A stretch of 64,000 bases of DNA. It comes from Maribellus sp. YY47 (GTDB lineage: Bacteria > Bacteroidota > Bacteroidia > Bacteroidales > Prolixibacteraceae). The position numbers and the translations under genes are program-made. The stretch spans positions 1 to 64,000 of the forward strand of contig NZ_JALGYW010000027.1 of NCBI RefSeq assembly GCF_023111095.1, read 5' to 3'. The notes beneath the pieces were generated by a model that saw only the letters and a program-made list of their open reading frames with translations, had not been told where the DNA came from and did no database searches. Every line of letters starts with the position of its first letter. The stretch's first letter is position 1. This document shows positions 1 to 64,000 of the stretch, in pieces.

Positions 1-228
1 AATTGCTTGTTTGCATGCAAAAATCCGTATTTTCAATTCAAATCGTCACGCTATCAAAAATCGCTACAAGTACGACTAACAAAGAATTTCAAAGAACGTC
101 TATTAATTTTTAATACCCACTAGTGAGATAGTATATAAACTGATATTCATGAAAATCAATAAGATAGTTTTTTAACTTAATTGTATTTTTATTATTTTTA
201 TTGAATTCTTTCAGAAACCTAACTATTT

Positions 229-1929
229 ATGAATGAGACTAATTTACCTCCAGAAAAAGAAAAATCAAAAATTGATTTTTGGAAACGATTAATTCTAACT
301 ATTTCAGTATTTAATGCATGTCTCATTATAGGACATCTTCTATTCGAAATTTTATTTTCGAAAAACTCATCCGTTTTAGCAACTATAGTTGATTACAACT
401 ATCATTCAAGAGAAGTTTGGATAATATCATTTAACATATTTGTATTGCTTTATTTAGTATTTAAATCGATAGAGAAAAATACATTTCCCAATAGAAGTAA
501 GTTTTTAACTGATTTAACTGTCGTTCTATTTGTAATATGGTATTGCTTTAAACGCGGAGGAACACATGAAATTAATGGAGTAAGTTTTTGTCTTGATTCA
601 TATTCCTTTGTTAATATCAAATATCTCGACTTTTTGATATTACTTGGAATATTTAGCATAATACGACTGTCGTCAGATTTTATTTCTAAGTCAAAAAAAA
701 TAGAACATAAGTCAGTCTGGATGAATGATAAGCCATTGGCAAATATTGAGTTTGAGGATTTCGGACGTAAAGAGTTGGTAAATAAAGTTGTAGGCGAAAT
801 TAATTCATTTTCAGACCAAGAAAGTTCATTCACGATTGGAATTGTCGGTCCATGGGGTTCTGGAAAAACTTCTTTCATAAAAATATTGCAGGATAAAGTA
901 AACACTGATCAAAACATTATTATTGATTTTAATCCATGGCAGTATCCTGAAGAGACGAATTTGACTCTTGTATTTTTAAAGGAAATAGAAAAGCATTTAT
1001 GTCGTTACTCTTTTTCTACCAATAGAATCAATGACTATTTAAATCAACTTTTTAAGGGAAATATAAATTGGTGGGGAACCTTAACGAACTTATTTATTAA
1101 GGAGAAAAATATTCGAGATGTACAAGAAAGTATAAAAGAGTCTATACTAGAGGCAAGGAAGAAACTCATTGTTTTTATTGATGACATCGATAGGTTGCAA
1201 GCAAATGAAATTTACGAGGTTCTGACTATAATTCGCAATATTGGGAATTTACCTAACACTATTTTTGTGTTAGGATATGACAAAGATTATTTATTAGATA
1301 TACTTGAAGATAAGATTAAACATCCTCAACGTTATTTATCTAAATTCTTTCAAGTTGAGTTTTCGCTTAGTAAAATAGCAGATCTAAAAGTAAGAGAGGA
1401 ATTGACCAGCAAATTGGAGATATCTTTTCCCGAATTTCAAAAGGATTATGTTGCTAGTTCTAATGAAGAAGAGTTTGAGTCGGCTGATGCCCTCCTGCAG
1501 AGTATTGAAATTGTAAAACTTCTGAAAAATAAGCGAGATGTAATTAAATTAATGAATGTGATTAATACTACTTGGCCAATTTTAAGAGAAGCATTAGTTT
1601 TAAGAATATATTTACAGTTAGAAATATTACGCCTAAAGTACGGAAATATTTATTCGAAGTTGAAATTTAGAGATAAGGACTTTTTATTTGAAAATGAAAG
1701 TGCAAAATTGTATGTTTTTAATACTAATGTAGATTTGGATATAATAATTAAGAATTCCAATGACAGAGATATCATCAGATCAACATTAGAATCGATGTTT
1801 CCAAATAATGGGAGGGAGAGAAATTTAAAGTCAATTCGGCGCGTTGAAAAATTTGACTCTTATTTTCAAAACCAATTGACAACATCTGCATATGAAGAAT
1901 TAGAGGCATTGAGAGGAAATGAAGAATAA
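229..1929 (+). CDS. Membrane-anchored KAP-family P-loop NTPase
   Basis: This 566-residue protein has about four hydrophobic segments near its N-terminus (roughly residues 20-43, 63-81, 92-107 and 132-147), followed by a P-loop NTPase domain. The Walker A motif GPWGSGKTS is at about 207-215, the FNPW motif typical of KAP NTPases lies after it, and the Walker B LIVFIDD is at about 313-319 followed by IDRL. KAP proteins are membrane-linked ATPases of the STAND/AAA-like group; several bacterial members are tied to phage exclusion or mobile elements, but the substrate of this one is unknown. The end of the protein resembles the region just after the NTPase core, and many family members continue further. 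The next gene overlaps by 11 bases in another frame and may be the missing C-terminal part. Base composition is much more AT-rich than in the genes beyond 2820, which suggests transfer. The family call is firm; a defence role is only inferred. Confidence 0.88.
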   Translation: MNETNLPPEKEKSKIDFWKRLILTISVFNACLIIGHLLFEILFSKNSSVLATIVDYNYHSREVWIISFNIFVLLYLVFKSIEKNTFPNRSKFLTDLTVVLFVIWYCFKRGGTHEINGVSFCLDSYSFVNIKYLDFLILLGIFSIIRLSSDFISKSKKIEHKSVWMNDKPLANIEFEDFGRKELVNKVVGEINSFSDQESSFTIGIVGPWGSGKTSFIKILQDKVNTDQNIIIDFNPWQYPEETNLTLVFLKEIEKHLCRYSFSTNRINDYLNQLFKGNINWWGTLTNLFIKEKNIRDVQESIKESILEARKKLIVFIDDIDRLQANEIYEVLTIIRNIGNLPNTIFVLGYDKDYLLDILEDKIKHPQRYLSKFFQVEFSLSKIADLKVREELTSKLEISFPEFQKDYVASSNEEEFESADALLQSIEIVKLLKNKRDVIKLMNVINTTWPILREALVLRIYLQLEILRLKYGNIYSKLKFRDKDFLFENESAKLYVFNTNVDLDIIIKNSNDRDIIRSTLESMFPNNGRERNLKSIRRVEKFDSYFQNQLTTSAYEELEALRGNEE

Positions 1930-2779
1930 TCTTTCGTTTAAAAATAAGGTGAATGATTTGTGGAATACAAATCCTGAGACAAGGGATGACACAATTGGAT
2001 ATTTATTGAGTATAGATAAGTTTCAATCATTCCAAGACTGGAAGAAAATAATTGAAGTCTATTTTGAAATTGATCAATATTTTGTTGAAAAACATTCAGA
2101 TAAGATTATTGATCTTATCCATAAAGGTCAAGATGAATTTTCTACTGAAAAAGTTTCGGGATTCTTAGTTGAGTATTTAAAAGAAGACTCGAAGATTGAA
2201 TTTAATTATTCAAATCTTCTTTACTTACTAAATCAAGAACATAAGAATGCGAATAGAGAATCTCGTAAGACTTTTACAAAGAATGAGTTGGAGGAAATTT
2301 GCAAAAGGAGACTTGAGCGATTTATCAGCAGTCCTATAAAGGACATTGAAAAAGCATTTAACATATTGTATTCGTGCTGGGATTTTGTTGATGACAAAAA
2401 TATTGTTCATTTAACATCTTCCTCTCTTGCGCTAATGAGAAGTTATATTGAGGAATTACCGGAACAATATTTGAATTTTATTATTAGACATCAGTTTTAT
2501 CCTATCAATCCAGACATCTCAGGAGGGAGATATATTTTTGTTCTTGAGCCTTTTACTAAACAGATATTTAAAGGATGGGAGAATTATGAACTCTTTTTAA
2601 AGGAATTGAAAGAGAATTCAACTGTAAATAGAAATACTATTGAATGTAATCAGAAATTCTATGATTTATTTAAGACTAACAAATATGAAAGTGTTCCAAT
2701 TCATAAAGATGATCTAAAATTGTTCAGGCATTGTTCTAAACAAATTGAAGATATATTAAAAGAATCACAAATTAATTAA
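1919..2779 (+). CDS. Hypothetical protein overlapping the KAP NTPase gene (possible split C-terminal half)
   Basis: The 286-residue product is charged and mostly alpha-helical in appearance, with no signal peptide, membrane segment or motif that I recognise. Its ATG lies inside the last codons of the KAP gene (11-base overlap), so translation is probably coupled. There are two readings. It may be a separate partner of the NTPase. Or the two frames may be one protein of about 850 residues split by a frameshift, since long KAP proteins carry a helical C-terminal region and this ORF begins where that would start. Composition is as AT-rich as the upstream gene and the pair ends at a strong terminator, so both belong to the same unit. 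Confidence 0.7.
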   Translation: MKNNLSFKNKVNDLWNTNPETRDDTIGYLLSIDKFQSFQDWKKIIEVYFEIDQYFVEKHSDKIIDLIHKGQDEFSTEKVSGFLVEYLKEDSKIEFNYSNLLYLLNQEHKNANRESRKTFTKNELEEICKRRLERFISSPIKDIEKAFNILYSCWDFVDDKNIVHLTSSSLALMRSYIEELPEQYLNFIIRHQFYPINPDISGGRYIFVLEPFTKQIFKGWENYELFLKELKENSTVNRNTIECNQKFYDLFKTNKYESVPIHKDDLKLFRHCSKQIEDILKESQIN

Positions 2780-2780
2780 T

Positions 2781-2817
2781 AAAAAAACCGTTCTCTTTTT
2801 GAAAAGAACGGTTTTTT
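2781..2817. terminator. Bidirectional intrinsic terminator
   Basis: CCGTTCT (2788-2794) pairs with AGAACGG (2805-2811), flanked by an A-run on the left and a T-run on the right. It can end the KAP unit on the plus strand and the uracil permease gene on the minus strand. It also marks the right edge of the AT-rich patch. Confidence 0.85.
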
Positions 2818-2840
2818 GGGAAGAGAATAAAGTATCGTGT

Positions 2841-4046
2841 TTATTTTTCTTCGTTTGCTGTTTTAGGCAATAACAGGTTCAGGATGATTCCAACTGTAGC
2901 AGCCAAGCCAATTCCAGCCAGTGAAAAATGTCCGTAAGAAATGATTGCGCCACCTATCCCAACAGTAAGAACTACCGAAACAATAACCTGGTTGCGGGTT
3001 TCTCCCATGTCAGCTTTTGAGTCAACCAGTGTTTTGATGCCGATGGAAGCGATCATTCCGAATAATAAGAGCATGATTCCTCCCAAAATAGCCTGTGGTA
3101 TGGTCTCGAGGAAGCCGCTTACTTTTCCGACGAGTGAAAAAACGATGGCGGTAATGGCCGCAATTCTTAATACAAATGGATTGGTTACTTTGGTAAGGGT
3201 AATTGCGCCGGTTACTTCGGAGTAAGTGGTGTTGGGCACACCTCCGAAACAACCTGCAATACCGGTTGCAATACCGTCGCCCAGCAAAGTTCGGTGCAAG
3301 CCGGGTTTTTCAATAAAATTCTTATTGCAAACACCACCAATGGCGTACATGTCGCCCACGTGCTCAATGATCGGTGCAATGGCTACCGGTATCATATAAA
3401 GTATTGCGTGCCAACTGAATTTTGGAGCAGTAAATTCGGGCAACGAAATCCAGGCAGCCTCTTTTATGGCAGTATAATCTACTTTTCCCCAAATGAGCGC
3501 AACAATATAACCCACTGCAATTCCGATAAAAATAGGTATCAACTTGATCATCTTTTTCCCGAAAATTACGACAGTGATAGCGGTGGCCAGTGAAATGATG
3601 GCCAGCACCCAATCGGTTTTTGCCATATCAACGGCAGCCGAAGCGAGAGACAATCCGATGATCATAATTACGGGGCCAACTACAACTGCAGGAAACAATC
3701 GCTCTACAAATTGCAATCCGCGCATTTTGACCAAAGCAGAAACAACAGCGTAAACAATTCCCACTGCAATAATCCCCGATAATGTTCCGGGCCATCCATA
3801 CAATTTGGTGGCTTCAATAATAGGTGCGATGAAAGCAAAACTACTACCCAGGAAAACGGGTACCTGACCCTTGGTAATAAAGTGAAAAATCATCGTACCG
3901 ATACCGGCCGTGAATAGTGCTACTGCCGGATCGATTCCCACCAATAAAGGAACCAAAACGGTAGCGCCAAATGCAACAAACAGGAACTGCACCCCCAGAA
4001 CCGTGTTTTTTAAGGTTAGTTGCTCACGAAAAGTTTTTTCAGTCAT
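2841..4046 (-). CDS. uraA: Uracil/xanthine permease, NCS2 family
   Basis: A 401-residue polytopic membrane protein of the NCS2 nucleobase:cation symporter family, expected to import uracil across the inner membrane. Visible family signatures are the QVPVFLGSSFAF segment near the N-terminal third, EHVGDMYAIG (the conserved acidic transport motif), and the GGVPNTTYSE-type stretch after it. Length matches UraA-type permeases. It is transcribed alone, toward the shared terminator at 2781-2817. The start chosen opens with MTEKTFREQLTLKNTV, the usual short cytoplasmic lead before the first helix. Substrate could be xanthine or another base, but the UraA-like length and motifs favour uracil. Confidence 0.92.
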   Translation of the reverse strand: MTEKTFREQLTLKNTVLGVQFLFVAFGATVLVPLLVGIDPAVALFTAGIGTMIFHFITKGQVPVFLGSSFAFIAPIIEATKLYGWPGTLSGIIAVGIVYAVVSALVKMRGLQFVERLFPAVVVGPVIMIIGLSLASAAVDMAKTDWVLAIISLATAITVVIFGKKMIKLIPIFIGIAVGYIVALIWGKVDYTAIKEAAWISLPEFTAPKFSWHAILYMIPVAIAPIIEHVGDMYAIGGVCNKNFIEKPGLHRTLLGDGIATGIAGCFGGVPNTTYSEVTGAITLTKVTNPFVLRIAAITAIVFSLVGKVSGFLETIPQAILGGIMLLLFGMIASIGIKTLVDSKADMGETRNQVIVSVVLTVGIGGAIISYGHFSLAGIGLAATVGIILNLLLPKTANEEK

Positions 4047-4074
4047 ACTTCTTCTTTTAAACGTGGTTTTTTAT

Positions 4075-4108
4075 AAAAAAGACCCGTTTCCAATAGAAAC
4101 GAGTCTTT
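4075..4108 (-). terminator. Intrinsic terminator after the DUF1080 lipoprotein gene
   Basis: GACCCGTTTC (4081-4090) and GAAACGAGTC (4096-4105) form a 10-pair stem with one mismatch. The preceding A-run becomes a U-run on the minus-strand transcript. Confidence 0.8.
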
Positions 4109-4118
4109 CAATTATTAA

Positions 4119-4913
4119 TTAATTCAAAATTTCGGAAGGAATTTCTTTAATGGGCGTTATTCGAACCGACTTAATAAAGAGTTCAGCGCCCTCGGACTGT
4201 AACTGAATTTTACCCGAAGTCAACGGTTTTATGACCCCGTCTTCGAAAATGCCGGTGTTTGTGTTTACCATTACCGTTTTGCCGTTGACAACATGAACAC
4301 AGGTTCTGCCAACCGTATAAAGTTCTACTGTATTCCATTCGCCTAGCGGATTCTCCGCATCAAGGGCTTTTTTGATTCCGGGGCCTTCAAAATCTTTTCC
4401 GAATTGTTTCAGTTGCCCTCCCTTGGAATAGCTAAAGCTTTCTTCTGATTCTGTTACTTCGGTTTCGCAAACCGTGTTGTTCATCAGGTAAGTGTCACCC
4501 AGTTTTTCATGCATTAACTGGCATTCAATGTTGGTCATCCAGGTGCCCAGTGCAGCGCCAAATTCACCAAACCCGTGGTACAGGAGTCCACTGTTACGCT
4601 GTGTGTAAACTTTTTCGCCCCATTTGAAAACCAATTCCAGGTGATAATTGGTGAATGTGTCAACCGTTGCGAGCGAACCGTTCACTTCTCCTGAAATGTA
4701 TATCAGTTTTTCGCCGTTTTCTTCCACTACCTGAAATACTTTATCGGAAGTAGCATTGGCATGCAAATCGTCAAAGCCGGCAAGCGCGGTTCCGATGAAG
4801 GTGTCCCAGCCATCGAGGTTTTCACCGTTAAATAAAGGTTGCCAGGGTTTGGCACAACCCGACAGCAGAGCAACGAAACTACTCAGTAAAAGGAAGCGGG
4901 AAAAAGAATTCAT
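4119..4913 (-). CDS. DUF1080 (3-keto-disaccharide hydrolase family) lipoprotein
   Basis: A 264-residue predicted lipoprotein: the N-terminus is a signal peptide with lipobox LLSGC near residue 20, so it should sit in the outer or inner membrane facing outward. The body is a concanavalin-like DUF1080 domain, opening with the typical PLFNGENLDGWDTF motif and containing the expected glycine/tyrosine-rich beta-strand segments. DUF1080 proteins cleave 3-keto-glycosides made by Gfo/Idh-type oxidoreductases. No oxidoreductase lies beside it, but a second DUF1080 gene at 54208 does have one. It has its own terminator on each side and appears monocistronic. Confidence 0.87.
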   Translation of the reverse strand: MNSFSRFLLLSSFVALLSGCAKPWQPLFNGENLDGWDTFIGTALAGFDDLHANATSDKVFQVVEENGEKLIYISGEVNGSLATVDTFTNYHLELVFKWGEKVYTQRNSGLLYHGFGEFGAALGTWMTNIECQLMHEKLGDTYLMNNTVCETEVTESEESFSYSKGGQLKQFGKDFEGPGIKKALDAENPLGEWNTVELYTVGRTCVHVVNGKTVMVNTNTGIFEDGVIKPLTSGKIQLQSEGAELFIKSVRITPIKEIPSEILN

Positions 4914-4940
4914 GATTTTCGGTTAAGTTTAACGTTATGT

Positions 4941-4975
4941 AAAAAAAACTGTCCCATAAATATAGGACAGTTTCT
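4941..4975 (-). terminator. Intrinsic terminator after the small HTH gene
   Basis: AAACTGTCC (4946-4954) pairs with GGACAGTTT (4965-4973); the A-run on the left gives a U-run in the minus-strand RNA. It separates the HTH gene from the DUF1080 gene. Confidence 0.82.
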
Positions 4976-5003
4976 TAAATATCGTAATCTTTTTTTTGAT
5001 TTG

Positions 5004-5258
5004 TTAAACAGCTTCTGCTGCAATTAATTGTTTTGCTCTGTCTAGCATCGAAGTGTCATCCAGCAATACTATTCCACCGTTTGGTCCCGGCTCCATATGG
5101 ATTCCTACTGCTTTGCCGTTTTCGTAATTGGCTCCTCCAAAATAATTTCTGACGGTTTCTTCTGATACTGCAAACTCTTTTGCCATTTGTCTGATTGATC
5201 CGTCAGGTAAGCTGTCTTTGATTTTTCGCAGCTCGTTAAATGTTATCTTTTTTTCCAT
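5004..5258 (-). CDS. Small helix-turn-helix DNA-binding protein
   Basis: An 84-residue protein whose first half reads as a helix-turn-helix: an initial helix, then IRQMAKEFAVSEETVRNYF as the recognition unit. The C-terminal part contains a glycine-rich turn (GPNGGIVLLDD) and a short final helix. Small DNA-binding proteins of this build are common in Bacteroidota and are probably regulators; the target is unknown. It is flanked by about 260 bases of A+T-rich sequence upstream and a terminator downstream, so it is transcribed alone. Confidence 0.8.
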   Translation of the reverse strand: MEKKITFNELRKIKDSLPDGSIRQMAKEFAVSEETVRNYFGGANYENGKAVGIHMEPGPNGGIVLLDDTSMLDRAKQLIAAEAV

Positions 5259-5516
5259 ATCGCTGAGATATTATTGATTAATTATAATGGTTATTAGAAC
5301 GAATTTTTCACATACCTGTAAATTTAAAATTAAAAAATTAATAATAAAAGATTAAAGCAGCAGCAAGGCAGAGCAGATCATTAAAGTATTAAAATTATGT
5401 GAAAAACAATTTGCTTTTTGAAGTGTAACGAGCAGTAGGTTAGAGAGATGTGTTTTTAAGGGTATGTTGTATAACAGGGTTTAAGAAGGGAGTTATTAAC
5501 AATTTTTAAAGGTCTG

Positions 5517-8459
5517 TCATTGTTGCAGAATACTGTTGTAAATCGCCTGGTGGATTTCAGTACGGATGTTGAGTTGGTAGAGACGGTTGTTTTCGCGTGT
5601 TGGATAAACCCGGTTTGACATGAATATAAACAGAATTCCGTTTTTGGGATCTGCCCATGCAAAAGTGCCGGTAAATCCTCCGTGCCCATAGCTGCTTTGG
5701 TCAGCCGAAACAGCCGGGAAGGCATCCAGCAGGTCTTTTTTGTAGTTGTTGATCAGGGGTTTGTCGAATCCGAGCCCTCTTCTGTTTCTGCTTTCAGGAA
5801 ATTGAATCCTTGTAAATTCATTTACTGTTTCTTCTGTAATATAACGGCGACCTCCAAAATAACCTTTCTGAAGATACATTTGGAAAAGCTTCGCCAGGTC
5901 GTTTGCAGTGCCAAACAAACCTGCATTTCCCGAAATGCCGTTCATCATTGCAGCCCCTTCGTCATGCGCAAATCCACATATTTTTTCTTTTCGGAAAAGG
6001 TCATCGTTTTCTGTCGGAACAATCTGCTGCATTGGAAAATGTTCGTAGGCGTTGTAAGTAATCGTATAAGCTCCCAACGGCTTGTAAAAGGTATTTTTGA
6101 TATAATTTTCGTAGGATTGGCCTGTCAGTTTTTCTATGATAGAAGGAAAAATAAAAAAGCTAAGTCCTGAGTAGGTGTATTGCTTTCGCGGGAGTAATTT
6201 GGAATTGCGGATAGTGTCCATCATTTGTGTGAGGTAGTTCGGGTTCATGTAAAGCTTTTCCGAAACACGAACGGTGAATTCGTCAGATGGCTCGTGACGA
6301 AACACGTTTGCATCCAGGTTACCCTCCTTGTCAACGGTATTCATCCAGAAGGAAATGTACGGTGCCAGTCGTGCCTGGTGTGCCAGAATATCTCTGATGA
6401 TTAGGTTTTCCTTGTTCGAACCGATAAAGTCGGGCCAGTATTTGCTAAACTTATCGTCTAAGTTGAATTTTTTATCGTCCACAAGTTTCATCAGTGCCGG
6501 GAGTGGCCCGGTAACCTTGGTGAGTGAAGCCCAGTCGTAAACATTGTTTTTTTCTACCGGTAGCTCATTATCGTAGGTCAGGAAGCCAAAGCATTTGTGG
6601 TAGATCACATTTCCATCTTTTGCAACGAGTACCTGGCATCCGGGATAGGCTTTCTCGTCTACACCCATTTGCGCAATGGTATCGATCAGGGCCAGCTTCT
6701 CTGCGCTCATTCCCACTTCTTCGGGTATGGTGTACGAAAATGTTTGATTGCCCTTAAGCGAAATTCCGTCGTTCACCTGGAAGCGTTGATCTACCGAAAC
6801 CGGTAGCTTGCCATTTGCGCCATAAGCTCCAAACACCAGTTGAGCTGATAGTTCCCGCGCAAGATCGGTGCCCTGGTAGGCCAGTATCAATCCTTTTGTG
6901 TGGTGAATATTGGAAAAATGCTTTAGTGCGTAGGCGTTTCCAAAAAACACAATCACCGATCTTTTATCTGCAACCAGATCCTCAGTTGCTTTTTGCTGAA
7001 TGGCGCTTACTCCATAATTTTCTGCCGGATATTTATGAATTCCTTCGATGGCAGTGATTACCAGGCTGTAGTTGGAAAGTTTATTTCGAAGTTGCAGCCA
7101 TTCTTTTTCGCTTGCATTTTTGGGAAGCACAAAATGATCGATTTGTGTGTAGTTATCGAGCATTGTTTGAAAGGCGGTTTTTGAACTGCTACCCAGGCTG
7201 ACAGAAGCTATCTTTTCGTTTTCCAGGTTTTGAACGGGAAGAATTTTCTGGTTGGCTAAAACGGTTAGTGATGCTTTGATCAGTTTTCGCTGAGTTACTC
7301 CAAATTTAGGGGCATTTAGTTTTCTTGTCAGGTCTTTAAGTTCTGCCGGTTGGTATTTCTGTAACCCTGCCCATCTCTTTATGGCCAGAATGGTGCGGCA
7401 TTTTTCTTCGATGGCTGCTTCCGTTATTTCTTTTTTTGAAATCGCCTCTTTTACTGCTGAAATTGCTGTTTCAAGATCGGGAACAAATTCCACCATATCG
7501 TTACCCGCTATCAAAGCTTCCACTTCGGCGCGGCCCGGTTCTGCCCGAACTCCTTTCATGCCGATAGCGTCGGTAACAATGAATCCGCGGTAACCCATTT
7601 CATTTTTTAAGTAGTCGGTAACTACCTTTTTTGACAGCGACGATGTTTTTCCCGATGGATCGAGTGCCGGAACAGAAAGATGGGCGGTCATTATTCCGCT
7701 GATCCCTTTTTTTGAAAGATACCGGAAAGAATAGGATTCGATGGAATCGAGCCTTGCTTTTGAATGCGGAACAAGTGGGAGTGTGACATGCGAATCGGTT
7801 TGGGTATCACCGTGCCCGGGAAAGTGTTTGGCTACCGGAATCACGCCTGCATCCTGCATTCCCTTCGAAACCATCCAGGCTTTTTCGGCCACATTTTGTT
7901 TGTTTTCTCCAAACGACCTAAAGTTGATCACCGGGTTCGAAGGATTGGTGTTGATATCGGCAACGGGTCCAAAATTCATCTGGATACCGAGCAGTTTGAG
8001 TTGTTCGCCAAACTCGCGCCCCATCTGGTAAATGAGAGAAGTATCCTGAATGGCCCCCAAACTTTGTGCATAAGGATATTGAACGGTGCTGTCGATTCGC
8101 ATCGCCGGCCCCCATTCTCCGTCAACAGCTATCAATAGCGGAGTTTCGGAAACTGCCTGAAACTGGTTGATCCATGAAGCTGTTTTAACAGGTGTTCCCT
8201 GCATTACCAAAACACCACCGGGTTTATAGGTGCGTATCTTGTCGATCACGGCTGCTTTGCTCGCTTCGTTCTGCTTGGGGTAAGCCGTAATCATCATTGT
8301 TTGAGCGATTTTCTCATCAAGACTTAGCCGGCTCATCTGTTCATTCACCCACGGATCGTTTTTGAAAACAGAGAAAGGTGGATCGCTGGCATAAATGCCG
8401 GAAGCCAGGAAATTACATAGTAATAACAGCAGAAAGTATTTCTTAGGCGTTGGTTTCAT
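5517..8459 (-). CDS. GH3 beta-N-acetylglucosaminidase (NagZ-like) fused to a serine beta-lactamase-fold domain
   Basis: I take the ATG at 8459 as start (980 residues) because it opens a clean signal peptide (MKPTPKKYFLLLLL); an in-frame ATG 48 bases upstream would bury it. The first half is a glycoside hydrolase family 3 domain with KHFPGHGDT at about 211-219, the NagZ-type acid/base loop D222-S-H224, and the likely nucleophile D297 in VTDAIGM. The second half, from about residue 590, is a serine beta-lactamase/esterase fold: S645-L-T-K648 is the SxxK motif, Y763-S-G stands where YxN/YxD is usual, and H926-G-G is the third motif. In Bacillus the separate NagZ, AmiE and NamZ enzymes work together on cell-wall fragments; here the first two are one polypeptide, and a NamZ-like gene is divergent next door. 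The exported enzyme should release GlcNAc and trim peptides from peptidoglycan pieces in the periplasm. The amidase activity is inferred. Confidence 0.9.
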   Translation of the reverse strand: MKPTPKKYFLLLLLCNFLASGIYASDPPFSVFKNDPWVNEQMSRLSLDEKIAQTMMITAYPKQNEASKAAVIDKIRTYKPGGVLVMQGTPVKTASWINQFQAVSETPLLIAVDGEWGPAMRIDSTVQYPYAQSLGAIQDTSLIYQMGREFGEQLKLLGIQMNFGPVADINTNPSNPVINFRSFGENKQNVAEKAWMVSKGMQDAGVIPVAKHFPGHGDTQTDSHVTLPLVPHSKARLDSIESYSFRYLSKKGISGIMTAHLSVPALDPSGKTSSLSKKVVTDYLKNEMGYRGFIVTDAIGMKGVRAEPGRAEVEALIAGNDMVEFVPDLETAISAVKEAISKKEITEAAIEEKCRTILAIKRWAGLQKYQPAELKDLTRKLNAPKFGVTQRKLIKASLTVLANQKILPVQNLENEKIASVSLGSSSKTAFQTMLDNYTQIDHFVLPKNASEKEWLQLRNKLSNYSLVITAIEGIHKYPAENYGVSAIQQKATEDLVADKRSVIVFFGNAYALKHFSNIHHTKGLILAYQGTDLARELSAQLVFGAYGANGKLPVSVDQRFQVNDGISLKGNQTFSYTIPEEVGMSAEKLALIDTIAQMGVDEKAYPGCQVLVAKDGNVIYHKCFGFLTYDNELPVEKNNVYDWASLTKVTGPLPALMKLVDDKKFNLDDKFSKYWPDFIGSNKENLIIRDILAHQARLAPYISFWMNTVDKEGNLDANVFRHEPSDEFTVRVSEKLYMNPNYLTQMMDTIRNSKLLPRKQYTYSGLSFFIFPSIIEKLTGQSYENYIKNTFYKPLGAYTITYNAYEHFPMQQIVPTENDDLFRKEKICGFAHDEGAAMMNGISGNAGLFGTANDLAKLFQMYLQKGYFGGRRYITEETVNEFTRIQFPESRNRRGLGFDKPLINNYKKDLLDAFPAVSADQSSYGHGGFTGTFAWADPKNGILFIFMSNRVYPTRENNRLYQLNIRTEIHQAIYNSILQQ

Positions 8460-8491
8460 GTAAAAAAGTTTTCTTTTAATCTCATTCGTTG

Positions 8492-8543
8492 AAACCCGCC
8501 CGATCACTTATTGTTTAACTTCTTCCTTATTTAAGGCGGGTTT
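8492..8543. promoter_or_regulatory. Inverted repeat in the divergent control region of the cell-wall-sugar locus
   Basis: AAACCCGCC (8492-8500) and GGCGGGTTT (8535-8543) are a perfect 9-base inverted repeat separated by 34 AT-rich bases, lying between the divergent GH3 fusion gene and the DUF1343 gene. It could be an operator or leader hairpin for one of the genes. The repeat is seen directly; function is a guess. Confidence 0.4.
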
Positions 8544-8619
8544 AATTTTCAAAAGAATGAGAGCTTCGAAAATATTATAAAACTATCTTCGTAACAACAA
8601 ATGTAAAATATTAATAGCG

Positions 8620-9789
8620 ATGTTTCGAATAAATATAAGCCTGATTTTTGTACTTCTTTTTTCACTTTGTTCTGCATCGGGAGCCGAAAAGATTGAAGTA
8701 GGAGCCAATCAGCCGGAAAGTTATCTGGCGACGATGAGCGGGAAGTCGATAGGCTTGGTAGTTAATCACACATCGCGTACGGAAGACGCTCACCTAGTTG
8801 ATTTTCTTTTAGATAAAAAGGTGCATGTCACCAAAATTTTTGCACCGGAACATGGTTTTCGAGGCGATGTGTCGGCTGGAGGGAAAATTGAAGATGGTGT
8901 GGATGTCAAAACCGGCATTCCGGTTCTTTCGTTGTACGGAGAGAACAAAAAACCTACCGCAGATCACATGGAGGGACTGGATTTGATGGTGTTCGATATT
9001 CAGGATGTTGGATGCAGGTTTTATACTTATATTTCTACTTTACACCTGGTGATGGAAGCCTGTGCGGAACACAACGTGCCGCTGCTTATTTTGGATCGCC
9101 CCAATCCAAACGGTGACTATGTGGCCGGTCCGATTCGTAAAGCTGGATTCGAGTCTTTTGTGGGTATGGATCCGATTCCGCTTGTACACGGCTGTACGGT
9201 GGGGGAGTTGGCTCAAATGATCAATGGAGAAGGTTGGCTGGAAAACGGTCAGAAATGCAAGTTGACGGTGATTCCTGTAAAAAATTATAATCACTCGGTG
9301 TTTTATTCGCTTCCGGTTGCTCCGTCTCCCAATTTGCCGAACGATCTTTCGGTGCGTTTATATCCATCGCTGTGTTTTTTTGAAGCAACCAGCGTAAGCG
9401 TCGGACGCGGAACTGATTTTCCGTTTCAGGTATTGGGCGGATTAGAAGCCGGTTTGGGAGATTTTAAGTTCATTCCGCGCAGTATTCCCGGAGTTGCCAT
9501 AAATCCGCTAAATAAGGACAAACATTGTTACGGAGTTGATTTGCGCCAGCTGGAAAACGTGCCTGAATTCACGCTGAAGTTTTTTCTGGATTTTTATAAA
9601 CAATACGAAAACAAAGCCGAGTTTTTAACCAATGAACGTTGGTTTAATCTTTTAGCCGGAACCGATACTTTGATTGAACAGATCAGAAAGGGGATGACCG
9701 AGGAGGAAATTGTAAAGAGTTGGCAGCCCGAGTTGACCGAGTATAAAAACATGCGGGCTAAATACCTGTTGTATCCCGATTTTGAATAA
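8620..9789 (+). CDS. namZ: Exo-beta-N-acetylmuramidase NamZ-like (DUF1343, GH171)
   Basis: A 389-residue exported protein with an N-terminal signal peptide ending near residue 22. The remainder is a full DUF1343 domain, with landmarks GLVVNHTS, FAPEHGFRG, SLYGENKKPT, FDIQDVGCRFYTYISTL, LDRPNPNG and GRGTDFPFQ. DUF1343 members such as Bacillus NamZ (YbbC) and the Tannerella homologue are exo-lytic N-acetylmuramidases that remove MurNAc from the non-reducing end of peptidoglycan glycans. It is divergent from the NagZ/AmiE-like fusion gene, so the pair can strip GlcNAc, peptide and MurNAc in turn. Function is well supported by family; the cell-wall recycling role follows from the neighbour. Confidence 0.88.
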   Translation: MFRINISLIFVLLFSLCSASGAEKIEVGANQPESYLATMSGKSIGLVVNHTSRTEDAHLVDFLLDKKVHVTKIFAPEHGFRGDVSAGGKIEDGVDVKTGIPVLSLYGENKKPTADHMEGLDLMVFDIQDVGCRFYTYISTLHLVMEACAEHNVPLLILDRPNPNGDYVAGPIRKAGFESFVGMDPIPLVHGCTVGELAQMINGEGWLENGQKCKLTVIPVKNYNHSVFYSLPVAPSPNLPNDLSVRLYPSLCFFEATSVSVGRGTDFPFQVLGGLEAGLGDFKFIPRSIPGVAINPLNKDKHCYGVDLRQLENVPEFTLKFFLDFYKQYENKAEFLTNERWFNLLAGTDTLIEQIRKGMTEEEIVKSWQPELTEYKNMRAKYLLYPDFE

Positions 9790-10125
9790 GAGAGCCGTTC
9801 GGCAGTCTGTATTTAGGGTAATTTTTATTGCAGATTTATTACTTATGAAGAAGTAGTAAAACAAGAAAAATCGGACATCAAAAATGAAGGAGCTGGTTGA
9901 TATTTTTTTCTTGATATTTTGGAAGAAACAAGTCTGATTTATGTTCCTCTGAAATGAAATTAATTCAGATGGGAGGAACATAAGTAATCGATTCATTATT
10001 AAATCATAATAAATGATGAATTTAGGCTAAGTGATTGGCGATAAATGTTAAAAATTGTAAATTGAATTTATATATTTGCATACTATCTGTTTGTTTTAGA
10101 CCGTTATTAGATAAAGAAAACTAAG
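9790..10125. other. Non-coding stretch with two hairpins upstream of the beta-helix lipoprotein
   Basis: No convincing gene is visible in these 336 bases. TTATGTTCCTC (9939-9949) and GAGGAACATAA (9973-9983) form a perfect 11-pair stem, extended by TGAA/TTCA inside. A weaker AT-rich inverted repeat follows at about 9991-10021. Neither has a clear U-run. A TATATTTG element sits at 10071-10078. Confidence 0.5.
10071..10078 (+). promoter_or_regulatory. Putative Bacteroidota -7 element (TAnnTTTG)
   Basis: TATATTTG matches the Bacteroidota -7 consensus 47 bases before the TTG start of the beta-helix lipoprotein gene. No good TTG -33 element lies at the standard spacing, so support is moderate. Confidence 0.5.
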
Positions 10126-11577
10126 TTGGCCAAGAATCTATTCTACATTTTTGCAGTAGTGACGCTACTGTTTACCCTGTTTTCCTGTGAAGATGAGGGA
10201 TACATGTCGTCGCCCGATGCCGAGCTTCAGTTTTCAGCAGACACCATCACTTTCGATACAATTTTCACAACAATAGGTTCAACAACACAGCGTTTTACGG
10301 TTCGAAATCCGTACAATGAACCGGTGCTGATTTCAAGTATCAGAATGGCTGGCGGTTCAGTGTCGAATTTTAGATTGAACGTCAATGGAGAGGTCGGAAA
10401 CGAAGTGTACGATGTGGAGGTTCCCGGTCACGACAGTATCTATATTTTTGTGGAGGTCACCATCGATCCCAACGGTCAAAATCTACCGATGGTTGTTCAG
10501 GATTCTATTCTTTTTTCTACAAATACGAATTTGCAGGATGTAAAACTGATTGCTTACGGGCAGGATTTTGTCCTGGTGAAAGCCGAAACAATAGAGACAA
10601 CAACGTGGACTGCCGATAAGCCTTATTTGGTCTACGATTATGCTTATGTCGACAGTTTGTCTACCCTCACAATTAAACCGGGTACACGGATTCATTTTCA
10701 CAAAGGTGCCGGATTATACGTAAGGGGAACCATCGTCGCAAATGGAACTTCTGATCAGCCTATTCAGTTCTTGTCCGACCGCCTGGAAGATTCCTACAAA
10801 AACGTTCCGGATCAATGGAGTAGTATTTTGTTATTCTCGGGAAGCCACAACAACGTGTTTAATTTTGTTACGATCAAAAATGCCAACATTGGTTTGCAGG
10901 TAGGAACGATCGAGCATGACGGTTATGCATCTGTTTCGCTGACAAATTCGAGAATTGAGAACATGGCATACGCAGGTTTGTTTGCGATAAAATCGAAGGT
11001 GTTTGCCTACAACGATGTAATTGCCAATTGCGGATATTATGCCGCGGCTTTGCTGGTTGGAGGCGAGTACGAATTTTATCATACCACTATTGCCAATTAC
11101 TGGGGTAATTTAGGAAACAAGGTGCGGTCAACTGCTGCGCTTGTTATGTCGAACGTATTAATCGTGGAAGGGGCAGATGGAAGTTCAGTTTCCTATAACG
11201 GAGATCTTACGAAGGCCATGTTTGGCAACAGTATTATTTACGGTAATATTCAAAAGGAGATAGAATTGGGAGACAATGAGGAAAACGCCTTTGAATACTA
11301 CTTTGATCACTGCATTCTGCAGGTGCCGGATACAGTAAATACAAGCAATAAAAATCATTACAATTCGGTATGGAAGGGTTCAGATTACGATCCGTTGTTT
11401 GTGGATCCGTATAATGGTCTCGATTATCAATTGGATACTTTGTCGGCGGCAATTGATGCCGGCAGTACAGAATATTCGAAACTATTTCCGTTAGACCTCT
11501 TGAACAAAAGCCGAACTTCGGATGGAGGACCCGACCTGGGAGCATATGAGCGCTATTCCAAGTCCAATGAAGATTAG
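10126..11577 (+). CDS. Right-handed beta-helix surface lipoprotein
   Basis: A 483-residue lipoprotein starting at a TTG codon; the lipobox LFSC is near residue 21, right after one hydrophobic segment. Residues of about 30-145 look like an immunoglobulin-like beta-sandwich (repeated xFTVRNP / VEVTIDPNG patterns). From about 150 to the end the sequence is a parallel beta-helix, with repeated short strands such as GTRIHFHKGAGLYVRGTI and SRIENMAYAGLFAI, ending in a DLGAYE motif typical of these proteins. Such proteins bind or cleave glycans or are structural surface proteins; I see no catalytic residues I can name. The EEP-family gene follows with an 11-base overlap, so they form an operon. Confidence 0.82.
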   Translation: MAKNLFYIFAVVTLLFTLFSCEDEGYMSSPDAELQFSADTITFDTIFTTIGSTTQRFTVRNPYNEPVLISSIRMAGGSVSNFRLNVNGEVGNEVYDVEVPGHDSIYIFVEVTIDPNGQNLPMVVQDSILFSTNTNLQDVKLIAYGQDFVLVKAETIETTTWTADKPYLVYDYAYVDSLSTLTIKPGTRIHFHKGAGLYVRGTIVANGTSDQPIQFLSDRLEDSYKNVPDQWSSILLFSGSHNNVFNFVTIKNANIGLQVGTIEHDGYASVSLTNSRIENMAYAGLFAIKSKVFAYNDVIANCGYYAAALLVGGEYEFYHTTIANYWGNLGNKVRSTAALVMSNVLIVEGADGSSVSYNGDLTKAMFGNSIIYGNIQKEIELGDNEENAFEYYFDHCILQVPDTVNTSNKNHYNSVWKGSDYDPLFVDPYNGLDYQLDTLSAAIDAGSTEYSKLFPLDLLNKSRTSDGGPDLGAYERYSKSNED

Positions 11578-12586
11578 TTTATTTATCCTGTTTATTTTCT
11601 TTAATATTTTCAGAACCTCTGCGCAAGATTCGAAACAGTTTGCTGTTGTTTTTTATAATGCAGAAAACTTGTTCGACTGGAAAAATGATTCATTAACAAA
11701 CGACGATGAATTTACACCCGAGGGTGAACGTCACTGGACGTATAGTCGATTCCGGAAAAAAATACAAAATACCTCAAAGGTATTGTTAGCGGCAGGGCAG
11801 TGGAGCGCTCCGTCGATAATTGGTTTGTGTGAGGTTGAAAATCGTTTTGTATTGGATCAGCTTTTGACGAACACTGCTTTGACGTCAATTCCGTATAAGG
11901 CGATCCATAAGGAATCGCCTGATCCCCGGGGAATTGATGTTACTCTTCTTTATAATCCTGCCGATTTTTATCCGCTCGGGTACAACTACTATCCGTTGAT
12001 CAACAAGGATGGTTTAGTGCAAAAAACGCGCGAAATTCTGTATGTGTCCGGAATTCTGGGTGGAACTGATACCCTTCATATTTTTGTCAACCACTGGCCG
12101 TCAAGATACGGAGGTTTGATGGAAACAAGGAACAGCAGAAAACTGGCAGCTGAAACCTTAAAAACAGAGGCATTAAAAATATTGGAAAGCAACCCGTTTG
12201 CGAAAATCGTAATCGTAGGCGATTTTAACGATCAGCCCAACGATGAAAGTTTGCATTATTTTGGTGCGCAGAATTTAGAAGGAGAGCCGGTAAACAACCT
12301 TTTTTACAACCTTTCATCTTCCTGGATGAGTCACGATTCCGGAACACTGAAATATCAATCGCAATGGTTTGTTTTCGATCAGATCGTGGTTTCAGGCGCC
12401 TTGCTTCATTCGAAAGAAGGTCTTGTCACCGGTCCTGAAAATGCATCAATTGTTAAGCTTTCGTTTCTACTGGAAGATGACGAACGCTATGGTGGACAAA
12501 AGCCCTTTCGCACTTACAATGGTTTTCACTATTCAGGAGGATTTGGCGATCACCTGCCTGTTCGTTTAGTCATCACCGCAAACTAG
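11567..12586 (+). CDS. Exported endonuclease/exonuclease/phosphatase family protein
   Basis: The ATG at 11567 (339 residues) opens a signal peptide ([15 protein letters not shown]...SAQ); the longer frame starting at 11522 would place it internally. The mature part is an EEP-superfamily domain: FYNAENLFD at the start, the metal-binding glutamate in [27 protein letters not shown] and the final GDHLPVRL. These enzymes hydrolyse phosphodiester or phosphomonoester bonds with Mg2+; the exported Bacteroidota group is usually annotated as endonuclease or phosphatase without a known substrate. The start overlaps the beta-helix gene by 11 bases (coupled translation), and the stop overlaps the convergent cca stop by 4 bases. 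Confidence 0.88.
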
Positions 12587-13989
12587 TTTGCCAACCTAAG
12601 CCCCAGTTCTTCTGCCTTTTTTAGCATGAAAGCGTAAGCTTCTTCATAGTCGTTATGAATCTCACCGTCCAGAATAGCATCTTTAATGGCATCTTTTATT
12701 AAACCAACTTCGCGGCATGGAGAGAGGTTAAAGGTTTTCATAATGAGTTCGCCGTCGACCGGAGGTTGGAAATTCCGAATCGCATCTTTTTCTTCAATTT
12801 CCTTTAGCTTCTCACGAACCAGTTGGAAATTTTTCATGTAACGCTTCACCTTGTCTGTGTTCTTCGAAGTAATGTCAGCTTCGCAGAGTGTCATTAGATC
12901 GTCGATATCATCTCCTGCTTCAAAAAGGAGGCGTCGCACGGCTGAATCGGTTACGATGTCTTCAGAAAGCACAATGGGGCGCATGTGAAGCTGTACCATT
13001 TTTTGCACATATTTCATTTTTTCATTCAGGGGCAATTTCATGCGTCTGAATATTTTGGGGATCATTTTCACTCCCACAAAATTATGCGCGTGAAAAGTCC
13101 AGCCCTGACCATCGATAAACTTTTTTGTGGCCGGCTTTGCTATATCGTGAAGAAGCGCCGACCAGCGCAGCCAAAGATTATCCGTATTCGGAACAATGCG
13201 ATCCAGTACTTCCAGTGTATGGTAAAAATTATCTTTGTGCCCGATTCCTTTCACGATTTCAACTCCCTTCATCGCCTGAAGTTCAGGGAAAATGATTTGC
13301 AATAGTCCGGTTTCTTCCAGCAGCTTAAATCCCATGGACGGTTTATTGGCCATCATGATTTTGTTCAGCTCGTCGATGATTCGCTCGCCGGAGACAATTT
13401 TAATGCGTTCCTTGTTTCGGGCAATCGCTTTGAGCGTTTCTTCTTCGATCTCGAAATTGAGTTGGGTGGCAAAGCGAATGGCTCGCATAATGCGAAGCGG
13501 ATCATCTGAAAAGGTGATATCCGGATCAAGCGGCGTTTTTATAGTTTTGTTTTTTAGATCTTCCAAGCCGTTAAACGGATCCAGTAGCTCCCCAAAATTT
13601 TGTTTGTTCAGGCTAAGTGCAAGCGCATTTATCGTAAAATCACGGCGGTTCTGGTCGTCTTCAAGCGTTCCGTCTTCCACGATCGGTTTGCGGGAGTTTC
13701 GCTGGTAGGATTCTTTTCGGGCTCCTACAAACTCAATTTCCATGTCTTTAAATTTTAACATGGCCGTACCAAAGTTTTTGAAAACATTCACCTTGGGGCT
13801 GGGCTTGAGTTGTTGCGAAACGCGGGTGGCCAGATCAATACCACTTCCAATTGTTACAATATCGATGTCCTTGGAGGGGCGTTTTAAATAAATATCGCGT
13901 ACAAAGCCACCAATAACATAGGTGTCAACCTGCATCTGATCGGCAACTTCCGATATCGTTTGAAATATTTTGTGTTTCAATTCGTTCAT
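12583..13989 (-). CDS. cca: CCA-adding tRNA nucleotidyltransferase with HD domain
   Basis: A 468-residue cytoplasmic enzyme that adds or repairs the 3'-CCA of tRNAs. The polymerase-beta-type head domain has [11 protein letters not shown] followed by the metal-binding D-I-D in KDIDIV, then RRDFTINAL and the RIMRAIRFA motif of class II enzymes. A metal-dependent HD domain is seen as LLHDIAKP in the second half, as in many Bacteroidota Cca proteins, where it has phosphohydrolase activity. Length fits the HD-bearing form. Its stop codon overlaps the convergent exported EEP gene by 4 bases and no terminator separates them. Confidence 0.95.
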
Positions 13990-14172
13990 TTATATATATT
14001 TTCAGTGAATGCATGTTTCGCGAACATGAATCCAAAGTGGGTGAGGAGTGTCTTTTGCTCCTGTTTATTCGGCTTAATCAACTGACAAAAAGGATAGAAT
14101 GTTCAGTGATTCTGCCATTTCTGAAAAATTCGTGACAAAATTACAAGAAAATACTTGAAATTAAGCGGTATA

Positions 14173-14202
14173 TTGTGATTTGAAAAGATGGTATTATATT
14201 TG
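14173..14202 (+). promoter_or_regulatory. Bacteroidota-type promoter of the thioredoxin gene
   Basis: TTG at 14173-14175, a 19-base spacer and TATATTTG at 14195-14202 match the Bacteroidota -33/-7 promoter layout. The thioredoxin ATG is 53 bases further on. This is one of the two best promoter matches in the window. Confidence 0.68.
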
Positions 14203-14255
14203 AATGAAAGCATATAGATATGTAGATATAAATAAAGACTAAAAGCAATTATATC

Positions 14256-14627
14256 ATGTTAGAACATTTAACAAAAGAAACCTTCAAGGAAAAGGTCTTT
14301 AATTTTGAAGTAAATAAAGAGTGGAAATACGAGGGGTCAAAACCTTGTTTAATTGATTTCTATGCCGATTGGTGTGGCCCGTGTAAAATGGTGGCACCGG
14401 TATTGGAAGAACTGCAAAGCGAGTATGGAGACAGTATCGTAATCTATAAAGTGAATACTGAAGAACAACAGGAACTGGCAGGTATGTTTGGAATTCAGAG
14501 TATTCCATCACTGTTGTTTGTTCCTCAGGACGGCCAGCCCCAGATGGCCATGGGAGCATTACCAAAACAAACATTTGAACGTGCAATTTCCGATGTACTA
14601 AAGGTTGAAAAACCTCAGGCTAATTAA
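14256..14627 (+). CDS. trxA: Thioredoxin
   Basis: A 123-residue cytoplasmic thioredoxin with the intact redox motif W39-C40-G-P-C43, the preceding LIDFYADW strand and the cis-proline region SIPSLLF. It reduces disulfides in cytoplasmic proteins using thioredoxin reductase. The N-terminal extension of about 15 residues before the fold is slightly longer than in E. coli TrxA. It has its own promoter and converges on murF, with which it overlaps by 8 bases. Confidence 0.93.
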   Translation: MLEHLTKETFKEKVFNFEVNKEWKYEGSKPCLIDFYADWCGPCKMVAPVLEELQSEYGDSIVIYKVNTEEQQELAGMFGIQSIPSLLFVPQDGQPQMAMGALPKQTFERAISDVLKVEKPQAN

Positions 14628-15918
14628 GATAATCAAGCACTTTTTCAAGCTTTATACCACGGGAACCTTTTATTAAAACGTTCCCGTTTTTTATGGGTTT
14701 CTGTTGAAGAAACAGGCAAAGATCTTCTACTTTTTCATAAGATGAGAACGAGAATTTCTCATTGGCCTTTGCAAATTCTTTTCCTACCAGGAAAACATTT
14801 TGAAACCCCTTCTCTTTGATGGTATGTAAAATGGACCGGTGTTCGTCAAACGAATATTCGCCCAGCTCCAACATGTCGCCTAAAATAAGATATGCGAAAT
14901 CCGATTTTTGTGCAGCAAAACTTTCCAGCGATGCTTTCATGCTGGTTGGATTCGCATTGTAGGCATCCATGATAATTTTTAGGTCGCCTTTTACAATCAA
15001 TTGAGAACGGTTGTTTCGCGGTTCGTAGTTTTTGATGGCACGTTGTATTTTGAGAGGATCAATTTCGAAATGATTGCCGATACATGCAGCTGCCAAAACA
15101 TTTTCAAAGTTAAAATCACCAATAAGTTTGGTATTCAGGTACAGAACTCCTTTTGGGAAGTTTACTTTCAGATGTACAAACGGAGGCGAATGAAGCAATT
15201 CTCCTTTAAATCCGTCATCATCAGTGCCATAGGAGATTTTGTTTTGAATCTGCTCTCCAAGTTTTTCCAGGTAAGTATTATTTCTATTGTAAAAAATGAT
15301 GCCGTTCTTTTTTCCGATGCATTCGTACAGTTCACCTTTGGTTTTTATAACTCCTTCAAACGAGCCAAAACCTTCCAAATGCGCTTTGCCCACATTCGTA
15401 ATAATTCCGAAGTCGGGATCGGCGATTTGGCATAGCTGAGCGATTTCTCCCGGATGATTGGCGCCCATCTCTACCACACCGAATTCGGTTTTATCGTTCA
15501 TTTTTAACAGGGTGAGCGGTACGCCAATGTGGTTGTTTAGGTTTCCCTGGGTAAAAGAGACCTTATATTTTTCAGACAGGACGGCTGCGATCAACTCCTT
15601 CGTAGTGGTTTTTCCGTTGGTGCCTGTAATTCCCAGGATCGGTATTCCTAGTTTCCGGCGATGCAAGAGCGCCAGGTTCTGAAGGGTTGTAAGTACATCA
15701 TCCACTAGAATAGTGCGCTCAGATGTCGCAAATTCCTCCTCATCAACAATGGAGTATAAAGCTCCGCTTTTTAACGCATCCTCTGCATATCGGTTTCCAT
15801 TGAAGTTTTCACCTTTCAAGGCAAAAAAGAGGCATCCTTTTTCAATTTGACGGCTATCGGTTGATACGTTTTGCCGGGCTTCGAGAAAGCACTTATATAT
15901 GTTTTCTAATGTGGTCAT
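14620..15918 (-). CDS. murF: UDP-N-acetylmuramoyl-tripeptide--D-alanyl-D-alanine ligase
   Basis: MurF joins D-Ala-D-Ala to UDP-MurNAc-tripeptide in the last cytoplasmic step of peptidoglycan precursor synthesis, using ATP. The ATG at 15918 (432 residues) is preferred over an upstream TTG at 15924. Visible motifs are the Mur ligase P-loop GITGTNGKTTTKE at about 96-108, VVEMGANHPGEI, the NVGKAHLEGFGS segment and the C-terminal domain motif MDAYNANPTSMKASL that marks MurF rather than other Mur ligases. It lies next to gldJ, an arrangement also known in flavobacteria. Confidence 0.95.
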   Translation of the reverse strand: MTTLENIYKCFLEARQNVSTDSRQIEKGCLFFALKGENFNGNRYAEDALKSGALYSIVDEEEFATSERTILVDDVLTTLQNLALLHRRKLGIPILGITGTNGKTTTKELIAAVLSEKYKVSFTQGNLNNHIGVPLTLLKMNDKTEFGVVEMGANHPGEIAQLCQIADPDFGIITNVGKAHLEGFGSFEGVIKTKGELYECIGKKNGIIFYNRNNTYLEKLGEQIQNKISYGTDDDGFKGELLHSPPFVHLKVNFPKGVLYLNTKLIGDFNFENVLAAACIGNHFEIDPLKIQRAIKNYEPRNNRSQLIVKGDLKIIMDAYNANPTSMKASLESFAAQKSDFAYLILGDMLELGEYSFDEHRSILHTIKEKGFQNVFLVGKEFAKANEKFSFSSYEKVEDLCLFLQQKPIKNGNVLIKGSRGIKLEKVLDYLN

Positions 15919-15946
15919 GCTCAAAAATACTACAAAAACGACATAA

Positions 15947-15975
15947 AAAAAGCTTCAGGTTATATGAAGCTTTTC
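15947..15975 (-). terminator. Intrinsic terminator after gldJ
   Basis: AAAAGCTTCA (15948-15957) pairs with TGAAGCTTTT (15965-15974), with a 7-base loop. On the minus strand the A-run gives the U-tract. It separates gldJ from murF. Confidence 0.8.
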
Positions 15976-15999
15976 TGAATATAATTTATTCATTTTCTA

Positions 16000-17454
16000 T
16001 TAAAATCCTTCAGGGCTTCCAACCCGGGTCATGGCACAACGGAATCCCAAATCGTTTTTAGCGTGCTGCTGATCGAGATATCGACGGGTGCCCGGTACAA
16101 GCCAGTATGGACGGTCTTTCCATGAACCACCTTTGTATACCCTGACCTGATCGGTAATTAAAGAAGTAAAATATCCCGGGCGATTATCCTGAATATACAT
16201 GCCTTCTGTTCCTTTGTCTTCTTCAGCATTCCAGTTGTCACCTTCGATAACCTGAGAATTTAAATTTCCGTCGGCAAAGTTTCTGTAGTCCATTCCTGGA
16301 ATTGTGTCTTTGATCAATTCTCCGTACTGATCACGCATCAGCTGGCCGCTGCCGTCTCTGCGGTACTCGGTAATTACGTTTCCTCTAAAAGGATTGAATT
16401 CTTCCATGTCCTGCATTGACTGGGTACGGTAAACATCAGCTACCCATTCGTTTACGTTACCCGACATACAGTACAAACCGTAATCGTTGGGCTCGTACGA
16501 CATAACAGGTGAAGCGATGTCGGCATTATCGTTGAGCGCTCCTGCCATACCCATCATGTCACCACGTCCACGAACAAAGTTGGCACGCATTCTACCTTTA
16601 TCTCTTTTATGATCATCGCGAAGATATGCTCCGTTCCAAGGATAGAGTTTACGGTCGGTGAGTAATTCCCCATCGGTGTTGCCAATCAAACCGTAAGCAG
16701 CATATTCCCATTCGGCTTCGGTGGGTAACCTGTAATTGGGGAGCATTATTCCATCTTCCCATTGTACCCGACGCGGGCTGCCGTCTCCGTTTTCAATTGG
16801 CTTATTTCCGGCTGTTCCGTCATATAAACCGTTAAGGTAGGTTTTTGAAGTGTAAACATTTTGTCCGCTTTGAGTCGCGTCATGTGTAATTATTCCTTTG
16901 TCGACCAGAATTTGCTCGTTTACCCTGTCTGTACGCCATTCGCAATAGGCTTCTGCCTGTTCCCAGGTAACACCCACAACCGGATACTCGGCATATGCGG
17001 GGTGGCGATAGTAGTTATTTACGTATGGTTCGTTATAGGCCAATTCGCTTCTCCAAACAGTAGAGTCGGGAGTAATTGACTTTAAACGTTGTGTATCTCC
17101 CGGATAAACTCTCGCGGTCCAGTGTGTAAACTCACGGTATGCCTGGTTGGATACTTCGGTTTCGTCCATGTAAAACGATGCCACAGTAACCCTTCTGGGG
17201 AAGTTGTCATTCCGGTACATCACATCTTGTTCAACACGTCCCATGGTAAAAGTACCACCTTGTACAAAACGAAGGCCGGGGCCGGCTTCCTGTTCGTATC
17301 CTGACACATTGGGAATGTTGCCGGTTTCAGGATCATTGTATTTCCAGCCAGTAGTACGCGACGATTTACCGCCTCCTTTTCCGAACAAACCACAGCTCGA
17401 AACAAGTGCGGCAAGCATCAAAATGAATAATGGTTTCAGTTTCATTAAACGCAT
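16000..17454 (-). CDS. gldJ: GldJ-like T9SS/gliding lipoprotein with FGE-sulfatase fold
   Basis: A lipoprotein of about 484 residues; I use the ATG at 17454 because a -7 element lies just upstream, inside the longer open frame. An alternative ATG is at 17445. The lipobox LVSSC is followed by a glycine-rich linker and then a formylglycine-generating-enzyme-like domain, with GGTFTMG, FYMDETEVSNQAYREF, PVVGVTWEQAEAYCEWR, RLPTEAEWEYAA, GNVNEWVADVY and the ending GFRCAMT. In gliding Bacteroidota GldJ is needed for motility and stabilises type IX secretion components such as GldK. Its neighbours porU and porV and murF match the flavobacterial gldJ region. GldK is a related protein, but this context favours GldJ. 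Confidence 0.88.
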   Translation of the reverse strand: MRLMKLKPLFILMLAALVSSCGLFGKGGGKSSRTTGWKYNDPETGNIPNVSGYEQEAGPGLRFVQGGTFTMGRVEQDVMYRNDNFPRRVTVASFYMDETEVSNQAYREFTHWTARVYPGDTQRLKSITPDSTVWRSELAYNEPYVNNYYRHPAYAEYPVVGVTWEQAEAYCEWRTDRVNEQILVDKGIITHDATQSGQNVYTSKTYLNGLYDGTAGNKPIENGDGSPRRVQWEDGIMLPNYRLPTEAEWEYAAYGLIGNTDGELLTDRKLYPWNGAYLRDDHKRDKGRMRANFVRGRGDMMGMAGALNDNADIASPVMSYEPNDYGLYCMSGNVNEWVADVYRTQSMQDMEEFNPFRGNVITEYRRDGSGQLMRDQYGELIKDTIPGMDYRNFADGNLNSQVIEGDNWNAEEDKGTEGMYIQDNRPGYFTSLITDQVRVYKGGSWKDRPYWLVPGTRRYLDQQHAKNDLGFRCAMTRVGSPEGF

Positions 17455-17483
17455 TTTTGTACTTAAAAAATTCAACTTGACAA

Positions 17484-17491
17484 CAAATATA
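17484..17491 (-). promoter_or_regulatory. Putative -7 element for gldJ
   Basis: On the minus strand this reads TATATTTG, 29 bases before the ATG at 17454. It argues against translation from the upstream ATG at 17505. No TTG box at standard spacing was found. Confidence 0.48.
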
Positions 17492-17663
17492 ACTGATTTA
17501 TTCAATTCTTATTGTCCGCCGATTTTAATATTTTCAGGAACTTTTCAAGGATGTTGATATCTTTGAGGTCCTGAGCTAACGGATATCTGTGTGTAATACA
17601 GCACCTGAAAACTGCAATATTTGTCATACGTTATCGTTCAGAGATTGTAATCGAATCGTATTT

Positions 17664-20600
17664 ATGAAAAGATATTTACTTCTGTTATGTGTCGTTTTAG
17701 TCGGTTTTACCATCGACGATACGCAGAATGATCAAATAATACTGAACTGGTCTAATCCGCTCGGTATACTTAGTGGTGGTGAGGCGCATACCGAAATCCT
17801 GGAAAATTCAGGGTTCCCCGAAAATACCAGTGAGCTGCCCCTTTTTACCCGAATTTATGATCTTCAGTCCTCAGGTACATCATATAAAGTTTTTATTGAA
17901 AATGCAGAGTATGAAAGTATGGAATGGGAGCTTTCGCCAGACCTGTTAAATGCTATTCCATCCGGCATCCAAATTAACAGCCAACTGTTGAAATCAGGGG
18001 ATTCGTTGAAAAATGAGATCCGGATTGTTCCCTTGAAAAATGAAAACGGGAAAATCTGGCGCTTAAAATCCTTTCAGTTAAAAAGATATCCGGTTGAACA
18101 ATTGAAAAGTACTAATCCGGGACACGAATGGAAGTCAGGATCGGCTCTCAGTTCAGGGAAATGGGTAAAAATAGCGACCTCCGGGAAAGGGATATACAAA
18201 ATTCCGTATTCAAAGCTAAAGTCGTGGGGATTTGAGCAACCCGAGAAGGTTGGTGTATTCGGCAGCGGGGCTTTACCTCTTTCTGAAGATCCCGGGAAAA
18301 TCGATTACGACGATATCGTTCAATGTGCAGTGTGGAGAAATGCAAACGGCGGTGAAGATTGTCTCTTTTTTTATTCGCCGGGCATCACAAAATGGACATT
18401 GGGTAGCGACGGAAATTTTTCGCATTATACCAATGATTACTCCCGGAAAGGCTATTTCTTCCTAACTGATAATGAAGTCGACCCCAAAACGGTAGAGACA
18501 CTGTCGGAGATTACCGCTGTTGCGGATCAGACTGTAAATTCTTTTAGCGCTTACGCGGTGTTGGAGAGCGATTTGTATAATTTGCTGCCGCTCGGTTCAG
18601 GAAAACAGTGGTTTGGGCAGAAGTTTAGTGCGGGAACCACGCGTAATTTTACCTTCGAGGTAGCGGATCTGGACGAAAGTGCTGAACCTAATTTGTTAGC
18701 TACGGTGGCAGCAAGAAGTTATAGTGGCTCTTCGATGAGTGTTTCTGTGAATACAACAGCGCTTGGGACCCTTGGTTTTAGCCAGGTAAATACCGATGAC
18801 AATACCGGTTTGTATGCAGATTTGAGGACCCGCCGGTTTTCATTTCCGGCAACCGGAAATCAATACGACGTAGCGCTGAGTTATAACGCTTCCAATGGAA
18901 CTGCCACCGCCTGGATCGATTATTTGGAATTGAACTACCGGCAAAGATTAAAATTTAGAGGTATTCCTCTTTTTTTTAGGGACGTACCGTCGCTAGGAGC
19001 AGGGAAAATCGTTGAATTTAAGGTGGAAGAAGCAGGAAGCACCACCCGGTTGTTCGATGTTACGGATATAAATAATGTAAAAGAAGTTCCGGTTGAATTG
19101 AATGGAACAATGCTATCGGCGAAACGACCGGCTGATGAGCTTTATGAATATATGGTATTCAAAACCGACGGTACGTTTAATGAACCTGAGCTGGTTGGTG
19201 AAGTTGAAAATCAAAACCTGCATGCCCTGGCCACTACTGAATATTTAATTATTACTCACTCAAATTTTAGGAGTGCGGCTGAAGAATTGGCGGCTTTTCA
19301 CCGCGAAAACGATGGAATGACCGTTGATATGGTGGATGTCGATAAGGTTTACAACGAATTTAGTTCGGGAAGTAAAGACGCTTCCGGTATCCGGAACTTT
19401 ATTAAAATGATGTACGACCGGGGCAATACCCTGAAATATGTTTTACTGGTTGGAGATGGCAGTTACGATAACAAAAACATCAATTCAGGAAATAAAAATT
19501 TTATCCCTACCTATCAGTCCACAAATTCGTTAAATCCAACGGCATCGTTTGTGACCGACGACTATTTTGTGATGCTCGATGCCGGAGAAAGTGTATATAG
19601 CGGCGCCATTGACCTGGGAATCGGACGACTTCCGGTTTCTACTGCCTACGAAGCGCAATCGGTGGTCGACAAAATAAAACGTTACCATGAGCCGGCAGCG
19701 CTGGGAAGCTGGAGGAATGTTGTTACGTTTATTGGCGATGATGAAGACTCCGGTTTGCACATGCGGCAGGCCGAAGAGTTGGCAGACTCATTAAATAAAA
19801 ACAACAATGCGTTTTATGCCGACAAAATTTACTTCGATGCCTATGTTCAGGAAGTATCGCCTTCGGGTGACAGTTATCCCGGGGTAAACGCTGCGATCAA
19901 CGAACGCGTAAAAGACGGCGTTCTTATCCTGAATTATACCGGTCATGCCAACGAGCGGTATTTGGCGCACGAACGGGTACTGGATATCAGCGATATTAAC
20001 GCCTGGTCAAATACCAGCCGGATGCCGATTTTTGTAACTGCGACCTGCGAATTCAGCCGATTTGATGGAGACGAAACTTCGGCAGGAGAGTACATCTTAT
20101 TAAATCCCAATGGCGGCGGTATTGGACTGTTTTCCACTACCCGTCTTGTTTTTGCTTCCGCCAATTTTAAGTTGAGCAAAAGTTTCTACAGCTATATTTT
20201 CAAAAACGATGAGAATGGCAATCACTATCGCATGGGCGATGTGATGCGTTTGGCGAAAATCAACATTGGAACATCGACCAATAAACGCAATTTTACTCTA
20301 CTGGCCGACCCGGCGTTAAAACTCTCCTTTCCAAAATATAAAGTGGTTACCAGCAAAATAAATCAGCAGGATGCAAACGGCGAAAAAGAAACAATCGGCG
20401 CCTTGCAAAAAGTTACGATTGAAGGATATGTGGCCGATGCTTTTGGGAACAAAGTCGACAACTTTAACGGAACGCTTGTTCCAACAGTTTACGACAAGGA
20501 AGTGCTTATGGAAACGCTTGGCAACGGGGGCGAAACGCCCGTGAAATTCAAAGTACGGGAGAACATTATTTACAAAGGAGAGTCGAGTGTTCAGAACGGT

Positions 20601-21401
20601 TCGTTCACTTTCAGTTTTGTGGTTCCCAAAGATATCTCGTATAGTCTGGGAGAAGGAAAGATTATGTACTACGCCGATAACGGATTGGAAGATGCCCACG
20701 GTGCATTCGAAAACTTCAATATCGGTGGTGCCGGATCGGAGGTCTCGGATGATCAGGGACCTGAAATTGATTTGTATCTTGATTCGCCGGATTTTCGGTC
20801 GGGCGATAAAACCGGTAAAAATCCAACACTTCTGGCCTATTTGTCGGATGATAACGGTATTAATACGGTGGGGACTGGGATTGGACACGATATTACTGCC
20901 GTGCTTGACAACGATTATTCCAATGTGTATGTTTTGAATGCTTATTACGAAGCGAATTCAGATGATTACACCAGCGGTACCCTGACTTTCCCTTTCTCAA
21001 ACTTATCGGTTGGGAAACATACCTTGCGGCTGAAAGTGTGGGATGTTGCCAATAATTCTTCCGAAAAGGAAATCGAATTTGAAGTGTCCAGTGAACTGGA
21101 GATCACCGATATCAGCAATTACCCCAATCCGGTTTCTGATTACACGTTTTTTGTGTTGAGGCACAACCAGGCAGGCGCAGCACTCGACATTATATTTGAT
21201 ATTTACGACAGAAACGGACGGTCGGTAGATCGTTTTCAAACCACTGTCGGATCAAACGGAAATACCACCAATCCTATTCGTTGGGACATCGCAGAATCGA
21301 AGATTGCCGTCGCGCCGGGTGTTTATGTATATCGGGCGATCGTTCAAAATTCGGAGGGAGTGATTTCTTCAAGGTCAGGGAAAATGGTCGTTGTCCGATA
21401 A
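17664..21401 (+). CDS. porU: Type IX secretion sortase PorU (gingipain-like C25 peptidase)
   Basis: PorU removes the C-terminal signal from proteins exported by the type IX system and attaches them to A-LPS at the outer surface. The ATG at 17664 (1,245 residues) is followed by a short hydrophobic signal segment; the longer open frame from 17589 overlaps a promoter-like AATATTTG. After a long N-terminal beta-rich region comes the peptidase C25 domain, starting with LIITHSNFRSAAEELAAF at about 525, with the catalytic dyad H761 (NYTGH) and C795 (TATC), spaced as in gingipains. Immunoglobulin-like strands follow. The protein ends in its own T9SS C-terminal domain (NYPNPVSDYTFF ... GKMVVVR). porV follows, and gldJ is divergent. 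Confidence 0.94.
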   Translation: MKRYLLLLCVVLVGFTIDDTQNDQIILNWSNPLGILSGGEAHTEILENSGFPENTSELPLFTRIYDLQSSGTSYKVFIENAEYESMEWELSPDLLNAIPSGIQINSQLLKSGDSLKNEIRIVPLKNENGKIWRLKSFQLKRYPVEQLKSTNPGHEWKSGSALSSGKWVKIATSGKGIYKIPYSKLKSWGFEQPEKVGVFGSGALPLSEDPGKIDYDDIVQCAVWRNANGGEDCLFFYSPGITKWTLGSDGNFSHYTNDYSRKGYFFLTDNEVDPKTVETLSEITAVADQTVNSFSAYAVLESDLYNLLPLGSGKQWFGQKFSAGTTRNFTFEVADLDESAEPNLLATVAARSYSGSSMSVSVNTTALGTLGFSQVNTDDNTGLYADLRTRRFSFPATGNQYDVALSYNASNGTATAWIDYLELNYRQRLKFRGIPLFFRDVPSLGAGKIVEFKVEEAGSTTRLFDVTDINNVKEVPVELNGTMLSAKRPADELYEYMVFKTDGTFNEPELVGEVENQNLHALATTEYLIITHSNFRSAAEELAAFHRENDGMTVDMVDVDKVYNEFSSGSKDASGIRNFIKMMYDRGNTLKYVLLVGDGSYDNKNINSGNKNFIPTYQSTNSLNPTASFVTDDYFVMLDAGESVYSGAIDLGIGRLPVSTAYEAQSVVDKIKRYHEPAALGSWRNVVTFIGDDEDSGLHMRQAEELADSLNKNNNAFYADKIYFDAYVQEVSPSGDSYPGVNAAINERVKDGVLILNYTGHANERYLAHERVLDISDINAWSNTSRMPIFVTATCEFSRFDGDETSAGEYILLNPNGGGIGLFSTTRLVFASANFKLSKSFYSYIFKNDENGNHYRMGDVMRLAKINIGTSTNKRNFTLLADPALKLSFPKYKVVTSKINQQDANGEKETIGALQKVTIEGYVADAFGNKVDNFNGTLVPTVYDKEVLMETLGNGGETPVKFKVRENIIYKGESSVQNGSFTFSFVVPKDISYSLGEGKIMYYADNGLEDAHGAFENFNIGGAGSEVSDDQGPEIDLYLDSPDFRSGDKTGKNPTLLAYLSDDNGINTVGTGIGHDITAVLDNDYSNVYVLNAYYEANSDDYTSGTLTFPFSNLSVGKHTLRLKVWDVANNSSEKEIEFEVSSELEITDISNYPNPVSDYTFFVLRHNQAGAALDIIFDIYDRNGRSVDRFQTTVGSNGNTTNPIRWDIAESKIAVAPGVYVYRAIVQNSEGVISSRSGKMVVVR

Positions 21402-21479
21402 TTTTTTTTTCCTGATGAAATTTTTAACGAAAAGTTCCGTTCACTTATGTATGAAGAATGGTTGCAAAGACAAATATTT

Positions 21480-21487
21480 TATCTTTG
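21480..21487 (+). promoter_or_regulatory. Putative -7 element for porV
   Basis: TATCTTTG lies 21 bases before the porV ATG and matches the Bacteroidota consensus exactly, so porV-ispF may have a promoter separate from porU. No -33 TTG is found at the usual distance. Confidence 0.5.
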
Positions 21488-21508
21488 CACGCTCAATTTT
21501 AGCAAATT

Positions 21509-22669
21509 ATGAAGTTATCTCGCTTATTGATTATTCTGTTACTGATAGTTAGCGCGGTTGAGAACAGCACCGCACAGACTGTAACCGGGGCAAATACGAT
21601 TACTACAGCAGTCCCGTTTCTAGGTATCACACCCGATTCCCGTGCCGGTGGTATGGGTGACGTCGGAGTTGGTACTTCTGCTGATATATTTTCGCAACAC
21701 TGGAACCCGGCAAAATACGTATTCATGGAAAGCGACATGGGAGTTGGTCTTTCCTACTCGCCGTGGCTTCGTAATTTGGTGAACGACATTAACCTGGCCT
21801 ATTTGTCGGGGTATAAAAAGCTCGACGAGGTTCAGTCGCTGAGTGCATCGTTGCGCTACTTTGCGCTGGGAGATATTATTACCGCAAATGATCAGGGCGA
21901 ACAAGGCCTTCAAATCTCTCCGAACGAATTTGCCATCGACTTTGCTTATTCCAGACTGCTTTCTGAAACATGGTCGGCTGCAGTAGCCCTTCGTTATATT
22001 CGTTCCGACCTTACCGGAGGACAGCTGGTTCAGGACGTAGCGACTCAGGCCGGAACATCTTATGCGGCTGACGTGGCTTTTTATTATTACAATGAATTCA
22101 GACAAAGCCGGAGGGATAATTCATTCTCAGCCGGTATCAATATCCAGAATATTGGTTCCAAAATTTCATATACCGAAGGCGAGGTAAAAGATTTTATACC
22201 AACTACCTTAAAGCTGGGAGCCTCTTACACCATGGAACTGGATGACTATAATAGCTTCTCTTTCTCGGCCGAAGCCAATAAATTGCTGGTGCCAACACCT
22301 GCCGATTCAATATACAGCGACGGTGCTGTAATTTCGGGAGGTATCGGTTCGGATATTGGCGTGATTGAAGGGATTTTCAAATCGTTTAATGATGCTCCGG
22401 GCGGAATGAAGGAAGAGTTTAAGGAAATTACCTGGGCAGTTGGTGTGGAATACTGGTACAACAAGCAGTTTGCACTTCGAGCCGGTTATTTCTATGAAAA
22501 TGAATTCAAAGGAAATCGAAAATTCATGACTGCCGGTGCCGGTTTAAAGATGAACGTTTTTGCGCTCGATTTTTCCTACTTGCTGCCGACACAACGAAAT
22601 CACCCACTTGAAAACACGCTTCGGTTCTCCCTGTCGTTCGATATCGACGCGTTTAGTAATCAGCGATAA
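21509..22669 (+). CDS. porV: Type IX secretion outer-membrane protein PorV
   Basis: A 386-residue outer-membrane beta-barrel with a signal peptide ending after NSTAQ (about residue 23). The mature start has the PorV signature of a TAVPFLGITPDSRAGGMGDVG segment, followed by regularly alternating hydrophobic strands and a terminal aromatic-rich strand. In the type IX system PorV binds the C-terminal domain of cargo and shuttles it from the SprA/Sov translocon to PorU. It directly follows porU, and its TAA stop shares one base with the ispF ATG. Length fits the family. Confidence 0.94.
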   Translation: MKLSRLLIILLLIVSAVENSTAQTVTGANTITTAVPFLGITPDSRAGGMGDVGVGTSADIFSQHWNPAKYVFMESDMGVGLSYSPWLRNLVNDINLAYLSGYKKLDEVQSLSASLRYFALGDIITANDQGEQGLQISPNEFAIDFAYSRLLSETWSAAVALRYIRSDLTGGQLVQDVATQAGTSYAADVAFYYYNEFRQSRRDNSFSAGINIQNIGSKISYTEGEVKDFIPTTLKLGASYTMELDDYNSFSFSAEANKLLVPTPADSIYSDGAVISGGIGSDIGVIEGIFKSFNDAPGGMKEEFKEITWAVGVEYWYNKQFALRAGYFYENEFKGNRKFMTAGAGLKMNVFALDFSYLLPTQRNHPLENTLRFSLSFDIDAFSNQR

Positions 22670-23148
22670 TGAGTTTTAGAGTTGGTATAGGATACGATGT
22701 ACACCGTCTGGCCGAAGGGGAAAGTCTCTGGTTGGGCGGTATTTTAATTCCGCATCATAAAGGAACGGTAGCACATTCCGATGGCGATGTAGTGATTCAC
22801 GCGGTTTGCGATGCCATGCTGGGCGCTCTTAAACTGCGCGATATTGGTACGCATTTCCCCGATAATGCAGCCGAGTTCAAGAACATCGACAGCAAAATTC
22901 TGCTGGCACGTTCTTATGAATTGGTAAAGGAAAAAGGATATTCAATCGTAAATATTGATTCCTCGATTAGTGCACAACAGCCCAAATTAAAGCCTTACAT
23001 TCCGCAAATGGAACAAACCATGGCCGATGTGCTGGGGATAGATGTGGATTGTGTGTCGGTGAAAGCGACGACCACCGAAACCCTCGGTTTTGAAGGACGG
23101 GAAGAAGGGATATCTGTAACTACCGTGGTACTATTGCAAAAAATATGA
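22669..23148 (+). CDS. ispF: 2-C-methyl-D-erythritol 2,4-cyclodiphosphate synthase
   Basis: A 159-residue enzyme of the non-mevalonate isoprenoid pathway that cyclises CDP-ME-2-phosphate with release of CMP. Metal ligands are seen in the opening GYDVHRL (Asp-x-His), in the region around HSDGDVVIHAVCDAML, and the DIGTHFPD motif is intact; the C-terminal KATTTETLGFEGREEGI is typical. Length is standard. Its ATG overlaps the porV stop as TAATG, and its own stop overlaps the next start by 4 bases, so it is translated within a compact porV-ispF operon. Confidence 0.97.
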   Translation: MSFRVGIGYDVHRLAEGESLWLGGILIPHHKGTVAHSDGDVVIHAVCDAMLGALKLRDIGTHFPDNAAEFKNIDSKILLARSYELVKEKGYSIVNIDSSISAQQPKLKPYIPQMEQTMADVLGIDVDCVSVKATTTETLGFEGREEGISVTTVVLLQKI

Positions 23149-23510
23149 GCACTTCCAAAAAGACCCTAATTATTGGAGCCTCAGAAAACCCGGAACGTTA
23201 TTCCAACCGGGCCATTCATAGTTTGCGCAGTCACAACCACGAAGTGGTAGCACTGGCCAAACGCGAAGGACAGGTGGCTGATGTGAAAATCGACACTGAC
23301 TTTCCTGAAGAACCGGTTCACACGGTTTCGATGTATGTGGGGCCGCAAAGGCAAGCCGAATATTATTCGAAAGTTCTTGAACTGAAACCACAGCGGGTCA
23401 TTTTTAACCCGGGAACCGAGAATCAGGAGTTCGAGAGTCTTTTGGAAGAGAATGACATTGAAGCAGTGGAAGCCTGTACCCTGGTCATGTTGAGTATCGG
23501 AAATTACTGA
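23145..23510 (+). CDS. CoA-binding (YccU-like) protein
   Basis: A 121-residue Rossmann-type CoA_binding domain protein, starting with KKTLIIGASENPERYSNRAI (nucleotide-binding loop) and ending with the conserved EACTLVML segment. Members are small cytoplasmic CoA-binding proteins with no agreed physiological role. It overlaps ispF by 4 bases (ATGA) and is followed 2 bases later by a thioredoxin-like gene, so the three are co-translated. Confidence 0.88.
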   Translation: MSTSKKTLIIGASENPERYSNRAIHSLRSHNHEVVALAKREGQVADVKIDTDFPEEPVHTVSMYVGPQRQAEYYSKVLELKPQRVIFNPGTENQEFESLLEENDIEAVEACTLVMLSIGNY

Positions 23511-23512
23511 TC

Positions 23513-23842
23513 ATGTTTACCGAAGTAAAATCATTCGACGAATTCAATCAATTAAAGGAAGGAGCAGCTTTGCTGGCTTACTTCTCAACCGAAGCCTGCA
23601 ATGTTTGCAAAGTGCTCAAGCCAAAGGTGGAGGCTTTGGTGAGTGCAGAATTCCCGAATATTAAACTGGCGTATGTTAAATCAGATGTATTGCCCGAAGT
23701 AGCTGCGCAGAACCAGGTTTTTACAGCACCCACAATTCTGGTATTTTTTGATGGCCGCGAGTACATTCGCAAAAGCCGTAACATCGGGATCAGTGAATTA
23801 CACGAGGCTATTGCCCGGCCTTATGAAATGATGTTTGAATAA
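23513..23842 (+). CDS. Thioredoxin-like protein with CNVC motif
   Basis: A 109-residue single-domain thioredoxin-fold protein without a signal peptide. The redox motif is C29-N-V-C32 instead of CGPC, preceded by AYFSTEA, and the cis-proline region is TAPTILVF. It is probably a cytoplasmic thiol-disulfide protein; the altered motif changes its redox potential and possibly its partner. It is the last gene of the porV-ispF operon. Confidence 0.85.
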   Translation: MFTEVKSFDEFNQLKEGAALLAYFSTEACNVCKVLKPKVEALVSAEFPNIKLAYVKSDVLPEVAAQNQVFTAPTILVFFDGREYIRKSRNIGISELHEAIARPYEMMFE

Positions 23843-23859
23843 GGCGCTTTTTCTGTCGA

Positions 23860-24918
23860 CTATTTCAACGTCTTTAAAAGTCCAAAACACAAGTCATCAA
23901 TTTTTTGCCTGTTTGGATTAAAAGCCGACACATTCGATAAAATAATTACAGCAGTTTTGTTCTCAACATCGATTGCCATTGAAGATGTGTAGCCACCCGT
24001 CCCCCCATTGTGCCAATGCCAGGTATTCCCCGTTTCAGGATGAAGAATATGCCATCCAAGTCCAATCTCCATTCCATTGTTTACTTTAAAAGTACTCTCC
24101 CGGGTTAATCTCAACTCTGTGTTTGCGGAATCAAACTGGGCCTGTGCAAATTTCGACATATCGCTTACATTCGATAAAATCCCTCCCGCTCCAACCAATA
24201 CACTAAAGTCCCAGTTGGATGTTTCTTTTCCTCCGGCATCGAGGCCGGGAACCAGTTCTTCATTGAGTTTTGACTTTTCGGTTGTTGAATGAGTCATTCC
24301 ATACTTGTCAAAAATGTACTTTTTCAGCATCCTTTCGTAGTCAGAACCCTCTTTTTTCGCCAACAGGTAAGCCAATAAGCCCGCTCCCAGGTTAGAGTAT
24401 TCATATTTTTCTCCCGGCGAATTCCTGTCAGCTGAGTCGTCGGAAAGGTATTCGAGAAGCTCGTCTTTCGAATAATTTTTGTACGGGTTCCGAAAATCGG
24501 CAGTGGCCAGATTCAGGTTTGCAGGCAGACGGGGTAATCCCGAAGTATGATTGGCCAGTTCCTGAAGGGTGAACGTATCGCGAGAATTTAGAGGAAGATC
24601 TACGCAGGAATTCATTTGATCGTTCAAGCGGACTTTCTGTTTTTGAACCAGGTTGGCCAGCAGGGTAGAAGTAAAAACTTTACTGATGGAGCCAATTTCA
24701 AAGATCTTCATCGAGTTGTCAGTGTAATTCAGTGTATCGTTATGGCACTCGACTCCGGTAAATATTACTTTGCTATTTACAATCAATGCAACGGATAACT
24801 GCGTTTTTTCAGGGAAAGCAAGTGCTGTTTCACTAATCAGCTGGCTTTGTTTAGGTGTTTGTCCAAATCCACTAACCGAGAATGCAATGCCAAGTAGGGC
24901 GGGTAGAAGTTTCTTCAT
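23860..24918 (-). CDS. Exported serine hydrolase, beta-lactamase (class C/AmpC-like) family
   Basis: A 352-residue protein with a signal peptide ending near GFGQ. The serine beta-lactamase/esterase fold is shown by S-I-S-K (SxxK) in GSISKVFTS, YSN in YEYSNLGAGLLAYL, and a C-terminal HNGGTGGYTS motif that replaces KTG. The family includes AmpC, D-amino-acid peptidases and esterases; HxG-type members are more often esterases or peptidases than true beta-lactamases. Its start overlaps the end of the upstream LRR gene by 4 bases, so the two are co-translated. Confidence 0.88.
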   Translation of the reverse strand: MKKLLPALLGIAFSVSGFGQTPKQSQLISETALAFPEKTQLSVALIVNSKVIFTGVECHNDTLNYTDNSMKIFEIGSISKVFTSTLLANLVQKQKVRLNDQMNSCVDLPLNSRDTFTLQELANHTSGLPRLPANLNLATADFRNPYKNYSKDELLEYLSDDSADRNSPGEKYEYSNLGAGLLAYLLAKKEGSDYERMLKKYIFDKYGMTHSTTEKSKLNEELVPGLDAGGKETSNWDFSVLVGAGGILSNVSDMSKFAQAQFDSANTELRLTRESTFKVNNGMEIGLGWHILHPETGNTWHWHNGGTGGYTSSMAIDVENKTAVIILSNVSAFNPNRQKIDDLCFGLLKTLK

Positions 24919-25403
24919 TCTTTTTTTGTGTATTTAAAATAAAACAGATTATCCATCATCTGGACACCGGCGGGGAGTGCATTTATTTTTGTATCTGTTA
25001 CATCAATTAATTTAATTTTTGAAGTGCTGTTTATAGCCGAAATGTCGGAAAGCTCGGTGTTTCCACTCAGGTACAGCTGTTCAAGGTTTTCGCAATTGTT
25101 GATTCCAAAATCCAGCTGCTTGAACCTGTTGTTTCTCAACGAAAGAATTTTCAGTTTCTTTAGTTGCCCAATCCACGTCGGCAAAGTCGTCAGGTTATTG
25201 TTGTCCAGGATTAAAGTCTCAATCTCCGGGTTTAATGCACGGGCCGGAAACTCGGTTAAGTTCTGATAGCTTAAATCCAATATCTTTTGCGATTTAATGG
25301 TTTCACCCCGGCCATTAAAGATTACGACCGAATTTGTGTTTTGTCCAAATAATTGGGAACTAATCAGAATGAATACAACTATAATAAAATGTATTGTTTT
25401 CAT
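24915..25403 (-). CDS. Exported leucine-rich-repeat protein
   Basis: A 162-residue protein with a signal peptide (cleavage near LFGQ) followed by four to five leucine-rich repeats: LDLSYQNLTEFP, LILDNNNLTTLP, LSLRNNRFKQL and LYLSGNTELSDI. It has no enzymatic motif and is likely a periplasmic or surface binding protein. The 4-base overlap with the downstream serine hydrolase suggests they act together. Confidence 0.85.
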   Translation of the reverse strand: MKTIHFIIVVFILISSQLFGQNTNSVVIFNGRGETIKSQKILDLSYQNLTEFPARALNPEIETLILDNNNLTTLPTWIGQLKKLKILSLRNNRFKQLDFGINNCENLEQLYLSGNTELSDISAINSTSKIKLIDVTDTKINALPAGVQMMDNLFYFKYTKKE

Positions 25404-25465
25404 AAAGCATCTTTTTTATGACTATCAATGTTTTCAACAGTACAATTGCTATTCCAAATTCTGGG

Positions 25466-25797
25466 TTAGACAAGATAGTTTAATAATTCTGAATACGGAT
25501 CTCCGGATAAACCGAGAGCAATTGCAAAAGCCGGTTCGGTTTTGAGTCCTTCTTGTTTCAATTCTACGATCTTTTGCCGGAAAGCGTCACCCCGCCCGCA
25601 AAGTAATTGGGCTCAATTATCATGTGCCGATAGGCGTTTTGTTCGCGCGTGGATACATTTTGCCCGAAAATTTCGATTTTAACATTATCCATCATAAAAC
25701 TGGCAACAACTGCATTGGTATGTTGGTGAATGGCTTCCTTTGTTTGAAAGTGCTCTGCCCTGGAAAACACATCTTTCATCAGTTTGATAAAATCATT
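25466..25797 (-). pseudogene. Remnant of a DUF4269 protein (5' end missing, one frameshift)
   Basis: An open frame from 25779 to about 25590 encodes KIEIFGQNVSTREQNAYRHM, matching the middle of DUF4269 proteins. At the G-run near 25592-25595 the frame shifts by one base, and the next frame continues with GDAFRQKIVELKQ, GLKTEPAFAIALGL and GDPYSELLNYLV, the usual end of the family, to a TAA at 25466. The first residues before the ATG (NDFIKL) also fit. The first half of the roughly 175-residue domain is not recognisable upstream. The family assignment is from memory. The G-run shift alone could be a sequencing error, but the missing N-terminus suggests real decay. Confidence 0.62.
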
Positions 25798-25935
25798 TTA
25801 TTTTGATAATAAGACGATATTGGGTGAGCTGTTTTTTTGCAGGGTTCTGCAAGGCCTCAAAAGTTTCTCCGGCCAGTGCCGGCGATGCTTTTTGTTCCTG
25901 AAATTTTGTTCCTGCAAAAGTGGAGAAGCGCCTGT

Positions 25936-27936
25936 TTAGAACAGCTGATCCAGTAGAGCATCGTCAGCTTCTTCCGGCAAGGTAACTTTCAGATTCGGAT
26001 TCTCCTTCATGGCCTGCTCAATCGCAAAACGCGCCGGTTTGTTGCGCGCCCAGCTGCGCCGCGAAATGCCATTGTTTACATCCCAGTACAGCATCATTTT
26101 CAATCGTTCTTCTGCTTCAAATGTCCCGTCGATACACATTCCAAATCCACCGTTAATTACTTCGCCCCAACCCACGCCGCCGCCATTGTGCAACGAAATC
26201 CAGGTGGCGCCGCGAAAAGCATCGCCTACAAAGTTTTGCACCGCCATATCGGCGGTAAAAGACGAACCGTCGTAAATGTTGGAAGTCTCGCGGTAAGGTG
26301 AGTCGGTTCCCGAAACATCGTGGTGATCACGCCCCAGTACGATCGGGGCGGAAATCCGTCCGTCGCGGATGGCATCGTTAAAGGCTTTGGCAATTTGTGT
26401 GCGGCCTTTGCAATCGGCATAGAGAATACGTGCCTGTGATCCTACTACCAGTTTATTTCGTCCGGCTTCCCGTATCCAGTGGATGTTGTCTTCCATCTGC
26501 CGGGTGATTTCTTCAGGCGATTCGGAAGCTAGTTGTTGCAATACTTCCGCGGCAATTCTATCGGTCGTTTCAAGGTCTTTCGGATCGCCGGAGGTACACA
26601 CCCAGCGGAAAGGGCCAAATCCATAATCAAAAAACAAAGGTCCCATAATGTCCTGTACGTACGAAGGATAGATAAAGCCTCCTTTTTCGTTCAGGATATC
26701 AGCCCCGGCACGGCTGGCTTCGAGCAGAAAGGCATTCCCGTAATCCCAGAAATACATTCCTCTGTCCGTCATTTTATTCACCGCCGCCACATGTCTTCTC
26801 AGTGATTCATATACTTTTTCGCCGAAAAGTTCGGGTTGATCAGCCATCATTTTCACCGATTCGTCAAAAGTAAGACCGGCCGGATAGTAGCCACCTGCAA
26901 AAGGATTGTGCAGCGAAGTCTGGTCAGATCCCAGTTCAACCGGGAAATTTTCTTCAGCCAGTTTTTCCCAAAGGTCGATTACATTTCCCTGGTATGCGAG
27001 TGAAACCGCTTCTTTGTTTTCACGGGCTTTTTTCATTCGACCCAGTAATTCATCCAGGTTCGTAAAAACTTCATCCACCCATCCTTGGCTGTGTCGTACT
27101 TTCACAGCTTTGGGATTGATTTCGGCAACCACACAGATCATTCCGGCAATTACTGCGGCTTTCGGTTGCGCACCCGACATGCCTCCAAGTCCACTTGTCA
27201 CAAATATTTTTCCTGCCAACTCACCCGGCGAATGAAGCCGCGCTGCATTCATCACTGTAATGGTAGTGCCGTGTACAATTCCTTGAGGCCCGATGTACAT
27301 ATACGAACCGGCAGTCATTTGGCCGTATTGCGAAACACCCAGTGCATTCATCCGTTCGTAATCGTCACGACTTGAATAATTAGGGATGACCATTCCGTTG
27401 GTTACTACCACCCGCGGTGCATTTTTGTGGGAAGGAAACAGCCCCATCGGATGACCGGAGTACATCACCAGTGTTTGTTCGTCGTTCATTTCAGCCAGGT
27501 ATTTCATGGTAAGCAGATACTGCGCCCAGTTCTGAAAAACGGCTCCGTTTCCTCCGTATGTGATCAGTTCGTGTGGATGCTGGGCAACTGTATTGTCAAG
27601 ATTGTTCTGAATCATTAGCATAATGGATGCTGCCTGCTTTGATTTGGCCGGATATTCATCGATCGGCCGCGCATACATTTCATAACCGGGACGGAAACGG
27701 TACATGTAAATACGTCCAAACAATTCCAGTTCGTTCAAAAATTCGGGAGCCAGCACCGCATGAAATTTCTGTGGAAAATACCGAAGGGCATTTTTTACGG
27801 CCAGTTTTTTCTCGTCGGCCGACAAAATATCTTTTCGCCGGGGAGCATGGTTGATTCGGGTATCATAAGGTTGGGGGAGCGGCAACTTGTTGGGAATTCC
27901 TTCCAGAATGGCGGTTTTGAACGTCGATTTTTCCAT
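25936..27936 (-). CDS. hutU: Urocanate hydratase
   Basis: HutU converts urocanate to imidazolone propionate in histidine breakdown, using tightly bound NAD+. The 666-residue length is above the roughly 555 of the proteobacterial enzyme but fits the longer form of Bacteroidota and some other phyla. Landmarks are the NAD-binding GGNGAVFQNW, the VTNGMVIPNY and SQYGQMTAGSYMYIGPQGI segments, SGLGGMSGAQPKA and DHHDVSGTDSPYRETSN near the active site. No hutH, hutI or hutG lies within the window, so the pathway must be completed elsewhere. Confidence 0.95.
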   Translation of the reverse strand: MEKSTFKTAILEGIPNKLPLPQPYDTRINHAPRRKDILSADEKKLAVKNALRYFPQKFHAVLAPEFLNELELFGRIYMYRFRPGYEMYARPIDEYPAKSKQAASIMLMIQNNLDNTVAQHPHELITYGGNGAVFQNWAQYLLTMKYLAEMNDEQTLVMYSGHPMGLFPSHKNAPRVVVTNGMVIPNYSSRDDYERMNALGVSQYGQMTAGSYMYIGPQGIVHGTTITVMNAARLHSPGELAGKIFVTSGLGGMSGAQPKAAVIAGMICVVAEINPKAVKVRHSQGWVDEVFTNLDELLGRMKKARENKEAVSLAYQGNVIDLWEKLAEENFPVELGSDQTSLHNPFAGGYYPAGLTFDESVKMMADQPELFGEKVYESLRRHVAAVNKMTDRGMYFWDYGNAFLLEASRAGADILNEKGGFIYPSYVQDIMGPLFFDYGFGPFRWVCTSGDPKDLETTDRIAAEVLQQLASESPEEITRQMEDNIHWIREAGRNKLVVGSQARILYADCKGRTQIAKAFNDAIRDGRISAPIVLGRDHHDVSGTDSPYRETSNIYDGSSFTADMAVQNFVGDAFRGATWISLHNGGGVGWGEVINGGFGMCIDGTFEAEERLKMMLYWDVNNGISRRSWARNKPARFAIEQAMKENPNLKVTLPEEADDALLDQLF

Positions 27937-28060
27937 GATCCGGCACTTTAATCTTACTAAATTCGAAATACAACGGTAAAATATCGCCTTTCCCCGAAAA
28001 GACCGATGATTTTTTGCACATTTTGAAAATATTTGTAGACATACTTTAAATGAAAGAAAA

Positions 28061-28639
28061 ATGAAGCGTATTAAAATTGTTCTACTTGCATTGGTAAGTG
28101 CATTTTTATTTTCGAGTTGCGGTTACAATAAAATGGTTGAAATGGATGAACAGGTGACCTCGCAGTGGGCACAGGTCGAGAACGTTTACCAGCGTCGGGC
28201 CGATTTAATTCCCAACCTTGTAAATACGGTAAAAGGTTATGCCGCGCACGAGCAGGAAACGCTGACCGGTGTGATCGAAGCACGTTCGAAAGCTACTTCT
28301 GTGCATGTCGATCCTGAAAAACTGACACCTGAGACATTAAAGCAATTTAACCAGGCACAGGACGGATTGTCATCGGCATTAAGCCGTTTGATGGTGGTTG
28401 TGGAGCGTTACCCGGATCTGAAAGCCAACCAGAATTTTCTGGATTTGCAGGCTCAGCTCGAAGGAACCGAGAACCGCATTACAGTGGAACGCAAGAAATT
28501 CAACGATACTACCCAGCAGTACAATGCTTACATCCGGAAGTTCCCGCGTGTGATTTATGCCAGCTGGTTTGGTTTCGACAAGAAATCGTATTTCGAAGCC
28601 CGCGAGGGTTCGGATGTGGCTCCCGAAGTCCAGTTCTAG
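28061..28639 (+). CDS. lemA: LemA family lipoprotein
   Basis: A 192-residue protein with a lipobox FSSC near residue 20 and the LemA domain: the MDEQVTSQWAQVENVYQRR helix, ADLIPNLVNTVKGYA, and ENRITVERKKFNDTTQQYN. LemA proteins are membrane-anchored helical bundles of uncertain role, repeatedly found with TPM-domain proteins, as here. A hairpin terminator follows at 28659-28699, so read-through to the TPM genes is probably partial. Confidence 0.93.
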   Translation: MKRIKIVLLALVSAFLFSSCGYNKMVEMDEQVTSQWAQVENVYQRRADLIPNLVNTVKGYAAHEQETLTGVIEARSKATSVHVDPEKLTPETLKQFNQAQDGLSSALSRLMVVVERYPDLKANQNFLDLQAQLEGTENRITVERKKFNDTTQQYNAYIRKFPRVIYASWFGFDKKSYFEAREGSDVAPEVQF

Positions 28640-28658
28640 AAGGAGTGAGAATATAATG

Positions 28659-28699
28659 GCAGGCAGATCGTCAAATGATCGGTCTTTTGCCTGCTTTTT
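28659..28699 (+). terminator. Intrinsic terminator after lemA
   Basis: GCAGGCA (28659-28665) and TGCCTGC (28688-28694) are perfectly complementary and followed by five T. A GATC/GATC pair inside can extend the fold. It lies between lemA and the first TPM gene. Confidence 0.68.
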
Positions 28700-28754
28700 A
28701 CAGGATGTTTACGGGATATAACCGGGATGATAATTCAAAAAAAAGAAAACAGGA

Positions 28755-29192
28755 ATGGGCGTTCATAAATTTTTCACAGAACAGGACAAGTTGCAGATCA
28801 CAAATGCAATCCGCGTTGCAGAAACCAATACTTCGGGTGAAATCCGGGTGCATGCCGAAAGTCATTGTGCCGGCGATGTGCTCGATCGCGCCGCTTATCT
28901 TTTTGAAAAGCTGGAGATGCACAAAACAGAGCTTCGCAACGGGGTGTTGTTTTACCTGGCAGTGGAAGACCGGAAATTTGCCATTTTGGGGGATGCGGGG
29001 ATCAATCAAAAAGTGCCGGAGAATTTCTGGGAAAGCACAAAAGATGTGGTAATCACGAAATTAAAGGAAGGCCTTTATGCTGAGGCTCTCGCTGATGGAA
29101 TTGTAATGGCGGGAGAACAGTTGAAAGCACATTTCCCTTATCAAAAGGATGATGTGAATGAGCTTTCTGACGAGATATCATTTGGAAAATAA
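28755..29192 (+). CDS. TPM domain protein without signal peptide
   Basis: A 145-residue TPM (YgcG/TLP18.3/Psb32/MOLO-1) domain protein. Seen: the TEQDKLQITNAIRVAE opening helix, SGEIRVHAES strand, NGVLFYLAVEDRKFAILGD core and the GLYAEALADGI helix. It has no signal peptide, so it is cytoplasmic, unlike the following TPM gene. TPM proteins are linked to membrane-associated quality control or acid phosphatase activity; the role here is not known. It forms a lemA-TPM-TPM cluster seen in many Bacteroidota. Confidence 0.85.
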   Translation: MGVHKFFTEQDKLQITNAIRVAETNTSGEIRVHAESHCAGDVLDRAAYLFEKLEMHKTELRNGVLFYLAVEDRKFAILGDAGINQKVPENFWESTKDVVITKLKEGLYAEALADGIVMAGEQLKAHFPYQKDDVNELSDEISFGK

Positions 29193-29204
29193 TTCAATAA
29201 TACT

Positions 29205-29277
29205 TTCCGCTCTTTATCCCCTTGCAAAGGGGAGATGCCCGCGTAAGGAAAGTGGGAGGATGGCAGAGGGGTAACAT
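29205..29277. repeat. Possible interspersed intergenic repeat
   Basis: The gap between the two TPM genes contains CCCCTT-GCA-AAGGGG (29218-29232) followed by a G-rich tract with an ACTTTCC/GGAAAGT inverted pair (around 29203 and 29248). This looks like the short palindromic intergenic elements that recur in many Bacteroidota genomes. Only one copy is visible in this window, so the repeat status is inferred. Confidence 0.35.
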
Positions 29278-29285
29278 TTATAAAA

Positions 29286-30071
29286 ATGAAGAGAATACTA
29301 ATAGTACTGTTTGTATTGCTTGGTACAGCGACAAGTTTGATGGCACAAATTCCGGAACGTCCCGTTCCTGCTCGGCTGGTGAATGATTTTGCCGGCGTTT
29401 TAACCAACGATCAACGCGAGGGGCTGGAAAATGCACTGGAGAAATTTGCCCGGGAGACTTCCACTCAGATTGTGGTGGTTGCCGTTCCCGATCTGGAAGG
29501 ATACGATAAAGCAGATTATGCTTTTCAGCTGGGCGAAAAATGGGGTGTAGGGCAAAAAGGCAAAGACAACGGAATTGTAATTTTGCTGAAACCAAAGACC
29601 GGTAATAGCCGAGGGGAAGTTTTTATTGCTACGGGGTATGGTCTGGAAGGGGTTTTACCCGATGCTACCGTAAACCGCGATATTGTGAGCAACGAGATGT
29701 TGCCGCGCTTTAAGGAAAATAATTACTACGAAGGTCTGGCAGCCGGAATCGGTGTTATAATGGACATAACCCGCGGCGAGTATACCGCCGATGAATACCG
29801 TCAACAGGCAGAGGCGGGGGGCGCAGCAGGTATTCCGTTTCTGATCATCCTGTTTGCCGTATTGATCTCTTTGTTTGGCCGCAGCCGGAGACGAAGGTTT
29901 TATTCGCCGGGTAGAAGTTTGCCGTTTTGGATGGCCATGGGAATGATGTCGGGCAGTCACCGTTCATCGGGTTCGTTTGGTAATTTCTCTTCAGGAGGAG
30001 GCAGCTTTGGCGGATTTGGAGGCTTTGGCGGAGGCAGCTTTGGTGGCGGAGGCGCCGGCGGGAGCTGGTAG
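29286..30071 (+). CDS. Exported membrane-anchored TPM domain protein with Gly-rich tail
   Basis: A 261-residue protein with signal peptide (cleavage near SLMAQ), a TPM domain (PARLVNDFAGVLTNDQREGLE, STQIVVVAVPDLEGYD, GIVILLKP, IATGYGLEGVLPDA), a transmembrane helix at about 179-194, a basic RSRRRR stretch, and a C-terminal glycine/serine/phenylalanine-rich tail ending in GGSW. This architecture is that of YgcG-like proteins: domain outside, tail in the cytoplasm. It ends the lemA-TPM-TPM cluster and is followed by a terminator. Confidence 0.9.
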   Translation: MKRILIVLFVLLGTATSLMAQIPERPVPARLVNDFAGVLTNDQREGLENALEKFARETSTQIVVVAVPDLEGYDKADYAFQLGEKWGVGQKGKDNGIVILLKPKTGNSRGEVFIATGYGLEGVLPDATVNRDIVSNEMLPRFKENNYYEGLAAGIGVIMDITRGEYTADEYRQQAEAGGAAGIPFLIILFAVLISLFGRSRRRRFYSPGRSLPFWMAMGMMSGSHRSSGSFGNFSSGGGSFGGFGGFGGGSFGGGGAGGSW

Positions 30072-30136
30072 AAGTAGTTTAAAGTTCAAAGCTCAGAGTT
30101 CAGAAAGAATCAAAACAAGGTTCAAGCAATAATAGA

Positions 30137-30168
30137 AACCGCAATCGGGAATCCGGGAGCGGTTTTTT
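30137..30168 (+). terminator. Intrinsic terminator after the TPM cluster
   Basis: AACCGC (30137-30142) pairs with GCGGTT (30159-30164), followed by a T-run (30163-30168). It ends plus-strand transcription from the lemA/TPM region. Confidence 0.75.
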
Positions 30169-30180
30169 ATTTCCACCAAT

Positions 30181-30215
30181 AAAAACGCCGGTTTATCCAT
30201 GGATAAACCGGCGTT
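30181..30215 (-). terminator. Palindromic intrinsic terminator after the zinc-ribbon gene
   Basis: Positions 30184-30198 and 30201-30215 are a perfect 15-base inverted repeat around a central CCATGG. The A-run at 30181-30185 gives a U-run on the minus strand. It faces the plus-strand terminator at 30137. Confidence 0.82.
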
Positions 30216-30239
30216 CTATTATCTTAAAGATTGATTGAC

Positions 30240-31016
30240 TTATTCAGCAATGTCTTCAATAACATTGATTTTCTCATCCACCAAAATACGGCCACAGTAT
30301 TCACAAACAATAATCTTTTTGCGGCTGGCAATATCCAACTGACGTTGTGGCGGGATGTTAGCGAAGCAACCACCGCAGGCATCACGCTGAATGGTAACCA
30401 CTGCCAGTCCGTTACGAGCGTTTTTACGGATACGTTTGAAAGCGGTTAACAGACGAGGCTCGATAAACGATTCGATCTTTTCTGCTTTTGCTTTCAGCTT
30501 TTCTTCTTCGATCTTGGTTTCTTCAGTAATTTCCTGCAGTTCGTTCTTCTTACGCTCAAGATCTTCTTCGCGTTCTTTTAATTGCGTTTTAGAAGCGCCG
30601 ATGGCCTCTTTTTTCGCAGCCATTTCAGCGGTGAATTCCTTGATGCGTTTTTCAGAAAGCTCAATTTCCAGGTTCTGAAATTCAATTTCTTTTGAAAGTG
30701 AATCGAACTCGCGGTTGTTGCGAACGTTGTTTTGCTGTTCAGTATATTTTGTAATCAGTCCCTGAGAATCTTTAATCGCAATCTTTTTATTATTGATCGC
30801 AGTATCCAGATTCTTGATTTCGTCGTCAAGGTTAACCAAACGGGTTTTCAATCCGGCGATTTCGTCTTCCAGGTCCTGTACTTCCAGCGGAAGCTCACCC
30901 CTTAGGGTTTTTATTTTGTCCACTTCTGAAACCACACTTTGCAACTCGTGCAATGCGCGCAGTTTTTCTTCGATAGAAATGTCCTTGTCTTCCTGCCTTG
31001 AATAAGATGTATTCAT
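30240..31016 (-). CDS. Coiled-coil protein with C4-type zinc ribbon
   Basis: A 258-residue cytoplasmic protein. Residues of about 10-190 are a long coiled coil rich in E, K and L heptads, and the C-terminus holds a zinc ribbon with CGGC and CEYC pairs (about 22 residues apart) preceded by DACGGCFANIPPQ. Such C4 zinc-ribbon (DUF164-like) proteins are common in Bacteroidota and Chlamydiae and probably bind nucleic acid or act as adaptors. It lies upstream in the plus direction from, and in the same orientation as, the Nif3, MerR and M23 genes, with a gap of about 130 bases, so operon membership is possible. Confidence 0.88.
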   Translation of the reverse strand: MNTSYSRQEDKDISIEEKLRALHELQSVVSEVDKIKTLRGELPLEVQDLEDEIAGLKTRLVNLDDEIKNLDTAINNKKIAIKDSQGLITKYTEQQNNVRNNREFDSLSKEIEFQNLEIELSEKRIKEFTAEMAAKKEAIGASKTQLKEREEDLERKKNELQEITEETKIEEEKLKAKAEKIESFIEPRLLTAFKRIRKNARNGLAVVTIQRDACGGCFANIPPQRQLDIASRKKIIVCEYCGRILVDEKINVIEDIAE

Positions 31017-31145
31017 GCTCGTTCTATTTAATTTTATTTTTCTCCAATTAAACGGTCTATAAACTCTAACCCTTTTGTCCGCGTTTTGTTTTAGCGCTGT
31101 AAATCAGTTGGATTTCCCAACTAATCAACTGCTCTCAACCAAAAA

Positions 31146-32243
31146 TCAGAAGTAAAAAACCGGGTTGGTATTCACCTCTGACAAACGGACGACAAATTTA
31201 GGGAAATTTTTCGTAAGTAACTCATAAAAAAGTTCTTTAGTAAATTGTTCACTTTCAAAATGTCCGATATCGGCAACTACAATTTTGTTTTCGGCATCAA
31301 AAAACTGGTGATATTTAAAATCGCCGGTTACAAAAAAGTCGGCTCCGGCCGATATGGCCTTATTTAAAAGGAACGATCCCGCACCTCCGCAAACCGCTAT
31401 TTTGTTTACTTTCTTCTGTCGTAAGGCGGTGTGGCGGATCACTCCCGTGTGAAATGTGTCTTTTAATAATTGCAGAACATCTTTCTCCGTTTTTTCTTCG
31501 GGGAGCGTCCCGATCATCCCCATCCCGATCTGTTCAAATTTATTGTCGAGCGAATAAATGTCGTAAGCAACTTCCTCGTAAGGATGGGCTTCGAGCAGAG
31601 TTGCAATTACTTTTCCCTGCAAATAGTCGGGAAGTATGGTTTCTACGCGGATTTCATTCTCGTAATGCTGGGTACCTTTCTCGCCCACAAAGGGGTTGGT
31701 GGTGTCGTCTCCGCGAAAAGTGCCCTGGCCATGCGTATTAAAACTGCACGAATCGTAATTTCCGATGTTTCCCGCACCGGCAGAAAAAAGCGCCTGCCGT
31801 ACTTTTTCAGCATAATCGACCGGAACAAAAGTTACCAGCTTTTTTAGTATGCCACCCGCCGGATCCAGTATTTTGCAGTTCTCAAGTCCGATCTTTTCGC
31901 AGATTTTGCCGTTCACTCCGCCTGTAATACTGTCGAGGTTGGTATGCGCGGCATAAATGGCAATGTCGTTTTTGATGGCTTTTAACAAAGTACGTTCGAC
32001 GTAATTTTTCCCGGTAATTTTTTTAAGTCCGGAAAAAACGATCGGGTGATGAGCTACAATCAGATTGCATTGGGAAGCAATGGCTTCTTCTACCACTTCC
32101 TCGGTTACATCCAGGGTAATCAAAATTGAAGTAAGCTCCGCCTGTCCGTCGCCCAGTATTAGGCCCGCATTGTCGTATGATTCCTGTAAACGCAAGGGCG
32201 CCACGCTCTCCAGAAAACGAGTGATATCTTTAATTTTCGTCAT
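31146..32243 (-). CDS. Nif3-like dinuclear metal centre protein
   Basis: A 365-residue Nif3/YbgI family protein (often labelled GTP cyclohydrolase 1 type 2-like). The metal ligands are intact: IVAHHPIVF with both histidines, AAHTNLDS with the aspartate, and the C-terminal DIGHFESEQF with histidine and glutamate. The middle region (about 125-230) is the PII-like insert of the long form. It is a cytoplasmic hexameric ring protein of uncertain substrate. The upstream merR-like gene overlaps it by 14 bases. A divergent exported relative is at 47900. Confidence 0.92.
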   Translation of the reverse strand: MTKIKDITRFLESVAPLRLQESYDNAGLILGDGQAELTSILITLDVTEEVVEEAIASQCNLIVAHHPIVFSGLKKITGKNYVERTLLKAIKNDIAIYAAHTNLDSITGGVNGKICEKIGLENCKILDPAGGILKKLVTFVPVDYAEKVRQALFSAGAGNIGNYDSCSFNTHGQGTFRGDDTTNPFVGEKGTQHYENEIRVETILPDYLQGKVIATLLEAHPYEEVAYDIYSLDNKFEQIGMGMIGTLPEEKTEKDVLQLLKDTFHTGVIRHTALRQKKVNKIAVCGGAGSFLLNKAISAGADFFVTGDFKYHQFFDAENKIVVADIGHFESEQFTKELFYELLTKNFPKFVVRLSEVNTNPVFYF

Positions 32244-32583
32244 GATCCTGTAAACTGTCTCTTATTTCCTCCAACTCCAGCCTGATGTCCTGCAATTTTT
32301 TTACGATCTCATAATTATTTAGGGTGTCTTCCCGGTTTTCCTTTAGTTTTTGTCGTGCTCCTTTTATAGTGAGCCCACGTTCTTTCACCAGGTAATTGAT
32401 CAGCCGGAGTGTTTCAATGTCCTCTTTGGTGAAAAGCCGGTTTCCTTTTTTATTCTTAAAAGGTTTTAGCGCTTCGAACTGGTTTTCCCAATAGCGAACG
32501 TTCGAAGGAGTAAGACCAAACATCTCGGTAACTTCTCCCATCGAGTAATATATTTTTTCTATTTCGGGCTTTTTGTAGGGCAC
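32230..32583 (-). CDS. MerR-family transcriptional regulator
   Basis: A 117-residue regulator with a MerR-type winged helix-turn-helix at the N-terminus: YSMGEVTEMFGLTPSNVRYWENQF, the GNRLFTKEDIETLRLINYLV wing and linker helix, then a dimerisation helix. There is no C-terminal effector domain and no cysteine cluster, so it is not a classical metal sensor. It overlaps the Nif3 gene by 14 bases and is likely co-transcribed with it. Confidence 0.9.
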   Translation of the reverse strand: MPYKKPEIEKIYYSMGEVTEMFGLTPSNVRYWENQFEALKPFKNKKGNRLFTKEDIETLRLINYLVKERGLTIKGARQKLKENREDTLNNYEIVKKLQDIRLELEEIRDSLQDHDEN

Positions 32584-32659
32584 TTTTCAGATTTTGAATT
32601 GCAAGATAATTAGAATTAAGAACCGCGGCAAAATTGTTGTTTTGAAAATGAACGGATAC

Positions 32660-32696
32660 AAAAAACTTTCACCAGTTAGCTGATGAAAGTTTTTTT
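32660..32696 (-). terminator. Bidirectional-looking terminator after the M23 gene
   Basis: ACTTTCA (32665-32671) pairs with TGAAAGT (32684-32690), extended by flanking A and T runs. It ends the minus-strand M23 transcript and separates it from the MerR gene. Confidence 0.8.
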
Positions 32697-32723
32697 GAAA
32701 TATCTTTTCCCCTGCATTCGGTA

Positions 32724-33704
32724 CTAGTCAAGCGACTGTCCGATATTGGTTGAGATGGCAATCATTCTGTCGTATTCCTGCGGAGTAAGGTCCTGGAACA
32801 TGTAATACATCGGATTTACTTTTTGCCCGTTCTTGTGTACTTCGTAATGCAAGTGCGGTGCGGTTGATCCACCCGAGTTTCCAACGTAGCCGATAATGTC
32901 GCCGCGTTTTACCTGTTGTCCGCGTTTTACATTGAATTCGTTCAGGTGTCCGTAAACCGTTTCATAGCCATAGCCATGATCAATTTTGATGGCGAGACCA
33001 AATCCAACGTTGCTTCTTTTTGATCCTTCCACTTCGGTAACCACTCCATCGCCCGTTGCGTAAATCGGTGTCCCAATTGGAGCTGTAAAGTCCTGGCCCC
33101 AGTGCATTTTTTTCACCTTGTAGATTGGGTGCATACGATATCCCCAGCCGCTCGATGTTCTTTTTAGTTCCTTGTTGCGGATAGGCATAATCGACGGCAG
33201 CGAGGCAAGCATTTTTTCCTTGTTCAGCGCCATGTCCATTACTTCGTCGTATGATTTCGACTGAATATAAGCTTTTTTAGCCAGTACATCCAGCTTTGTT
33301 GCGGTTTCAATCACCAGATCGGCATTGTCCATATTTTCGAGATGCGAATATTTATTTGCACCTCCAAAACCGGCGTCACGTACCGATGCCGGGATAGGCT
33401 CGGCTTCAAAAACTACCCTGTAAATATTGTCGTCGCGTTGCTGAAGATCGGTCAAAACCTTTTCAACTTTGTCCATATCTTTTTTCAACAATTCATATTG
33501 GGTGATCAAACGCTGGTTTTCCCGTTTCAATGCCTTTGAACGTGGCGTTTCATAAAAACTCAGAAACACAATCACAAACAGCAGGGCCATACCCAAACTG
33601 CTGGACAGATAAGTAAGAACCTTAACAATTCTTTCTTTCCAGGTTAAGCCGATACTTTCGTAATTGAGAGTGTCTGGGTTAAATTTATACTTCTTTCTTG
33701 CCAT
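32724..33704 (-). CDS. Membrane-anchored M23 (LytM) peptidase
   Basis: A 326-residue inner-membrane protein: short basic cytoplasmic start, one transmembrane helix at about 31-49, a coiled coil at about 55-90, then a C-terminal M23 zinc peptidase domain. Zinc ligands are present: H and D in HWGQDFTAP, and the HxH of APHLHYEVHKNG, with YGHLNEF between. It is therefore likely an active peptidoglycan endopeptidase in the periplasm, of the type common in Bacteroidota cell-wall remodelling. A rare clear Shine-Dalgarno AAGGAG stands 7 bases before the ATG, supporting this start. It is divergent from alaS. Confidence 0.92.
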   Translation of the reverse strand: MARKKYKFNPDTLNYESIGLTWKERIVKVLTYLSSSLGMALLFVIVFLSFYETPRSKALKRENQRLITQYELLKKDMDKVEKVLTDLQQRDDNIYRVVFEAEPIPASVRDAGFGGANKYSHLENMDNADLVIETATKLDVLAKKAYIQSKSYDEVMDMALNKEKMLASLPSIMPIRNKELKRTSSGWGYRMHPIYKVKKMHWGQDFTAPIGTPIYATGDGVVTEVEGSKRSNVGFGLAIKIDHGYGYETVYGHLNEFNVKRGQQVKRGDIIGYVGNSGGSTAPHLHYEVHKNGQKVNPMYYMFQDLTPQEYDRMIAISTNIGQSLD

Positions 33705-33753
33705 AAACAGGCTCCTTTTTTTCTATGTCCCTAACAAAATTAATTTAAACGTA

Positions 33754-33761
33754 TAACTTTG
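33754..33761 (+). promoter_or_regulatory. Putative -7 element upstream of alaS
   Basis: TAACTTTG fits TAnnTTTG about 120 bases before the alaS ATG. No -33 TTG at correct spacing is apparent, so support is moderate. Confidence 0.45.
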
Positions 33762-33881
33762 CGTACTTTAAAAACGTGAGCAACTCACGGCGCAAATGTA
33801 AGTAAATAACTCATAATTAGAGAATTTCTTGTGTTTGTGTTTGGATTTTTTAACACTTAGTGAAAAAACATTAGCGATAAT

Positions 33882-36503
33882 ATGAAGACTTCCAGGGAAA
33901 TAAGACAGGCTTTTCTCGATTTTTTCAAGGAAAAGAATCACCAGATTGTAAACTCTGCTCCGATGGTAGTAAAAGGTGATCCTACTTTAATGTTTACAAA
34001 TGCCGGGATGAACCAGTTTAAGGATCAGTTTCTGGGCAACGAACCTGTAAAATGGCCGCGTGTAGCCGATACGCAAAAGTGTTTGCGGGTTTCGGGTAAG
34101 CACAACGATCTGGAAGAAGTGGGATTGGATACTTATCATCACACCATGTTCGAAATGTTGGGGAACTGGTCGTTTGGCGACTATTTTAAGGAAGATGCCA
34201 TTAACTGGGCCTGGGAATTTCTGGTTACCCGTATGGGAATCAACCCTGAACGTTTGTACGCTACCGTGTTCGAAGGAAGTGCTGACGATAACCAGGAGCG
34301 CGATGATGAAGCTGCCGGCTACTGGGAAAAATACCTGCCGAAAGAACGCATTCTGAATGGAAATAAAAAGGATAATTTCTGGGAAATGGGCGATACCGGT
34401 CCTTGTGGTCCCTGTTCTGAAATTCATGTGGATTTGCGTTCGCAGGCAGAAATCGATAAACTGTCGGGCCGCGAATTGGTGAACAAAGATCATCCGCAGG
34501 TGATAGAAATCTGGAACCTGGTTTTTATTCAGTTTAACCGAAAAGCCAACGGAAGTCTGGAAGAACTGCCGGCAAAACACGTGGATACCGGAATGGGTTT
34601 CGAACGTCTTTGCATGGTTCTGCAAGGCGTAACTTCCAACTACGATACCGATGTTTTCCAGAATACCATTGCCGAGATTGGAAAACTGTGCGGAAAAAAA
34701 TACGGTGACGATGAAAAAGCCGACATCGCTATGCGTGTGATTGCCGACCACCTGCGAGCTGTTGCGTTTGCAATTGCCGACGGCCAGTTGCCATCGAATA
34801 ACAAAGCCGGTTATGTAATTCGTCGTATTCTGCGTCGTGCAGTGCGTTACGGTTATACTTTCCTTGGATTTAAAGAAGCGTTCATCTTTAAATTGATCGA
34901 AGTGCTGAAGGAAACCATGGGAGAAGCTTTCCCTGAACTGGTGAGTCAGCAGGTGTTGATCGAAAAAGTGATCAAAGAAGAGGAAGAGTCGTTCCTGCGT
35001 ACGCTTTCAACCGGAATAAAATTGCTGGATGAAATTGTTTCAAAAGCAAAATCTGAAGGCGCAACAGAGGTTGCCGGAAAAGATGCTTTTGTTTTATATG
35101 ATACTTACGGATTTCCGCTCGATTTAACTGAATTGATTGCGCGTGAAAACGGACTGGGTGTTGACGGCAGTGGTTTTGCGGTTGAAATGGAAGCTCAGAA
35201 AAACCGTTCGCGGAATGCAGCAGCCCAGGAAACCGATGACTGGGTGGAATTGCGCAAAATCGAAAAAACCGAATTTCTGGGTTACGACAAACTGGAAGCA
35301 GAAGTTCGTATTGCCCGTTACCGCAAGGTTACTCAAAAGAAAAAAACGTTCTTCCAGCTTGTTTTTGACCAGACTCCGTTTTACGGCGAGTCAGGCGGAC
35401 AGGTGGGAGACACCGGATACATTGAATTTGATGGCGTAAAAACTGTCATTTACGATACACAGAAAGAGAACAACCTGATTGTTCACCTGGTAGAAAAACT
35501 ACCGGAAAATCCTTCCGAGTATTTTACCGCTGTTGTGGATGTTCAGCGTCGTCAGAAAATTGCCAATAACCACACGGCTACTCACTTGTTGCATGCCGCT
35601 TTGCGCGAAGTGCTGGGAACCCATGTGGAGCAAAAAGGATCGCTGGTTAATGCCGACCACCTGCGTTTCGACTTCTCTCATTTCCAGAAAATGACAGACG
35701 AAGAAATTGCGGAAGTGGAGAGAAGAGTGAACGTAAAAATTCGCCAAAACTCGGTGCTGGAAGAAAATCGCGAAATGCCGATTGAAGAGGCACAAAGTGC
35801 AGGAGCGATGATGCTGTTTGGCGAAAAATACGGCGATGTGGTGCGCACCATTCGTTTTGGCGAATCGATGGAGCTTTGCGGCGGAACACACGTTGCTGCA
35901 ACCGGCCAGATTGGTTTGCTGAAAATTGTTTCGGAAAGCGCTATTGCTGCCGGAGTGCGCAGGATAGAAGCCATTACTGCCGACCGTGCTGAGAAATACA
36001 TTAACGATCAGTTAAGTGTATTGACCAGCATCAAGGAAACGGTGAAAGGTTCTTCCAATATTTTGGACAGTGTAATCACTTTGTTGCAGCAAAATTCAGA
36101 GCTTTCAAAACAAATAGAGAGCTTCCAGCGCGAGAGTCTGAAAATCACGAAGGCAAATCTGAAAAGTAAGATTTTGTACGAGAAAGGCGTGAATATTATT
36201 GCCGATAAGATAACGATAGACAATGCTGCTCTTCTGAAAGATCTGGCTTTCCAGTTAAAAGGTGAAGTGGAAAACCTCTACCTCGTATTGGGTGCAGATA
36301 TCAACGGGAAGCCAAATCTTACTGTGATGATTTCTGAAAACATTGTGGAAGATAAAGGGCTAAATGCCGGACAAATTGTTCGTGAAGCCGGAAAAGAGAT
36401 TAAAGGCGGTGGAGGCGGTCAGCCTTTCTATGCAACTGCCGGAGGTAAAGATATTGAAGGTCTCAGCGCTGCAGTTGAAAAAGCGCTGTCGTTTTTGCAA
36501 TAA
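33882..36503 (+). CDS. alaS: Alanyl-tRNA synthetase
   Basis: An 873-residue cytoplasmic class II aminoacyl-tRNA synthetase charging tRNA-Ala. The catalytic core has [15 protein letters not shown] (motif 1 area), [18 protein letters not shown] (motif 2 area) and GMGFERL (motif 3). The editing domain has [13 protein letters not shown] and [13 protein letters not shown] with the zinc-binding cysteine and histidines. The C-Ala domain ends in [14 protein letters not shown]. Length is normal and nothing is missing. It is followed by a terminator. Confidence 0.97.
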
Positions 36504-36535
36504 ACAGCGTTTCTTAGACGCTAAGATATAAAAGG

Positions 36536-36577
36536 GCCGTTTCTTTTGAAAAATAAGGAAACGGCTTTTCTTGTTTT
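36536..36577 (+). terminator. Intrinsic terminator after alaS
   Basis: GCCGTTTC (36536-36543) pairs with GAAACGGC (36558-36565), followed by a T-rich tail. Confidence 0.82.
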
Positions 36578-36785
36578 TATGTTCTTCCTTTGATTTATTC
36601 TAAATAAAAATTATTTTCAGCCTTTTAATTTTTATTGAAAACTTCCGGCTTCCAACTTCGGACCCCGGATTAATTTATGGATGAAACGAACATGAATTTT
36701 CATTTTTCAAATTCACAAAAAGTAGAATCAAATTCTCGGGAGTTCCATCGAATACGATTGAAGTAAACAATTTTAATGAGATGAA

Positions 36786-39700
36786 ATGAAGAAATTATAT
36801 GCCTTTCTCACTTCCATGCCTTTTGCAGCATTTATTTTTCTGGCACTGGCGTTTTCGATGGCAATTGCCACTTTTGTCGAAAGTAGCTACGGAACGCCCA
36901 CTGCACGTGCACTGATTTATAATACTCGCTGGTTCGAGGCGCTTTGGGGTTTGTTTGCTCTCAACCTGATCAATAATCTTGTTCGTTACCGTCTCTTCAA
37001 CGCGCGCCGGTTTACGCTTGGGATTTTCCATCTGTCGTTTCTGATCATGATTTTGGGAGGCGCGATTACCCGCTATTTTAGTTTTGAAGGAATGATGCAC
37101 ATTCGCGAAAATCAGGCTGCCAGTTTTATCCTTTCTTCCGACGATTATTTCTATGCCGCCTACGGAGACCAACATAAGGAAGCAAAAGTTCGCTTTTCGG
37201 AATATGCGCCCAAGCAATTTTCTGCCAAATTCGATGTAGACGGGCATACCGTAAAAGTAAAAGCTGTGGGGTTTATCGAAAACGCGACACGCAAGGCTGT
37301 TCCGTCAGATTCCGGCGAACCTGCCATCGATTTTGTATTTGCAGCTCCTGGTGGTCAAGGCATGCAAAGTTATACATTTACGCCTGGCGCAGTGCTGAAC
37401 TATCCCGGTTTTACAGCCGGTTTCGAAGCCGGAAACAACCGGATGGTCAATTTCTTTATGAAAGACGGGGCTTTGTTTATGACTTCTGAAATGGCGCTTG
37501 AAGAAACAACCATGGCATCGCAGGAGACGGTGACACTTGCCGCCGGAGATACCCTTCAGGTAAAACCAATGTTTCTGTACGGATTTGATGATTTTCGTTT
37601 TCTGATTCGCAATTTTCATCCGAGTGCAAGTTTTACTGCGGTAAAAAGTCAGACCGAGACCAACGAGAATGCGGTGTTGATACAAATCACGGATGGCGTG
37701 AATCAGCAAACAGTTCCGGTTTACGGTCATTCCGGAATGGCATCGGATACCATCAGTGTTCCTCTGGGAAGCGGTAAATTACGATTGGCTTATGGTGCCA
37801 TGCCGCTGTATTTACCCTTCAGTATTTATTTGAAAGATTTTCAACTGGAGCGTTATCCCGGATCAGAATCCCCATCGTCGTTTGCATCGGATGTGGTGTT
37901 GATTGACGGAGAACGCAACATAAACGAGGATATGCGAATTTTCATGAACAATACATTGACTCATCGCGGTTATAAGTTTTTCCAGTCGTCGTACGATACC
38001 GATGAAAAAGGGACCATCCTTTCGGTGAATTATGATTTTGTGGGAACCTGGGTTTCTTACCTGGGGTACATTTTGTTGATTGTGGGAGTGATTCTTTCTT
38101 TGATCAATAAAAACTCTTACTTCCGCTTTTTGGCGCAGAAGCTGAAAAATATTTCGGTAACTGCTGTACTTGTGTTGGGGTTTGTTGGAGCTTTTTCAAT
38201 GTCGGCAAATGCACAGGGAGGAGCTGAAGCTGCACTCCCTCCGATCAATAAGGAAGTGGTGGAAGAATTTAGCCGCTTGTGGGTGCAGGGAGTCGACGGA
38301 CGAATTGAACCGATTTCGACACTTACCAGCGAGATCGTCCGGAAAATAAGCAGAAAATCGACACTTTACGGAAAGTCTCCCGACGAAATGGCACTAAGCA
38401 TGATGGCCTATCCCGAAATCTGGCGCACTTTACCCATTATCCGCGTTTCGGAAAAAGAACTGGCCACGCAACTAGGCGTGCAGGGAAAATATATGACTGC
38501 AGATATGCTGTTTGATATCAACGGCAATTACCGCATTCTCGATCAGGTGAGGGCGGCGTATGCAAAAGCTCCGGCCATGCGTAACCGCATCGAAAAAGAA
38601 TACATTTACCTCGACGAGCGGGTGAATATCTGTTTCATGGTTTTCCAGGGATCGTTGTTTCATATTTTTCCAAGAGAAAAGAGAGAAGATACCTGGTATG
38701 CTCCGGGGGAAGACGCCGTGGAATATACCGATGGAGATTCGATCTTTATCAAGAGCGGATTTCAGTTGCTGGTTCAATCCATCAACGAAAAGAATAATGA
38801 AGATGCCGTCCAGCTATTAAAGGCGGTCGAAAATTTTCAAACGAAATACGGATCCGCACTTTTGCCGGGCGAGAAAAAGAGGAATCTGGAGATATTATAC
38901 AATAAGGTCAATCCCTTTAAACGAATCTTTCCATTTTACCTCATGTTCGGTGTCTTGCTCCTGTTTGTATTATTTGTGAATATTTTCAGACAGAAGCCTC
39001 TACCCAAATTTTTAAAATGGGGTTTTTTCGGACTGATTGTAGTTTTGTTTGTGGTACACACGGTTGGCCTGGCGTTGCGTTGGTACATCTCGGGGCATGC
39101 ACCCTGGAGTAACGGTTTCGAATCGGTGGTATACGTGGCCTGGGCAATTATGCTGGCAGGGCTTATTTTTGGGCGGAAATACCCAATGGTTGTCGGAACG
39201 GCTGCGTTCCTTTCGGGCATTGCCTTGTTTGTGGCTCACCTTAGTTGGATGAATCCGGAAGTAACACCGCTGGTTCCTGTGCTGAAATCGTACTGGCTCG
39301 CGATTCACGTTGCCATTATTACTGCCAGCTACGGATTCTTTGGCTTGAGTATGATTTTAGGCGTACTGACCATGATTTTTATGGTGTTACGCACCAGTAG
39401 GAACGAAACAAAAGTGGGTGGTTTTATTGAGCAGCTCACCACCATCAACGAAATGTCGGCAACGGTAGGCTTGTATTTTCTAACGATCGGAACATTCCTG
39501 GGTGGTGTTTGGGCTAACGAAAGCTGGGGCCGTTACTGGGGCTGGGACCCAAAAGAAACCTGGGCATTGATCACCGTAGTGATTTATTCGTTTATCGTTC
39601 ACATGCGAATGATTCCGTCGTTAAAAGGAGCTTACAATTATAATTTTGCGTCGATACTTGGTTTTGCCTCTGTATTGATGACCTACTTTGGCGTGAATTA

Positions 39701-39866
39701 TTATTTGTCAGGACTACATTCCTATGGTAAAGGAGTGGCTGATGGTGTCAATCCAGCAGTGCCGATAAGTTTCGCGTTGCTGGGCGGCTTAATGCTGTGG
39801 GCCTACATCAAAGAGGTGAAATACGAAAAAAGAAACGCAGCCGATCAGGATTTGAACGGTAAATAG
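36786..39866 (+). CDS. CcsB-CcsA fusion, System II cytochrome c assembly protein
   Basis: A 1,026-residue polytopic protein combining both System II cytochrome c synthetase subunits. The N-terminal 450 residues are ResB/CcsB-like, with early membrane helices (AAFIFLALAFSMAIATFVES, FHLSFLIMILGGAITR) and a large periplasmic part. A central soluble region (about 480-700) follows. The C-terminal CcsA part has about eight helices with the haem-handling tryptophan-rich signature WGRYWGWDPKETWALI and flanking histidines (VHTVGLALRWY, LAIHVAIITASYGFF). It exports haem and attaches it to CxxCH motifs of c-type cytochromes. Such fusions are typical of Bacteroidota and epsilonproteobacteria. It has no cytochrome or nrfHA gene beside it. 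Confidence 0.93.
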   Translation: MKKLYAFLTSMPFAAFIFLALAFSMAIATFVESSYGTPTARALIYNTRWFEALWGLFALNLINNLVRYRLFNARRFTLGIFHLSFLIMILGGAITRYFSFEGMMHIRENQAASFILSSDDYFYAAYGDQHKEAKVRFSEYAPKQFSAKFDVDGHTVKVKAVGFIENATRKAVPSDSGEPAIDFVFAAPGGQGMQSYTFTPGAVLNYPGFTAGFEAGNNRMVNFFMKDGALFMTSEMALEETTMASQETVTLAAGDTLQVKPMFLYGFDDFRFLIRNFHPSASFTAVKSQTETNENAVLIQITDGVNQQTVPVYGHSGMASDTISVPLGSGKLRLAYGAMPLYLPFSIYLKDFQLERYPGSESPSSFASDVVLIDGERNINEDMRIFMNNTLTHRGYKFFQSSYDTDEKGTILSVNYDFVGTWVSYLGYILLIVGVILSLINKNSYFRFLAQKLKNISVTAVLVLGFVGAFSMSANAQGGAEAALPPINKEVVEEFSRLWVQGVDGRIEPISTLTSEIVRKISRKSTLYGKSPDEMALSMMAYPEIWRTLPIIRVSEKELATQLGVQGKYMTADMLFDINGNYRILDQVRAAYAKAPAMRNRIEKEYIYLDERVNICFMVFQGSLFHIFPREKREDTWYAPGEDAVEYTDGDSIFIKSGFQLLVQSINEKNNEDAVQLLKAVENFQTKYGSALLPGEKKRNLEILYNKVNPFKRIFPFYLMFGVLLLFVLFVNIFRQKPLPKFLKWGFFGLIVVLFVVHTVGLALRWYISGHAPWSNGFESVVYVAWAIMLAGLIFGRKYPMVVGTAAFLSGIALFVAHLSWMNPEVTPLVPVLKSYWLAIHVAIITASYGFFGLSMILGVLTMIFMVLRTSRNETKVGGFIEQLTTINEMSATVGLYFLTIGTFLGGVWANESWGRYWGWDPKETWALITVVIYSFIVHMRMIPSLKGAYNYNFASILGFASVLMTYFGVNYYLSGLHSYGKGVADGVNPAVPISFALLGGLMLWAYIKEVKYEKRNAADQDLNGK

Positions 39867-40113
39867 TTCGGGCAAAACAGCATTCAGGAGAGATTGTTCC
39901 TGGTGATAAATTATCGCTTTAAAGGCAATAACGGTTTTCTATTTTTGGAACAATTGACTCTGAAAGTCGATTTGGTTCGTGATAAGTTGTTGAAAATTAA
40001 TTAAATATCACTATTTGGAGTATTTCTAAATAATATTACTGTAAATATCTAATGGATGTCCGGTAAATCAGTTCAGCATCAAAGTCTTATCTTTCGCTGT
40101 TTTTTTATTTAAA

Positions 40114-41895
40114 ATGATGGAACAAACAGTTACTCGCACTTTTGACATTCTGGAACACACTTTAAAGGAATATCCGAGAGAAGATGCCATTGCCGGCAAA
40201 AGAGACGGGAAATGGTACACTTTCTCCACTCAGGAATACAATCAAAAATCACATCAGTTTGCCCTGGGCCTGTTGGCTCTGGGATTGGAAAAGGGTGATA
40301 AAGTAGCCACGGTTACCAATAATTGCCCCGAATGGTGTATTGCCGACATGGGTTTGGCGATGACCGGCGTGGTGCATGTGCCGATTTATCCGACGATTGG
40401 TGAAGACGAATATCAATACATTCTGAAACATGCAGAAGTAAAGATGCTGATTGTAGGCGATGCCAAACTTTATAAAAAGTTGCTGCCGCTCGCCAATGAG
40501 TTGGAACTGACGATGTACACTTTCGAAAAGGTGGAAGGTGCGAAAAATTACCAGGAAATACTGGATCTGGGAGAATCTGAAAAATCAAATCAGGAAGCAA
40601 AGTTAAAGGATTGCAAGACATCAGTACTTCCGGATGATATTGCTACCCTGATTTATACTTCTGGAACAACCGGAGTGCCGAAGGGAGTTATGTTGACTCA
40701 TAAAAACCTGGTTTCCAATTTTGTTTCGCATGCCCGGATGCACCACCTGGGGAAAGACCATCGGGTAATTAGTTTTCTGCCGCTTTGCCACGTATACGAA
40801 CGCAGTGTAAACTATCATTTTCAATACAAGGGAATGGGGGTTTATTATGTGGGAAGCCTTGCACAGATTATGAGTGCGATAAAAGAGATTAAACCACATA
40901 TGTTTAACTCGGTTCCCCGTTTGCTCGAAAAAGTTTACGATGGTTTTGTGGCCAAAGGAAAAGAGCTGAGCGGAATAAAAAAGAGCCTGTATTTTTGGGC
41001 GCTCGACCTGACGAGGCATTTTGAGTACAATAAGAAATACGGGCCTGTTCTTCGTCTGAAAATAAAAATTGCAGATAAGCTCATCTATTCCAAATGGCGC
41101 GAAGCGCTGGGCGGAAACATCGTATATATTGTTTCCGGGGGAGCCGCTTTGCAACCGCAAATTGCCCGGGTTTTGGGGATGGCGAAAATGTACAACCTCG
41201 AAGGGTACGGACTTACCGAAACCTCACCTGTAATTGCCGTTAATAATCCTTCGCTGAAAGAAATGAAGATCGGAACGGTTGGACCGGTTTTGGAAGGTGT
41301 GGAAGTGAAGATTGCACCCGATGGCGAGATTCTGTGTAAAGGCCCCAGTATTATGAAGGGTTACTACAAAGCGCCGGAGCTCACCGCCGAAGTAATTGAT
41401 AAAGACGGCTGGTTTCATACCGGCGACATAGGTATTCTGGAAGAAGGGAAATTCCTCAAGATCACCGACCGTAAAAAAGAAATATTCAAACTTTCGGGAG
41501 GAAAATACATTGCCCCGCAAATGATCGAGAACAAGCTGAAAACTTCCACTTTGATCGAACAGGTAATGGTAATTGGCTCCAACGAGAAATTCGCATCAGC
41601 TTTGATTTCTCCAAATTTTGCGCTGCTTCACGATTGGGCGGCAGAGCACAAACTTCATTACGAAAACAACAAGGAACTGATCCAACTGCCGGAAGTGATC
41701 GATAAGATTCAGAAAGAAGTTGCCAAAATAAATAAAACGCTGGGAAGCCACGAGCAAATCAACCGGATTCGTTTGGTGTGTGAAGAGTGGACACCGGCTT
41801 CTGGTGAATTGTCGCCCACACTGAAACTACGCCGAAATGTAGTGGCTCAAAAGTATCAGAACTTAATTGACGATATTTACTCGGTTGGCAAATAA
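40114..41895 (+). CDS. Long-chain fatty acid--CoA ligase (AMP-forming)
   Basis: A 593-residue adenylate-forming enzyme that activates fatty acids to acyl-CoA. The AMP-binding P-loop is TLIYTSGTTGVPKGVMLTH, followed by LEGYGLTETSPV and GWFHTGDIG; the C-terminal lysine motif region is LKITDRKKEIFKLSGGKYI. Length and the YERSVNYHFQYKGMGVYY region fit bacterial long-chain acyl-CoA synthetases of the FadD15-like type. Two ATG codons in a row start the frame; I use the first. Chain-length preference cannot be told from sequence. Confidence 0.93.
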   Translation: MMEQTVTRTFDILEHTLKEYPREDAIAGKRDGKWYTFSTQEYNQKSHQFALGLLALGLEKGDKVATVTNNCPEWCIADMGLAMTGVVHVPIYPTIGEDEYQYILKHAEVKMLIVGDAKLYKKLLPLANELELTMYTFEKVEGAKNYQEILDLGESEKSNQEAKLKDCKTSVLPDDIATLIYTSGTTGVPKGVMLTHKNLVSNFVSHARMHHLGKDHRVISFLPLCHVYERSVNYHFQYKGMGVYYVGSLAQIMSAIKEIKPHMFNSVPRLLEKVYDGFVAKGKELSGIKKSLYFWALDLTRHFEYNKKYGPVLRLKIKIADKLIYSKWREALGGNIVYIVSGGAALQPQIARVLGMAKMYNLEGYGLTETSPVIAVNNPSLKEMKIGTVGPVLEGVEVKIAPDGEILCKGPSIMKGYYKAPELTAEVIDKDGWFHTGDIGILEEGKFLKITDRKKEIFKLSGGKYIAPQMIENKLKTSTLIEQVMVIGSNEKFASALISPNFALLHDWAAEHKLHYENNKELIQLPEVIDKIQKEVAKINKTLGSHEQINRIRLVCEEWTPASGELSPTLKLRRNVVAQKYQNLIDDIYSVGK

Positions 41896-41940
41896 CCGAA
41901 TTTTTGACAGGCGTAAAATAAACGCTGAACCAAACTTAGC

Positions 41941-41973
41941 AAAGCTGCCGGAAATTTTTCCGGCAGCTTTTTG
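41941..41973. terminator. Bidirectional intrinsic terminator
   Basis: AAAGCTGCCGG (41941-41951) pairs with CCGGCAGCTTT (41960-41970), with further A/T pairing toward the loop and T-runs outside. It separates the convergent acyl-CoA ligase and the small membrane protein genes. Confidence 0.82.
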
Positions 41974-42007
41974 TTGATGACTATTCGTTATTTGCAAAAA
42001 TGTCAGA

Positions 42008-42448
42008 TTAAAAGAATGCCCTTCCCCATGGAATTCCGGCAAGGATCAATACCAATGATATGGTATAGAAGATAGCTGCCAGACGATGCTTTTTATCAGA
42101 TGACGAAGCTTTCTTTGATCTCGACCGGCCGATATGAATCAGTACCAGTGCAATCACCATCAATAAAATGTGCTCGACGGCGTAAAACCGTAGTTCTGAA
42201 TTTTTCATGGCCGCTCCAAAATTCTGAAAGGCGGCTTTGGTCATCGGGCTTACAAAGGCATAAAGCGCCAGGCCAACCAGAAATTGAATATCGGTGAAAA
42301 TGACCAGTAATAAATTGAAAAGATTATCGGTTTTTTTCCACTCGCGTTTTCCCACCCAACCTGTTAAAGCCAGAACAACCGAAATAATCAGCGCCAGTAA
42401 AACCAACCAGCGAAATCCGTTATGTGCGTGTAATAATCCAGTGTACAT
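42008..42448 (-). CDS. Four-helix integral membrane protein, conserved hypothetical
   Basis: A 146-residue protein with four predicted membrane helices (about 13-30, 44-64, 87-106 and 125-141) and a basic cytoplasmic loop (RSRSKKASSSDKKHR). Histidines sit at helix ends (HAHNGFRW near the N-terminus, EHILLMVIALVLIHIG), which would allow haem or quinone contact, but I cannot assign a function. Similar short membrane proteins are common in Bacteroidota. It is transcribed alone. Confidence 0.75.
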   Translation of the reverse strand: MYTGLLHAHNGFRWLVLLALIISVVLALTGWVGKREWKKTDNLFNLLLVIFTDIQFLVGLALYAFVSPMTKAAFQNFGAAMKNSELRFYAVEHILLMVIALVLIHIGRSRSKKASSSDKKHRLAAIFYTISLVLILAGIPWGRAFF

Positions 42449-42648
42449 ATATTCATTTTTAGTTTGAAGTAAAACATCTAATTTAATATTTGGTTTTGAA
42501 TTTTTTGTTTAATAGATGCAAAACGCATACGCTGAGCGGATTAAAAAGCTATTTTTGATTGTGTTCTTCATTTTGACAATGAGGAACGAGCGTCAGATCG
42601 AAGCGGGAATTGAAGCTATAAAATATTTCACTTTTAAAAACTAAACCC

Positions 42649-44310
42649 ATGATCCGATTATTTTTTCTCCTCCTTTTCGCTCTTATCATTCAGGTAGCCG
42701 TGTCGCAAACGATGATTTGGAGTAAACATCAGATCTCATTTCAAAGCTCAAAAACGTATAATAACCCAATTTATGAGGTGAGTGATTTTAAGGTGACATT
42801 TACGGCTCCCTCGGGGCGGGAAAAACAGGTTTGTGGTTTCTGGGATGGTGGAACCGATTGGAAAGTACGGTTCCTGCCCGATGAAACTGGAACCTGGAAA
42901 TGGAAAACGGAATGTTCGGATAGCACGAATAGCGGGTTACAAAATCAAGCCGGAGAATTTGTATGTGTGGGCAATTCCAGTTCAGAAGCTGTTTTCAGTA
43001 AGGGAGCAATCAGGCACGAGGCCGGGAAATATTATTTGTCGTATTCCGACGGGACCCCATTTTTCTGGCTGGCTTGCACGGCCTGGAACGGAGCTTTAAA
43101 ATCAAGCGATGAGGAATGGGAATATTACCTCAATCAACGCAAGCAAAATCAGTACAATGTTATTCAACTGGTGACTACCGAGTGGCGCGGATGCGACAAA
43201 AATGCAGAAGGATTAACCGCGATCGAGGGAAAGGAAAAGATTCGCATTCACCCCGAATTTTTTAAAAGGATCGATCAGAAAATTGATGAGGCGAATGCAA
43301 AAGGTTTACTTGTTTCTCCGGTTATTCTCTGGGCGCTTCCTTCGGGGCCCGGCCGCGAGTTAAGCCCCGGTTATGCACTTCCGACGGAGGAAGCGATTTT
43401 GCTGGCAAAATACATTGTTGCCCGTTACCAGGGAAATCATGTGATTTGGGCGCTTGGTGGAGATGGTCAGTATTATGGCGATCAGGAGGAAAAATGGAAA
43501 GCGATCGGGCGGCAAGTATTTTTATCGATCAATCATGCTCCGGTTACCCTGCATCCGCACGGTAGTTCGTGGATTGGAGAATTGTACGCTCAGGAAGATT
43601 GGTACGATGTAATGGGATATCAATCGTCGCATAGTAATGGCAAGGGGGTAGTAAACTGGATCAACAAGGGGCCAATGTCTCAAATGTGGAAGAAACTAAA
43701 GCCCATGCCGTACATTAACCTGGAGCCCAATTACGAAGAAATTGGCTTTAAAATAACGGCTGAGGATGTTCGGAATGCAAGTTACTGGAGCATTTTTGCG
43801 ACTCCAGTTGCAGGAGTAACTTATGGCGCAAATGGAGTGTGGCCATGGCTACGGCCGGGGGAGCGAATTTTAAACCATGGAGATTCAGGTGGAGTAACTG
43901 GGTGGAGAAAAAGTATTGATTTTCCGGGAAGCATTCAAATGAGCTATCTCGCCGGATTTATTCAGCAATTCGAGTGGTGGAATTTGTTTCCGGCAAACGA
44001 AATATTGGCTCAACAACCCGGCGAAGAAACTTATAATCATTGGATTTCGGTGGTAAAAACACCCGACGATAAAACAATTATTGCTTACATTCCTAAAAAA
44101 GGAGAAGTGACAATTTTTAATCCCAGAGGAATCGAATATACGGCGCAATGGTTTAACCCGGTAAGTAATAAATATTCATCGGCAAAGATCACTCAAACTA
44201 TTGCTCAAAATTCAAAAAGAAAGATGAAGGATGACATTCAGGGGGCAAATACCATCACATTTACGCACGATTTTGAGAACGATATGTTGATGGTGCTCAC
44301 CGAGAAGTAG
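42649..44310 (+). CDS. Exported DUF5060/DUF4038 glycoside hydrolase
   Basis: A 553-residue exported enzyme with a signal peptide (cleavage near VAVSQ). Residues of about 30-105 form a DUF5060 beta-sandwich (DFKVTFTAPSG, FLPDETGTWKWKTE). The main domain is a DUF4038 (beta/alpha)8 barrel, beginning GKYYLSYSDGTPFFWLACTAWNG, with PVILWALPSGPG, HVIWALGGDGQYY and acidic residues in NLEPNYEE. The C-terminus is a collagen-binding-like beta-sandwich (PF12904 type). DUF4038 proteins include GH140 apiosidases and related enzymes on plant or marine glycans. The precise substrate is not determinable. The nucleoside hydrolase region follows. Confidence 0.87.
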   Translation: MIRLFFLLLFALIIQVAVSQTMIWSKHQISFQSSKTYNNPIYEVSDFKVTFTAPSGREKQVCGFWDGGTDWKVRFLPDETGTWKWKTECSDSTNSGLQNQAGEFVCVGNSSSEAVFSKGAIRHEAGKYYLSYSDGTPFFWLACTAWNGALKSSDEEWEYYLNQRKQNQYNVIQLVTTEWRGCDKNAEGLTAIEGKEKIRIHPEFFKRIDQKIDEANAKGLLVSPVILWALPSGPGRELSPGYALPTEEAILLAKYIVARYQGNHVIWALGGDGQYYGDQEEKWKAIGRQVFLSINHAPVTLHPHGSSWIGELYAQEDWYDVMGYQSSHSNGKGVVNWINKGPMSQMWKKLKPMPYINLEPNYEEIGFKITAEDVRNASYWSIFATPVAGVTYGANGVWPWLRPGERILNHGDSGGVTGWRKSIDFPGSIQMSYLAGFIQQFEWWNLFPANEILAQQPGEETYNHWISVVKTPDDKTIIAYIPKKGEVTIFNPRGIEYTAQWFNPVSNKYSSAKITQTIAQNSKRKMKDDIQGANTITFTHDFENDMLMVLTEK

Positions 44311-44463
44311 CTCTTGTTTCGAAAGCAGAATTTTAATTGCTGCTGACGAAATCATAGCAGTGAAGAGCATTTTGTTAATTCTGTGATGCGGAAAGATAGC
44401 TGTTGGTTTGCTTTGTCTCGCGGATAACGCTATTTTTATTGCAACCTGAGTTAACTTGATTTT

Positions 44464-44769
44464 ATGCGAACAGTTTTCATTCAATTATTGCTTTTGTCTG
44501 GCATCGTTTTGTTTCCTGTTTTTTTGAATGCACAGGAAGTGAGATTCGGAGGAATTTTGGTTAATCCGGAAATGAAACGGCAGGGACGGATAATTGCCCA
44601 AAACAATAGGATCGGTTGCATAACGCATAAACTAGGTGAAACAACAGAGGTAAATACAAATCAGATAAAATCACTCACCCCGAAAATCCGGAAAAGCAGA
44701 ATGGAGTATGCTAGAAAAGCTATGTATTTTCGGGAAAACAAACAAAAACAATGCTTTACAGAATTCTAA
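44464..44769 (+). CDS. Small exported hypothetical protein
   Basis: A 101-residue product with a good signal peptide (MRTVFIQLLLLSGIVLFPVF, then LNAQ) and a basic mature part without recognised motif. Its end overlaps the nucleoside hydrolase start by 19 bases, in a different frame. It could be a genuine small secreted protein or the front of a broken longer gene; I cannot tell. It is kept because the signal peptide is convincing. Confidence 0.5.
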   Translation: MRTVFIQLLLLSGIVLFPVFLNAQEVRFGGILVNPEMKRQGRIIAQNNRIGCITHKLGETTEVNTNQIKSLTPKIRKSRMEYARKAMYFRENKQKQCFTEF

Positions 44770-45752
44770 CGTTGATGTTAATGGTGGGGGTGCTGGCAGC
44801 TTGTCAGTCAGGACCCCAAACGAAAACAGTGAAAAAAATGAAGATCATCATCGATACCGATGCCAATAACGAACTCGACGATCAGCATGCTTTGGCCTAT
44901 GCTTTTCTGAACAACGATGTTTTTGATGTGGTGGGTGTGACGGTGAATAATACCGCCAACGGATACGGTTTGCAAGGCCAGTATGATGAGGCGAAACGAA
45001 TTATTCAACTATTCGATCTGGAAGAAAAATTACCGCTTTTTTTTGGTGCCGACAGTACCTACGATGTTATTGTTCCGCATATCAACGAAGCTCAGTTTGA
45101 CGGGCAGGCGGCGGTTGATTTTATCATCAGCGAAGCTATGAAAGTGAAAGACGAAAAACTCGTTTTGGCACCCATTGGCAAACTCACCAACATTGCATTG
45201 GCACTGGCCAAAGAACCGTCAATTGCGAATAAAATCAGGATTGTGTGGTTGGGAAGCAATTATCCCAATCCCGGAGAATACAATTTGGTAAATGATGTTT
45301 CCTCTGTGAATCCGGTGATTGAATCAGGAGCGCCTTTCGAAATGGTTACCGTTCGTTATGGCGACAGTACTGCAACCGATGCGGTTCGGGTTACTCCTGC
45401 CGAAGTGGAAGAGTTTCTGGCGGGGAAAGGGCCGGTTTCGCAAAATACGATTACCGGTCGTCATGGCGGCGAGTTCAACTCGTTTGGAAATTATTCAAAA
45501 GATTTGTTCGACCATGCCAAAATGCACGGTTATCCGCCATCGCGCGCTTTGTTCGACATGGTGGTGCTGGCCGTATTGAAGAATCCCGCATGGGGAACAA
45601 AACATGAAATTCCGGCTCCCAAACTCATCAATCATGCCTGGGTGGAACAACCCGGAAATTCACAAAAAATAATTTATTGGGATCAGTTTGACCGCGATGC
45701 GATTGTAAATGATCTTTTTTCGCTCATGGAGAAAACAACACCAAAGCAGTAA
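44751..45752 (+). CDS. Nucleoside hydrolase lipoprotein (IUNH family)
   Basis: A 333-residue lipoprotein with lipobox VLAAC near residue 18. The inosine-uridine nucleoside hydrolase fold has the calcium-binding DTDANNELDD motif at about 34-43, then GVTVNNT, ILAPIGKLTNIALAL-type strand and SRALFDMVVLAVL near the C-terminus. It cleaves the N-glycosidic bond of nucleosides, in this case outside the cytoplasm. It lies 13 bases before the following gene and the two are probably co-transcribed. Confidence 0.9.
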   Translation: MLYRILTLMLMVGVLAACQSGPQTKTVKKMKIIIDTDANNELDDQHALAYAFLNNDVFDVVGVTVNNTANGYGLQGQYDEAKRIIQLFDLEEKLPLFFGADSTYDVIVPHINEAQFDGQAAVDFIISEAMKVKDEKLVLAPIGKLTNIALALAKEPSIANKIRIVWLGSNYPNPGEYNLVNDVSSVNPVIESGAPFEMVTVRYGDSTATDAVRVTPAEVEEFLAGKGPVSQNTITGRHGGEFNSFGNYSKDLFDHAKMHGYPPSRALFDMVVLAVLKNPAWGTKHEIPAPKLINHAWVEQPGNSQKIIYWDQFDRDAIVNDLFSLMEKTTPKQ

Positions 45753-45765
45753 GACCAAGTTGCTA

Positions 45766-46506
45766 ATGCAAGAGCTGAAAAAACAACTGGAAGTATTGCT
45801 GGCAAGTTATTTCCGGGAGTGTTCTGATGATTTTCCCAACGGAAAAATGGAAGCTTCGGAATCTCCCGATTTCATTGTAAAACTAAAGAACAGTCACCGG
45901 CTGGGAATTGAATTGGTGCGATTGAATCCGGGAAGTGCCGTTCCACTGGATGAGAGCGAAGCTGAACAAAACGCGGTTCAGGAAGAATTGGTTGACGATG
46001 CCCGCGAGTTGTTTGAGCAGAATTCCAATGAGAAACTTTTTGTAAAGTTCCTTTTTAACAAGAAGCATCCCCTTTCGGCGGAAAGGAGTTTGGCCGTGGC
46101 CGTTCGGGCGGTAACCGCAATTCGCACCAGTATTCGTAACCGGAATATGAGAACTCTTTTTTACCTGGTTATTCCCACAGAACAATTGCCTGAAGGCATC
46201 GATGAAATACTTGTCCTTCATCATCCGGGATTGGAAACTTCGGTTTGGGAGTGTTCCAATAACCTCGGGATATCACGGAACGTGGTGGAAGATATTCAGA
46301 ATTCGATAGAAAAGAAAGAAGAAAAATTGCGCTTGTATAAAAAGCGACAACTGGAATCCTACTGGTTGCTGATCACAACCGACCGCCTGCGTGGGCAACG
46401 TAATTACAACATCCGGAACCAAATTGCCAACCAAAATTTTCACTCCGGCTTCGACGGCGTTTTTCTGTTCGACTTATTTCGTTCCCATGTTTTCAGATTG
46501 GTATAG
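45766..46506 (+). CDS. Hypothetical protein, possible PD-(D/E)xK-like fold
   Basis: I start at the ATG 45766 (246 residues), 13 bases after the nucleoside hydrolase stop; an upstream ATG at 45709 would overlap that gene. After an N-terminal helix, residues 34-35 are P-D and residue 49 is E in GIELVRL, which resembles the PD...ExK layout of restriction-like nucleases but with V in place of the lysine. A hydrophobic YWLLITTDRLRG strand near residue 200 is also seen in some such families. No signal peptide. The nuclease link is tentative. Confidence 0.6.
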   Translation: MQELKKQLEVLLASYFRECSDDFPNGKMEASESPDFIVKLKNSHRLGIELVRLNPGSAVPLDESEAEQNAVQEELVDDARELFEQNSNEKLFVKFLFNKKHPLSAERSLAVAVRAVTAIRTSIRNRNMRTLFYLVIPTEQLPEGIDEILVLHHPGLETSVWECSNNLGISRNVVEDIQNSIEKKEEKLRLYKKRQLESYWLLITTDRLRGQRNYNIRNQIANQNFHSGFDGVFLFDLFRSHVFRLV

Positions 46507-46542
46507 AAAATATCCGTGTGGCGCGCTTTCAAAAATAAAAGG

Positions 46543-47892
46543 TTAGATAAAAATCAGCGAAAGCAGATAAACAAAGGCCATGCTAACAAGGCCCTGTAGC
46601 AGGGTGGCTGTGGTGTGCGTGCGGTAGCCGGTTTTTACGTCCATTCCCGAAAACTGCGTAACTACCCAGAAATAGCTGTCGTTGGCGTGCGAAATCGTCA
46701 TTGCTCCCGCACCGGTGGCCATAACCGCCAAAACTTTTCCATACAGCGAATCGAGACCGATACTCGCCAATAATGGAGCGATGAGCGCTGAGGTTGCCAC
46801 TAAGGCAACCGTGGAAGATCCCTGTGCCGTTTTAAATACAGCTGCAATCAAAAAGGGGAGAAAGATCCCGAGTTGATAATCGGCCAGCAGGTTGCCCAGT
46901 GTTTCTCCAATATGTGTTTCCTTTAAAATGGTTCCGAAGGCGCCTCCCGCTCCCGTAATCAGCAAAATGGGTGCGGCGGAAACGATTCCCTCGCCGATCC
47001 AGCCGGTAAGCGTTTCCCGGTCGAATTTTGGAAAAAGCAGAAACGAAAGAAATAATCCAATCAGCAGGGCATTTACGGGTTGCCCCGCGAAATTGAGAAT
47101 TTCAAATAAGAGACCTTGCCCAAGAGGCTGTGAAGGATAAGTGGCCACCGATCGGAAAGCAATCAGAAAGATGGGCACAACAATGGGCGAAAGCGCTTTT
47201 ATTCCCGATGGCAATTGAATGTTCTCCTGTGATGATGGTAGTATTTCCTCGGCATCTTCTGTTGAAGTATAGTGTTTTCCCGCAAATGAAGCCCAGAAAT
47301 ACCCGGTGAACATTGCGATTAGCGCTACTCCAAGTCCAAAGAGAATAACAAGCCCCAGCTGATCTTCCATACCAAGGTTTCCGGCAGCGGCAATCGGCCC
47401 CGGCGTTGGCGGAACAAAAGTGTGGGCAGCGTACAGTCCTGTAGCAAGCGCAATGGAAAGTGATACCGATGGCTTCCCGGTTTTTTGCCGGATCGACTTT
47501 TTCAACGAAGAAAGTATAATGTAGGCAGAATCGCAGAATACGGGGATCGAAACCAGGTAGCCAATGATCGACATGGCCAGGCCAGGGTAACGTTTGCCCA
47601 CCAGTTTTAGCACGAGGTCGGCCAGTTTTATGGCTGCATTCGATTTTTCAAGTATCGTTCCGATGATGGTTCCGAGTATGATCACAATTCCGATGTAGGC
47701 CATAATGTTCCCAAAACCCGTGGAAATGCTGGTGGCAATATCGGCAGTTGGCAGTCCGGCCAATGCTCCGGCCAGGTACGAGGCCAGTAGCAACACCAGA
47801 AAGGGATGCATTTTTAGTTTAGTCGTTCCCAAAATAATGAACAACACGGAAAGCAGTAAAACTGCAATCAGTCCAATTGTACTCGTCATCAT
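46543..47892 (-). CDS. GntP-family gluconate/hydroxyacid permease
   Basis: A 449-residue polytopic membrane transporter with about twelve helices. GntP signatures are PFLVLLLASYLAGALAGLP at the start, GTIIGTILEKSNAA, IPVFCDSAYIIL, the HTFVPPTPGPIAAAGNLG stretch and SHANDSYFWVVTQFSGM near the end. The family imports gluconate, glycerate or similar sugar acids with protons. It follows an exported Nif3-like gene by 7 bases, so the two form an operon. Confidence 0.92.
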   Translation of the reverse strand: MMTSTIGLIAVLLLSVLFIILGTTKLKMHPFLVLLLASYLAGALAGLPTADIATSISTGFGNIMAYIGIVIILGTIIGTILEKSNAAIKLADLVLKLVGKRYPGLAMSIIGYLVSIPVFCDSAYIILSSLKKSIRQKTGKPSVSLSIALATGLYAAHTFVPPTPGPIAAAGNLGMEDQLGLVILFGLGVALIAMFTGYFWASFAGKHYTSTEDAEEILPSSQENIQLPSGIKALSPIVVPIFLIAFRSVATYPSQPLGQGLLFEILNFAGQPVNALLIGLFLSFLLFPKFDRETLTGWIGEGIVSAAPILLITGAGGAFGTILKETHIGETLGNLLADYQLGIFLPFLIAAVFKTAQGSSTVALVATSALIAPLLASIGLDSLYGKVLAVMATGAGAMTISHANDSYFWVVTQFSGMDVKTGYRTHTTATLLQGLVSMAFVYLLSLIFI

Positions 47893-47899
47893 GTATTAC

Positions 47900-48751
47900 T
47901 TAAAGGGTGGAGAAATTGGGAACGTTTTCTATGAAATGGATGGGCATTTCAGAAATAAAACCTTTTAACCACTGGGCACAGTATTTCATCCCGGCTTCTT
48001 CCGATTTTACATGCCCGACAAAAATCACCGCTTTGTTCTTTCCTTGTGCCGCCGCGTCATTTACATACGAATAGGTTTCCCACTCGTTGGCTTCACCGGC
48101 CACCATTACTTCCATCCGTGGTTCGCTCAGCATTTGTAAGTGTCGCTGTCCGCCGGGCGCCCCCAAAGCTATTCCCACATTTGTGAACTCCATTTCGGGA
48201 TCGCCAATCACACGGACAGTTTCCATGCCGAGTTGTTTCTTGAGTGTTTCGGCATATTTTTTTACGCTTTGCCGGGGTAAGCGAAAATGAGTGAGCGAAC
48301 CGTCAACCGAGCATGACTCCAGTTCGAGCTGATCAATCATACCTTTATAAACCCCGTCGGGCTCGGTTTTGTGAATATGATCGTGAAAACGGAAGATCAC
48401 AAGTTTATTTTTGTCGATGAACGCCTTCTTTTCTTCAAAAACAGGATCGTTTTGCAAATTCGCGGTTTCGTCGAGGTGGCTGTAAAAAACAGGTTCGTGC
48501 ACGATAATGAAATTGCATCCCAGTTCAACGGCCTTTTTCAAGGTGGGCATATCGGCAAACATGCAAACAGCGATTCCTTTTAGCGGGGTTTGCGGATCGC
48601 CGGCTTTGTACACATCCACCGTGTTACTCATCCAGTCGCAGGTAACATGCTGTTTTATCTGTTCAACCACATCGTCAGGAGTCTTGGGGTGAATGCTTTG
48701 GGCTACAACAAAAAAAGGAAACAATAGCAAGAGAAATATTGATGTTTTCAT
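47900..48751 (-). CDS. Exported Nif3-like protein with altered metal site
   Basis: A 283-residue protein with signal peptide (cleavage after VVAQ) and a Nif3-like domain, unlike the usual cytoplasmic members. Where the canonical protein at 31146 has HHP, this has HEP (IIVHEPVF); the aspartate site is replaced by a HDHIH stretch, and the end has GHVKSEEAG in place of GHFESEQF. A metal site is therefore still plausible but modified. It lacks the PII-like insert of long Nif3 proteins. It precedes the GntP permease by 7 bases. Substrate is unknown; a role in sugar-acid or nucleotide-sugar turnover is only a guess. Confidence 0.82.
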   Translation of the reverse strand: MKTSIFLLLLFPFFVVAQSIHPKTPDDVVEQIKQHVTCDWMSNTVDVYKAGDPQTPLKGIAVCMFADMPTLKKAVELGCNFIIVHEPVFYSHLDETANLQNDPVFEEKKAFIDKNKLVIFRFHDHIHKTEPDGVYKGMIDQLELESCSVDGSLTHFRLPRQSVKKYAETLKKQLGMETVRVIGDPEMEFTNVGIALGAPGGQRHLQMLSEPRMEVMVAGEANEWETYSYVNDAAAQGKNKAVIFVGHVKSEEAGMKYCAQWLKGFISEMPIHFIENVPNFSTL

Positions 48752-48974
48752 CGGTATTGCAGGTTTTGGTTATTGGAGTTAAAAATAATGTTTATGAATG
48801 GAGCAGCAACCGAAAATGTACGAAACTTGCATTTTGTTTCCGAAAAAGGAATTTATATTTTTAGGAACTGCCCGAATATAAAAGTTGGAGGTACGCCGGG
48901 CACAGATCGAAGATAAATTCAAGGTGTTTTTTGAAAAGAATTAGTATTTCCAAGATAATAAAACCTAAAAAATA

Positions 48975-49982
48975 ATGAGAATGAAACGTGTGGCAGTTAT
49001 TGGATTTGGCTTTATGGGGATCATGCACAGTCGCCAGTTGCTGGCGATTGACGGAGTTGAACTGGTTGCTATCATTGAAAAAGATGTCGCTTCAGTAGCC
49101 CGCAAGCTGAATGAGCAGTTGGGAAATCTATCGCTTGGAGAAGGAGATAACGGCGCACTGCTAAAAATTCCGGTTTACCCTTCGTTAGCCGATTGTTTAA
49201 ACGAACAGCAGCTGGATGCGGTACATGTTTGCGTGCATACCGAGCTGCATTACCCACTGGTAAAAGAGGCCTTGAACAACAACCTGCATGTATTGGTGGA
49301 AAAACCTTTTGTACTGGACGTGGAAAAAGGAGAAGAATTGATTGCACTCGCAGCCGAAAAAAAGTGTGTTCTGATGGTTGCCCATGTTGTTCGTTTTATG
49401 TCGCCGTATCAGAAACTGTTAAATTTTATTGAGGCCCAGGAATACGGTGCGCTGAAATTTTTGTCGCTTACCCGTTTTTCAGGTGTTCCGCAATGGGGAC
49501 AATGGCTCGAAAAGCAAAAGAACTTTGGAGTTTCCGGCGGGGCTCTTTTTGATCTGGTCATTCACGACATCGATTTTGCTGCCTTTGCTGTAGGAATTCC
49601 ATCCGAAATATCCGATAAAACAATACTCCCGGGAAAACTAAGCCGTCATGACTATGTGTCGGCAACCTGGCGTTATCCCGGTCCCGGCCTGGTGGTAAGG
49701 GTCGAGGGGGGCAATGTGTTTCATGCCACCTTCCCGTTTCGGGCAGAGTACACTGCAGTATTTGAGCAGGCAAGCGTAAGCTTTTCATCCGCTGACGGCG
49801 AGAATATTTACATTTCCGGGAACACGGAACAGGCCACGATTCCGGCAAACGATCTGGGTGACGGTTACTTTAATGAAATTCAGTTCTTTTACGCAGCTTT
49901 GCAAAAGGGTTCACTTCCATCGAAATACAGTCCTGAATCGGCATTGGAAAACATACGTTTGTGTTACCGTCATGCGGAATAG
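48975..49982 (+). CDS. Gfo/Idh/MocA-family oxidoreductase (cytoplasmic)
   Basis: A 335-residue NAD(P)-dependent oxidoreductase. The Rossmann start is RVAVIGFGFMGIMHSRQL, the EKPFVLD motif is at about 110 (the lysine contacts substrate and nicotinamide), and VIHDIDFAAFAVG contains the catalytic-region aspartate/histidine. No signal peptide. Substrates of this family are sugars, inositols or sugar derivatives; none can be chosen here. It is transcribed alone, about 220 bases from the divergent Nif3 gene. Confidence 0.9.
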   Translation: MRMKRVAVIGFGFMGIMHSRQLLAIDGVELVAIIEKDVASVARKLNEQLGNLSLGEGDNGALLKIPVYPSLADCLNEQQLDAVHVCVHTELHYPLVKEALNNNLHVLVEKPFVLDVEKGEELIALAAEKKCVLMVAHVVRFMSPYQKLLNFIEAQEYGALKFLSLTRFSGVPQWGQWLEKQKNFGVSGGALFDLVIHDIDFAAFAVGIPSEISDKTILPGKLSRHDYVSATWRYPGPGLVVRVEGGNVFHATFPFRAEYTAVFEQASVSFSSADGENIYISGNTEQATIPANDLGDGYFNEIQFFYAALQKGSLPSKYSPESALENIRLCYRHAE

Positions 49983-50196
49983 CCAACTCGTTTATGTAGA
50001 GAATCTTACCAACTGTTTTGCATGATGAAGAGAAGGAGCGAACCCGAATTTTGTTTCTGCTGATGGATGTTAGATTTTCATGCTATTTCTGAAGAACGCA
50101 TAGGATTTGTTTGAAGTTGTGCCGGAAGAATTGCAGGAGTTAGTATAGAGCATGGATAAATGATGTACTTTCGCTGCAGAATAATCAGGTAAGTCA

Positions 50197-51126
50197 ATGC
50201 ATAAAAAATCAGCCCATCCGGCAAGAAAATCTTCTCCCGGAGAACGGAAAGATGTACTTTTCAGAGTAACAGAAGAAGTTTCATTAATGGAATTTCTGAT
50301 CGCGCAATTGCCCAGTAAAAGCCGCGACAATATTAAATCGCTGTTGCGTAACAAGCAGGTATGGGTGGGTGATCAAATTGTGTCCCAATTCAATCATCAG
50401 CTATTGCCAGGGCAAATGGTAAGAATTTCGGGAAGCCGAAGTCGGGCAGAAAAGAAGTTCGCAGAATTTACGATTGTTTTCGAAGACGATTCTTTGATTG
50501 TGATTGATAAATCAGCGGGTTTGCTTTCGATCGCAACAGGCAGCGACAATACACATAATGCTTTCCGGATGCTGAGCGACTATGTAAAAACACAGGATCC
50601 TAAAAATAAAATTTTCATTGTGCATCGCCTTGACCGGGAAACATCGGGGCTGATGGTTTATGCAAAAAATGAAGAAGTAAAAAAGTTGCTTCAGGAAAAC
50701 TGGAATACGGAGGAAACACAAAAGTGCTATGTGGCTTTGGTTGAGGGGCAGCTGGAAAAGCAAGAAGGAACTATTGTTTCTTATTTGTTCGAAGACAAAG
50801 TTTTCCGGGTGCATTCGAGTCAGAATCCGAATAAAGGGCTAAAAGCCATTACCAATTACCGGGTGCTTGAATCAAACGCCAATTTTTCATTGCTTCAGGT
50901 CGAACTTAAAACAGGTCGTAAAAATCAGATACGGGTGCATTTGCAGGAGATTGGGCACAGCATTGTCGGGGATAAAAAATACGGAGCAGTATCGAGCCCG
51001 ATCCGAAGACTGGGGCTTCATGCGCAGCAGCTGCGATTTGTCCATCCGGTTAGCGGAGAGAAATTGCATTTTGAAACAAAGGTCCCATCTGTATTTCATT
51101 CACTGCTGAAAAGAAAATACAAATAG
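50197..51126 (+). CDS. RluA-family pseudouridine synthase
   Basis: A 309-residue enzyme with an N-terminal S4 RNA-binding domain (LPSKSRDNIKSLLRNKQVWV) and the catalytic domain. The HRLDRETSGLMVYAKN motif carries the catalytic aspartate; GRKNQIRVHLQEIGHSI is the second conserved block. It isomerises uridine to pseudouridine in rRNA or tRNA; the target site cannot be read from sequence. It has an N-terminal basic tail before the S4 domain. Confidence 0.94.
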   Translation: MHKKSAHPARKSSPGERKDVLFRVTEEVSLMEFLIAQLPSKSRDNIKSLLRNKQVWVGDQIVSQFNHQLLPGQMVRISGSRSRAEKKFAEFTIVFEDDSLIVIDKSAGLLSIATGSDNTHNAFRMLSDYVKTQDPKNKIFIVHRLDRETSGLMVYAKNEEVKKLLQENWNTEETQKCYVALVEGQLEKQEGTIVSYLFEDKVFRVHSSQNPNKGLKAITNYRVLESNANFSLLQVELKTGRKNQIRVHLQEIGHSIVGDKKYGAVSSPIRRLGLHAQQLRFVHPVSGEKLHFETKVPSVFHSLLKRKYK

Positions 51127-51167
51127 GACCTTAGTCTTATTTCCTGTTGAAACGGTTCGTTAACGGA

Positions 51168-52706
51168 TTATTCTTCCCACGGAACCAGTTTTGATTTGTA
51201 ATAATCAATTTCCATCTTTTCGAAGCGCTTTCCGTGTTTTGCCAAACGGAGTTTGTAGCTTTCCCAGTCGCGCTGCTCAGCCGGAGTCCAGCCAATTTCA
51301 GCATAACCGCTTATACGCGGAAACACCATGTACTCAATTTCGTCGAGGTTGGTAATGGTTTCAGCCCACAGCGGCGCTTCAATTCCTTTTATGTTTTCCT
51401 GGGTAATGCCCTCGACCAATTTGGCAGGATCCCAGTTGTAGCCACGGTCCACTTCAATGTAAGCAGCCCAATGCAAGCCCAGGTGAGTAGTAGAATCGTA
51501 CTGCATATCGAGGTAAGCGTATCTGGCAGGCGACATAATTACCTGGGCACCTTTTTCAACACCCAGTTTTGTGTTTTTTTCATTGGCCCAAAATTGTATG
51601 GTGGCATTGTCAATCAACTCGGCATTGGCAATTTCGTCCCAGCCAATCACTTTCTTTCCGTATTGTTCAACAATTTTCTGAACGCGGTTTACAAAGTACA
51701 CATAGTCGTCGTGTTTGGTTGAAAGCGACTCGTCTCCTCCAATATGAAAGTAGGGGCCAGGTGTTATTTCTGCAAGCTCGCGAACTACATCGTCAATAAA
51801 TTCGTAAGTAATTTCCTTGTCGGTACACAACGAGCTAAAGCCTACTTCTGTTCCGGTGTAATGGTCTCTTGCTTTCCCGTCGCAATTCAACTCGGCATAC
51901 GAAGCCAGTGCCGCATTGGTATGTCCGGGCATGTCGATTTCAGGAACGATGGTGATGCTGCGATCCATGGCGTACTGAACAATCTCTTTGTAATCTTCCT
52001 GGGTGTAATAACCTCCTTCGCCACCGCCTACTTGTGTGCTGCCGCCAATCTCAGTAAGTTTGGGCCACGATTTAATCTCAATTCTCCAGCCCTGGTCATC
52101 GCTCAAGTGCAGGTGGAAGATGTTTATTTTATAGGCTGCCAGCATGTCGATGACTTTTTTTACGTCTTCTTTGGGGAAAAAATGTCTCGAAACGTCAAGC
52201 ATCATACCACGGTAAGCGTATACGGGATAGTCGCGAATAGTACCTGTCGGAACATAGATTGCTTCGCCTGATGCAAGGTTGGCAGGAAGTGTTTGCAAAA
52301 ACGTTTGAACGCCATAAAAACAACCAGCCGGATCGGTTCCTTTAATGGTAATAAGTTTTTTGTCGATCGTTAATTCATATCCTTCTGCTCCCAGTTCATC
52401 ACTCGCTTCAACTGCGATATAAATGCCTTTTGATGGGGCTTCCTGTACCGGTTGAATGGTGATTTTTTCAGTGGCTTTCCCAATTTTAGCTGCGAGAATT
52501 TCAGCAGTCTTCATCAACTCTTCAGCGCCGTTCTGTACATAAATGATGGTTGAATTATTAACCTCAAATGCAGTTCCGGTAGCGGTTACACTAACCGGCT
52601 TAGGAATAAATGCGGTTTGGGTCAGGTCGGTTTTTACAGGTTCTGAACAGCTTTGGATCAGAAACGCTAAACTTGCCATAAATAGACATACAATTTTAAT
52701 GTTCAT
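51168..52706 (-). CDS. Beta-N-acetylhexosaminidase lipoprotein, GH20
   Basis: A 512-residue lipoprotein with lipobox LIQSC near residue 20. A short GH20b-like N-terminal domain (about 30-150) is followed by the catalytic barrel, with YRGMMLDVSRHFF, HLHLSDDQGWRIEI, VPEIDMPGHTNAALASY and the catalytic Asp-Glu pair in HIGGDES. It removes terminal GlcNAc or GalNAc from glycans outside the cytoplasm, complementing the GH3/NamZ enzymes encoded at 5517-9789. All expected motifs are present. Confidence 0.94.
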   Translation of the reverse strand: MNIKIVCLFMASLAFLIQSCSEPVKTDLTQTAFIPKPVSVTATGTAFEVNNSTIIYVQNGAEELMKTAEILAAKIGKATEKITIQPVQEAPSKGIYIAVEASDELGAEGYELTIDKKLITIKGTDPAGCFYGVQTFLQTLPANLASGEAIYVPTGTIRDYPVYAYRGMMLDVSRHFFPKEDVKKVIDMLAAYKINIFHLHLSDDQGWRIEIKSWPKLTEIGGSTQVGGGEGGYYTQEDYKEIVQYAMDRSITIVPEIDMPGHTNAALASYAELNCDGKARDHYTGTEVGFSSLCTDKEITYEFIDDVVRELAEITPGPYFHIGGDESLSTKHDDYVYFVNRVQKIVEQYGKKVIGWDEIANAELIDNATIQFWANEKNTKLGVEKGAQVIMSPARYAYLDMQYDSTTHLGLHWAAYIEVDRGYNWDPAKLVEGITQENIKGIEAPLWAETITNLDEIEYMVFPRISGYAEIGWTPAEQRDWESYKLRLAKHGKRFEKMEIDYYKSKLVPWEE

Positions 52707-52841
52707 TGAAATCAGTTTTTAAAAGAATTTAAATGTTGTGTAAAGGTATGGAAAAACATTAATTAATGTATTGCCCGCAGCACTTGGTTTACCTGATATT
52801 TCTGTTAATTTAGTGGTGTTAAACATAAACCTATATTCATC

Positions 52842-54182
52842 ATGACTCAAAAGCATCTCGGCAGACGGAGTTTTATTACAAAAGCCACTGTTGGTACCCT
52901 GGGGGTTGCAAGTGTTCTTGCGGCCTGTTCCTCTGAAAAAGTAAAAATAAGTGAAGATGTTATACCTGAACTTTTGGATCAGGCTCCCGACGGGAAGGTG
53001 ATAAAAGCCGGGCTGGTGGGCTGCGGTGGTCGTGGTACCGGAGCAGCGCTCAATTTTCTGGATGCCGGGCCAAATTTGCAGATTGTTGCTTTGGGAGATG
53101 TTTTTCAGGATAAAATTGACAATTGCCGCGAGCAGCTGAAAAAAGAACGCGGCGTAGAAGTTGCCGATGAAAATTGCTTCATCGGGTTCGACGCCTACGA
53201 AAAAGTAATCGACGCAGGAGTTGATCTGGTTTTACTGTGCACTCCTCCTCACTTCCGCCCGGTGCATGTAGAGGCAGCGATTAATGCACGCAAAAATGTT
53301 TTTATGGAGAAACCCTGTGCGGTCGATCCGGTGGGAGCGCGTTCGGTGCTGGCTTCTTCGAAAAAGGCCGAAGCGCTGGGACTCTCAATGGTAAGTGGTA
53401 CCATCCGACGTGTTCAGAAAGATTATATGACAACCGCTCTGAAAGTGAAGAACGGTGAGATTGGCGAAATTGTCGGGGCAAATATTATTCGCAACGGTGG
53501 CGCTTTGTGGCATCGGAAACGCAATCCGGAATGGACCGACATGGAATACATGCTTCGGAACTGGGTGAATCACTGTTGGCTTTCGGGCGATCATATTACC
53601 GAGCAGTTTATTCATGAGCTGGATGTGATGAGCTGGTTTTTGGGCGAAAATCCTAAAAAAGCGATTGGTTACGGCGGCCGGCAACGTAGGCTGACAGGAG
53701 ACCTTTACGATTTTTTCAGTATTGAATATGAATACGAAAACGGTATGCGTGCGCATTGTGCGGCCCGTCAAATAAACGGATGTGCCAACGGGAAAGTTGA
53801 ACGCATTGTCGGGACCAAGGGTGTCGCGATTGCTTCGGGCAAAATACTCGATACGCAAGGCAATGAGGTTTGGAACTATCCAAAGTGGGAGGAAGGTGTA
53901 ACCGATCCGAAATGGAAAGTGACCAATCCGTTTGTACAGGAACATATCAACCTGGTAACTGCCATACGTACCGGAAAACCTGTTAACGACGCGGAAGCAC
54001 AGGTTAATTCCACATTAACTTCAATTATGGGTAGAATTGCGGCCTACACCGGGAAAGAGGTAACCTGGGAGGAAGTGATGAATTCTGATCTTTACCTGGG
54101 GCCGAAAACTTATGCATTTGGTCCGTTGGAAGAGATCAATAACCCGGTTCCTTTGGCTGGTGAAGCAAATAAATTGAGTTAA
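52842..54182 (+). CDS. Tat-exported Gfo/Idh/MocA oxidoreductase
   Basis: A 446-residue protein with a twin-arginine signal ([15 protein letters not shown]) followed by a lipobox-like LAAC, so it is folded with its cofactor before export and possibly lipidated. The oxidoreductase domain has [15 protein letters not shown] (Rossmann loop), [10 protein letters not shown] and [11 protein letters not shown]. It is followed 25 bases later by a DUF1080 gene. In known 3-keto-glycoside pathways such oxidoreductases make the 3-keto sugar that DUF1080 enzymes cleave, so the two probably act in sequence in the periplasm. Confidence 0.92.
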
Positions 54183-54207
54183 TTCCGTATTAAAAAAAGT
54201 ACATCAG

Positions 54208-54909
54208 ATGAAACATATAATCGTTGTTTGGTTGGTTGTCCTGACCGTGTGTTCGGTCAATGCACAGGAAAAGTTATTTGATTTTGGCGAGGTTGTTCCC
54301 TGGGGAAAAGTTGTAGATGGACAGAAAGCTAAAGGTGAGGCCATCGAATGGATCCAGGTAAATACGCTGAACGAAACCTGGAGTAAGAAAGGAGACGAAC
54401 TGATTTGTATGGGGCAACCGATTGGGGTAATCCGGTCGGCAAAAAAATACCGCAATTTCATGATGCATATTGAATGGAAGCACATGGAAGCCGGGGGAAA
54501 TTCGGGGACCTTTGTGTGGAGCGATGCCAATGCCGACGACAAGAACCGCTTGCCCAATGGTGTTGAAGTTCAAATGCTGGAACTCGATTGGGTGAAACTC
54601 AATAAAAGAGACGGAAAAGAGCCGCCCATCGCCTATGTTCACGGAGAACTTTTCGGGGTTGGCGGAGTTACAACCATTCCGGATAACCCTCGTGGTGAGC
54701 GAAGCAAATCCATCGAGAATCGTTGCAAGGGCAAAGGCGAATGGAACGTGTACGATGTGGTTTGTGTGGACGGAACCATCAAACTTTCGGTAAACGGGAA
54801 ATTTGTAAACGGAATCAGTAAATCATCTAAAACAGAAGGATACATCTGCCTGGAATCGGAAGGAGCTGAAATTCATTTTCGAAATTTGAAAATTGTAGAA
54901 CTACCTTAA
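54208..54909 (+). CDS. DUF1080 3-keto-glycoside hydrolase-like protein
   Basis: A 233-residue exported protein: signal peptide with cleavage near NAQEK, then a DUF1080 beta-sandwich containing [51 protein letters not shown] and [20 protein letters not shown]. It lies in the same operon as the Tat-exported oxidoreductase just upstream. It differs from the DUF1080 lipoprotein at 4119, which has no such partner. Its stop is one base from the convergent CDF gene end. Confidence 0.9.
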
Positions 54910-54910
54910 T

Positions 54911-55783
54911 TTACTTTTTCTTCCATGTAATGGGTTCGGGATGAACCGTTGTAATGTAGCCAAACTCCGCTTTGATCACTTTTTCGATGCCGGTACATAT
55001 TTCGTGTGCTTCTTCCAGTGACATTTCGGGCGGAAGTTTGATATGGCAACTCATTTCGGTGTGATGCCCGTAGTTGTGCAAATTAATATGATGGATGTAC
55101 AAGGGAACTTTTGAGCTTTTTTGTGCTGTTTCGCTGATGGATACCAGTAATTCTTCACTGGGACTTTCACCCAGTAACGACGTTATTTCTTTCGACATAA
55201 TCTCGTAGCTGGCATAGCCGATCATAATGGCAACAATTATACTTAAAACTGCATCGGTCCACCAGAAAGAACTTCCTAAAACAATACCGATCAAAACGAT
55301 GATGGATGACAGTGCATCTGTCCGGTGATGCCAGCCATCGGCAATTAACATGGTCGATTTGATCTTTTTTCCGGCCCAGAATGCATACTGTGTCATGATT
55401 TCATTCACTACGATCGAGATAATTACGGCAATCCATGCAAATGTGCTGTAGTAGGTTTGTTCGCGGGTTCCAAATTTCTCAATACCATTGATAATGAAAT
55501 CGAATGCAACGAGGGCCAGTACTACTCCGATAATAATCGATGCAATGTGTTCGGCTCTGCCATGCCCAAAAGGATGATCACTATCGGCGGGTTTTCGCGA
55601 GATTTTACCTCCAATTAAAACAATGGCTGAAGTGATAACGTCAGAAATGGAATGCCAGGCATCGGCAACAAGGGCCAAAGAACCGGTTGAGATGCCGGCC
55701 CAGTATTTTAATGCCGACAGGGCCACGTTTCCTATAATAGAAAACCATCCGGCCCGCAGATTGTATTTTTTGCGTTCATCCAT
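54911..55783 (-). CDS. Cation diffusion facilitator (CDF) metal transporter
   Basis: I use the ATG at 55783 (290 residues) rather than an in-frame TTG upstream. Six membrane helices are visible, with metal-binding motifs DAWHSISD on helix 2 and DGWHHRTDALSS on helix 5, followed by a cytoplasmic C-terminal domain (NLHNYGHHTEMSCHIKLPP). CDF proteins export Zn2+, Fe2+, Mn2+ or Co2+ against protons; the histidine-containing DxxxH pairs do not fix the metal. It ends immediately beside the DUF1080 gene and follows a response regulator gene, but a regulatory link is not shown. Confidence 0.92.
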   Translation of the reverse strand: MDERKKYNLRAGWFSIIGNVALSALKYWAGISTGSLALVADAWHSISDVITSAIVLIGGKISRKPADSDHPFGHGRAEHIASIIIGVVLALVAFDFIINGIEKFGTREQTYYSTFAWIAVIISIVVNEIMTQYAFWAGKKIKSTMLIADGWHHRTDALSSIIVLIGIVLGSSFWWTDAVLSIIVAIMIGYASYEIMSKEITSLLGESPSEELLVSISETAQKSSKVPLYIHHINLHNYGHHTEMSCHIKLPPEMSLEEAHEICTGIEKVIKAEFGYITTVHPEPITWKKK

Positions 55784-55815
55784 AATCCGCAGAAAGTTCA
55801 AATGTAACAAAAATC

Positions 55816-56526
55816 TTATTGCTTGTTCTCCAGAAGAGCGGAAAGCTCTGCCTTGTATTTTCGTCCAACGGGCAACTTCTTTTTAGCAACTTCGATGAAA
55901 CCCGGTCCAACGGTTTCAATTTTTGAGATGGAAATGATAAAGCTTCGGTGAATTTGTATAAACCGGTGAGGAGGCAGAGTTTCCTGCAGATGACTGATGC
56001 GTTCCTTGGTGACGATTTTCTGGGCGGTAGTGTGTGCAATTACATAATCGCCGAGGCTTTCGAAATACAAAACGTCGGCAAGATTTACCTTGTAATGTTT
56101 TTTATCTGCTTTTAAAAAAATGAAATCCACTTCTTTGGGGGCGGTTGGATTTTCTTCTGCCTTTTCTTTGGGTGACTGTTGATCAAGAAAATGCTGAATC
56201 GCGCGGGCAAAACGTCCGAACGAAATCGGTTTTAAGAGGTAATCTACCACCTGAAGTTCAAAGGCTTCAATGGCATAATCGCGGTAAGCCGTTGTGAAAA
56301 TAACCTTTGGCGGATGCGAGAGCGAGCGAATAAAATCGACACCGGTAAGTTGTGGCATTTGAATATCGCAAAACAAGAGATCAACCTTTTCTTTTGCAAG
56401 AATACTCATGGCTTCCAGTGCATTGCTGCACTCAGCTACAACCGTAAAATCGGTAAACGCTGCGAGGTGTTTTTTTATCACCCGTATTGCAATGGGTTCA
56501 TCGTCTATGATTAAACAGCGGTACAT
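55816..56526 (-). CDS. LytTR-type response regulator
   Basis: The ATG at 56526 (236 residues) is preferred to an upstream TTG; it lies one base after the kinase stop codon. The receiver domain has the acidic D8-D9 pair, phosphorylatable D54 in LLFCDIQMP and KPISFGRF. After a short linker (about 120-135), the C-terminal LytTR DNA-binding domain has DVLYFESLGDYVIAHT and HRFIQIHRSFIISISKI. It is paired with the LytS-like kinase directly upstream. Confidence 0.93.
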   Translation of the reverse strand: MYRCLIIDDEPIAIRVIKKHLAAFTDFTVVAECSNALEAMSILAKEKVDLLFCDIQMPQLTGVDFIRSLSHPPKVIFTTAYRDYAIEAFELQVVDYLLKPISFGRFARAIQHFLDQQSPKEKAEENPTAPKEVDFIFLKADKKHYKVNLADVLYFESLGDYVIAHTTAQKIVTKERISHLQETLPPHRFIQIHRSFIISISKIETVGPGFIEVAKKKLPVGRKYKAELSALLENKQ

Positions 56527-56527
56527 A

Positions 56528-57613
56528 TTAAGATTCGAGTTCAAGGATTAAATTTACTGAAAAAGTTTCTGACAGTTCGTCAACCCGCAGTATGTACTTC
56601 CCCGGATACAGAAGTTCCAGTCTTTTCCGAACATTAACCAAACCAATGCCGTTACTGTAGCTTTGTTCTTTTGGTTTTAACGGGGTACGCGAATTTTCCA
56701 CAGAGAACGTTAGGTTCTTATCGCTCAGGCTCGCTTTCATGTTGATAAAAGCCATTCCGGGGAAGTGACTAACGCCGTGTTTGAACGCATTTTCCACAAA
56801 AGGCAACAGAATCAAGGGAGCGATTTTCAGGTGTTCCGTTTCATCCGGAAATTCAAGGGTGAGCTTTAGTTTATTCGGGTATCGGATTTTTTCAATTTCG
56901 ATGTAATTTTTCAGGTTGGCGAGTTCTTCTGAAAGATCGACAAGTTTCGCATCGCAACGGTATAAAATATAATCCAGAATGTCGGACAATTGAAGCACCA
57001 ATGCGGGGGCTTCATCCGATTTTTCGAGAGTAAGTCCGTACAAATTATTCAGGGTATTGAACAGAAAATGAGGATGAACCTGTGCTTTCAGAAGTTTTAA
57101 CTCGGCTTCTTTTAGTTTAAGTTCTGTGGTTAGTTGTGCCTTTTCGAGCTCGCTCTTTTCCTGTTGCATGAAAAATGCCCGCTTTACCTGTTTGATTGCA
57201 ATCCCCAGGAAAATGATAAAATGGAGTGATACGATTTGCAGCTCGGGGTGTAGCAGCGTAGGAGATATGGCAGCTTTGTTGGTTAGTATAAAAATAAGTG
57301 CATAAAAAACGATCAGAAACGACAACCATACTCCGACAAGTAAGGTGTAAAAACTGTAAAGGAAGAAACGGGCGTAACGTTTTTTCCACAGAAAGCGTGG
57401 AAACAGAAAATGATTAAAAAAGTAGGTTTCCGAAATGGCAACCGGGAGCAGTCCTGCCGAGAAGATAATGGTAGCTTCCCGAAACTCACTGTTCCAGCTA
57501 AATAAGGCAAAATAAAAGAAGGCTACAATTATCCAGAACAGCAAATGGTAAGCGCTGCGGAAAGTTTTCGACTGCCGGGCTAGTTGAACGATGTGTTGAA
57601 TCCGATCTGTCAT
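56528..57613 (-). CDS. LytS-like membrane sensor histidine kinase
   Basis: A 361-residue kinase with about four membrane helices (roughly 25-41, 50-75, 83-110 and 124-142), a coiled linker, then a His_kinase (PF06580) domain: VHPHFLFNTLNNLYGL carries the phosphoacceptor histidine, and PLILLPFVENAFKHG and NGIGLVNVRKRLELLY are the ATP-binding boxes. There is no periplasmic sensor domain, so the signal is sensed in or near the membrane. It is transcribed with the LytTR regulator, with stop and start one base apart. Confidence 0.93.
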   Translation of the reverse strand: MTDRIQHIVQLARQSKTFRSAYHLLFWIIVAFFYFALFSWNSEFREATIIFSAGLLPVAISETYFFNHFLFPRFLWKKRYARFFLYSFYTLLVGVWLSFLIVFYALIFILTNKAAISPTLLHPELQIVSLHFIIFLGIAIKQVKRAFFMQQEKSELEKAQLTTELKLKEAELKLLKAQVHPHFLFNTLNNLYGLTLEKSDEAPALVLQLSDILDYILYRCDAKLVDLSEELANLKNYIEIEKIRYPNKLKLTLEFPDETEHLKIAPLILLPFVENAFKHGVSHFPGMAFINMKASLSDKNLTFSVENSRTPLKPKEQSYSNGIGLVNVRKRLELLYPGKYILRVDELSETFSVNLILELES

Positions 57614-57824
57614 AATCCAATTAAAAGTAGCAATTTATTTCATAGATGGCGGAACGCAAAATTGGATCGACCAAAGTCAGAGAATGGAAGTTGAACAACT
57701 ATATTTCTGCAGGTTTTGTAGTTTTAGGTTTGGAATGTCGTATGGTTCTGAATTTAGGGCGTTGATCGATTAAATGAATCTGAATTGAGTAAAGTGCAGT
57801 AGTTTGGCTTCAGAATAATTTAAA

Positions 57825-58214
57825 ATGCAAGTCATGAACATCTTTGAAATCTTTTATGTAGGTGGACCTCTTTTTATGGGGATTATTTCCTTCCTGGCAC
57901 TTTTAGCCTTCGGTGTTTTTATTCTGAAAGTTGTTCAGGTAATAAAACGGAGGTATAACTTGAAGGGACTGGATTTGATTCTACTGGCGGGGTCGGTTGC
58001 CGTTGCAGCCGGAATTCTGGCGCAAATTATCGGAATTGTACAGGCTCTCGAAGCCATTCGTGTAGCCGGAGATATTTCTCCGCAATTGGTAATGCAGGGA
58101 GCTATTGTTAGTTTCTATGCTCCTATTTATGGTTTTGTTGTTTTTATCTTTTCAATGATCTTTTATTTCGTGATGAAAGAGATCATCAAAGTCAATATGG
58201 TAGGGAACAATTAA
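57825..58214 (+). CDS. Small ExbB/TolQ/MotA-like proton-channel protein
   Basis: A 129-residue membrane protein with three helices: about 12-37, 47-69 and 92-116. The stretch AAGILAQIIGIVQALEAIRVAG followed by FYAPIYGFVVFIF matches the last two helices of MotA/TolQ/ExbB proteins. It is shorter than ExbB (about 240) and has no ExbD or TonB gene beside it. Either it works with distant partners or it forms a separate small channel. A second ATG at 57834 is an alternative start. Confidence 0.75.
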   Translation: MQVMNIFEIFYVGGPLFMGIISFLALLAFGVFILKVVQVIKRRYNLKGLDLILLAGSVAVAAGILAQIIGIVQALEAIRVAGDISPQLVMQGAIVSFYAPIYGFVVFIFSMIFYFVMKEIIKVNMVGNN

Positions 58215-58237
58215 ACACGGAAAGAAACAGGAAAACG

Positions 58238-58270
58238 GCCGGTAGTCAGCAGATTTCCGGCTTATTTTAT
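58238..58270 (+). terminator. Weak candidate terminator after the ExbB-like gene
   Basis: GCCGG (58238-58242) can pair with CCGGC (58257-58261), followed by a T-rich stretch that is also the end of the convergent gene. The stem is only 5 bases. Confidence 0.35.
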
Positions 58271-58948
58271 TTTGTCGGATACCTTCCCGATTAACTTATT
58301 TAACACCGGAATCCGCTGGAGCCGGGTAAACAGGCTGCCTCTGCCGTAATGCAGCAGAATATTGCGCGAATACACAAACAGTCCCAAACTGTGTGAGGCA
58401 AACAAAACCGGGTCGATACGGGCAAGCGAGTAGGTAAAAATCATTAAAGAACCGAAAGTGCTAATGATCCAGAATCCGAGAGGAAACAGTGATTCCTTTT
58501 CTTTTTCGGAGTGAATCCACTGGTAAAAAAATCGGGAGATAAAAACCAGCTGCGCGGTTGTTCCCCAAACCATCCAGAACAGCGAAACGTTTTCGTTGTG
58601 AAAAATGTTGCTGATGTTTCCCGTGTAGATGAGCCAGAACCAGAAGGAGAGGGGTATCAGAATGGCCAGGATTCTCGAAATGAGGGGCATCCGTTTCCAG
58701 ACGTGTTTCAGCTGGAGGTTGCGTATGTATATTCCGTACACCAGCGATTGCCCTACTACAATGGCAAAGTCGTTTCGCAGAATTCCGTAAGTAAGCATGA
58801 TGATGGAAGCCACCAGGCTGATTTGCCAGTATACCACAGGAGAAATGACTTCGCCCTCTTTTTCCGATTTAAACCACTGAATAATTGTTCGGATGAAGAA
58901 CAAACCCTGGGCAAGAAAGCCTAAGCCGATGATAAAAATGTTATTCAT
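58262..58948 (-). CDS. Duplicated LAB_N (lipid-A biosynthesis N-terminal) membrane protein
   Basis: A 228-residue polytopic protein made of two copies of the same unit: FLAQGLFFIRTIIQWFKSEKE ... YGILRNDFAIVVGQSLVYGIYIRN in the first half, and TAQLVFISRFFYQWIHSEKEK ... YSLARIDPVLFASHSLGLFVYSRN in the second. LAB_N is the PQ-loop-like membrane domain first named at the N-terminus of some lipid-A-disaccharide synthases, and occurs alone in Bacteroidota. About six helices are expected. Function is not known; a lipid or sugar transport role is inferred from the PQ-loop look. Confidence 0.85.
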   Translation of the reverse strand: MNNIFIIGLGFLAQGLFFIRTIIQWFKSEKEGEVISPVVYWQISLVASIIMLTYGILRNDFAIVVGQSLVYGIYIRNLQLKHVWKRMPLISRILAILIPLSFWFWLIYTGNISNIFHNENVSLFWMVWGTTAQLVFISRFFYQWIHSEKEKESLFPLGFWIISTFGSLMIFTYSLARIDPVLFASHSLGLFVYSRNILLHYGRGSLFTRLQRIPVLNKLIGKVSDKIK

Positions 58949-59005
58949 TTCAATTTGTAAGCGGGAGCAAAATTATAAAGATTGTGAGACACTCAGTCGG
59001 CACGA

Positions 59006-59737
59006 CTATATTTCTTTCAACTTTTCGAGTGTTTCGCGGGCTGCCTGCTGGTGGGCTTCTTTTTTCGACGTTCCTGCTCCCCGGCCAACTTCTACATTGT
59101 CGATTTTTACCACCGCATTGAATTTGGGTTGTTTCAGCTTTTCGTCAGTCTCTTCGCTGGTTTCGAATTCCACTTCCCGTTTGTTTTTCTGGCTCCACTC
59201 AATCAGCTGGCTTTTGAAATTGGAATCTTCCTGTTCAATCTCGTTCAGGTTAACAAATTGAGAGAGAATTTTTTTGGTGACAAAAAACTTGGCCGAGTGA
59301 TAATCGCGATCGAGATAGATGGCGCCGATCAGTGCTTCGAGGGCATCACCGTAAATATGACTTTTATCGACTTTTTTGGTAGTGTTTGAATCGATAAAAA
59401 CATGCAGGCCCATATCGTGGGTCAGCTTCGTGAGAAATGCCCGATTTACCAGTTTGGAGCGGGTTTTTGTAAGGAAACCTTCGTCTTCGTGAGGAAAACG
59501 ATTGTACAAAAAATCAGCAATAATCGCTCCCAGAATGGCATCACCCAGGTATTCGAGGCGTTCGTTGTTTACAAAATTTCCCTGCGAATCGATCGTTGAA
59601 GCCGATTTGTGAACGAACGCCAGATCGTAAAGTTTCAGGTTTCGGGGGTAAAAACCAAGCAGGTCTTTTAAAAACAAGTAAAACTCTTTTCGATCAGACG
59701 AAAAGAGTTTTACCCGTTGTACTATTTTTCTAACCAC
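59006..59737 (-). CDS. rnc: Ribonuclease III
   Basis: A 243-residue double-stranded RNA endonuclease acting in rRNA processing. The catalytic motif NERLEYLGDAILG is at about 58-70, and the second metal-binding region GDALEALIGAIYLD follows; a C-terminal dsRNA-binding domain ends in GTSKKEAHQQAARETLEKL. An N-terminal extension of about 25 residues is usual in Bacteroidota. It is the last gene of the acpP-fabF-rnc operon; fabF ends 6 bases upstream. Confidence 0.95.
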   Translation of the reverse strand: MVRKIVQRVKLFSSDRKEFYLFLKDLLGFYPRNLKLYDLAFVHKSASTIDSQGNFVNNERLEYLGDAILGAIIADFLYNRFPHEDEGFLTKTRSKLVNRAFLTKLTHDMGLHVFIDSNTTKKVDKSHIYGDALEALIGAIYLDRDYHSAKFFVTKKILSQFVNLNEIEQEDSNFKSQLIEWSQKNKREVEFETSEETDEKLKQPKFNAVVKIDNVEVGRGAGTSKKEAHQQAARETLEKLKEI

Positions 59738-59743
59738 AGTTTT

Positions 59744-60985
59744 CTAAAATTTTTTGAAAACTAAAGTAGCATTATGACCACCGAATCCAAAGGTATTGCT
59801 GATTGCAATGTTGACTTCCCTTTGTTTGGCCTGATTGAAAGTGAAATCCAACTTTTGGTCGATTTCAGGATCATCGGTAAAATGGTTGATGGTTGGAGGT
59901 ATAATGCTATTTTGAATGGCTAAAACGCTGGCAAGGCCTTCTACCGCTCCGGCAGCTCCCAAAAGGTGGCCGGTCATTGATTTGGTAGAACTGATACTAA
60001 GCTTATAAGCGTGATCTCCAAAGGTTTTAAGAATGGCCTTTGGTTCGGCAATGTCTCCAAGTGGAGTTGAAGTACCGTGAACGTTAATGTAGTCCACATC
60101 TTCGGGTTTTATTCCCGCATCTTCTAATGCCCATTTCATCACAAGGCTGGCGCCTCTTCCGTCGGGATCGGGAGCTGTCATATGGAAAGCATCTCCCGAC
60201 ATTCCTCCTCCGGCAATTTCGGCGTAAATTTTAGCACCTCTGCTTACTGCATGTTCGTATTCTTCGAGAATAAATGCAGCAGAGCCTTCAGCAATAACAA
60301 AACCGTCACGGTCTTTATCAAAAGGACGCGATGCGGTTTTAGGATCATCATTGCGGGTTGAAAGTGCACGCATGGAATTAAATCCTGCGACACCGGCTTC
60401 GTTAACACCAGCTTCTGAGCCCCCCGTAACTATCATATCGGCTTTGCCCATGCGAATCATGTTGAAAGCATCAATAATAGCGTGGGTGGAAGAAGCACAC
60501 GCACTAACCGTGGTGTAGTTCGGACCTCTAAATCCGTACTTGATCGAAACCAATCCACCGGCAATATTAGCAATCATTTTTGGGATAAAAAACGGAGAAA
60601 AGCGTGGTCGCTCTTCGCTGTAGGCGCGAACTTCCTCATGGAAAGTCTGCAAACCTCCAATTCCGGCTCCCCAAATAACGCCAACCCGGTCACCGTCAAC
60701 TTTCTCCAGGTCTAGGCCACTGTCTTCAATGGCCTGGGCTGTGCTCGCAAACGCGTATTGCGTAAATAAATCGTGTTTGCGAACCTCCTTCTTTTCAATA
60801 TAAAGGAGAGGATCGAAATTTTTTACTTCACAAGCAAATTGTGTAACATGCTTTGAAGCATCGAAGTGAGTTATGGGACCGGCCCCACTCACTCCTTTAA
60901 TTAAGTTCTCCCAAAATTCTTGAACGGAGTTACCCAATGGATTAACGGTACCAACACCGGTTATTACTACCCGTTTTAATTCCAT
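59744..60985 (-). CDS. fabF: 3-oxoacyl-ACP synthase II
   Basis: A 413-residue condensing enzyme of fatty-acid elongation. The catalytic Cys is in VSACASSTHAI (about 164), the histidines are in NVHGTSTPLGD and TGHLLGAAGAVEG, and FGFGGHNATLVF closes the fold. It elongates acyl-ACP with malonyl-ACP in the cytoplasm. It sits between acpP (24 bases upstream) and rnc, the standard Bacteroidota order. Confidence 0.96.
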   Translation of the reverse strand: MELKRVVITGVGTVNPLGNSVQEFWENLIKGVSGAGPITHFDASKHVTQFACEVKNFDPLLYIEKKEVRKHDLFTQYAFASTAQAIEDSGLDLEKVDGDRVGVIWGAGIGGLQTFHEEVRAYSEERPRFSPFFIPKMIANIAGGLVSIKYGFRGPNYTTVSACASSTHAIIDAFNMIRMGKADMIVTGGSEAGVNEAGVAGFNSMRALSTRNDDPKTASRPFDKDRDGFVIAEGSAAFILEEYEHAVSRGAKIYAEIAGGGMSGDAFHMTAPDPDGRGASLVMKWALEDAGIKPEDVDYINVHGTSTPLGDIAEPKAILKTFGDHAYKLSISSTKSMTGHLLGAAGAVEGLASVLAIQNSIIPPTINHFTDDPEIDQKLDFTFNQAKQREVNIAISNTFGFGGHNATLVFKKF

Positions 60986-61009
60986 AAAAGAAAAATAATA
61001 TGAGTCAGA

Positions 61010-61246
61010 TTACTTAATCGCAGATTCGATGTGAGCGATTGCCTCACCTACTGTAGAAATTTTTTCTGCTTCGTCGTCCGGAATAGCAAGGTCGAATTCT
61101 TTCTCGAACTCCATAATTAATTCAACGGTGTCAAGTGAATCAGCACCTAAGTCATTGGTGAAAGAAGCTTCTGTAACTACTTCACTTTCGTCAACACCTA
61201 GCTTATCAACGATTATAGCTTTTACTTTTGCTGCAACGTCAGACAT
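61010..61246 (-). CDS. acpP: Acyl carrier protein
   Basis: A 78-residue acidic protein with the phosphopantetheine attachment serine S37 in [12 protein letters not shown]. It carries acyl chains for fatty-acid and lipid-A synthesis. It is the first gene of the acpP-fabF-rnc operon. Confidence 0.97.
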
Positions 61247-61294
61247 AACTTTTAATTTTAATTAATACTAATTTTTGTTTTAAATAATTCGCTG

Positions 61295-61326
61295 CAAAGT
61301 AATACATTTACGCTCGAAATTTCCAA
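61295..61326 (-). promoter_or_regulatory. Bacteroidota-type promoter of the acpP-fabF-rnc operon
   Basis: On the minus strand TTGG (61323-61326), a 20-base spacer and TTACTTTG (61295-61302, one mismatch to TAnnTTTG) fit the -33/-7 pattern. The acpP ATG follows about 50 bases downstream. The opposite direction serves purN. Confidence 0.62.
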
Positions 61327-61379
61327 GAAAATCTTTAAAAAAGATGTTAACACAGTAAGTATCTTACGTCCTAAGTACC

Positions 61380-61387
61380 TAAATTTG
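61380..61387 (+). promoter_or_regulatory. Putative -7 element for purN
   Basis: TAAATTTG matches TAnnTTTG 43 bases before the purN start. No good -33 box is seen. Confidence 0.4.
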
Positions 61388-61430
61388 AATTATTTGTTTG
61401 AAAGTTCGAAACAGCAATAAACAGTAAGAA

Positions 61431-62000
61431 ATGGGTAAAAAAAGAATAGCAATTCTGGCTTCGGGTTCGGGTACAAATGCCGAAAATATTTTTAAATATT
61501 TTTCTGATAAAGAGGATGTTGAGGTCGATTCATTATGGTCGAACAAAGCTGATGCTTATGCCCTGGTTCGTGCCCGGAATTTTGGGGTGGGAAGTTTTGT
61601 ATTCGATCGCGAAAAATTCTATCGCACCGATGAAATTTTGAGTACGTTAAGAGAACGTAAAGTCGATTTAATTGTACTTGCCGGATTCCTGTGGTTGATC
61701 CCTGGGAATCTGGTTTCAGCTTTTCCTATTATTAATATACATCCTGCATTGTTGCCTAAATACGGAGGAAAAGGAATGTATGGAATGAATGTTCATCGGG
61801 CAGTGGTAGCCAATAGTGAAACGGAGTCAGGGATTTCAATTCATTATGTGAACGAGAAATACGACGAGGGGGCGCTGATTTTCCAGGCGAAATGCGAAGT
61901 GTTGCCCGAAGATACACCCGAGCAGGTTGCTGAGAAGGTACACGAGCTGGAATATCGTTATTTTCCGCAGGTAATTGCCGATGTATTGGCCAAAATGTAA
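61431..62000 (+). CDS. purN: Phosphoribosylglycinamide formyltransferase
   Basis: A 189-residue enzyme of purine synthesis transferring a formyl group from 10-formyl-THF to GAR. Seen: RIAILASGSGTNAENIF at the start (GAR binding), the catalytic asparagine in INIHPALLPKYGGKGMYG and ESGISIHYVNEKYDEGALIFQ with the conserved histidine and aspartate. Length is standard. It is divergent from acpP. Confidence 0.95.
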   Translation: MGKKRIAILASGSGTNAENIFKYFSDKEDVEVDSLWSNKADAYALVRARNFGVGSFVFDREKFYRTDEILSTLRERKVDLIVLAGFLWLIPGNLVSAFPIINIHPALLPKYGGKGMYGMNVHRAVVANSETESGISIHYVNEKYDEGALIFQAKCEVLPEDTPEQVAEKVHELEYRYFPQVIADVLAKM

Positions 62001-62093
62001 ACATTGTCCCCGTTCGGTGGTTAATAAATTTTACAAATGATTATATCCTGTTAAATAATGTTAAGGGTCGAAATCACAGGCTTTTAATCAATC

Positions 62094-62101
62094 TATCTTT
62101 G
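62094..62101 (+). promoter_or_regulatory. -7 element abutting the histidine kinase start
   Basis: TATCTTTG ends 4 bases before the ATG at 62106. A start site about 7 bases downstream would give a leaderless mRNA, or the true start is the ATG at 62118. Confidence 0.5.
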
Positions 62102-62105
62102 GTGC

Positions 62106-63644
62106 ATGAGTCGAAAAATGCTTATAACGCTGATTGTGTTGATGGCAATTGTGCTTTCAGGATTGATACTGGTGCAGACATCAATTATTAAGTCTGCATC
62201 AGATATCAGGGAGGAGCAGTTTGATCAGCTGGTGCAGAATGCGCTGAGTATGGTTGCTATTCAGCTTGATTTGGATGAACAGCGATTGGCGAGAGAATAT
62301 GCCCGGCGCGGAGAACTGCCAGGGATGAACGAAAAAAAGGAAGAACTCGGTAATATATTTCCGTATAATAATCCGGCAAGAGGTACGCTTAGTTTTAGTC
62401 TGAGTTACTCGAATCAGGGCGTTGTTAGCCACTTTGAAGAACAATACGAGCTTAAGATTGATCCCTCCGATTCGCTATCGATCATGGGAGTTGAAGGTTT
62501 TATGAAACAGAGTTTAGAACAGCAACGCCGGAGGAAAGAATGGTTGCGTAATGCCGACTGGTGGAATTACAAGATAGCCCTGGAAGATTTGCCTCTCGAA
62601 GAACGTATCGATTCAACCCGGGTAAAGGCTTTTTTGGATGCAGCGATGGCACAGTTTCGGATTGACCTGGAATACAAATACGCTATCAAGAATTCAACTA
62701 TGGCTAAAGAAACCGTCATTTTTGGAGACAAAGATTATAATCCCAAAAACCGCGGAGAATATCCCCAGTTGTTGTTTCAGAATGATTATAACGGGCCAAA
62801 GCCCAATTACCTGAACGTTTATTTCCCTCACCGGAAACGTTATTTATTCCGGCAAACCGGGCTGACGATTATCCCGACCATCATCCTAACTGGTTTACTG
62901 ATAGCTATTTTTGCCTATGCCATTCTTGTTATTATGCGTCAGAAAAAGTTATCGAACATCAAGAACGACTTTATCAACAATATGACGCACGAGCTGAAAA
63001 CACCGATTTCTACTATTTCGCTGGCCAGTCAAATGTTGCAGGATGGCACAATTTCGAACACGCCTTCTACTATTGAGCATGTTTCGAAAGTGATCTTCCA
63101 GGAAAGCAAACGGCTTAGTTTTCAGGTAGAGAAAGTGCTTCAGATGGCTGTGTTTAATGAAGGACGGCTAAAATTGAAAGTCCGGGAGTTTGATGTAAAT
63201 AAAATGATCGAGACTGTAACAGCCAATTTCGAACTTAGGGTGAAGAATAAGAATGGTACCTTACATACTGAAATACATGCAGAAAATGCTGTAATTAAGG
63301 GAGATGAGGTGCATATTACCAATGTTATTTTTAACTTGCTGGATAATGCGATGAAATACAGTAAGGAAAATCCCGAAATTTGGGTAAGAACAGAAAATAG
63401 TAAGAATAACATTGTGATTTCAGTACAGGATAGTGGCATAGGAATTGCGAAAGAACATCATGCTCAGATATTTGATCGGTTTTACAGGGTGCCTACCGGA
63501 AATGTGCACGATGTAAAAGGTTTTGGACTGGGATTGAGTTATGTAAAAAAGATAGTGGATTTGCACAACGGAACCATTAAGGTTGAAAGTGCTTTAGGCA
63601 AAGGGACTAAATTTAAAATCTATTTCCCACAAATAAATAATTAA
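62106..63644 (+). CDS. Two-component sensor histidine kinase
   Basis: A 512-residue kinase with two membrane helices (about 5-27 and 256-279) enclosing a periplasmic sensor domain of about 225 residues without a recognised family. The cytoplasmic part has a HisKA domain (phosphoacceptor in NNMTHELKTPISTI) and HATPase_c boxes NVIFNLLDNAMKYS, DSGIGIAKEHH and GFGLGLSYVKKIV. It resembles the RprX type of Bacteroides. The start may be ATG 62106 or 62118 (see the nearby -7 element). The response regulator follows after 2 bases. Confidence 0.93.
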   Translation: MSRKMLITLIVLMAIVLSGLILVQTSIIKSASDIREEQFDQLVQNALSMVAIQLDLDEQRLAREYARRGELPGMNEKKEELGNIFPYNNPARGTLSFSLSYSNQGVVSHFEEQYELKIDPSDSLSIMGVEGFMKQSLEQQRRRKEWLRNADWWNYKIALEDLPLEERIDSTRVKAFLDAAMAQFRIDLEYKYAIKNSTMAKETVIFGDKDYNPKNRGEYPQLLFQNDYNGPKPNYLNVYFPHRKRYLFRQTGLTIIPTIILTGLLIAIFAYAILVIMRQKKLSNIKNDFINNMTHELKTPISTISLASQMLQDGTISNTPSTIEHVSKVIFQESKRLSFQVEKVLQMAVFNEGRLKLKVREFDVNKMIETVTANFELRVKNKNGTLHTEIHAENAVIKGDEVHITNVIFNLLDNAMKYSKENPEIWVRTENSKNNIVISVQDSGIGIAKEHHAQIFDRFYRVPTGNVHDVKGFGLGLSYVKKIVDLHNGTIKVESALGKGTKFKIYFPQINN

Positions 63645-63646
63645 CC

Positions 63647-64000
63647 ATGGAACAAAAAACAAAATTGCTACTTGCCGAAGATGACGAGAATTTGGGATTG
63701 TTGTTAAAAGAATATTTGATAGCAAAAGGCTTCGATGCGGATCTGTATCCGGATGGAGAAGCTGCATATAAAGGATTTATGAAAGAGCATTATGACATTT
63801 GTATTCTGGATGTAATGATGCCCAAAAAAGATGGATTTACGCTGGCCAAGGATATTCGGATTGTGAATGCAGATATTCCTGTATTGTTTTTGACGGCTAA
63901 AAACATGAAGGAAGATGTGCTGGAAGGCTTCAAAATTGGTGCGGATGATTACATTACCAAGCCTTTTAGCATGGAAGAATTGATCCTGCGAATTGAAGCG
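63647..64000 (+). CDS. OmpR-type response regulator (cut by the window end)
   Basis: The first 118 codons of a response regulator are present. The receiver has the acidic pair D12-D13, phosphorylation site D55 in ICILDVMMPKKDG, the threonine in LFLTAK and the lysine in YITKPFSMEEL. The output domain lies past the window edge; with this kinase it is most likely winged-helix (OmpR/PhoB). It starts 2 bases after the kinase stop, so the two are one operon. Confidence 0.92.
   Translation, partial: MEQKTKLLLAEDDENLGLLLKEYLIAKGFDADLYPDGEAAYKGFMKEHYDICILDVMMPKKDGFTLAKDIRIVNADIPVLFLTAKNMKEDVLEGFKIGADDYITKPFSMEELILRIEA

What the first reader, a model, noticed from the sequence alone, without database searches (positions are those of the whole stretch)
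229..2779. KAP NTPase and its overlapping downstream ORF may be one protein split by a frameshift, or a new two-gene module
ORF1 (566 aa) stops soon after the NTPase core, and ORF2 (286 aa) starts 11 bases earlier in the +1 frame. Together they are about 850 residues, a length typical of long KAP proteins whose C-terminus is helical. Either ORF2 is that C-terminus, with a frameshift (mutational or programmed), or it is a distinct effector coupled to the NTPase. KAP proteins are linked to phage exclusion, so a two-component defence unit is conceivable.
Basis: partly seen in the sequence, partly recalled or inferred. Interest (0 to 1): 0.6.

Follow-up and report, generated by a model that had tools for sequence, protein, structure and literature searches.

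The report
Phage-defence-like ATPase gene split in two
A bacterial ATPase related to a known phage-exclusion protein is normally one chain, but here it is encoded by two overlapping genes, and a second species keeps the same break with both halves under selection, so it looks like a working natural split and not a sequencing error.

Summary
ORF1 is a KAP NTPase, nearest among defence models to PifA. ORF2 has no significant family hit alone, yet it is the C-terminal domain of single-chain PifA-like KAPs: collinear with an 850-aa and a partial 701-aa single chain, and found at 6e-24 by a profile of homologues' C-termini built without it (best of 300 shuffles 0.27). In 89 single-chain homologues the extension past ORF1's end has median 290 aa. 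A second species of the genus (G013) has the same split and overlap; both halves show purifying selection (dN/dS about 0.21 and 0.10). So this is a fixed gene fission, not an error, a decayed gene or a new effector. No good slip site is apparent; two proteins from one transcript by coupled translation is most likely (inferred). The cassette is AT-rich (29% vs 43.5% GC), apparently imported into a variable gap between conserved genes. Phage defence by membrane damage is inferred from PifA, not shown. Caveat: the junction lies in a high-identity patch, so recombination may have spread the split.

The parts
229..1929 (+). ORF1, 566 aa: N-terminal hydrophobic segments plus KAP NTPase (N-terminal half of a PifA-like protein)
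   Evidence: Pfam KAP_NTPase 1.7e-35; PADLOC PifA 6.2e-43; G013 orthologue 81.5% identical
289..663 (+). three hydrophobic, probably membrane-spanning segments (ORF1 residues 21-39, 60-78, 127-145)
   Evidence: hydropathy scan, (two segments pass in G013)
847..873 (+). Walker A motif GPWGSGKTS (residues 207-215; motif name recalled)
   Evidence: W209, G210, G212, K213, S215 invariant in 5 sequences
1168..1194 (+). Walker B region IVFIDDIDR (residues 314-322; motif name recalled)
   Evidence: D318, D319, D321, R322 invariant in 5 sequences
1919..1929 (+). 11-nt overlap of the ORF2 start and the ORF1 stop; the fission point
   Evidence: identical in G013; equivalent position is a loop between helices in the model of a single-chain relative
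1919..2779 (+). ORF2, 286 aa: C-terminal, mostly helical domain of PifA-like KAP proteins as a separate gene
   Evidence: C-terminus profile built without it hits at 6e-24; collinear with G041 and G068 chains; model mean pLDDT 87.5
2782..2817 (-). terminator-like hairpin between the converging ORF2 and permease gene; listed for the - strand only, a role for both strands is my reading
   Evidence: one found, 1.0 expected by chance; none was listed between ORF1 and ORF2

Best explanation
The locus encodes one PifA-like KAP NTPase as two polypeptides. An ancestral single-chain gene (N-terminal membrane segments, KAP NTPase, C-terminal helical domain) underwent fission at a domain boundary without loss of sequence. 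SHOWN by sequence: ORF2 is the C-terminal domain of single-chain relatives; the split is shared by a second species; both halves are under purifying selection. INFERRED: ORF2 is translated from the same transcript by termination-reinitiation at the overlapping start, and binds back to ORF1 non-covalently. INFERRED from PifA and from the RdrA-like fold of the NTPase: the protein assembles at the membrane, the helical domain senses or regulates, and a phage trigger leads to ATP-dependent membrane damage that stops infection.
For: Collinear single chains G041 (850 aa) and G068 (701 aa, partial). C-terminus profiles of 6, 12, 25 and 50 homologues hit ORF2 at 1.5e-17, 6e-24, 1.5e-18 and 3.4e-15; best shuffle of 300 never below 0.18. 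89 single chains extend past ORF1's end by a median of 290 aa. Tail on an ORF of its own only in the window genome and G013 among loci L001-L138, apart from an 86-aa fragment in L134; in 298 relatives 13 have a tail match and no intact stand-alone copy elsewhere was seen. Identical junction in G013; dN/dS 0.21 and 0.10; nonsynonymous deficit p 7.8e-26 and 1.6e-26. The 50-sequence C-terminus profile also hits plasmid PifA 434-707 at 3.2e-18. The break maps to an inter-helix loop. NTPase part closest to RdrA, Z 17.7.
Against: Only two genomes have the split, and it lies in a patch of 90-96% DNA identity (829-2028) between less similar flanks, so recombination may have spread it and part of the selection seen may predate it. 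ORF1 codons 481-566, the end next to the break, show no clear constraint (15 nonsynonymous, 7 synonymous, p 0.12). Two separate products, their binding and any defence activity were not tested. The PADLOC PifA model does not match ORF2, and the 12-sequence C-terminus profile does not hit PifA.
Confidence: 0.75

Rival explanations
1. Programmed +1 frameshifting (or slippage of the transcript) joins the two ORFs, so that the functional product is still one chain; the overlap is a recoding site.
For: Single-chain relatives exist, the overlap is identical in two species, and nothing is lost at the junction.
Against: The shift needed is +1 or -2. The window between the upstream stop of the ORF2 frame (2 codons before its ATG in the window, about 5 in G013; open frames of 288 codons) and the ORF1 stop has no good slip codon or long homopolymer (my reading). 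ORF2 has its own ATG, conserved in G013.
Confidence: 0.1
2. A shared broken gene (pseudogene): the frame was broken once, spread by recombination, and is decaying.
For: The junction lies in a high-identity patch, and ORF1 codons 481-566 are not clearly constrained (p 0.12).
Against: Both ORFs stay open in both species; ORF2 codons 1-40, inside the patch, have 2 nonsynonymous and 7 synonymous changes (p 1.1e-4), and both whole ORFs show strong constraint.
Confidence: 0.1
3. ORF2 is a distinct effector recruited beside a KAP NTPase, a new two-gene module.
For: ORF2 alone has no significant hit in Pfam, PADLOC or NCBIfam.
Against: ORF2 matches the C-terminal domain of single-chain KAPs in the right order and place.
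Confidence: 0.02
4. Sequencing or assembly error.
For: ORF1 starts 229 bases from a contig end and related proteins are single chains.
Against: The same break is in another species, in a genome of one contig, at about 80-82% protein identity.
Confidence: 0.01

Closest known systems
PifA, phage T7 exclusion protein of F-type plasmids (KAP NTPase)
   Same: KAP NTPase domain (PADLOC PifA 6.2e-43 for ORF1); a C-terminal domain reached by the same 50-sequence profile that finds ORF2 (3.2e-18 for PifA; 3.4e-15 for ORF2)
   Different: PifA of pLBC3_2 is one 728-aa chain without N-terminal hydrophobic segments; here there are two chains, and ORF1 has such segments. Activity unknown.
Tmn, a KAP-family defence protein with transmembrane domains
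   Same: KAP NTPase with membrane segments (passage of PMC11846954)
   Different: No Tmn sequence was compared here; Tmn is described there with two transmembrane domains, ORF1 has three hydrophobic segments, all before the NTPase
RdrA of RADAR
   Same: Nearest solved fold to the NTPase part of a single-chain relative: Z 17.7 over 329 residues, rmsd 4.8
   Different: The match ends near residues 397-411, before the break; no RdrB-like deaminase was recognised by eye in the neighbouring ORFs, which was not a profile search
QatA of qatABCD
   Same: Weak NTPase similarity (PADLOC 1.2e-13)
   Different: NCBIfam QatA score 55.2 bits against a cut-off of 600

Membership tests
KAP NTPase (Pfam PF07693) | Score above the family's curated cut-off | tested here: met
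   ORF1 123.1 bits against 20
KAP NTPase (Pfam PF07693) | Walker A and Walker B residues | tested here: met
   K213 and D318/D319 present and invariant in 5 sequences; motif names recalled
PifA-like | NTPase matches the PifA model better than other defence models | tested here: met
   PifA 145.4 bits, next PDC-S20 60.6 and QatA 48.5
PifA-like | Homologous C-terminal domain | tested here: met
   Through an intermediate profile: the 50-sequence C-terminus profile hits ORF2 at 3.4e-15 and PifA 434-707 at 3.2e-18. Against: the PADLOC PifA model gives no hit to ORF2 and the 12-sequence profile none to PifA.
PifA itself (F plasmid) | NTPase and C-terminal domain in one chain | tested here: not met
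   Two ORFs in the window and in G013; so not filed as PifA, only as a split relative
PifA itself (F plasmid) | Excludes phage T7 through membrane damage | not testable with these tools
   Needs phage assays; the PifA activity is taken from passages of PMC8594841 and PMC10286901
Tmn | Sequence relation to Tmn | not tested
   No Tmn sequence was fetched
RADAR RdrA | Ring-forming ATPase with RdrB partner | tested here: inconclusive
   Fold similarity of the NTPase part only; no deaminase recognised by eye; upstream neighbours of ORF1 are off the contig
QatA | NCBIfam equivalog cut-off | tested here: not met
   55.2 bits against 600

The most novel reading that the evidence does not exclude
The fission is adaptive: the helical sensor or regulatory domain has become a separate subunit, made by coupled translation, that can dissociate from or exchange on the membrane-anchored NTPase. 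This would turn a single-chain phage-exclusion ATPase into a two-component switch whose stoichiometry or trigger range can change.
Probability: 0.12. Interest if true: 0.55.

Novelty: new variant of a known kind. Interest (0 to 1): 0.36.

Why it matters
How PifA and related KAP ATPases work is poorly known; one paper states that the mechanism of the relative Tmn is unexplored (passage of PMC11846954). A natural, conserved break marks a tolerated domain boundary: it suggests that the C-terminal domain folds alone and works in trans, so the two halves could be expressed, purified and swapped separately without an engineered cut.

Tried and rejected
Searching ORF2 alone gave little: no significant Pfam, PADLOC or NCBIfam hit, no plasmid or phage match, no confirmed locus in genome contigs, only G013 and G041 besides itself among 199 genomes, nothing but itself among 395 genomes of the phylum. 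ORF1 alone matched 1012 plasmid records, all under 60% identity and none covering 80% of it, no phage record, 18 IMG/VR loci, and only short weak PDB matches by sequence (best 0.0037, ABC transporters). Homology of ORF2 appeared through the single-chain relatives.

Independent splits: the genome-contig scan found 431 relatives of which the best 80 were kept, so the survey is partial. Of the 88 loci L041-L128, 85 chains of 600-1060 aa were used, plus 4 from G genomes (89). Three were dropped for length: L048 (511 aa; frame ends 120 nt before the contig end and holds part of the tail), L087 (316 aa, no tail found) and L096 (stop inside the NTPase, tail in the second piece). None breaks at the place seen here, though L048 cannot be followed past its contig. 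In one search, G055 matches at a contig start, G626 has stops inside, and G689 runs off its contig.

ORF2's fold: no Foldseek match at E 0.001 or better; the best VIA-align rows are helical repeats at Z 8.1 or less, which may mean only a common arrangement, so no function was read from it. Single-sequence comparison of ORF2 with G014, G090, G093 and G046 was weak or insignificant (best 5.5e-4, G014). An all-in-one alignment put ORF1's end at the last column and was discarded; tails were then cut by pairwise coordinates.

Literature: the words PifA and KAP are ambiguous and one search returned mostly unrelated papers. I saw no paper on a split PifA or KAP defence gene in the listings (titles and starts of abstracts only); this does not show that none exists. 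The 2004 KAP paper was not held.

Full report
OBSERVATION. ORF1 (229-1929, 566 aa) and ORF2 (1919-2779, 286 aa) are present as described, overlapping by 11 nt, ORF2 in the +1 frame. ORF1 has the Pfam KAP domain (1.7e-35, residues 197-448) with intact Walker residues (motif names recalled; invariant in a 5-sequence alignment); its best defence model is PifA (6.2e-43). ORF2 alone has no significant family hit.

WHAT ORF2 IS. In genome G041 one 850-aa chain contains both: ORF1 22-562 aligns to 34-580 (8e-50) and ORF2 86-271 to 673-848 (3e-18). The offsets (18 and 587) put the junction at about residues 584-588 of that chain, so nothing was lost. In G068, the closest match to ORF1 after G013 (42-44% identical; 701 aa, N-terminus cut by the contig end), ORF1 aligns to 8-438 and ORF2 to 455-687 at 21% identity, pairwise E 5.6e-10. 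Scores with G014, G090, G093 and G046 were weak or insignificant, so profiles were used. A profile of 12 homologues' C-termini, without ORF2 or its G013 orthologue, finds the two at 6e-24 and 1.1e-25, the best of 300 shuffled ORF2 sequences scoring 0.27; profiles of 6, 25 and 50 sequences give 1.5e-17, 1.5e-18 and 3.4e-15 for ORF2. In 89 single-chain homologues (85 of the 88 loci L041-L128, with chains of 600-1060 aa, plus 4 from G genomes) the extension past ORF1's end is 243-483 aa, median 290, with 86 of 89 between 240 and 350. Among the ORFs of 60 aa or more in loci L001-L138, 87 ORFs carry both head and tail (one place can be held under several locus ids, and some of these sequences built the profiles); 50-odd head-only rows include shorter or more distant KAPs whose tail did not match. 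The tail is on an ORF of its own only in the window genome and G013, apart from an 86-aa fragment in L134 (2.2e-5 with one profile). A profile search of 298 relatives found the tail in 13 genomes, and no intact ORF2-like gene standing apart from a KAP NTPase was seen outside these two genomes.

THE SPLIT IS REAL AND KEPT. G013, same genus and a one-contig genome, has a 567-aa and a 283-aa ORF with the identical overlap, 81.5% and 80.5% identical to ORF1 and ORF2. NG86 gives dN 0.115 and dS 0.556 for ORF1, dN 0.105 and dS 1.067 for ORF2. Counting changes, ORF1 has 135 synonymous and 144 nonsynonymous (pN/pS 0.27), ORF2 89 and 68 (0.17): nonsynonymous deficits of p 7.8e-26 and 1.6e-26 under a simple neutral expectation. 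Against this: DNA identity is 90-96% over 829-2028, 61-67% over 229-678, 83% over 679-828, and 72-81% over 2029-2778 except 2479-2628 (89%). The junction thus sits in a patch that recombination may have spread, and selection outside the patch may partly predate the split. Inside it, ORF2 codons 1-40 still show constraint (2 nonsynonymous, 7 synonymous, p 1.1e-4), whereas ORF1 codons 481-566 do not clearly do so (15 and 7, p 0.12).

STRUCTURE. ORF2 with a 16-sequence alignment folds confidently (mean pLDDT 87.5, pTM 0.82) as a mostly helical domain. The natural single chain of L041 (the G068 contig) gives a moderate model (mean pLDDT 74.8, pTM 0.52); the position equivalent to the break falls in the loop between helices 425-434 and 439-451 (placed by the alignment). 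Its NTPase part is closest among solved structures to RdrA of RADAR (Z 17.7, 329 residues, rmsd 4.8; the next family, archaeal ORC2, Z 13.7), the matches ending near residues 397-411, before the break. Whole-model TM-scores to RdrA are low, about 0.3. ORF2 has no informative match.

RELATION TO PifA. The profile of 50 homologues' C-termini hits PifA of plasmid pLBC3_2 (annotated phage T7 exclusion protein) over residues 434-707 at 3.2e-18, against 3.8 for the best of 300 shuffles; the 25-sequence profile gives 3.2e-4 and the 12-sequence one no hit. PADLOC's PifA model matches only the NTPase part of the five single-chain relatives scanned, up to about model position 360 of 720. ORF1 has three hydrophobic N-terminal segments (two pass in G013) that this PifA lacks; 15 of the 20 chains nearest to ORF1 have at least two, the five without being L041 (N-terminus missing), L046, L050, L053 and L054. 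PifA is described as sensing T7 proteins and triggering death by membrane depolarisation (passage of PMC8594841), with gp1.2 and gp10 as the phage determinants (passages of PMC8594841 and PMC10286901). That this locus does the same is inference.

HOW IT LIKELY WORKS. One terminator-like hairpin was listed in 1-3000, at 2782-2817 between ORF2 and the converging permease gene (on the - strand; one is expected by chance), none between the ORFs. The ORF2 start lies inside the last codons of ORF1, so termination-reinitiation coupling is the simplest route to ORF2. A joined product would need a +1 (or -2) shift between the upstream stop of the ORF2 frame (2 codons before its ATG in the window, about 5 in G013, from the open frames) and the ORF1 stop; I see no good slip codon or long homopolymer there. 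I therefore expect two subunits that reassemble; this was not tested.

SETTING. The cassette is AT-rich: 29.0% GC against 43.5% for the rest of the window, below all 118 windows of its size; in G013 29.7% against 41.4% around it. In G013 it lies between a gene that looks like TIGR03915 (name recalled, not tested) and a uracil/xanthine-type permease (named by look). In the window genome the permease gene is downstream, and the other gene ends about 219 nt from the end of contig C51, but the two contig ends share no 11-mer over 400 nt, so their adjacency is unproven. In 18 other genus genomes taken the same two genes are 87 to 8,825 bp apart. G032 and G004, whose permease is nearest to the window's (95%), have only weak ORF1 matches (3.3e-6 and 1.2e-5) and other genes in the gap. 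In G013 the last 36-41 codons of the upstream gene recur after the cassette. This points to horizontal gain into a variable gap.

VERDICT. A conserved natural fission of a PifA-like KAP NTPase: unusual as an arrangement, ordinary as a family. The organism was not looked up; kinship to Prolixibacteraceae is suggested by the record title of L041, which has the length of the G068 contig, a same-family genome.

Noticed in passing
L034 6523-6693 and 9505-9675 (G013): The 3' end of the gene upstream of the cassette (about 36-41 codons) is repeated after the cassette, as if the insertion duplicated or replaced the gene's end.
   Followed up: partly
L146-L163, gap between the TIGR03915-like gene and the permease: The same gap varies from 87 to 8,825 bp in 18 genus genomes, and seven of them hold a similar 411-aa ORF there; a site of variable gene content, not evidently one for defence genes.
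   Followed up: partly
window 5517-9789: A 996-aa ORF that looks like a GH3 N-acetylhexosaminidase fused to a serine hydrolase, next to a divergent DUF1343/NamZ-like ORF; perhaps cell-wall recycling. Named by look only.
   Followed up: no
L035 4741-14911 (G041): The single-chain relative lies between a DUF262-like gene and two large genes that look like restriction or defence genes; labels by look, not tested.
   Followed up: no
L048 4553-6088; L096 1374-3554: Two other KAP relatives with interrupted frames: one ends near a contig end with part of the tail, one has a stop inside the NTPase.
   Followed up: partly
window 450-905 (-): A 151-aa open frame antisense to ORF1, also present in G013 (L034 7044-7499); probably a by-product of the conserved coding strand.
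   Followed up: no
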